From a virus: DNA of 21,159 nt. The notes below the pieces were generated by a model that was given only the letters and a program-made list of their open reading frames with translations, ran no database searches and was not told the DNA's origin. Below are positions 1 through 21,159 of the stretch, one piece after another (the first letter of the stretch is position 1; the number at the start of each line of letters is the position of its first letter). The position numbers and the translations under genes are program-made. Where the stretch lies: IMG/VR virus record IMGVR_UViG_3300032235_000310, positions 1 through 21,159 of that record. One strand, written 5' to 3'.

Positions 1-604
1 GGAACGCTATCAGACAGCCGTCGCCATCATCCATCACGCGGGCAAGGACGAGGGCAAAGGGATGCGCGGCAGTTCCGCCCTGCTGGGAGCCGTGGATACG
101 GAACTCGAGTGCGTCAAGGTATCGCCGGAGGACAGCGACGACCGCGTGGGCAAGCTGACCGTGACCAAGCAAAAGGACGGCGAGGATGGGCTGATCTTCG
201 GCTACCGCATGGAGGTGGTCCAATTGTCGGACATAGATGCGGCGGCATCTTCGCTTGCGGTCGAGCCGCTGGACGAGGCCGAGATGGCCCGCTTCGGGAT
301 AGGTCCAAAGTCTGCCAAGGCCAAGAAATCGAGGCTGAGCGGGACGGCAAAGCGAGCCCTCGCCATCCTGCAAAATGTCCTCTCGGAGCACGGACAACAC
401 GGCGTCGTGGCGGACTTGTCCCGAAATGTCCGATGCGTCCGGGAGTCCATTTGGCGCGAAACATACTTGAACGAAAGCACAGTTAAGCGGGACTCGGCCC
501 TGAAATCGTTCAACCGTGCGAGCGAAAATCTGTGGGCTGGCGGGACAATTTCAGGTTCCGGCGGCTTTGTTTGGATTTCAAAGGCTTACGTGGATGGTGG
601 GTGA
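1..604 (+). CDS. RecA-like replication ATPase/helicase, C-terminal part (5' truncated)
   Basis: The open frame runs in from the left edge (first full codon at 2) to TGA at 602-604, leaving about 200 residues. The first residues include AIIHHAGKDEGKG followed directly by MRGSSAL. A His-His, then GK, then RGSSAL is the hallmark of the RepA/AAA_25 RecA-like NTPases used as replicative helicases or primase partners by phages and plasmids; the Walker motifs would lie upstream, outside the window. The last 100 residues (from RLSGTAKRALAIL) look like a C-terminal winged-helix DNA-binding module. Inferred role: DNA loading or unwinding during phage replication. An internal ATG at 62 exists, but the homologous HH-GK motif lies before it, so it is not the true start. 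Family call is good; the exact role (helicase versus primase-helicase) cannot be settled from this fragment. Confidence 0.8.
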   Translation, partial: ERYQTAVAIIHHAGKDEGKGMRGSSALLGAVDTELECVKVSPEDSDDRVGKLTVTKQKDGEDGLIFGYRMEVVQLSDIDAAASSLAVEPLDEAEMARFGIGPKSAKAKKSRLSGTAKRALAILQNVLSEHGQHGVVADLSRNVRCVRESIWRETYLNESTVKRDSALKSFNRASENLWAGGTISGSGGFVWISKAYVDGG

Positions 605-611
605 GTGAAGT

Positions 612-646
612 TGTCCGTTTTTGTCCGCTTCTGTCCGAAACGGACA
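612..646. repeat. Phased TGTCCG repeats ending in a perfect palindrome
   Basis: The hexamer TGTCCG occurs at 612-617, 622-627 and 632-637, exactly 10 bp apart (one helical turn). The third copy forms a perfect inverted repeat with CGGACA at 641-646 (TGTCCGAAACGGACA). It starts 8 bp after the stop of the replication ATPase. Such phasing fits binding of a protein to one DNA face, either as replication iterons or as an operator. Which of the two is inference. Confidence 0.6.
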
Positions 647-681
647 TGTTTTTTAGGTTACAGCCAAGATCCAGACAGACA

Positions 682-706
682 GACACCCACCCTTTAGGGT
701 GGTGTC
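682..706. other. GC-rich stem-loop in the gap after the ATPase gene
   Basis: An imperfect inverted repeat (CCACCC, loop TTTA, GGGTGG, extended by GACA/TGTC) forms about ten pairs with one bulged C at 686. No T-run follows on the top strand, so it is not a classical intrinsic terminator. It may be a transcript structure or part of the operator/origin region. Confidence 0.4.
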
Positions 707-767
707 GGTCGGGATGGAAGTTTTATCCGGTGACCGTGTTGTGTTGAAAGATGCAGGACCATCGGAC

Positions 768-796
768 TTGACGTGGTTAATTTTGTCCTAAATGAT
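768..796 (+). promoter_or_regulatory. Candidate sigma70-like promoter
   Basis: TTGACG at 768-773 is followed after 17 bp by AATGAT at 791-796, a 5/6 and 4/6 match to the -35 and -10 consensus. It lies 34 bp before the ATG at 830. TGTCC-type half sites (763-767 inverted, 784-788, 797-802) surround it, like the phased repeats upstream, so the same protein may act here. Prediction by eye only. Confidence 0.3.
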
Positions 797-829
797 TGTC
801 CGGGTCATATCTTTATCAGAGGTGTCGGA

Positions 830-1222
830 ATGATAACGAAGGACGAGTTGAGGGCGATCATCAAGGATGTGGTTCGTGAGTTGCAGCAGGAGCGGCAGGA
901 GCAACTGTCCGGTCGGTTGCAAAAAGCGAGAGAGGCGAGAGAGGCGAGGCGGGCAGAACGAGCCGTCGGTCCTCGCAGTGTCGTTCTACCGAAGATGACG
1001 ATGATCGCGCTCGCCGCGCTGCGAGATGTCGAACCTGCCAAAGCGCCAGCGTGGCGCGCTCGGCTCATCGAGGTCACGGGGTCCAAGCCGGAAAGCGCGA
1101 GGAAGATCATCGACCGCGCTGTCCCCCGGCTGATCGAGGCAGGGATGATCGAGAACACCCTGCCTCAAGGTTTCCGCACAGTCGGTCAAAAAGACGTGGG
1201 CGCGTCTGACGACTTGCCCTGA
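830..1222 (+). CDS. Hypothetical small phage protein with charged helix
   Basis: This 130-residue protein is not recognised. The N-terminal 50 residues are highly charged and helical (an E/Q/K/R-rich stretch with KAREAREARRAERA, likely coiled coil). The remainder, roughly residues 55-115, has the alternation of a compact helical domain, possibly a winged helix (ITGSKPESARKIIDRAVPRLIEAGMI is analogous in layout to the recognition part of such domains). The ATG at 830 is chosen over an upstream in-frame start at 773 because AGAGG precedes it by a suitable distance and the additional 19 residues look non-coding. It ends inside the convergent helix-turn-helix gene (37-bp overlap of the two 3' ends). 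A role in early regulation or replication is possible but only inferred from position. Confidence 0.6.
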   Translation: MITKDELRAIIKDVVRELQQERQEQLSGRLQKAREAREARRAERAVGPRSVVLPKMTMIALAALRDVEPAKAPAWRARLIEVTGSKPESARKIIDRAVPRLIEAGMIENTLPQGFRTVGQKDVGASDDLP

Positions 1223-1416
1223 TCGATGGTGGTCAGCGCAACCGAGATGAACGTGGCGGTGAAGATGTCGAACGGCTCAAGCCGTCGCTCATCGCACCAG
1301 CGGCGGACGGTTCGGGGGTTGCGTCCAGTCAGACGCGCGAAGCCCTGCTGCGAGATGCCGCGTTCGGACAAGGCGGCGCGGAGGTCCGAAGCGGTGAGGA
1401 TGTCGCGGCGATCCAA
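1186..1416 (-). CDS. Small helix-turn-helix regulator (Cro/XRE-like)
   Basis: The 76-residue product contains a clear helix-turn-helix at about residues 21-45 (ISQQGFARLTG, then NPRTVRRWCDERR), the arrangement seen in Cro/CI-type and YdaS-like phage repressors. It probably binds operator DNA and controls early genes. The start is TTG at 1414-1416, supported by GGAGG five bases upstream on the minus strand; no ATG fits. The gene begins one base after the stop of a 29-residue membrane-peptide frame (1418-1507), so the two probably form one transcript. Its 3' end overlaps the convergent gene ending at 1222 by 37 bp, so transcription of one could interfere with the other. The residues after about 50 are hydrophobic and may form the dimer interface. 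Repressor versus activator cannot be told. Confidence 0.75.
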   Translation of the reverse strand: MDRRDILTASDLRAALSERGISQQGFARLTGRNPRTVRRWCDERRLEPFDIFTATFISVALTTIDQGKSSDAPTSF

Positions 1417-1417
1417 G

Positions 1418-1507
1418 TCAGCCTCCGAACGCGAAAGAGAGGACGACGCAAAAGGCGATGAACGCCGCGGCGGCGATCAGATCCAAGGTGGCGCGTAGGA
1501 TTGGCAT
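1418..1507 (-). CDS. 29-residue single-pass membrane peptide (candidate small gene)
   Basis: On the minus strand ATG (1505-1507) opens a 29-codon frame ending in TGA at 1418-1420. The peptide starts MPILRATLDL and continues with an uninterrupted run of Ala, Ile, Phe, Val and Leu (about residues 8-27), ideal for one membrane-spanning helix. Its stop lies one base before the TTG start of the helix-turn-helix gene, and the ribosome binding site of that gene is within its last codons, which suggests coupling. GGAA about ten bases upstream of its own ATG is only a weak ribosome binding site. It could be a small toxin-like or lysis/exclusion membrane peptide, or a leader frame. A chance frame remains possible at this length. 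Confidence 0.4.
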   Translation of the reverse strand: MPILRATLDLIAAAAFIAFCVVLSFAFGG

Positions 1508-1539
1508 GGTAGGGTTTCCAAGGGTGAGGAGGGGTGAGA

Positions 1540-2115
1540 ATGGCGAAGGGGTCTGGGAAGCGATTAGACGGGGCAGGAACGGGGTCCAAGACAATTGTGA
1601 CCCCGGAGTACCTCGCAGCGTGCGAGGCTGTCAGCGAGGCTCTAAAGCCGCTTGATAGAGTGGCGGTCGAAATGGAAGCGAAGTGGGGCGTTGGGAGACT
1701 GACGCGGCTGGTTCCGCCGGACGTTGCCGCCTTGTTCGGTTCCGCCAAGGCGAAGCTGGATCAGGCCATTTTCGCGAACGACCCGGCAGAAGTGGCGAAG
1801 CGAGCCGCTGTTCTCATTCGCGGCTGGCAAAAGCTGGATCAGGTCGCGACCGAGCTGGAAGCCGACAAGCTGCCCGTGCGAACGGTCGGCGTAAGCTTCG
1901 AGGGCAAGGCGTATCTGATCGCGTGGGATAGGGCCGATGTTTCGCACGCGGCGCGCGTGTCCGGCGTCTCCCCGGAGAACGTGGTGACGGTTCATGAGCT
2001 TCTCACGGCTTACGAGGTGCTAAAGGGAAGGATTGCAGGGGTTAAGCAAGCTTTCCCCGGCGCGGAAGTGACAAGGGTCAGCATTCCGCGCGGGGGTGAT
2101 GAGTTGGGGTTTTAG
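1540..2115 (+). CDS. Hypothetical phage protein, 191 residues
   Basis: The family is not recognised. The protein begins MAKGSGKRLDG, has a helical central part (about residues 22-110, with ALKPLDRVAVEMEAKWGVGR and two similar KLDQA/KLDQVATELEA segments), and a mixed C-terminal part ending GGDELGF. The ATG at 1540 is chosen because AGGAGGGG at 1527-1534 lies five bases before it; the GTG at 1534 is too close to that site. Positioned between the regulator unit and the leftward mini-gene cluster, it belongs to the early/accessory part of the genome. Its start is only 32 bp from the divergent 29-residue frame, leaving no room for two full promoters between them. The 3' end meets the convergent gene at 2123 with a short GC hairpin between. 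Confidence 0.65.
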   Translation: MAKGSGKRLDGAGTGSKTIVTPEYLAACEAVSEALKPLDRVAVEMEAKWGVGRLTRLVPPDVAALFGSAKAKLDQAIFANDPAEVAKRAAVLIRGWQKLDQVATELEADKLPVRTVGVSFEGKAYLIAWDRADVSHAARVSGVSPENVVTVHELLTAYEVLKGRIAGVKQAFPGAEVTRVSIPRGGDELGF

Positions 2116-2117
2116 GG

Positions 2118-2130
2118 GCGCGTCACGCGC
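2118..2130. terminator. Short hairpin between convergent genes (possible weak terminator)
   Basis: GCGCG-TCA-CGCGC followed by TTT sits exactly between the two convergent genes, and its loop is the stop codon of the leftward gene. Five GC pairs with a three-base T tail give at most a weak terminator for the rightward gene. Confidence 0.3.
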
Positions 2131-2371
2131 TTTCGAGCATGTGCGAAGCAATCTCGTGCCAGTTCACTTCGCCAAGGAAGGCAAGCGCGTAATCACGGGC
2201 CAAACCTTTGCTTTGCGAGTTTATAACCTCGCGGCAGTAGTGGCTTAGCTCCGCAACCAAGTCGCGCACGTTGTCGCAACCGATTTCCGCCGCGCTCATG
2301 CCGTGGATCATTTCGAGATTGACGCGCCATGTGGCGTAGTTCGTCCAGCCGTTGTGTGTTTCGTTCGTCAT
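2123..2371 (-). CDS. Small conserved phage protein (NGWTNYATWRVNLE type, DUF7249-like)
   Basis: This 82-residue protein starts MTNETHNGWTNYATWRVNLE. The NGWTNYATWRVNL signature is widespread in small proteins of phages and plasmids (the DUF7249-type family in my memory), with no established function. The body is helical with conserved Trp, His and Cys residues (HYCREV, EVNWHEIASHML). It is the last gene of the leftward three-gene cluster. AAAGG lies eight bases before the ATG, and the shared 25-nt leader element lies just upstream. Its first three residues and the bases around its start (GACAATGAC) match those of the next gene, pointing to a duplicated expression cassette with different coding contents. 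The family call is fairly secure; the role is unknown, presumably host takeover or early regulation. Confidence 0.75.
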   Translation of the reverse strand: MTNETHNGWTNYATWRVNLEMIHGMSAAEIGCDNVRDLVAELSHYCREVINSQSKGLARDYALAFLGEVNWHEIASHMLESA

Positions 2372-2385
2372 TGTCTTAGCCTTTC

Positions 2386-2410
2386 ATGTTGCGCCTGTGT
2401 GGTGGCGACT
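2386..2410 (-). promoter_or_regulatory. Leader element copy A (AGTCGCCA-N7-GGCGCAACAT)
   Basis: On the minus strand the conserved 8-base and 10-base blocks flank a variable heptamer, CCACACA. CGCC and GGCG can pair to a short stem whose loop varies. It ends 14 bases before the ATG of the gene at 2371, directly ahead of its ribosome binding site. It is one of three copies in this cluster. Confidence 0.65.
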
Positions 2411-2420
2411 TGGGGAGTGT

Positions 2421-2441
2421 GCGCCGCTTGTTCGGCGGCGC
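2421..2441 (-). terminator. GC hairpin between mini-genes (copy A)
   Basis: Perfect 7-bp inverted repeat GCGCCGC/GCGGCGC with a 7-base loop, located between the stop of the gene at 2452 and the leader of the gene at 2371. No T-run follows on the minus strand, so it may be a pause, RNA-processing or stability hairpin rather than a full terminator. A nearly identical hairpin lies at 2732-2752. Confidence 0.45.
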
Positions 2442-2451
2442 TTGTTAGGTA

Positions 2452-2682
2452 TTAGGCGAAAAGTTGCAGGTGTGACTTTATCGCTGGGCCTTGAGCGTTG
2501 TTGCATATTTCCAGCAAGTGCTCGGCGTCGTCTAAGTTTTGTATCCCATGGCACAGAACTCGATCACACCCGCCAACATTATTGTTTTCTAAATAGATCG
2601 AGTAGGGCCAGCCCGACACGCCGCGAATGTGCTCGCCGTTGTCGCCTTCGCTGCCAATCTTAAACTTGCCTGCGTTCGTCAT
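2452..2682 (-). CDS. Hypothetical small phage protein, 76 residues
   Basis: The product (MTNAGKFKIGSEG...) is not recognised. It contains GWPYSIYLENNN and CDRVLCHGIQ, then a helical stretch (DAEHLLEICNN) and three Cys residues, giving the look of a small alpha/beta fold. The ATG at 2680-2682 is chosen within a longer open frame because AGGAG stands seven bases upstream and the leader element copy B lies immediately before it; the longer frame would run through the neighbouring gene. It is the middle gene of three leftward mini-genes. The start context GACAATGAC matches that of the gene at 2371. Function unknown; position suggests an early accessory protein. Confidence 0.65.
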   Translation of the reverse strand: MTNAGKFKIGSEGDNGEHIRGVSGWPYSIYLENNNVGGCDRVLCHGIQNLDDAEHLLEICNNAQGPAIKSHLQLFA

Positions 2683-2695
2683 TGTCTTGCTCCTA

Positions 2696-2720
2696 ATGTT
2701 GCGCCAGTTCGTTGGCGACT
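2696..2720 (-). promoter_or_regulatory. Leader element copy B (AGTCGCCA-N7-GGCGCAACAT)
   Basis: Second copy, with variable heptamer ACGAACT; here the stem gains a fifth pair (CGCCA/TGGCG). It is followed by TAGGAG and the ATG of the gene at 2682. Conserved upstream bases TCCCCA are shared with copy A. Confidence 0.65.
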
Positions 2721-2731
2721 TGGGGAAGGTT

Positions 2732-2752
2732 GCGCCGCTTGTTAGGCGGCGC
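2732..2752 (-). terminator. GC hairpin between mini-genes (copy B)
   Basis: GCGCCGC-N7-GCGGCGC, the same stem as at 2421-2441 with one base different in the loop. It lies between the stop of the gene at 2926-2762 and the leader of the next gene. No T-run follows, so its role as a terminator is uncertain. Confidence 0.45.
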
Positions 2753-2761
2753 GGGGTTAGA

Positions 2762-2926
2762 TCAAAAAAGCGGGACAACTGACCAATTGTCGAGCGACTT
2801 GTTCCGGCTCTGGTAGGCCAAGTCTCGAAGCGCCGCATGGGCGCGTTCCTCGGTCGCATATACCTTGATCTGATTGCTCCAATCGGACTTGAGCGACCGG
2901 CCTGACTTCATGCGAATGATCCACAT
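2762..2926 (-). CDS. Hypothetical very small phage protein, 54 residues
   Basis: The product begins MWIIRMKSGRSLKSDW and continues KVYATEERAHAALRDLAYQSRNK, consistent with a beta strand pair followed by a helix. No family is recognised. The ATG at 2924-2926 is chosen over an upstream in-frame ATG at 2983 because AGGAG lies seven bases before it and leader element copy C directly precedes it; the longer version would translate that element and the operator. It is the first gene of the leftward cluster, directly downstream of the candidate promoter and operator at 2975-3026. Small proteins in this setting are often host-takeover factors, but nothing in the sequence proves that. Confidence 0.65.
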   Translation of the reverse strand: MWIIRMKSGRSLKSDWSNQIKVYATEERAHAALRDLAYQSRNKSLDNWSVVPLF

Positions 2927-2939
2927 TTTCGTTCTCCTA

Positions 2940-2964
2940 ATGTTGCGCCGTTGCGGTGGCGACT
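2940..2964 (-). promoter_or_regulatory. Leader element copy C (AGTCGCCA-N7-GGCGCAACAT)
   Basis: Third copy, with variable heptamer CCGCAAC, followed by TTAGGAG and the ATG at 2926. Unlike copies A and B it has no GC hairpin upstream but follows the operator/promoter region. Confidence 0.65.
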
Positions 2965-2974
2965 GATGATGAAT

Positions 2975-2993
2975 ATAGGGCAATGCGCCCTAT
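2975..2993. promoter_or_regulatory. Perfect inverted repeat (operator candidate)
   Basis: ATAGGGC, five bases, GCCCTAT: a perfect 7-bp inverted repeat just downstream of the candidate leftward -10 box, so it would cover the transcription start. Typical placement for a repressor operator; the small helix-turn-helix protein encoded at 1186-1416 is one possible ligand (inference). Confidence 0.5.
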
Positions 2994-2996
2994 GTG

Positions 2997-3002
2997 TATA
3001 AT
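2997..3002 (+). promoter_or_regulatory. TATAAT -10 box, rightward candidate
   Basis: A perfect TATAAT on the top strand, but no recognisable -35 box at 16-18 bp upstream, where the palindrome ATAGGGC lies. It could serve an activator-dependent promoter for the terminase operon. It overlaps the leftward -10. Confidence 0.25.
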
Positions 3003-3026
3003 CGTTTGTTCCTATCGTTTGGGCAA
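2998..3026 (-). promoter_or_regulatory. Candidate leftward promoter of the mini-gene cluster
   Basis: On the minus strand TTGCCC (3026-3021) and GATTAT (3003-2998) are spaced by 17 bp, each 4/6 to consensus. It points into the three-gene leftward cluster and is followed at once by the perfect operator-like palindrome at 2975-2993. Confidence 0.35.
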
Positions 3027-3045
3027 AATTGATAGGTGAATGAGT

Positions 3046-3070
3046 GGGTGACGGGATGGGCGGGTTCGGG
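3046..3070 (+). other. Five-run G-tract (potential G-quadruplex)
   Basis: GGG runs occur at 3046-3048, 3053-3055, 3058-3060, 3062-3064 and 3068-3070, with spacers of 4, 2, 1 and 3 bases, meeting the usual G3+N1-7 rule. It lies in the non-coding control region 54 bp before the small terminase start. Confidence 0.5.
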
Positions 3071-3081
3071 TTAGAAATGTG

Positions 3082-3099
3082 CTTGTGATATTTCACAAG
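3082..3099. promoter_or_regulatory. Perfect inverted repeat before the terminase operon
   Basis: CTTGTGATATTTCACAAG contains 7-bp perfect arms with a 4-base centre. It ends 24 bp before the ATG at 3124. It may be an operator or, in RNA, a hairpin near the ribosome binding site. The core TGTGA-N4-TCACA differs from the CRP consensus, which has N6. Confidence 0.5.
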
Positions 3100-3123
3100 T
3101 TGCAAAGAGTTGAGGGCTACAGA

Positions 3124-3636
3124 ATGGACGCGACGGAAGCCTTGCCAGTTGTGAGGGACAGCAAGGGGCGCGTGGCGAAGGGATCTGCGCTCAATCCGGG
3201 CGGTCATACCGCACGCGAAGCGAGGATGCTGCGGGATCTGCGCGCGCTCGGCCCGCGTGCGATTGCGCGGCTCGGAAAGCTGCTGGACGACCCGAACGGT
3301 TCGGTGGCTCTCGGTGCTGCCAAGGAGATCCTCGACCGTAACCTTGGAAAGGTTAAGCAACAGGTGCAAGTTGACGTTACATCAACCCACGTTTTGCATC
3401 TGGAGGCGTTACAACACCTCGCGGAGAAGAAGAAGCGCCAGGTGCTAGAAGCGCAAGCTACTGAAATCCAAAGCAATGCGACCCTTTATATAGAAGGGTT
3501 GCGCGGCAATGACGTGGTCGAGGCCGAGGTGGTTGAGCCGGATAACACTAGCGAGGCCGGAACACCCCCCGCACCCCCCGAAGGGCCGGGGGCGGCTGCA
3601 GATGCACCCACCCCACCCGCTACCCACAAAAAATAG
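3124..3636 (+). CDS. terS: Terminase small subunit-like protein (DUF5681-type N terminus)
   Basis: The 170-residue protein starts MDATEALPVVRDSKGRVAKG and has LNPGG right after. A short basic segment of the form RDxKGRFxKGxSxNPGG is typical of DUF5681 proteins, which often sit just before large terminase genes. The middle (ARLGKLLDDPN, VALGAAKEILDRNLGK) is helical, as in DNA-recognising small terminase subunits. The tail is rich in Pro, Ala and Glu and probably disordered. The ATG at 3124 has GAGG eight bases upstream; a GTG at 3079 is in frame but would translate the palindrome. The packaging role, recognising the DNA for the large subunit, is inferred mainly from its place 38 bp before the large terminase gene. 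Confidence 0.7.
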   Translation: MDATEALPVVRDSKGRVAKGSALNPGGHTAREARMLRDLRALGPRAIARLGKLLDDPNGSVALGAAKEILDRNLGKVKQQVQVDVTSTHVLHLEALQHLAEKKKRQVLEAQATEIQSNATLYIEGLRGNDVVEAEVVEPDNTSEAGTPPAPPEGPGAAADAPTPPATHKK

Positions 3637-3654
3637 ACAACCCCCACCCCCCCC
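3607..3654. other. C-run tract between small and large terminase genes
   Basis: CCC/CCCC runs at 3607-3609, 3611-3614, 3616-3618 and 3623-3625, then five C at 3641-3645 and eight C at 3647-3654. The first part encodes the Pro-rich tail of the small terminase; the last two runs are intergenic. The bottom strand could form a G-quadruplex. The octamer run is also a place for slippage or sequencing error. Confidence 0.5.
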
Positions 3655-3674
3655 TATGGGCGTAGGAAAACCCC

Positions 3675-5066
3675 ATGGCCCAAAAAAATACATTCATAGA
3701 ATTTATCGAACTCTACGGGGACGACCCTGTGGGCTTCGTGAAGAACGTGCTCGGGGCGCAGCCGCAGCCGTGGCAGGAGGAGTTCCTTCGCAAGATCGCG
3801 AAGGGGGAGCGGCGGATAAGCGTGCGTGCAGGGCATGGCGTCGGGAAGTCGACAGCTTGTTCTTGGGCGCTAATCTGGCATCAATGCTGTAGATATCCAC
3901 AGAAATCTATCGTCACTGCGCCGACGGCGAGCCAGCTTTACGACGCGCTTTTCTCCGAGCTGAAGTCGTGGCTGAACAAGCTGCCGCCGGTACTGAAGGA
4001 CAGCTTCGAGGTCTTCAGCGACAAGATCACGTTCAAGGCCGCGCCTGAGAGCAGCTTCATCAGCGCAAGAACCAGCAGCGCGGAGAGGCCGGAGGCGCTG
4101 GCGGGTGTTCACTCAGAGCACGTCCTTCTGGTTGTGGACGAGGCAAGCGCGGTGCCGGAAGCTGTGTTCGAGGCTGCTGCGGGCTCGATGTCGGGACACA
4201 GCGCGACGACGATCCTGATCTCCAACCCGACGCGAAACAGCGGGTTGTTTTACAAAACGCACCATGAGCTGGCTTCCGATTGGAACCGGATGCACGTCAG
4301 CTGCATCGACAATCCGTTGGTTGCGGAAGATTTCGTTCGTCAGATTGACTCTACCTATGGCCGCGACAGCAACGCGTTTCGGATACGTGTTCTTGGCGAG
4401 TTTGCGTTGGGGGATGACGACACCCTCATCCCGGCTGATCTGGTTGATAGCGCGATGACGCGGGACATCACGGTTAGCGCGACCGAGCCGATGGTCTACG
4501 GGGTGGACGTTGCGCGGTATGGCACTGACAGGACTGCGCTGTGTAAGCGGCGTGGGAATGTCGTGATCGAGATCAAGTCCTGGGGCGGTTTGGACTTGAT
4601 GCAGACGGTTGGCGTGATTGTGAACGAAGCGAAGCTGGATTCGCCGGAAGAGATTTGCGTGGACACGATTGGCATGGGCGGCGGTGTTGCTGATCGTCTT
4701 CGTGAGCAGGGCTTCAACGTGCGGGATGTGAACGTTTCGGAGAGTTCCGCGATGAACCCGAACGCCTATAGGCTTCGAGATGAGCTTTGGATGACGGTCA
4801 AGGACTGGTTGACCACTAGAGCGGTGAAGTTGCCGAAAGATCCGACGTTAAGGCATGAGCTTGTTGCACCGCGATATCACTTCCGCAGCGACGGCCCTCT
4901 CATTGTTGAGTCGAAGGACTCGATGCGGAAGAGGCGGATGCGGTCGCCTGACTTGGCGGATGCGTTGTGCCTGACTTTTGCGGGCAATGCTGCTATGGTT
5001 GGTGGGCGTGGTTACCATTGGAAACCTGGGAAGCCATTGACTCGTTCTATACGGGGTATTGTGTGA
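3675..5066 (+). CDS. terL: Terminase large subunit (packaging ATPase/nuclease)
   Basis: This 463-residue protein is the ATP-driven motor that cuts concatemeric DNA and pumps it into the prohead through the portal. Walker A is GHGVGKST at residues 53-60, Walker B LLVVDEA at 151-157, and the coupling motif region is ISNPT at 182-186. The C-terminal RNase H-like nuclease has its metal-binding acids in YGVDVAR (Asp 278), ICVDTIG (Asp 330) and SPDLADAL (Asp 426/429). Length and motif order are normal and the gene looks intact. AGGA lies about eight bases before the ATG at 3675. The stop overlaps the next start in TGATG, indicating translational coupling with the following small gene. Confidence 0.95.
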   Translation: MAQKNTFIEFIELYGDDPVGFVKNVLGAQPQPWQEEFLRKIAKGERRISVRAGHGVGKSTACSWALIWHQCCRYPQKSIVTAPTASQLYDALFSELKSWLNKLPPVLKDSFEVFSDKITFKAAPESSFISARTSSAERPEALAGVHSEHVLLVVDEASAVPEAVFEAAAGSMSGHSATTILISNPTRNSGLFYKTHHELASDWNRMHVSCIDNPLVAEDFVRQIDSTYGRDSNAFRIRVLGEFALGDDDTLIPADLVDSAMTRDITVSATEPMVYGVDVARYGTDRTALCKRRGNVVIEIKSWGGLDLMQTVGVIVNEAKLDSPEEICVDTIGMGGGVADRLREQGFNVRDVNVSESSAMNPNAYRLRDELWMTVKDWLTTRAVKLPKDPTLRHELVAPRYHFRSDGPLIVESKDSMRKRRMRSPDLADALCLTFAGNAAMVGGRGYHWKPGKPLTRSIRGIV

Positions 5067-5371
5067 TGAAATCACCAGCATGGACCCGTAAGGCGGGGCA
5101 GAACCCCAAGGGCGGCCTGAACGAGAAGGGCCGTGCATCTTACAAGGCTGCAACGGGTGGCACGTTGAAGCCTCCAGTGAAGTCGGGCGATAATCCTCGC
5201 CGTGCGAGTTTCCTTGCTCGCATGGGTGGTATGCCGGGGGCTGAGCGGGATGAAAAAGGACAGCCGACACGTCTTCTTTTATCGTTGCAAGCGTGGGGCG
5301 CCAGTTCTAAGGCGGATGCAAAGGCCAAGGCAAAAGCCATCTCCGCGCGAAATAAGGGAAAGAAGCCATGA
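5066..5371 (+). CDS. Small basic phage protein (DUF6321-like)
   Basis: The 101-residue product begins MKSPAWTRKAGQNPKGGLN and includes LKPPVKSGDNPRRASFLAR, PTRLLLSLQAWGAS and a Lys/Ala-rich tail. This string of motifs recurs in small proteins of many podoviruses next to terminase genes; I recall it as DUF6321. It is strongly basic, suggesting contact with nucleic acid, but no activity is established. The start shares bases with the terminase stop (TGATG), and its own stop overlaps the next start (ATGA), so the three are probably translated in series. The longer upstream open frame from 4967 runs inside the terminase gene and is not credible. Confidence 0.75.
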   Translation: MKSPAWTRKAGQNPKGGLNEKGRASYKAATGGTLKPPVKSGDNPRRASFLARMGGMPGAERDEKGQPTRLLLSLQAWGASSKADAKAKAKAISARNKGKKP

Positions 5372-5520
5372 AGAAGCCGGTCTGGAAGACGAAGGATCCT
5401 ACCAAGTCGGACAAGAAGCTGACTTCTTCCCAGAAGGCTTCCGCGAAGGCCGCAGCGAAGAAGGCGGGCCGAAGCTACCCGAACTTGGTCGATAACATGC
5501 GCGCTTCGCGCAAGAAGTAG
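5368..5520 (+). CDS. Very small Lys/Ala-rich phage protein, 50 residues
   Basis: ATGA overlap with the previous stop opens a 50-codon frame starting MKKPVWKTKDPTKSDKKL, followed by a Ser/Ala/Lys stretch and the conserved-looking end AGRSYPNLVDNMRASRKK. Similar short basic proteins ending in YPNLxDNMxAxRK often accompany the DUF6321-like gene in podoviruses. Nearly a third of the residues are Lys or Arg, so it may bind DNA or act as a packaged basic protein. The function is not known. The coupled start and the familiar ending make it likely to be real despite its length. Confidence 0.65.
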   Translation: MKKPVWKTKDPTKSDKKLTSSQKASAKAAAKKAGRSYPNLVDNMRASRKK

Positions 5521-5530
5521 GAGAACAGGC

Positions 5531-5770
5531 ATGTCGTCTTTTCTTGCGAATGGTAGGACTTGGGCTGACGCGGTTGCGATTACCAAGTCTGACACGGAGA
5601 GCAACGCGTTTTCCGGCATCTATGTCGGCGGGGCGGGGAACGTTACGGTTCTTACCGAAGAAGGTACGACTGTTACGTTTACCGCGCCTCCTGTTGGCAC
5701 TATAATCCCGATCCGCACGCAGAAGGTTTTGGCCTCTACGACGGCAACCCTTCTGGTTGGTTTCCGGTAA
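5531..5770 (+). CDS. Spike base protein (RCAP_Rcc01079-like family)
   Basis: The 79-residue product (start MSSFLANGRTWADAVAITKSD) is an all-beta protein with YVGGAGNVTVL, TVTFTAPPVGTIIPIRTQKV and a closing ATLLVGFR. These elements match the small spike-base family named after the Rhodobacter capsulatus gene transfer agent, which is also common in alphaproteobacterial phages. It probably forms the attachment base for a receptor-binding spike or fibre. That fits its place 12 bp before the large fibre gene. GGAG about nine bases before the ATG supports the start. The family call rests on remembered motifs. Confidence 0.65.
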   Translation: MSSFLANGRTWADAVAITKSDTESNAFSGIYVGGAGNVTVLTEEGTTVTFTAPPVGTIIPIRTQKVLASTTATLLVGFR

Positions 5771-5782
5771 TGGAGAATTGAC

Positions 5783-8461
5783 GTGTCCGACATTGATCTG
5801 AAGACGCTTCCGCCGGACACGAATATCCCGACGACCGGCTATCTGTTCGGTGCGGACAACCAGACGACGAATACGCCGAGCGTGTACCCCGTGACTGTGG
5901 TTGCGGATGCAGTCGTTCAGATCATTGGTAACCTTGTTGGCCCTACCGGCCCTGCTGGCACGGCTGGGCCTACGGGGCCGACGGGAGTTGCGGGGGCAAC
6001 TGGGGCTACTGGTCCAACCGGTCCTACAGGGGCTGCTTCTACCGTTGCTGGACCTACCGGACCGACGGGTGTTGCGGGGGCTACTGGACCTACCGGCATT
6101 GGCGGCCCTACCGGCCCCACTGGCTCGCCCGGAGATGGCATCACCTACAAGGGAACGGTTGCCACGGTAGGCAATCTTCCTTCGTCTGGTAATGCTGCGG
6201 GTGACGCGTATGTCGTCACCGCTGACAATCATTTGTACATCTGGAACGGCTCTGTCTGGACCGACGCAGGACTTGTTTCAACCGGGATTACCGGTCCTAC
6301 CGGTCCTACTGGGCCGACGGGTGCTGCGGGGGCTACTGGAGGTGTCGGTCCTACCGGGCCAACTGGCGCGGCTTCTACGGTTGCCGGACCAACTGGGCCT
6401 ACGGGTGCTTCCGGTACGTCCGTTGGCCTGACGACATTCCTTGACGGCGCCACGGCTACCGGGCCGCAGGCTTACAATCTTCTTGTCGTCCCCAATACCG
6501 GGACGCAGACGACCCTCACCCGCACGACCAATTCCAGCTCCGGTGTGCTTCTCGGCTCGTTTGTCACGCCTGCTGGCGTCCCGAGCAACACGTCTTTCGT
6601 GGGCGGGCTGTGGACCCTCCACGCTTGGATAAGCCATCAAGCAGGCGGCAACACCTTCCGCTTCTGGATTGAGGTGCAGGAAGTCGCGTCGAACGGGACT
6701 ACGGTTCTCCAGACCCTTGCGACTGGAGATTATGCTTCTGGAACTCCTGTTACGTCCGCAACAGCGTCGATACTTGAGTCCGATCTATTTGTCCCGTCTT
6801 CTACTCTGGCAAGCACGTCAAGCCGCATCCTTGTGAACGTCTACGTGCAGGCCCAGAGCGGAACGCCTGACGCGATCCTCTACATGCGCGGCAATACGCA
6901 GTCCCATGTTGTGACGACGATTGCGTACAATGTGGCTGGGCCTACCGGGCCGACTGGACCTACCGGAGCATCTCCTACTGTTGGCGGCTCCACCGCGCAG
7001 ATCCTGTACAACAACGCTGGTTCCATTGGCGGCGTTTCGACCTTCACGACGGATGGAACTTCGCTTACGCTAAGCGGTTCAACGTCGGGTAATTTATTCA
7101 GGATTACGCAGACGGGTTCAGGTAATGCTTTCGTTGTTGAAGACGAAACGAACCCTGATAGCACGCCTTTTGTAGTGACAGCGGCGGGGGATGTTGGCGT
7201 CGGAACGTCGTCGCCCACCCGTAAACTCTCCGTAGACGGCGGAAACCTGTCGGTAACGAACGCCACCTACGCCTTTGCGGAAATCAACTCCGGCACTGTT
7301 CAGGGGCAGTTTGCGGCAAATGCGGGCGGCACATTAGACATCCGCGCGGTGTCTAATCACGCGATGTTGCTGTATACCAACAACACCGAGCGCGTGCGGA
7401 TCGACACGTCCGGGAACGTGGGCGTCGGAACGTCGTCGCCCACGACAAAACTAGACGTTGCCTCTGCTGGCACGACATCCACCATCATACAGACGCGAAA
7501 CGGGACAACCAGCGTCTACCTCGACGCCAATAACGGGTACTCCTACCTTAACACCTTTACCAACCACCCCATGTTGTTCGGCACGAACAACGCCGAGCGT
7601 ATGCGCATCGCCGCCTCCGGGAATGTCGGGATTGGAATTAATGCCCCTCTTTTCAAGTTGGATGTCAGAGGCGGCGACGGAACCATTGGAAACTTCGTTG
7701 GCGCTGGGGGGAGTTTCCACGGTCTTGCTGTGTCAGCGTCCGACGCCTCGGCGTCAAATTATCGTGGGATATTTTACGACGTTCGTAACGAGAATGGCCT
7801 CCCTGTCGCCAATATGTTGGCAGATGTACTTACAGATGGGGGTTCGGCTTGGGCTTGGACCACCGCCCCAGCAGGTTCTCGCACGTCTGATCGACGTGTC
7901 GAGCGTATGCGCATTACGGGCGACGGCAACGTGGGCATCGGGACTTCAACTCCCGACGTGATCCGCTTGCGTGTAAAGGGTGTGAACACAACGAGTTCGA
8001 ACTTCGCTTTTTACGCGGAAAACTCGGCCAACGCAGATTTATTCTACGTCAGAAACGACGGTTTTATCGCAACCGGCACGGGTGCAAACTCCCCGTTTAA
8101 TTTAACAACCGGTTCGGCGGCAAATCTGGTTATTTCAACTGGTGGTGTGCTTTCTCGCTCCACGTCTTCTATCAAGTACAAGACAGATGTTCAGGCGGCG
8201 ACCCACGGCCTTACCGAACTCATGACCCTTCGCCCCGTCACCTACAAGGGCAAGAACGACGGGGATACTGTCTTTGGTGGTTTGATTGCTGAAGAGGTTC
8301 ATGCAGCGGGCCTGACTGAGTTTGTGCAGTACGCGGACGATGGGTCTCCAGACTCTCTAGCTTATGGGAACATGGTCTCTCTCTGCATCAAGGCCATCCA
8401 ACAGCAGCAGGCTCAGATTGGAGACCTCAAGGTTCGCGTCGCAACTTTGGAGGCACGCTGA
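5783..8461 (+). CDS. Collagen-like tail fibre with S74 intramolecular chaperone
   Basis: This 892-residue protein is a probable receptor-binding fibre. Residues 1-52 are likely the virion anchor. Gly-Pro-Thr collagen-like blocks occur at about 53-117, 170-211 and 385-396. A module found in many fibres (ITYKGTVATVGNLPSSG, then DAYVVTADNHLYIWNGSVW) lies between the first two. Residues 212-384 form a beta-rich domain. Four NVGxGTSSP-KLxV type repeats follow near 472, 546, 615 and 716. The last 100 residues are an S74 chaperone of endosialidase: Ser795 and Lys800 align with the self-cleavage Ser/Lys pair, with ALRPVTYK-like and FGGLIAEEV motifs and a C-terminal coiled coil. The chaperone assembles the trimer and then cuts itself off. 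The start is GTG at 5783 with GGAGA six bases upstream. Confidence 0.9.
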   Translation: MSDIDLKTLPPDTNIPTTGYLFGADNQTTNTPSVYPVTVVADAVVQIIGNLVGPTGPAGTAGPTGPTGVAGATGATGPTGPTGAASTVAGPTGPTGVAGATGPTGIGGPTGPTGSPGDGITYKGTVATVGNLPSSGNAAGDAYVVTADNHLYIWNGSVWTDAGLVSTGITGPTGPTGPTGAAGATGGVGPTGPTGAASTVAGPTGPTGASGTSVGLTTFLDGATATGPQAYNLLVVPNTGTQTTLTRTTNSSSGVLLGSFVTPAGVPSNTSFVGGLWTLHAWISHQAGGNTFRFWIEVQEVASNGTTVLQTLATGDYASGTPVTSATASILESDLFVPSSTLASTSSRILVNVYVQAQSGTPDAILYMRGNTQSHVVTTIAYNVAGPTGPTGPTGASPTVGGSTAQILYNNAGSIGGVSTFTTDGTSLTLSGSTSGNLFRITQTGSGNAFVVEDETNPDSTPFVVTAAGDVGVGTSSPTRKLSVDGGNLSVTNATYAFAEINSGTVQGQFAANAGGTLDIRAVSNHAMLLYTNNTERVRIDTSGNVGVGTSSPTTKLDVASAGTTSTIIQTRNGTTSVYLDANNGYSYLNTFTNHPMLFGTNNAERMRIAASGNVGIGINAPLFKLDVRGGDGTIGNFVGAGGSFHGLAVSASDASASNYRGIFYDVRNENGLPVANMLADVLTDGGSAWAWTTAPAGSRTSDRRVERMRITGDGNVGIGTSTPDVIRLRVKGVNTTSSNFAFYAENSANADLFYVRNDGFIATGTGANSPFNLTTGSAANLVISTGGVLSRSTSSIKYKTDVQAATHGLTELMTLRPVTYKGKNDGDTVFGGLIAEEVHAAGLTEFVQYADDGSPDSLAYGNMVSLCIKAIQQQQAQIGDLKVRVATLEAR
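5939..6415 (+). repeat. Collagen-like GPT repeat blocks
   Basis: Degenerate 9-base units encoding Gly-Pro-Thr/Gly-Ala-Thr fill 5939-6133 and 6290-6415, with a short third block at 6935-6969. Codons vary between units, so selection is on protein rather than recent DNA expansion. In phage fibres such triplets form collagen-like trimeric shafts. Confidence 0.85.
7196..7443 (+). repeat. 23-bp exact direct repeat within fibre gene
   Basis: The same 23 bases, starting GGCGTCGGAACG, occur at 7196-7218 and 7421-7443, encoding GVGTSSPT in two successive fibre modules. The near-identical DNA in a region where the other two modules have diverged suggests recent duplication or recombination between modules. 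Confidence 0.7.
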
Positions 8462-8478
8462 TAAAGGCAGATGTCTAC

Positions 8479-8571
8479 ATGACACAAGACATGGCTCGCG
8501 CTTTGGCAGAAGCTGGTTATATGACAGTTGCAGAGTACATCAGGCTCTGTGAAGAAAACGGATGGGGTTAG
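8479..8571 (+). CDS. 30-residue phage peptide (candidate small gene)
   Basis: The frame encodes MTQDMARALAEAGYMTV followed by AEYIRLCEENGWG. The ending (V-EYIRLCEENGW) resembles very small proteins that follow fibre genes in other podoviruses. AAGG lies about ten bases before the ATG. It fills the otherwise empty space between the fibre gene and the next gene, with two bases between its stop and the next ATG. Function unknown; an amphipathic helix is likely. Moderately sure it is real because of position and the familiar ending. Confidence 0.5.
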   Translation: MTQDMARALAEAGYMTVAEYIRLCEENGWG

Positions 8572-8573
8572 GC

Positions 8574-8897
8574 ATGGCTATCGCATACTCTTGGACCTTC
8601 CCGCAGTTCGACGTGGCTCCGTCCGAGGACGGCTTGAGCGAGGTCGTGAAGACGATCCACTGGCGTCTCGACGCCATCGACGCGGGCATCACCGCTGGCG
8701 CTTACGGCACCGTTGCTCTTGGCGAGCCCTCGCCTGACAACTTCACCCCATATGCCGACATTACGGAGCAGTGGGCTATCGATCAGACTTCCGCTTTGAT
8801 CGACCTTCCAGCTGTGCAGGCTGCCCTTGCTGGCGAGATCGCAAGGAAAAAGAACCCGCCCGTGGTTCCGATGATGCCTCCGTTCGCTCAGAGCTGA
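8574..8897 (+). CDS. Conserved tail-associated protein (DUF7936-like)
   Basis: The 107-residue protein starts MAIAYSWTFPQFDVAPSEDG and continues VVKTIHWRLDAIDAG, YGTVALG and NFTPYADITEQ. This pattern (YSWTFPQ, then KTIHWRxxA, YGTVxLG, F-PY-d-T) is characteristic of a small family in cyanophages and T7-like podoviruses, DUF7936 in my memory, usually found close to tail genes. No biochemical role is established; it may decorate or assist tail fibres. ATG at 8574 follows the previous stop by two bases; an upstream in-frame ATG at 8562 overlaps the preceding frame and is less likely. The ribosome binding site is weak, which fits coupling to the gene before. Confidence 0.75.
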   Translation: MAIAYSWTFPQFDVAPSEDGLSEVVKTIHWRLDAIDAGITAGAYGTVALGEPSPDNFTPYADITEQWAIDQTSALIDLPAVQAALAGEIARKKNPPVVPMMPPFAQS

Positions 8898-8904
8898 TGA
8901 TCTT

Positions 8905-9963
8905 ATGAAGATTTGCGTGTACGCCATATCCAAGAACGAAGAGCACTTCGTAGAGCGTTTCTGTGAAAGCGCAAAAGATGCCGATCTGATCCTCATCGCA
9001 GATACGGGGTCAACTGATGGCACAGACAGAAAGGCTCGTGAGTGCGGGGCTGTCGTACACGACATCTGCATTTCTCCTTGGCGCTTTGATCTTGCCCGGA
9101 ACGCTGCTCTGGCCCTTGTGCCACGCGCTTTCGACGTGTGCATCTCTCTGGACCTAGACGAGGTTCTAGAGCCAGGATGGCGCGAAGAGATTGAGCGCGT
9201 CTGGAAGCTGGGAGAGACTACGCGGCTTCGGTATCTGTTCGACTGGGGATGCGGGATTAAGTTCCGCTACGAAAAGATCCACGCTCGCCACGGCTACCGC
9301 TGGCATCATCCCTGCCATGAATATCCGGTTCCTGATGGGCGCATTGAGGAGGTTTGGGCGGAAACCGATAGCCTCCTCGTGTCGCACCATCCGGATCCCA
9401 CCAAGAGCCGTGGCCAGTACCTCGACCTTCTCACGCTGTCCGTGAAGGAAGACCCGCACTGCCCGCGCAACGCCTTTTACTACGCACGCGAGTTGACGTT
9501 CCATTACCGATGGGCTGATGCGATCACCGCGTTGAAGTCCTACTTGGATCTGCCGGGTGCGACGTGGCCTAACGAGCGCGCCTACGCCATGCGGTTGCTT
9601 GGAAAAGCTCACGAAGAGACTGGCAGCCCGCAAGATGCCGAGAAATGGTTTCATGCGGCGTGCGCTGAAGCTCCGAACACACGCGAGCCGTGGTGCGATC
9701 TGTCTATGCTGATGTATCGCCAGCATCGCTGGGAAGAGTGCTTCGCTTTTTCCATGCGTGCGCTGCGGATCAAGCATAAGGAATTGGTCTACACCTGCGA
9801 TCCTGCGGTTTGGGGACATTGGCCGCACGATCTGGCCTCCATTTCCGCTTGGCATCTTGGCCTGAAGGATCTCGCTATTGAGCAGGCTAAGATTTGTGTA
9901 GAATTGAGCCCGGACGATGAGAGGCTTAAGGCGAACTTGGATTTTTGCCTGAAGGAGTTGTGA
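8905..9963 (+). CDS. GT2-type glycosyltransferase with C-terminal TPR repeats
   Basis: The 352-residue enzyme should transfer a sugar from a nucleotide-sugar donor to an acceptor glycan or protein in the cytoplasm. The GT-A fold is shown by the opening KICVYAISKNEEHFVERF, nucleotide-binding IADTGSTDGT at about 31-40, and metal-binding SLDLDEVLEPGW at 81-92 (DxD-type). Helical pairs from about residue 190 (ARELTFHYRWADAITAL, AMRLLGKAHEETGSPQDAEKWF, CDLSMLMYRQHRWEEC, HLGLKDLAIEQAKICVELSP) are tetratricopeptide-like and probably bind the acceptor or a partner. It opens a four-gene block with a cysteine-rich protein, a beta-propeller and a second transferase. Its stop overlaps the next start (TGATG). 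Donor and acceptor cannot be read from the sequence. Confidence 0.85.
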   Translation: MKICVYAISKNEEHFVERFCESAKDADLILIADTGSTDGTDRKARECGAVVHDICISPWRFDLARNAALALVPRAFDVCISLDLDEVLEPGWREEIERVWKLGETTRLRYLFDWGCGIKFRYEKIHARHGYRWHHPCHEYPVPDGRIEEVWAETDSLLVSHHPDPTKSRGQYLDLLTLSVKEDPHCPRNAFYYARELTFHYRWADAITALKSYLDLPGATWPNERAYAMRLLGKAHEETGSPQDAEKWFHAACAEAPNTREPWCDLSMLMYRQHRWEECFAFSMRALRIKHKELVYTCDPAVWGHWPHDLASISAWHLGLKDLAIEQAKICVELSPDDERLKANLDFCLKEL

Positions 9964-10460
9964 TGCCTGAGATGCCAAACGGTCTTCTTTCGCCGCGAAT
10001 GAAAGAAATGATGGGCGAGGGCGAGATGGATCGTTCCTGCCCGATGGCTACTCGTGACATCACGCTGAACCTCAAGAACCGGGGTAAGGCGATTGATAAG
10101 GCGTCCTACGGGCCGATGAACCCGAACGAGCCTAACGAGGCGTATTGGTCGAAGCTGGCGTCTAAGTGGGATGTTCTCCCCGAAGAGGCCAAGACGATGC
10201 GTTGCGGCAACTGTGCGGCGTTCAACCAGACTGACCGCATGGAGAAGTGCATTGAGGCCGGTATCTCCGAGGACATGAAGGACGCCATGGATGTTGTGGA
10301 GGCTGGTGACCTCGGCTTCTGCGAAATCTTCGACTTCAAATGCGCCTCTGACCGAACCTGCGCGGCATGGATCGTCGGCGGACCGATTGAGGGCGAAGAA
10401 GACGGCGAAGAGGAAGAAGGTGAGGAAGGCGAGTACGAGGACGAAGAGGAGTACAAATGA
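9963..10460 (+). CDS. Cysteine-rich, possibly Fe-S (HiPIP-like) phage protein
   Basis: The 165-residue protein contains DITLNLKNRGKAID, a YGPMNPN segment, then seven Cys at 26, 81, 84, 96, 120, 127 and 133. The order CxxCxxF, Cys 96, GFCEIF (Cys 120) recalls high-potential iron-sulfur proteins, and the end of the domain is RTCAAWIVGGPI. Similar proteins occur in other phages near structural genes; I know no proven role. Metal or Fe-S binding is inference. The last 24 residues are almost all Glu, Gly, Asp and Tyr, a disordered acidic tail. The gene is coupled on both sides: TGATG at its start and ATGA at its end. The ATG at 9963 is preferred over an earlier in-frame start at 9945. Confidence 0.75.
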   Translation: MPEMPNGLLSPRMKEMMGEGEMDRSCPMATRDITLNLKNRGKAIDKASYGPMNPNEPNEAYWSKLASKWDVLPEEAKTMRCGNCAAFNQTDRMEKCIEAGISEDMKDAMDVVEAGDLGFCEIFDFKCASDRTCAAWIVGGPIEGEEDGEEEEGEEGEYEDEEEYK

Positions 10461-11344
10461 TCCTCACGCAGATGGGCGAAGCGTTCACGCGGGTTGAGAT
10501 ACCCGCGTTGACGCAGTATCTCCCATGCAACCCTTCGTTCGCAGTCTATGGGTTCGAGTACCTCGCCACGGTTCGCGGCTGCAATTACGACTTGCAGCGT
10601 GGGTATCACTTCACCATCGGCTCTGCGCCGTCGAGGACGCCTGATAGCCAGAACTATATCGCGTACTTCTCGCGCGATATGGAGCTTCGCAGCTATTGGT
10701 TCCTTGAGGACAGGCATCTCCGTAAGGATGAGCGCGCCTTAGACGGGATCGAAGACCTACGGCTGTTCGTCCATCAAGGGTCGCCTCGCGTTCTCGGCTC
10801 TGCGTTGCATTATACGCCAACGCCGAAAAACACGATGGTCCTTTGCTGGATGGACGACGACCGACTGGCCGATCCGGTGTTCATCAAGTCCCCGAAAGCA
10901 GCAGCAGTTGAGAAAAACTGGATGCCGTTGGTTCGCGGGAATGACCTGTATTTCGTCTACTTCGTCGCGCCGTTCGAGCTTTACAAGCTGGATGGCGACG
11001 AGTTGAAGCTCGTGGACAAGGCCCCGCCATTGGACGGTTGGTCCACCGACTTGTCGGGATCTTCCTGCGTCTGTCCGTATGAGGACGGCTATATCGCGGT
11101 GATCCACAACAAGACCATCGACCACAGGAAGCGGCTGCACTTCTATCGCCACTTCCTTGTCCTGTTCGATGCAGACATGCGCCCCAAGAAGATCAGCAGA
11201 AAGTTCTCCTTCGAGGAGGAACGTGTAGAGTTCTGTTCAGGACTTGCCATAGACGGCAATAATGTCGTCTTCAGCTATGGACTTATGGACCAGAAAGCTG
11301 TGATCCTCAGAATGTCCAAAGACAGTTTGAGGAGGCTGTTTTGA
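10457..11344 (+). CDS. GH130-like five-bladed beta-propeller, glycan-related
   Basis: The 295-residue product lacks a signal peptide and is beta-rich throughout. Its C-terminal part (HFYRHFLVLFDADMRPKKIS, then FSFEEERVEFCSGLAIDG and VVFSYGLMDQKAVILRM) matches the pattern of GH130 mannoside phosphorylase-like and related propellers that are often encoded beside glycosyltransferases. Such proteins cleave or phosphorolyse beta-mannosides, or only bind sugars. Catalytic competence cannot be judged without an alignment. It lies between two glycosyltransferases and is joined to both by 4-base overlaps (ATGA before, TTGA after), implying a common pathway. Alternative: a sugar-binding domain without catalysis. 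Confidence 0.65.
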   Translation: MILTQMGEAFTRVEIPALTQYLPCNPSFAVYGFEYLATVRGCNYDLQRGYHFTIGSAPSRTPDSQNYIAYFSRDMELRSYWFLEDRHLRKDERALDGIEDLRLFVHQGSPRVLGSALHYTPTPKNTMVLCWMDDDRLADPVFIKSPKAAAVEKNWMPLVRGNDLYFVYFVAPFELYKLDGDELKLVDKAPPLDGWSTDLSGSSCVCPYEDGYIAVIHNKTIDHRKRLHFYRHFLVLFDADMRPKKISRKFSFEEERVEFCSGLAIDGNNVVFSYGLMDQKAVILRMSKDSLRRLF

Positions 11345-11997
11345 ACCTATCAATCTGCATACCTGCGCGGGAGACTGTCCATTCGTTCTTCGCCTACGAT
11401 CTGGCGATGCTGTCGATGTACTTCTACGCGAAGGCTCCCGAAGGCTCAGCGATTAACCTTCATATGGTGAACGGAACGCTGATCGCTGACCAGCGCCAGA
11501 AGCTCGCGATGCTGGCCTTGCAGCACAAGGCCGACTACGCGCTGTTTTTGGATAGCGACATGCGGTTCCCGCGCGATCTGGCCCAGCGACTGATCGCTCG
11601 CGACAAGGACATCGTGGCCTGCAACTACTCGACCCGCAGGATGCCGCCTAAGACCGTCGCGTGGTCCGACTTCTCCATGATGGAGTTTGTGACTTCGCAT
11701 GATCGCGAAGGCGTCGAGGTGGTGGACGCCATCGGCATGGGCGCGATGCTGGTCAAGACAGAGGTCTTCCAGAAGCTGCCGCAGCCTTGGTTCCAGGTCG
11801 TCTATTCCAAGTCCGCGCGGGCGTTCATTGGCGAAGACATCTACTTCTGCCAGCTTGCCAAGGCGCACGGGTTCAGGGTGCATGTGGACCATGACGCCAG
11901 CAAGCTCATCAGGCATATAGGTTCCTTCGAGTTCAGCCACGAGCATGTGGCTGCTTGCCAGGAGAAAGACGATGAAGGGTCAGAAGAAAGTTGCTAA
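11341..11997 (+). CDS. Second glycosyltransferase (GT-A fold)
   Basis: The 218-residue protein begins NLSICIPARETVHSFFAYD and has ALFLDSDMRFP (DSD at 71-73, the metal/nucleotide-sugar motif). IGMGAMLVKTEVF and the acceptor-side motif GEDIYFCQLAKAHGF (164-178) follow, and then SKLIRHIGS. This is the layout of short GT-A transferases common in phages. It probably acts with the first transferase and the propeller on the same glycan. The start is TTG at 11341, supported by AGGAGG five bases upstream and a TTGA overlap with the preceding stop. The last residues (DDEGSEESC) are read through the ribosome binding site and start of the next gene, a 26-base overlap. Confidence 0.8.
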   Translation: MNLSICIPARETVHSFFAYDLAMLSMYFYAKAPEGSAINLHMVNGTLIADQRQKLAMLALQHKADYALFLDSDMRFPRDLAQRLIARDKDIVACNYSTRRMPPKTVAWSDFSMMEFVTSHDREGVEVVDAIGMGAMLVKTEVFQKLPQPWFQVVYSKSARAFIGEDIYFCQLAKAHGFRVHVDHDASKLIRHIGSFEFSHEHVAACQEKDDEGSEESC

Positions 11998-12127
11998 GGT
12001 TATGCGGGAATACAAGGGTGGCTCACTTCATAGTGGAAAGGGCGGCCCTGTGGTAAAGTCACGCAAGCAGGCGGTAGCGATTGCCCTCTCAGAGGCTGGG
12101 ATGGCGAAGAAGAAAAAGGGAAAGTGA
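11972..12127 (+). CDS. Small basic protein (DUF6496-like)
   Basis: The 51-residue protein starts MKGQKKVAKVMREYKGGSL, followed by HSGKGGPVVKSRKQAVAIAL. The string VMxEfKxGxLHSGxxgPVVKSRKQAIAIALSEA is the signature of DUF6496, a family of tiny basic proteins found in phages and bacteria with no defined function. Its C terminus is MAKKKKGK. AGGAG lies seven bases before the ATG at 11972, inside the 3' end of the glycosyltransferase gene. A longer in-frame start at 11945 lacks such a site. It precedes the portal gene by three bases. Confidence 0.8.
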   Translation: MKGQKKVAKVMREYKGGSLHSGKGGPVVKSRKQAVAIALSEAGMAKKKKGK

Positions 12128-12130
12128 GCG

Positions 12131-14329
12131 ATGGCCCAAGGCTATGACCCTGATCTGATCCCCCAGAGCGCTGGTGGTGCGATCAATCGCGGATACAATC
12201 CCAAGACGGGTTTTGCCTTGGGCTCCAACGAGCGCGCCCCGGAGGAGGAAGGTTCCCCCGGTGAGGTGCAGGAGCCGATGTCGGATGAGGAGTTCCGCTA
12301 CATCGTCTTCCAGGCCATCGAGGACTCCGGGACGTACATTGATAGCTACCTCGCGCCAGAGCGCGAGCGGGCGATGTCGTACTACCTCGGGGACGCCTTC
12401 GGGAACGAGGAAGACGGTCGCTCGCAGGTGGTGCTGACTGAAGTCCGCGACACTGTTCTGGCGATGCTCCCGTCTCTTCTCCGCATCTTTACGGGCGGGG
12501 ATCAGATCCTTGAGTTCGTCCCGCGTGGCGCGGAGGACGTGGCTGCTGCGGAGCAGGCCACCGATCTGGTGAACTATATATTTTACCAGGAGAACCCCGG
12601 CTTCCGTATCCTGCACGACGCGATCAAGGATGCCCTGATCCTCAAGACCGGCGTTCTGACGTGGTACAAGCACGACGAAGAGACCGTCGAGTACCACAGC
12701 TACTCCGGCCTCTCTATGGCAGAGGTCAACTTCATTCTCGCTGATCCTACAGTCGAGATGGATATGCTGTCCGAAGAGATGGACATGAATACGGGAGAAG
12801 TCCGTATTTCGATGTCCATCAAGCGGATCAAGCGCGAGCCGAAGTATCGGATTGAGGCGATACCGCCTGAGCAGTTCTTGATTGATAACGAGGCGACGAA
12901 CCTCGACGATGCTCTCTATGTCGGGCGTCGTAAGCTGACGACGATCTCCGAACTTGTCGCCATGGGCTACCCCCGCGACATTATCGAGATGAACGCCGGA
13001 ACCGGCGGCTTCGAGATGAACAACGAAGTGATCGTCCGAAATCCGGCGGATCAGTCGTTCTTCGGCATCACGAACCAGAACGATGAGAGCACCGACAAGG
13101 TGTTCTACGTCGAGTCCTATATCCGCGTGGATAAGGACGGCGACGGGATCGCTGAGCTTCACAAGGTCTGTTCTGTCGGCAACGGCGGCTACATCCTCCA
13201 TCAGGAAGTCGTCCAGCAGGCTCCGTTTGCTTTGCTGGAGCCGGACCCGACACCGCACACGATCTTCGGCAAGTCGATTGCCGATCAGACCATGGACTTG
13301 CAGCTTATCAAGTCCTCCATCATGCGGAACACGCTCGACAGCTTGGCGCAGTCGATCCATCCCCGCACGGTGGTCGTCGAGGGGCAGGTCAACCTTGACG
13401 ACGTGATGAACGTCGAGACGGGCGCTGTGATTCGCGCTCGTGCGCCTGGCATGGTGCAGCCGTTGTCTGAGCCGTTTGTCGGTCAGCAGGCGCTCGGCGT
13501 CATGGCTTATCTGGACGAGGTGAAGACGCAGCGCACTGGTATTTCCCGCACGTCTCAGGGGCTGGATGCCGACGTGCTCCAGTCCACGACCCGCGCGGCT
13601 GTGCAGGCGCAGTTGAGTGCGTCTCAGGATCGCATCGAGATGATCGCGCGCCTGTTCTCGGACGGCATCAAGAGGTGCTTCCAAGGCGTGCTCCAGATGG
13701 TGACACAGCATCAGGACAAGCCGAAGATCATCCGGCTGCGTAACCAGTTCGTCCCGATTGATCCGCGCGGTTGGGACGCGAAAATGGACATGATCGTGAA
13801 CATCGCCCTTGGGCGTGGTTCAGACGATCAGCGGATGATGTTCCTTCAGGCGATCTCTGCCCAGCAGAAGGAGATCATCTCCAACTTCGGCCCGTACAAC
13901 CCACTGGTGTCTCTGGAGCAGTACCGCGACACGCTGGCTGAGATCACGAAGCTGTCCGGCTTCATGGATCCGGCGAAGTTCTGGAAGCCTGTTACCCCGG
14001 ATGATGTTGCGGCATTTATGCAACAGCAACAGAAGCCTCCGGCACCAGATCCGGCGCAGATCCTTGCGCAGGTCGAGGCTGAGAAGATCAAGGCCGACAT
14101 CGTTATCAGCGCGGCCAAGCAGGAATTGGAGCGCCAGAAGGCGATAGCGTCTGCGGATCTGGAGCGGGACAAGCTCTACGTTGACGCGATGCTGAAGGCT
14201 GCTGAGATCCAAGCAAAGTACAACACGCAGGTGGACATGGCCCTTATCAAGGGCGAAGTGGACCGCCAGCGTGCAGAGATACAAGCCATGTTCTCGTCGC
14301 AGCAACCTAACATGCCGGTGACCCAGTGA
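12131..14329 (+). CDS. Portal protein (P22-like)
   Basis: The 732-residue product forms the ring at one head vertex through which DNA enters and leaves and to which the tail is attached. The N-terminal part (DEEFRYIVFQAIEDSG, RSQVVLTEVRDTVLAMLPSLLRIF) and central motifs (YRIEAIPPEQFLIDNEA, YVESYIRVDKDGDGIAE, PHTIFGKSIADQTMDLQ) follow the P22-type portal pattern. The length also agrees with that type rather than with the shorter portals of lambdoid siphoviruses. From about residue 637 on, a Pro-rich hinge is followed by a 90-residue helix rich in Ala, Glu, Lys and Gln, comparable to the coiled barrel of P22 gp1. It starts at ATG 12131, three bases after the previous stop, and its stop overlaps the next start (GTGA). 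Confidence 0.92.
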   Translation: MAQGYDPDLIPQSAGGAINRGYNPKTGFALGSNERAPEEEGSPGEVQEPMSDEEFRYIVFQAIEDSGTYIDSYLAPERERAMSYYLGDAFGNEEDGRSQVVLTEVRDTVLAMLPSLLRIFTGGDQILEFVPRGAEDVAAAEQATDLVNYIFYQENPGFRILHDAIKDALILKTGVLTWYKHDEETVEYHSYSGLSMAEVNFILADPTVEMDMLSEEMDMNTGEVRISMSIKRIKREPKYRIEAIPPEQFLIDNEATNLDDALYVGRRKLTTISELVAMGYPRDIIEMNAGTGGFEMNNEVIVRNPADQSFFGITNQNDESTDKVFYVESYIRVDKDGDGIAELHKVCSVGNGGYILHQEVVQQAPFALLEPDPTPHTIFGKSIADQTMDLQLIKSSIMRNTLDSLAQSIHPRTVVVEGQVNLDDVMNVETGAVIRARAPGMVQPLSEPFVGQQALGVMAYLDEVKTQRTGISRTSQGLDADVLQSTTRAAVQAQLSASQDRIEMIARLFSDGIKRCFQGVLQMVTQHQDKPKIIRLRNQFVPIDPRGWDAKMDMIVNIALGRGSDDQRMMFLQAISAQQKEIISNFGPYNPLVSLEQYRDTLAEITKLSGFMDPAKFWKPVTPDDVAAFMQQQQKPPAPDPAQILAQVEAEKIKADIVISAAKQELERQKAIASADLERDKLYVDAMLKAAEIQAKYNTQVDMALIKGEVDRQRAEIQAMFSSQQPNMPVTQ

Positions 14330-14580
14330 GTACGTTTGAACAGGAAACGCTCTGGATCGCCGCCAAAGGAATGGCGAACGACAAAGCGGTGCAGGAAGTT
14401 TTGCGGCGGCTGAAGGAGCGGGCGGTAGATGACTGGGCGTCATCACCGCCCGAAGCCGACGCCAAGAGATTGGATGCGTACCACATGGTGCGCGCCATAG
14501 CTGCGTTTGAGTCTGAGCTAACTGCGCTCGCCGCAGAGCCAGACGTGGTGCGGTTCAACAGACGCTTGAGAAAAGCGTAA
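14326..14580 (+). CDS. Small helical protein after portal
   Basis: The 84-residue protein starts at GTG (14326) within the GTGA overlap with the portal stop. It is predicted to be nearly all helix (ETLWIAAKGMANDKAVQEVLRRL, DAKRLDAYHMVRAIAAFESELTAL). Short helical proteins of this sort often stand between portal and scaffold genes. No family is recognised and the role is unknown; an assembly or scaffold-related function is only inferred from position. Confidence 0.65.
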   Translation: MSTFEQETLWIAAKGMANDKAVQEVLRRLKERAVDDWASSPPEADAKRLDAYHMVRAIAAFESELTALAAEPDVVRFNRRLRKA

Positions 14581-14595
14581 CAATGGAGTAATACT

Positions 14596-15615
14596 TTGTC
14601 TAATGCCGAACAATCGCGGCCCAGCGAACTCGGTCTAGCAGATGCCACTGCTCGTTTCGCGTCTTTGATGGACGGTGCTCCGCAACCGGAGAAGAAGGCG
14701 AACACAGAGGCTCCTGCCGCAGTCGAAGAGACTGAGGCGACAGATGAGTTGTCTTATGACGCGCAGCCCTTAGAGGGTGAGGCCACCGACGAGGTGTCCG
14801 ACGAGGGCGGTGAAGGCAGCGACTCTGGTTCTGATGAGGATTCCTCAAGTGAGGATCTTTCAGATGATACTCTCGTCACCGTCGTAATCGACGGCAAGAC
14901 GCAGAAAGTCACCCTGAAAGAGGCTCGGGACGGGTATCAGCGTCAGGCGGATTACCAGCGCAAGACCCAAGCCCTTGCAGAGCAAAGGCGAGAGGTCGAG
15001 TCGATACGTCAGGCGACGGAAGGCGAGAAGGCCGCTTATGCAGAAGCTGTGAGTGCGCTACGGCAGGAGATGGAAAGATATCTCCCGCAGGAACCGGACT
15101 GGCAGAAGCTGCATCAGGATGACCCGATCAACTTCCCGATCATTGAGAAGCAGTGGCGTGATTACAAAGCCCAACTTGCTGCGGTGCAGCAGCAGGAGGC
15201 GGTAATCAAGGCGCAGCAGGCTCGTGAGCAGCAAGAGCAGCTTAGGCAGATTGTCGAGGAAGGACGAAAGTACATCTTCGAAAAGATGCCCGAGTGGAAG
15301 GATGAGGCAAAGTGGTCTGCCGCGCAGAAGTCTCTGCGCGATTACGGCAAGACAGTCGGCTACTCGGATGACGAGTTGGCTGCTGCCACTGACCCCCGCG
15401 CTATCATCGTTCTTGAGAAGGCGCGTAAGTACGATGCTCTTCAGGCTAATCGCCCGCAGCCCAGCAAGGGATCTGCACCGAAGCCGATGAGGACCGGCAA
15501 CCTCGCGTCATCGCCTAAGCAGACGACGGAAATTGCGAAGGTAAAACAGCGTCTCAAATCCACAGGCCACGTCAACGACGCGGCTGCCATCTTCGCCATG
15601 CTAGACAGGAAGTAA
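14596..15615 (+). CDS. Capsid scaffolding protein
   Basis: The 339-residue product sits between portal and major capsid genes. The N-terminal third is acidic and low-complexity (runs of Glu, Asp, Ser, about residues 30-92). A short beta segment TVVIDGKTQKVTLKEARDGY (about 96-115) is a recurring motif in podoviral scaffold proteins. The middle, about 115-225, is a long Gln/Glu/Lys/Arg coiled coil, and the basic Lys-rich C terminus could contact the capsid protein, as in P22. It would direct prohead assembly and leave before or during packaging. The start is TTG at 14596 with GGAG seven bases upstream; no suitable ATG is present. Confidence 0.85.
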   Translation: MSNAEQSRPSELGLADATARFASLMDGAPQPEKKANTEAPAAVEETEATDELSYDAQPLEGEATDEVSDEGGEGSDSGSDEDSSSEDLSDDTLVTVVIDGKTQKVTLKEARDGYQRQADYQRKTQALAEQRREVESIRQATEGEKAAYAEAVSALRQEMERYLPQEPDWQKLHQDDPINFPIIEKQWRDYKAQLAAVQQQEAVIKAQQAREQQEQLRQIVEEGRKYIFEKMPEWKDEAKWSAAQKSLRDYGKTVGYSDDELAAATDPRAIIVLEKARKYDALQANRPQPSKGSAPKPMRTGNLASSPKQTTEIAKVKQRLKSTGHVNDAAAIFAMLDRK

Positions 15616-15619
15616 AACA

Positions 15620-16603
15620 ATGGCTTCTCTCTCCAAGGTTACGACCTACGACGGTCCGAACTCCATCCGTGAAGACCTCGCGAACATCATCTACGACATC
15701 TCGCCCGTTGACACGCCGTTCATCTCGAACATTGGCCGTGACACCTGCGAGAACACCTACTTCGAGTGGCAGACGGACGCTCTCGCTGCAGCTGACACCA
15801 CGAACGCCGCCATCGAAGGCGCGGACGCTGGCAACGCCAACTTCGACCCGACTGTCCGCGTGGGTAACTACACGCAGATCAGCACGAAGGTGATCTCCGT
15901 CTCCGGCACCGATGACTCGGTGAACAACGCCGGTATGCGCACCCAGATGGCCTACCAGACTGCGAAGTCTGCGAAGGAGCTGAAGCGCGACATGGAAGCC
16001 ATCGTCACCAGCAACCAGGCTGGCGTCGCGGGCAACAGCACGTCCACGCCCCGCAAGACCGCTGGTCTTCCGACGTGGCTCATCACCAACTCGCAGGCGA
16101 ACGGCGCGACCGTCTCCTCGATGTCCGGTGCTGGCGGCAACGGCTACCCCTCGACCGCGTGGACGAGCCTTTCGACCTCGACAGACGTTGCTCTGACCGA
16201 GACCATGCTCAAGACCGCTATTCAGCAGGTCTGGACGCAGGGCGGTGACCCCAAAATCTTCATGGTCAACGCTTACAACAAGACTGTCGCCTCTGCGTTT
16301 GCTGGCCTTGCTCAGCAGCGCATTAACTACACCTCCGCTACGCCGATGAAGATCATCGCCACGGCTGACGTGTACTTGGGCGACTTCGGTGAGGTTTCCA
16401 TCGTTCCGAACCGCTTCCAGCCCGGCAACTTCGCCTTTGTGCTGGACCCGGAGTACGCTTCGATCTCGTACCTGCGTCCGTTCCGCACGTTCGATCTCGC
16501 CAAGACCGGCGACTCGGACAAGAAGGAAATGGTTGTCGAGTACGGCCTGCGCGTCCGCAGCGAGAAGGCTCACGCTGTGATCGCGAACATCATCCCGTCG
16601 TGA
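15620..16603 (+). CDS. Major capsid protein (SU10 type / DUF5309, HK97 fold)
   Basis: The 327-residue protein opens MASLSKVTTYDGPNSIREDL, with IYDISPVDTPFISNIGRD next and TYFEWQTDALAAADTTNA after. The N-terminal SPxDTPF and F-EWQTD-L motifs are typical of DUF5309 major capsid proteins, as in the short-tailed coliphage SU10. The C-terminal half includes the YLGDFG and VLDPEYASISYLRPF segments usual for this family. There is no obvious cleaved N-terminal domain; scaffolding is provided by the separate gene upstream. AGGAAG precedes the ATG by a suitable distance. Codons are uniformly C- or G-ending, more so than in neighbours, as expected for a highly expressed gene. A strong terminator follows. 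Confidence 0.93.
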   Translation: MASLSKVTTYDGPNSIREDLANIIYDISPVDTPFISNIGRDTCENTYFEWQTDALAAADTTNAAIEGADAGNANFDPTVRVGNYTQISTKVISVSGTDDSVNNAGMRTQMAYQTAKSAKELKRDMEAIVTSNQAGVAGNSTSTPRKTAGLPTWLITNSQANGATVSSMSGAGGNGYPSTAWTSLSTSTDVALTETMLKTAIQQVWTQGGDPKIFMVNAYNKTVASAFAGLAQQRINYTSATPMKIIATADVYLGDFGEVSIVPNRFQPGNFAFVLDPEYASISYLRPFRTFDLAKTGDSDKKEMVVEYGLRVRSEKAHAVIANIIPS

Positions 16604-16610
16604 TGAGTAG

Positions 16611-16637
16611 AGGGCGGGGGACATCCCCCGCCCTTTT
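16611..16637 (+). terminator. Intrinsic terminator after major capsid gene
   Basis: GGGCGGGGG at 16612-16620, loop ACAT, CCCCCGCCC at 16625-16633 and then TTTT at 16634-16637: a perfect 9-bp GC stem with a short T tail, eight bases after the capsid stop. It would set a high capsid dose and lower downstream expression; the short T tail suggests incomplete termination, since the operon continues. Confidence 0.8.
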
Positions 16638-16651
16638 CATGGAGAGGGCAT

Positions 16652-16981
16652 ATGGCAGAGGAATACGCTCCCGGTTCGTTCAATCTGGGATACGACAGCA
16701 TCAGCGGAACGCTGACCAAGATGCACATCACGACAGATCAGAAGCTGATTTTCGAGGATGTCGTGAACATCGACCAGATCGCCGCTCAGAACAAGATCGA
16801 CCGAGACGCGATCAGCAACACAGAGAAGTTGCCGGATGGGATGGTCCGGGTGGCATCTCTTCCCATGTTGGTGTACTTTGATCTGAAGAAGCGGGGCATC
16901 TTGGAAGACAAGACGGCTCTTCGGAAGTGGCTCAAGTCGGAAGAGGCGGTACCCTTCCGAACTCATAGGATCACTAGCTGA
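16652..16981 (+). CDS. Conserved phage protein between capsid and adaptor genes
   Basis: The 109-residue protein starts MAEEYAPGSFNLGYDSISG, with LPDGMVRVASLPMLVYFDLKKRG and ALRKWLKSEEAVPFRTHRI near the end. Similar small proteins occur in other podoviruses beside capsid and adaptor genes; no function is known to me. It is probably a head-completion or assembly factor, inferred from position. GGAGAGGG stands just before the ATG, directly after the terminator stem. Its stop overlaps the adaptor start (TGATG). Confidence 0.7.
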   Translation: MAEEYAPGSFNLGYDSISGTLTKMHITTDQKLIFEDVVNIDQIAAQNKIDRDAISNTEKLPDGMVRVASLPMLVYFDLKKRGILEDKTALRKWLKSEEAVPFRTHRITS

Positions 16982-17601
16982 TGCCCACGATTACCAATTA
17001 CTCGACACTTCAGAGCGCGGTTGCCGACTATCTGAACCGGGCGGATCTGACCTCTCAGATCCCCATGTTCATCCAGTTCGTTGAGGCTGACATCAGCACG
17101 CGCCTTCGTTGTCGGGAGATGGTTGTTCGTGCGACCACGACGAACGATGAAGAGTTCGTCGAGCTACCTACCGATTTTCTGCAAGCCCTCAATCTGCAAA
17201 TCGTCGGCGGAAAGACGCCTCTTCGCTATGTCACGCTGGACGAGGCGGACCAGATCAAAGCCTCCCAAATCTATACGCAGGTTGTCGCATACACGATAGT
17301 CGATGGAGCTATCGAGCTTGTTCCTGCGCCCGCAGACGATGTTCAGATTGAGATGGTTTATTACCAGCAGGTTCCGCCTCTCTCTAACGTAACCACTACA
17401 AACTGGCTTCTGTCGAAGTCGCCGGACGTGTACCTATACGGGGCGCTTGTCCATGCTGCGCCTTTCCTGATGGATGACCAGCGGATCAACACCTTCGCTT
17501 CTTTCTACGCCCAGCGAGTTGAGGCGCTGAACTTGGACTCTGACCGCGCTGTGCATAGCGGTTCACCGCTTGTCGCGCGCCCGAGAGTGAGGTTCGGATG
17601 A
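16981..17601 (+). CDS. Head-tail adaptor (SU10 adaptor-like)
   Basis: The 206-residue protein begins TITNYSTLQSAVADYLNR and has FVELPTDFLQALNLQI, LRYVTLDEADQIKAS and DVYLYGALVHAAPFLMDD. This succession (ADYLNR-DL, LPxDFL, YLYGAL-xAAPFL-DD) is that of the podoviral adaptor family exemplified by SU10, whose subunits bind below the portal and join it to the nozzle. The all-helical core plus a beta insertion agrees. The start is coupled to the previous gene (TGATG), and the stop overlaps the next small frame (ATGA). Confidence 0.82.
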   Translation: MPTITNYSTLQSAVADYLNRADLTSQIPMFIQFVEADISTRLRCREMVVRATTTNDEEFVELPTDFLQALNLQIVGGKTPLRYVTLDEADQIKASQIYTQVVAYTIVDGAIELVPAPADDVQIEMVYYQQVPPLSNVTTTNWLLSKSPDVYLYGALVHAAPFLMDDQRINTFASFYAQRVEALNLDSDRAVHSGSPLVARPRVRFG

Positions 17602-17768
17602 GCCAGTGCAACGATTGGCCCATTGTCCCTGTTCTACCGGCTACGTGGTCCACGCAGGGGCTAAACCCTTCAAGCTGGACGATCATACAAAAGGTTAACC
17701 TCACTTGGGGTTTAGGGCGGCGTCTCCTTTGGGGTGAGTGCCGGTTCCTTGTCTGGCTTCAGAATTAG
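17598..17768 (+). CDS. Small Trp-rich phage protein, 56 residues
   Basis: An ATGA overlap with the adaptor stop opens a 56-codon frame beginning MSQCNDWPIVPVLPATWSTQ and ending ECRFLVWLQN. It has six Trp and no basic cluster. Nothing recognisable; the WS-QGLNPSSWT part recalls short beta proteins of phage tails, but only loosely. It fills the space between adaptor and fibre genes, which supports coding. The last part could be non-coding if the true stop had been lost. Confidence 0.45.
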   Translation: MSQCNDWPIVPVLPATWSTQGLNPSSWTIIQKVNLTWGLGRRLLWGECRFLVWLQN

Positions 17769-17779
17769 AGAGAGCGCCA

Positions 17780-18733
17780 ATGGCCGACTCATTTACAACG
17801 AACCTCAACCTCACGAAGCCCGAAGTTGGCGCTTCCAAGGACTCTTGGGGGACGAAGCTTAACTCGGATATGGATACGATTGACGCGCTATTCGCCCCTA
17901 GCGGGAATGGTACGTCTGTCGGGCTCAACGTCGGGGCCGGGAAGACACTGAACGCTACGAACGGAGAAGTATTGCTTCCCGCTGTAGCGGCTCCTGCCCA
18001 AACAGCAGATGGGTCTGTCGTTTGGGATAGCGATGATAACCTTCTTACTGTTGGGACTGGCTCTGCGCGTAAGGTTATGGCTGACACCGACAGCGCCCAG
18101 ACGTTGACGAACAAGACGTTGACGAGCCCAGTAGTCAACACGCCGACAGTCTCAACGCCGACTATAACGGGCGGAACAATCAACAGTACGCCAATTGGCG
18201 GGACAACTCCTGCTACTGGTGCATTTACGACATTGTCCGCTAGTGGTGCTTCGACACTCACCGGAAATATCGGCACGTCTGGAGATGTCACGCTCAACAG
18301 TGTATCAACTGAGCGCAGAGTAAATTGGACGCTGACAGGGAAGACCGTATATTTCTTCATCCGCGATAGCGATGATACGTGCGGCCTTTATGACACGGGG
18401 ACAAGTTCATCGAGATTTATCTCCGATGTATCCGGCAACTTCACAGCTACTGGAAACGTCACGGCATATTCTGACGCCCGCCTAAAAGAAAACATTGAGA
18501 CCATTTCCGGCGCACTTGGGAAAGTCGCAGCCATGCGTGGTGTCACGTACACGCGAAAGGATACCGGCGCTAAAGGTATCGGTGTTTTGGCGCAAGAGAT
18601 GCAGGAGGTTATCCCAGAGGCCGTTCTTAACAATGGAGAGCACTTGTCCGTATCTTACGGAAACCTCGTGGGCGTCCTCATTGAGGCCATTAAGGAACTA
18701 TCGGAGCGGGTCCGTAAATTGGAGGGCGACTGA
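17780..18733 (+). CDS. Second tail fibre/spike with S74 chaperone domain
   Basis: The 317-residue protein starts MADSFTTNLNLTKPEVGASK, with DSWGTKLNSDMDTIDALF after it, a common N-terminal anchor of phage tail proteins. Beta repeats follow (LTNKTLTSPVVNTPTVSTPTI, GAFTTLSASG). At residue 231 begins SDARLKENIETISGAL, the canonical S74 self-cleavage motif (Ser231, Lys236), followed by GVTYTRKDTGAKGIGVLAQE and a coiled-coil end. The domain trimerises the fibre and is removed autocatalytically. Start ATG 17780 is preferred to a longer frame starting at 17738, which would overlap the previous gene. The stop overlaps the next start (TGATG). Confidence 0.88.
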   Translation: MADSFTTNLNLTKPEVGASKDSWGTKLNSDMDTIDALFAPSGNGTSVGLNVGAGKTLNATNGEVLLPAVAAPAQTADGSVVWDSDDNLLTVGTGSARKVMADTDSAQTLTNKTLTSPVVNTPTVSTPTITGGTINSTPIGGTTPATGAFTTLSASGASTLTGNIGTSGDVTLNSVSTERRVNWTLTGKTVYFFIRDSDDTCGLYDTGTSSSRFISDVSGNFTATGNVTAYSDARLKENIETISGALGKVAAMRGVTYTRKDTGAKGIGVLAQEMQEVIPEAVLNNGEHLSVSYGNLVGVLIEAIKELSERVRKLEGD

Positions 18734-19512
18734 TGCCGCTTCCTTCCTCCGGTACTATATCCTTAAACCAAATAAACGCTGAGTTCGGACGAGGCACAAA
18801 CCTCAACGCCTATCGTGGTGGTCCGTTTTGGCGGCCAGGCACCGCGACGACGTTTTACTTCCCCACGGGTCTTATTTCTCTCTCTGACTTTTACGGCACG
18901 CTGGGAGCGAGCCCGGTCGTCCCTGGTTCTACAACTTACTCAAGTCCGGGTACGTATTCCTTCTCTGTCCCTCTTTACAACACGATCACAATCGAGGTGT
19001 GGGGCGGTGGTGGTGGTGGTTCGTTCTACAACCAAGGAACTCAGGCGAGCGGCGGCGGTGGAGGCACATCTACTGCTTCTATAGCGCAAGGAACCTTGAT
19101 CTCTACGGGCGGGCAAGGTGGTTTTCTTTTCGGAGGACCGTCGTCTGCCGGTGGCACGGGTTCTGGCCCCGCTGGATCTACAACCGCAAGCGGCGGTTCA
19201 TCTGCACAGGCATATCCATATCCGACTGGAGGCGCAGGCGGTGGTCCCGGGGGCGGTGGCGGCGGATACTACCTTACCAACGGCGGGCGCGGCGGAACCC
19301 CGGGCGGCGGTGGCGCAGGATATAGCACTTTGTCTCCGGGTGGGAACTTCCGATCAGTGTCCGGTGGTGGTGGGGGAGGCTACGTTTCCTACACAACTAC
19401 TGCTAGCATAGGGTCTGCAATCTCTCTTACCGTTGCGGCTGGAGGCGATGGAGCTTTCGGCGTCCCCGACGCCGATGGTGGCCCCGGAATTGTCAAGTTC
19501 ACATGGAGTTGA
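18733..19512 (+). CDS. Glycine-rich tail/adhesin-type protein
   Basis: The 259-residue protein starts MPLPSSGTISLNQINAEFGR, then GTNLNAYRG and LISLSDFYG, an N-terminal module shared by many phage minor tail proteins. The rest is Gly-rich (runs of 4-6 Gly; GGAGGGPGGGGGGYY type), interrupted by Tyr/Ser/Thr turns. It closes with SLTVAAGGDGAF and GGPGIVKFTW. Glycine-rich polyglycine-II sandwiches form the receptor-binding part of S16 gp38-like adhesins, so a tip-adhesin role is plausible, though the fold here is inferred from composition. The direct neighbour of the second S74 fibre, coupled by TGATG, it is likely to be assembled with it. Confidence 0.75.
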   Translation: MPLPSSGTISLNQINAEFGRGTNLNAYRGGPFWRPGTATTFYFPTGLISLSDFYGTLGASPVVPGSTTYSSPGTYSFSVPLYNTITIEVWGGGGGGSFYNQGTQASGGGGGTSTASIAQGTLISTGGQGGFLFGGPSSAGGTGSGPAGSTTASGGSSAQAYPYPTGGAGGGPGGGGGGYYLTNGGRGGTPGGGGAGYSTLSPGGNFRSVSGGGGGGYVSYTTTASIGSAISLTVAAGGDGAFGVPDADGGPGIVKFTWS

Positions 19513-19515
19513 CCT

Positions 19516-20169
19516 ATGCTCAAGCAAGGCTCCGTTCCGGTTGATACAATCTTCGTCCATTGCTCGGCAACTCGCCCGGATTGGATGGAAACGTACCCAT
19601 TGAGCGCGAAGGTCTCCGAGATTGCTCGGTGGCATAAGCAGCGGGGATGGGGTTCTATCGGGTATCACTATGTCATCGACCGGAACGGGGAGGTTGCGGT
19701 TGGCCGCCCTGAGACCACTGAGGGCGCGCACGTTCGCGGACACAACAAGGGGTCTATCGGTATCTGCCTAGTTGGGGGGCATGGCTCTTCCGAGAACGAT
19801 GCCTTTGAGAAGAATTACACCTCCAAGCAGGCCAAGGCGCTGCGGGAGTTGATCTCCGACATCAGCCATCGCGCAGAGGGCGTGAGCGTTCGCGGTCACA
19901 ACGAGGTCGCGGCTAAGGCTTGCCCAGGTTTTAACGTGAAGCGGTGGATGGACGCGAAGCCTCCGAAGAAGAAGCTCTCCGAGAGCACGACGATGCAGGC
20001 CAGCGCAGCGCAGGTTGCCGCTGGAGCAGGCGCGGGCATCACGGCGGTGAGCGCCCTAGAGGGCCATGCGCAGCTTATCGTGATTGCGTTCGCTGTGGTT
20101 GCTGTCTGTGCTGCGGCGTGGGTTATGCGTCGGCGTATCCAGCAATGGGCGAAGGAGCAGGGCGAATGA
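19516..20169 (+). CDS. Endolysin: N-acetylmuramoyl-L-alanine amidase with C-terminal membrane anchor
   Basis: The 217-residue enzyme should cut the bond between muramic acid and L-Ala in peptidoglycan. Residues 8-148 are an Amidase_2/PGRP domain of the T7-lysozyme type: His15 (FVHCSATRP), Tyr50 (GYHYVIDRNG), EGAHVRGHNKGSIGICLVGG, and RGHNEVAAKACPGF with His128, Lys134 and Cys136. The His-Lys-Cys spacing (6 and 8) equals that of T7 lysozyme (His122, Lys128, Cys130), so the zinc site is complete. Unlike T7 lysozyme, a Lys-rich linker leads to an Ala/Gly-rich stretch (163-180) and a clear membrane helix at about 186-205, followed by RRR. There is no N-terminal signal. Its stop overlaps the spanin start (ATGA). 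Confidence 0.92.
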   Translation: MLKQGSVPVDTIFVHCSATRPDWMETYPLSAKVSEIARWHKQRGWGSIGYHYVIDRNGEVAVGRPETTEGAHVRGHNKGSIGICLVGGHGSSENDAFEKNYTSKQAKALRELISDISHRAEGVSVRGHNEVAAKACPGFNVKRWMDAKPPKKKLSESTTMQASAAQVAAGAGAGITAVSALEGHAQLIVIAFAVVAVCAAAWVMRRRIQQWAKEQGE

Positions 20170-20408
20170 TTTGGCTTCGGTTCATCTTCTCGCCTGTCGG
20201 GCGCGTGGCTGCTGCTGTCGCGGCAGCTTTCGCTTTTCTGTTTATGTCGTACGCCAAAGGGCGCAGGGAAGGCGTCGAGAAACTGAGACAGGAGCAGCGA
20301 GATGAAGAAACCCGCCGCCTTAAGGCTGCCATTGAAGCTGACGCTCGCGGTCGTGAGCGGATTGCTCGTGGCGAGCTGCTCCAGAACGACGGGTATAGGC
20401 GCGACTGA
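20166..20408 (+). CDS. Rz-like inner-membrane spanin
   Basis: The 80-residue product has an N-terminal membrane segment (about residues 3-27, with IWLRFIFSPVGRVAAAVAAA) followed by a periplasmic, highly charged coiled coil (KGRREGVEKLRQEQRDEETRRLKAA). That is the architecture of i-spanins, which fuse inner and outer membranes in the last lysis step. The start ATG at 20166 overlaps the amidase stop. The next gene, a lipoprotein, starts inside it in another frame. It is shorter than lambda Rz (153 residues), but length varies widely. No sequence family was recognised; the call rests on topology and arrangement. Confidence 0.75.
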   Translation: MIWLRFIFSPVGRVAAAVAAAFAFLFMSYAKGRREGVEKLRQEQRDEETRRLKAAIEADARGRERIARGELLQNDGYRRD

Positions 20409-20517
20409 GTGCCTTGTGTGGCAGCCGATCTCTTGGTCCATAAAAGATACGCCACAGACCATCGAAGGTGTTAAACTGAACAACGCCAGACGCGACGCTT
20501 ACTGCACGGGACGATGA
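20302..20517 (+). CDS. Rz1-like outer-membrane spanin lipoprotein (nested)
   Basis: The 71-residue product has a signal peptide (MKKPAALRLPLKLTLAVVSG) and a lipobox VASC with Cys26, so it should be lipid-modified and sent to the outer membrane. The mature part contains CLVWQPISW, then DTPQTIEGVKLNNARRDAYC; a Cys-x-W-x-PI plus closing N-R-x-x-C pattern is frequent in phage Rz1-like and related small lysis proteins. AGGAG lies seven bases before the ATG. The first 107 bases overlap the Rz-like gene in a different frame, as in classical Rz/Rz1 pairs. Together they would bridge the two membranes. Confidence 0.78.
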   Translation: MKKPAALRLPLKLTLAVVSGLLVASCSRTTGIGATECLVWQPISWSIKDTPQTIEGVKLNNARRDAYCTGR

Positions 20518-20518
20518 G

Positions 20519-20731
20519 ATGGATCAGGCGGATTTGCATCAGGACTTGGGATCTATGAAAGCCCAACTGGAAGTCCTGAACCGCGAGATGCGGGATCTGA
20601 AAAACGATGTTCGCCAGATCCGCGACGACTTCGCTCAGGTAAAGGGTGGATGGCGTACCCTGATCGGCATCGCCGCCCTTCTCGGTGGCGGTGTCTCTTG
20701 GCTCGCAACGCACTTCTTCGGGAAGCAATAA
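20519..20731 (+). CDS. XhlA-like holin or holin-associated membrane protein
   Basis: The 70-residue protein has an N-terminal coiled coil (about residues 8-42, MKAQLEVLNREMRDLKNDV and on) and one C-terminal hydrophobic helix (about 45-65, WRTLIGIAALLGGGVSW). This topology is that of XhlA-type and similar small phage membrane proteins. Standing in a lysis block, it is the best candidate for the holin or for its partner. A single membrane span is fewer than in most canonical holins, so holin activity is inferred. The next gene starts directly at its stop (TAAATG). Confidence 0.6.
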   Translation: MDQADLHQDLGSMKAQLEVLNREMRDLKNDVRQIRDDFAQVKGGWRTLIGIAALLGGGVSWLATHFFGKQ

Positions 20732-21159
20732 ATGCCCCTCATCCCGCTGAACGTACCCCCAGGAGTTGTTAGGGCTATCACGCCCCTGCAATCCAAGGGG
20801 CGCTGGTACGACGCCAACCTTATCCGTTGGCGTTCTGGCGCTTTGCTGCCGGTCGGCGGGTGGGAGCGCATCACCGACACCCCGTTCAGCGCGGCTGTTC
20901 GCGGCATCTTCACTTGGACGACGCCCCAGAATATCCCGTATGCCGCCATCGGGCTCAGCAACAAGCTGTACTCCATAGAGGGCGCGACATACACGGATAT
21001 TACCCCGTCAGGGTTTACCGGCGAGACTGAAGGTCTTTACGGGGCTTATGGCGCTGCCGATTATGGCGAGTATTACTACGGCCTCGATGATCCGACGTAT
21101 ACGATCTCAACGGCTGTTCGCTCGTCCAACGTCGTTACGATTACGACATCGGCCACGCA
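20732..21159 (+). CDS. Tail nozzle/hub protein, N-terminal part (3' truncated)
   Basis: The frame begins MPLIPLNVPPGVVRAITPLQ and continues SKGRWYDANLIRWRSGALLP, with VGGWERI after. It is open to the right edge (142 codons seen). The N-terminal pattern PP-GV-R---(E/L)-QSKGRWYDANLVRW--G--RP-GGW is very common in podoviral tail proteins that form the nozzle or hub below the adaptor. The remainder has repeating beta blades (IFTWTTPQNIPYAAIGLSNKLYSI), consistent with a propeller-type body. ATG at 20732 directly follows the previous stop. Its separation from the adaptor by fibre and lysis genes is notable. Confidence 0.75.
   Translation, partial: MPLIPLNVPPGVVRAITPLQSKGRWYDANLIRWRSGALLPVGGWERITDTPFSAAVRGIFTWTTPQNIPYAAIGLSNKLYSIEGATYTDITPSGFTGETEGLYGAYGAADYGEYYYGLDDPTYTISTAVRSSNVVTITTSAT

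Follow-up and report, generated by a model that had tools for sequence, protein, structure and literature searches.

The locus raises the question of why three unrelated small genes should each begin with the same leader. The window, that is, the whole stretch of DNA analysed here (viral record IMGVR_UViG_3300032235_000310, 21,159 bases, probably incomplete), carries on its minus strand small gene 1 (2762–2926, 54 aa), small gene 2 (2452–2682, 76 aa) and small gene 3 (2123–2371, 82 aa). The first two have no family match, while the third is DUF7249-like, scoring just under the family cut-off and having relatives in other phages. The pattern AGTCGCCA-N7-GGCGCAACAT occurs exactly three times in the window, always on the minus strand and with a start codon 19–20 nt downstream: as copy A (2386–2410), copy B (2696–2720) and copy C (2940–2964), the last lying 19 nt from the ATG at 2926 when measured from its stem. 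The first-pass annotation had reported these three copies and held the coding parts to be unrelated, and on both points we agree with it; the two blocks are exact and the gap is 7 nt in every copy. Shuffled windows, in which up to three mismatches were allowed, gave a mean of 0.03 matches and none contained three, which rules out a chance origin. The 21,159-base record holds no further copy.

Pattern scans of 2.9 million viral contigs returned matches of two sorts, those in close relatives of the window phage and those in other contexts. The latter lay mostly inside what is probably coding sequence and had no ribosome-binding site at the spacing to be expected, and the idea that the element is widespread among phages is ruled out across these contigs, genuine copies being confined to the close relatives. 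These were located through the DUF7249 protein and the terminase, the terminase search yielding 21 loci with a TerL identity of 68–92% and, in addition, one 75-residue end fragment at 100%. No described phage matched the window at the DNA level. Its TerL is nearest to those of uncultured phages, and the three records with the most similar TerL (MW202711, MW202496 and Sinorhizobium phage phiM5) contain neither the element nor the promoter palindrome described below. A scan of host genomes with TerL found no more than two contigs, one in a Reyranella MAG (62%) and one in a Rhodobacteraceae bin (56%), and a tRNA search found none. The element-bearing phages are a podovirus-like group, probably with a host among the Alphaproteobacteria, the host assignment following from phiM5 (TerL 68%) being the nearest described isolate. 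Elsewhere in the window, positions 5783–8461 encode a protein of 892 aa whose GPTGPTG repeats are collagen-like and whose C-terminal part looks, by eye, like an endosialidase chaperone; it is a probable tail fibre or spike.

In all, 15 stem-bearing copies were found in seven records including the window, every one of them in the orientation of its gene and with the start codon 17–22 nt from the stem; the records are all uncultured and mostly incomplete, and the copies are kin to each other, so that these counts are not independent. Beside the three copies of the window there are four in G001 (IMGVR_UViG_3300031951_014582), two in G006 (3300043449_000941), and one each in G002 (3300032227_001069), G007 (3300042938_001120) and G009 (3300010354_000362), that of G009 having another loop, while G012 (3300043427_001768) has two clear copies and, in addition to these, one with another loop and one without a stem. 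Over 487 kb, a covariance model recovers the 13 copies from which it was built at E ~1e-6 or below and gives no other convincing match; a weak one in L014 (E 0.006) was set aside, the next annotated-looking start being some 50 nt away downstream. Inspection of the translations by eye suggests that the element stands ahead of no fewer than 12 different gene families. The expectation that further copies would sit just before start codons is thus upheld among the relatives and disappointed in the rest of the window's own record, and one to four copies per record, in one small leftward operon, give no support to the genome-wide regulatory sequence that had been envisaged. A protein that by eye resembles the sliding clamp of DNA polymerase is found among the small early genes, in L067 as the first gene after the minus-strand promoter at 3002 and in L011 at 3309–3968; in G006 the leader of this gene has the hairpin.

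The relatives also allow the proposed CGCC/GGCG stem to be assessed by comparison, and paired changes in them back it. In the window, copy A has the stem CGCC/GGCG with the loop region ACCACACA, copy B has a 5-bp stem, CGCCA/TGGCG, around the hexaloop ACGAAC, and copy C pairs CGCC (2961–2958) with GGCG (2949–2946) around the loop region ACCGCAAC, its fifth position being a mismatch. The stem is CGCC/GGCG in 13 copies and CGCG/CGCG in two copies of G012, where the fourth pair has changed from C-G to G-C. The fifth position is an optional pair that covaries, being C-G, A-U, G-C (in G009) or a mismatch; G006 lacks both bases of this pair, and its loop, ACACAC, sits directly on the fourth pair. 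Standard pairs fill 93.7% of the structure cells, whereas shuffles reach 83.6% and sliding the partner leaves no more than 54%. Since compensated pairs are few (two), this support for the structure is good and not overwhelming. Two full intergenic leaders fold better than their shuffles (z of -3.2 and -2.8), and the promoter-proximal copy C, taken alone, folds no better than its shuffles (z of 0.35). The heptamer between the blocks, which had been taken to vary freely, resolves in 13 aligned copies into one base of the fifth pair and a constrained hexaloop, [AC]C[AG][AC]A[AC], found in 13 of the 15 copies, in which C2 and A5 are invariant, T never occurs and G is seen only at position 3. No known RNA family was recognised: a search of the window against Rfam 15 at gathering scores came back empty, as did one of 2100–3150 at E values up to 1.

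An inverted repeat may also be a DNA operator for a dimeric transcription factor, CGCC/GGCG being a dyad whose symmetric changes would fit a DNA site too. Three features favour RNA over a DNA dyad: the strong strand asymmetry of the loop, the single orientation of every copy relative to its gene, and the fall in half-site spacing from 8 to 6 bp in G006. The operator reading also has to contend with internal copies that have no promoter and with the presence, at the promoter, of a separate and better palindrome, and we consider it highly improbable.

This promoter lies just upstream of copy C, on the minus strand at 2972–3000, and is sigma-70-like (TATACA-17-TATATT); it is the only promoter-like site in 2100–3150, where 0.5 would be expected, and a promoter scan at copies A and B found no such site. 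Between its -35 and -10 hexamers sits the palindrome TAGGGC-GCATT-GCCCTA (2976–2992). The same arrangement recurs at the other promoter-linked copies, namely three in G001, G006_1, G007 and G009 (where the hexamers are TTGACA and TATACC): the stem-loop follows the palindrome TAGGGC-N5-GCCCTA by 12–14 nt and the -10 hexamer by 8–10 nt. From the usual -10 spacing, we infer that transcripts start 2–4 nt before the stem at these copies. G005 has a symmetric variant, TAGGAC-N5-GTCCTA, ahead of a leader of the same family that has lost its stem. A search of 484 kb of relatives for exact TAGGRC-N5-GYCCTA gave eight sites, all of them ahead of a stem-loop or, in G005, of this related leader (window 2976–2992; L025 at 124, 523 and 893; L063 at 9666; L066 at 15301; L067 at 3002; L068 at 12866). 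A conserved block, CACCTATCAATT...CGATAGGAACAAACGATTA, occupies the minus strand at 3001–3046 and is found again in G001 (three times), G005, G006 and G012; most of the palindrome-bearing promoters have it. Written as CCTATCAATT...CGATAGGAACAAACGATTA, this block upstream of the proposed operator is seen to contain nested inverted repeats.

The palindrome is most simply read as the operator of a repressor. The first-pass annotation, which did not list it, had suggested that the leader element might be the binding site of a regulator; such a role is likely for this separate palindrome and possible for the hairpin. A candidate for its binding is a 76-aa helix-turn-helix protein, starting at TTG, encoded on the minus strand at 1186–1416. 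Two small helix-turn-helix proteins, that of the window and one in L025 at 7546–7821, are common to the phages with the element and did not turn up in those sampled that lack it; as evidence for a repressor this co-occurrence is weak, because it follows the clade.

The remaining copies are internal to operons (A and B in the window, G001_5, G002, G006_2 and two in G012) and have no visible palindrome. Those of the window, of G002 and G012_i1 come after a C-rich linker, itself preceded by a gene-end hairpin, GCGCCGC...GCGGCGC. In the window, on the minus strand, this hairpin reads GCGCCGC-CTAACAA-GCGGCGC at the junction of genes 1 and 2 (2732–2752), with the same stem in G001, G002 and G012, and GCGCCGC-CGAACAA-GCGGCGC at the junction of genes 2 and 3 (2421–2441). 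The hairpin has no T run and is not a standard terminator. It also occurs at the ends of unrelated small genes in L011 (about 2576–2598) and L025 (about 1707–1728), and its sequence partly resembles that of the leader hairpin. An integron cassette, which would have attC with RYYYAAC/GTTRRRY boxes, was considered and rejected on reading the intergenic sequence: GCCTAAC is present in the gene-end hairpin, and the partner GTTRRRY box is missing.

The pairing of the two hairpins around a C-rich linker at several junctions, together with the position of the leader hairpin at the early transcript start, would suit an RNA site for antitermination, like a nut boxB, or for processing, in which a cut between the gene-end and leader hairpins would yield single-gene mRNAs. 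Against such a site, a boxA-like run, CGCTCTTT, occurs in one copy only (G001_2), the operon yielded no intrinsic terminator, and three internal copies have no gene-end hairpin. Either role seems very unlikely.

The junctions also bear on how the element has moved. Copies A and B share a longer module that runs from the gene-end hairpin through the C-rich tract and the element to the first 10 bases of the gene (ATGACGAACG), and this extension into the genes points to copying of the whole junction; copy C is unlike them in its upstream part, where the promoter and palindrome lie. The element may be mainly a relic of recombination: intergenic modules would be copied between small genes, would offer homologous stretches for shuffling and, the ribosome-binding site apart, would have no function. 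In keeping with this, leaders match among relatives while the neighbouring genes differ, and the DUF7249 gene has the leader element in the window and lacks it in G002. Set against these observations are the diverged copies, whose paired stem changes and retained loop point to selection, and the MARN... gene, which has the hairpin in three phages, promoter-linked in G007 and operon-internal in G006 and G012, with compensated stem changes, so that the hairpin has been kept with its gene across contexts. We regard a mere relic as improbable. The suggestion of a dispersed mobile cassette fares unevenly for the same reasons: it is at odds with the MARN... gene and agrees with the gain and loss of the element by other genes. 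Absence of the hairpin takes several forms, one gene of G001 having the gene-end hairpin and no leader hairpin, and the leader of G005 and one of those in G012 retaining the sequence with the stem lost.

Our preferred reading, to which we give about an even chance, is a two-tier module that would combine a repressible early promoter with a cis-acting leader hairpin serving mRNA stability and translation initiation. The first tier would be the sigma-70-like promoter, whose spacer is the palindromic operator, which would allow a DNA-binding repressor to silence the operon. The second would be the hairpin of 4–5 bp, CGCC(N)/(N)GGCG, with its hexaloop, 17–22 nt ahead of the start codon. With a transcript start 2–4 nt before the stem, the mRNA would begin with the hairpin, and a 5'-terminal hairpin could hinder decay that depends on the 5' end while the ribosome-binding site stays free. 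The leader hairpin of T7 gene 10 is thought to act in this manner, impeding decay and keeping the ribosome-binding site free. An internal hairpin might instead keep upstream sequence apart from the ribosome-binding site that follows, or else form a new 5' end after processing. Several observations sit awkwardly with the two-tier module: the poor folding of copy C taken alone, the genes that lack the element and the two related leaders that have lost the stem. Moreover, only RNA processing would bring the internal copies to a 5' end, and a mere stabiliser has no need of invariant loop bases.

These loop bases are the main reason why a reader acting in trans stays a serious rival. A phage or host RNA-binding protein, or a small RNA, might recognise the loop and switch the translation of the genes jointly, which would account for the invariant C2 and A5 and for the absence of T in 13 copies despite the paired stem substitutions of G012 and the lost pair of G006. 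A single leader ahead of many unrelated genes would suit a common regulator, and T4 RegA, which represses about 30 mRNAs at the translation start (PMC3014915), offers a precedent. We found no candidate RNA-binding protein, however, and the small genes exclusive to the element-bearing phages include the helix-turn-helix proteins, which suggests DNA binding; moreover, as the copies are few and related, a loop of A and C may have been inherited in common or been selected to stay unpaired. A trans-acting reader is possible on these grounds, if less probable than the cis-acting hairpin. In its boldest form, which we hold to be rather doubtful, the hexaloop would be read by a dedicated phage factor, giving a translation-level regulon over shuffled small genes on top of a repressible promoter and a convergent, RNA-structure-based counterpart of the SAS/ESAS system of mycobacteriophages.

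No part of phage genomes is understood less well than the small accessory genes. If a portable leader lets unrelated small genes plug into a single operon, it would account for their being exchanged while control is maintained, and the leader sequence is a marker by which they may be found.

Several known systems bear comparison with the module. Lambda-type nut sites (boxA/boxB), which lie in early phage leaders, likewise have a small hairpin whose loop is conserved; our copies, by contrast, have no boxA in common, and the hairpin is repeated for each gene and adjoins the ribosome-binding site. The leader of T7 gene 10 is transcribed by T7's own RNA polymerase, differs in sequence and has no operator, and its stem-loop is not known to recur, with a conserved loop, in internal leaders. 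It is, as here, a hairpin in a phage 5' leader right after the promoter and ahead of the Shine-Dalgarno sequence, a position that fits the promoter-linked copies, 8–10 nt past the -10 hexamer, if transcription starts where predicted. Placed before the Shine-Dalgarno sequence in Cupriavidus necator, this stem-loop raised reporter protein 1.5–3-fold and also raised the mRNA level (PMC6146998); it is the best tested parallel. T4 RegA resembles a trans-acting reader in exerting a single post-transcriptional control over many early phage genes (PMC3014915), but its sites are A+U-rich, unstructured and at or beside the start codon, whereas the window element is a G+C-rich hairpin upstream of the Shine-Dalgarno sequence.

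The comparison first proposed, with cluster K mycobacteriophages, proves apt. There the SAS is a 13-bp element beside the start codon, with or without an ESAS (PMC3203893), and the ESAS was later found to carry a SigA-like promoter and an inverted repeat, for which repression was proposed (PMC11373665). In both systems a start-proximal element stands before many unrelated genes, and an upstream unit of promoter and inverted repeat is optional. The SAS, GGGATAGGAGCCC, is asymmetric, extends past the ribosome-binding site, is not described as a hairpin and serves 13–19 genes per genome, whereas ours is a hairpin upstream of a separate Shine-Dalgarno sequence, in one to four copies per record, with unrelated sequence and in unrelated phages. 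On reading the leaders, the 13-mer GGGATAGGAGCCC (two mismatches or fewer, 3–9 bp before starts) is absent, the leaders running AGTCGCC...GGCGCAACAT and then TAGGAG or GAAAGG; and where an ESAS would have a 17-bp imperfect inverted repeat and a SigA-like promoter, a subset of our copies has a promoter with TAGGRC-N5-GYCCTA, unrelated in sequence and shorter. Membership of the cluster K Mycobacterium siphoviruses is ruled out by a TerL nearest to uncultured phages and, among isolates, to phiM5. As judged from sequence, the module is one that would work like SAS/ESAS and is not a member of that family. The recurrence of this two-tier layout in phages unrelated to cluster K points to a general solution, and it offers a second system, one whose RNA structure is defined, in which the role of the SAS can be tested.
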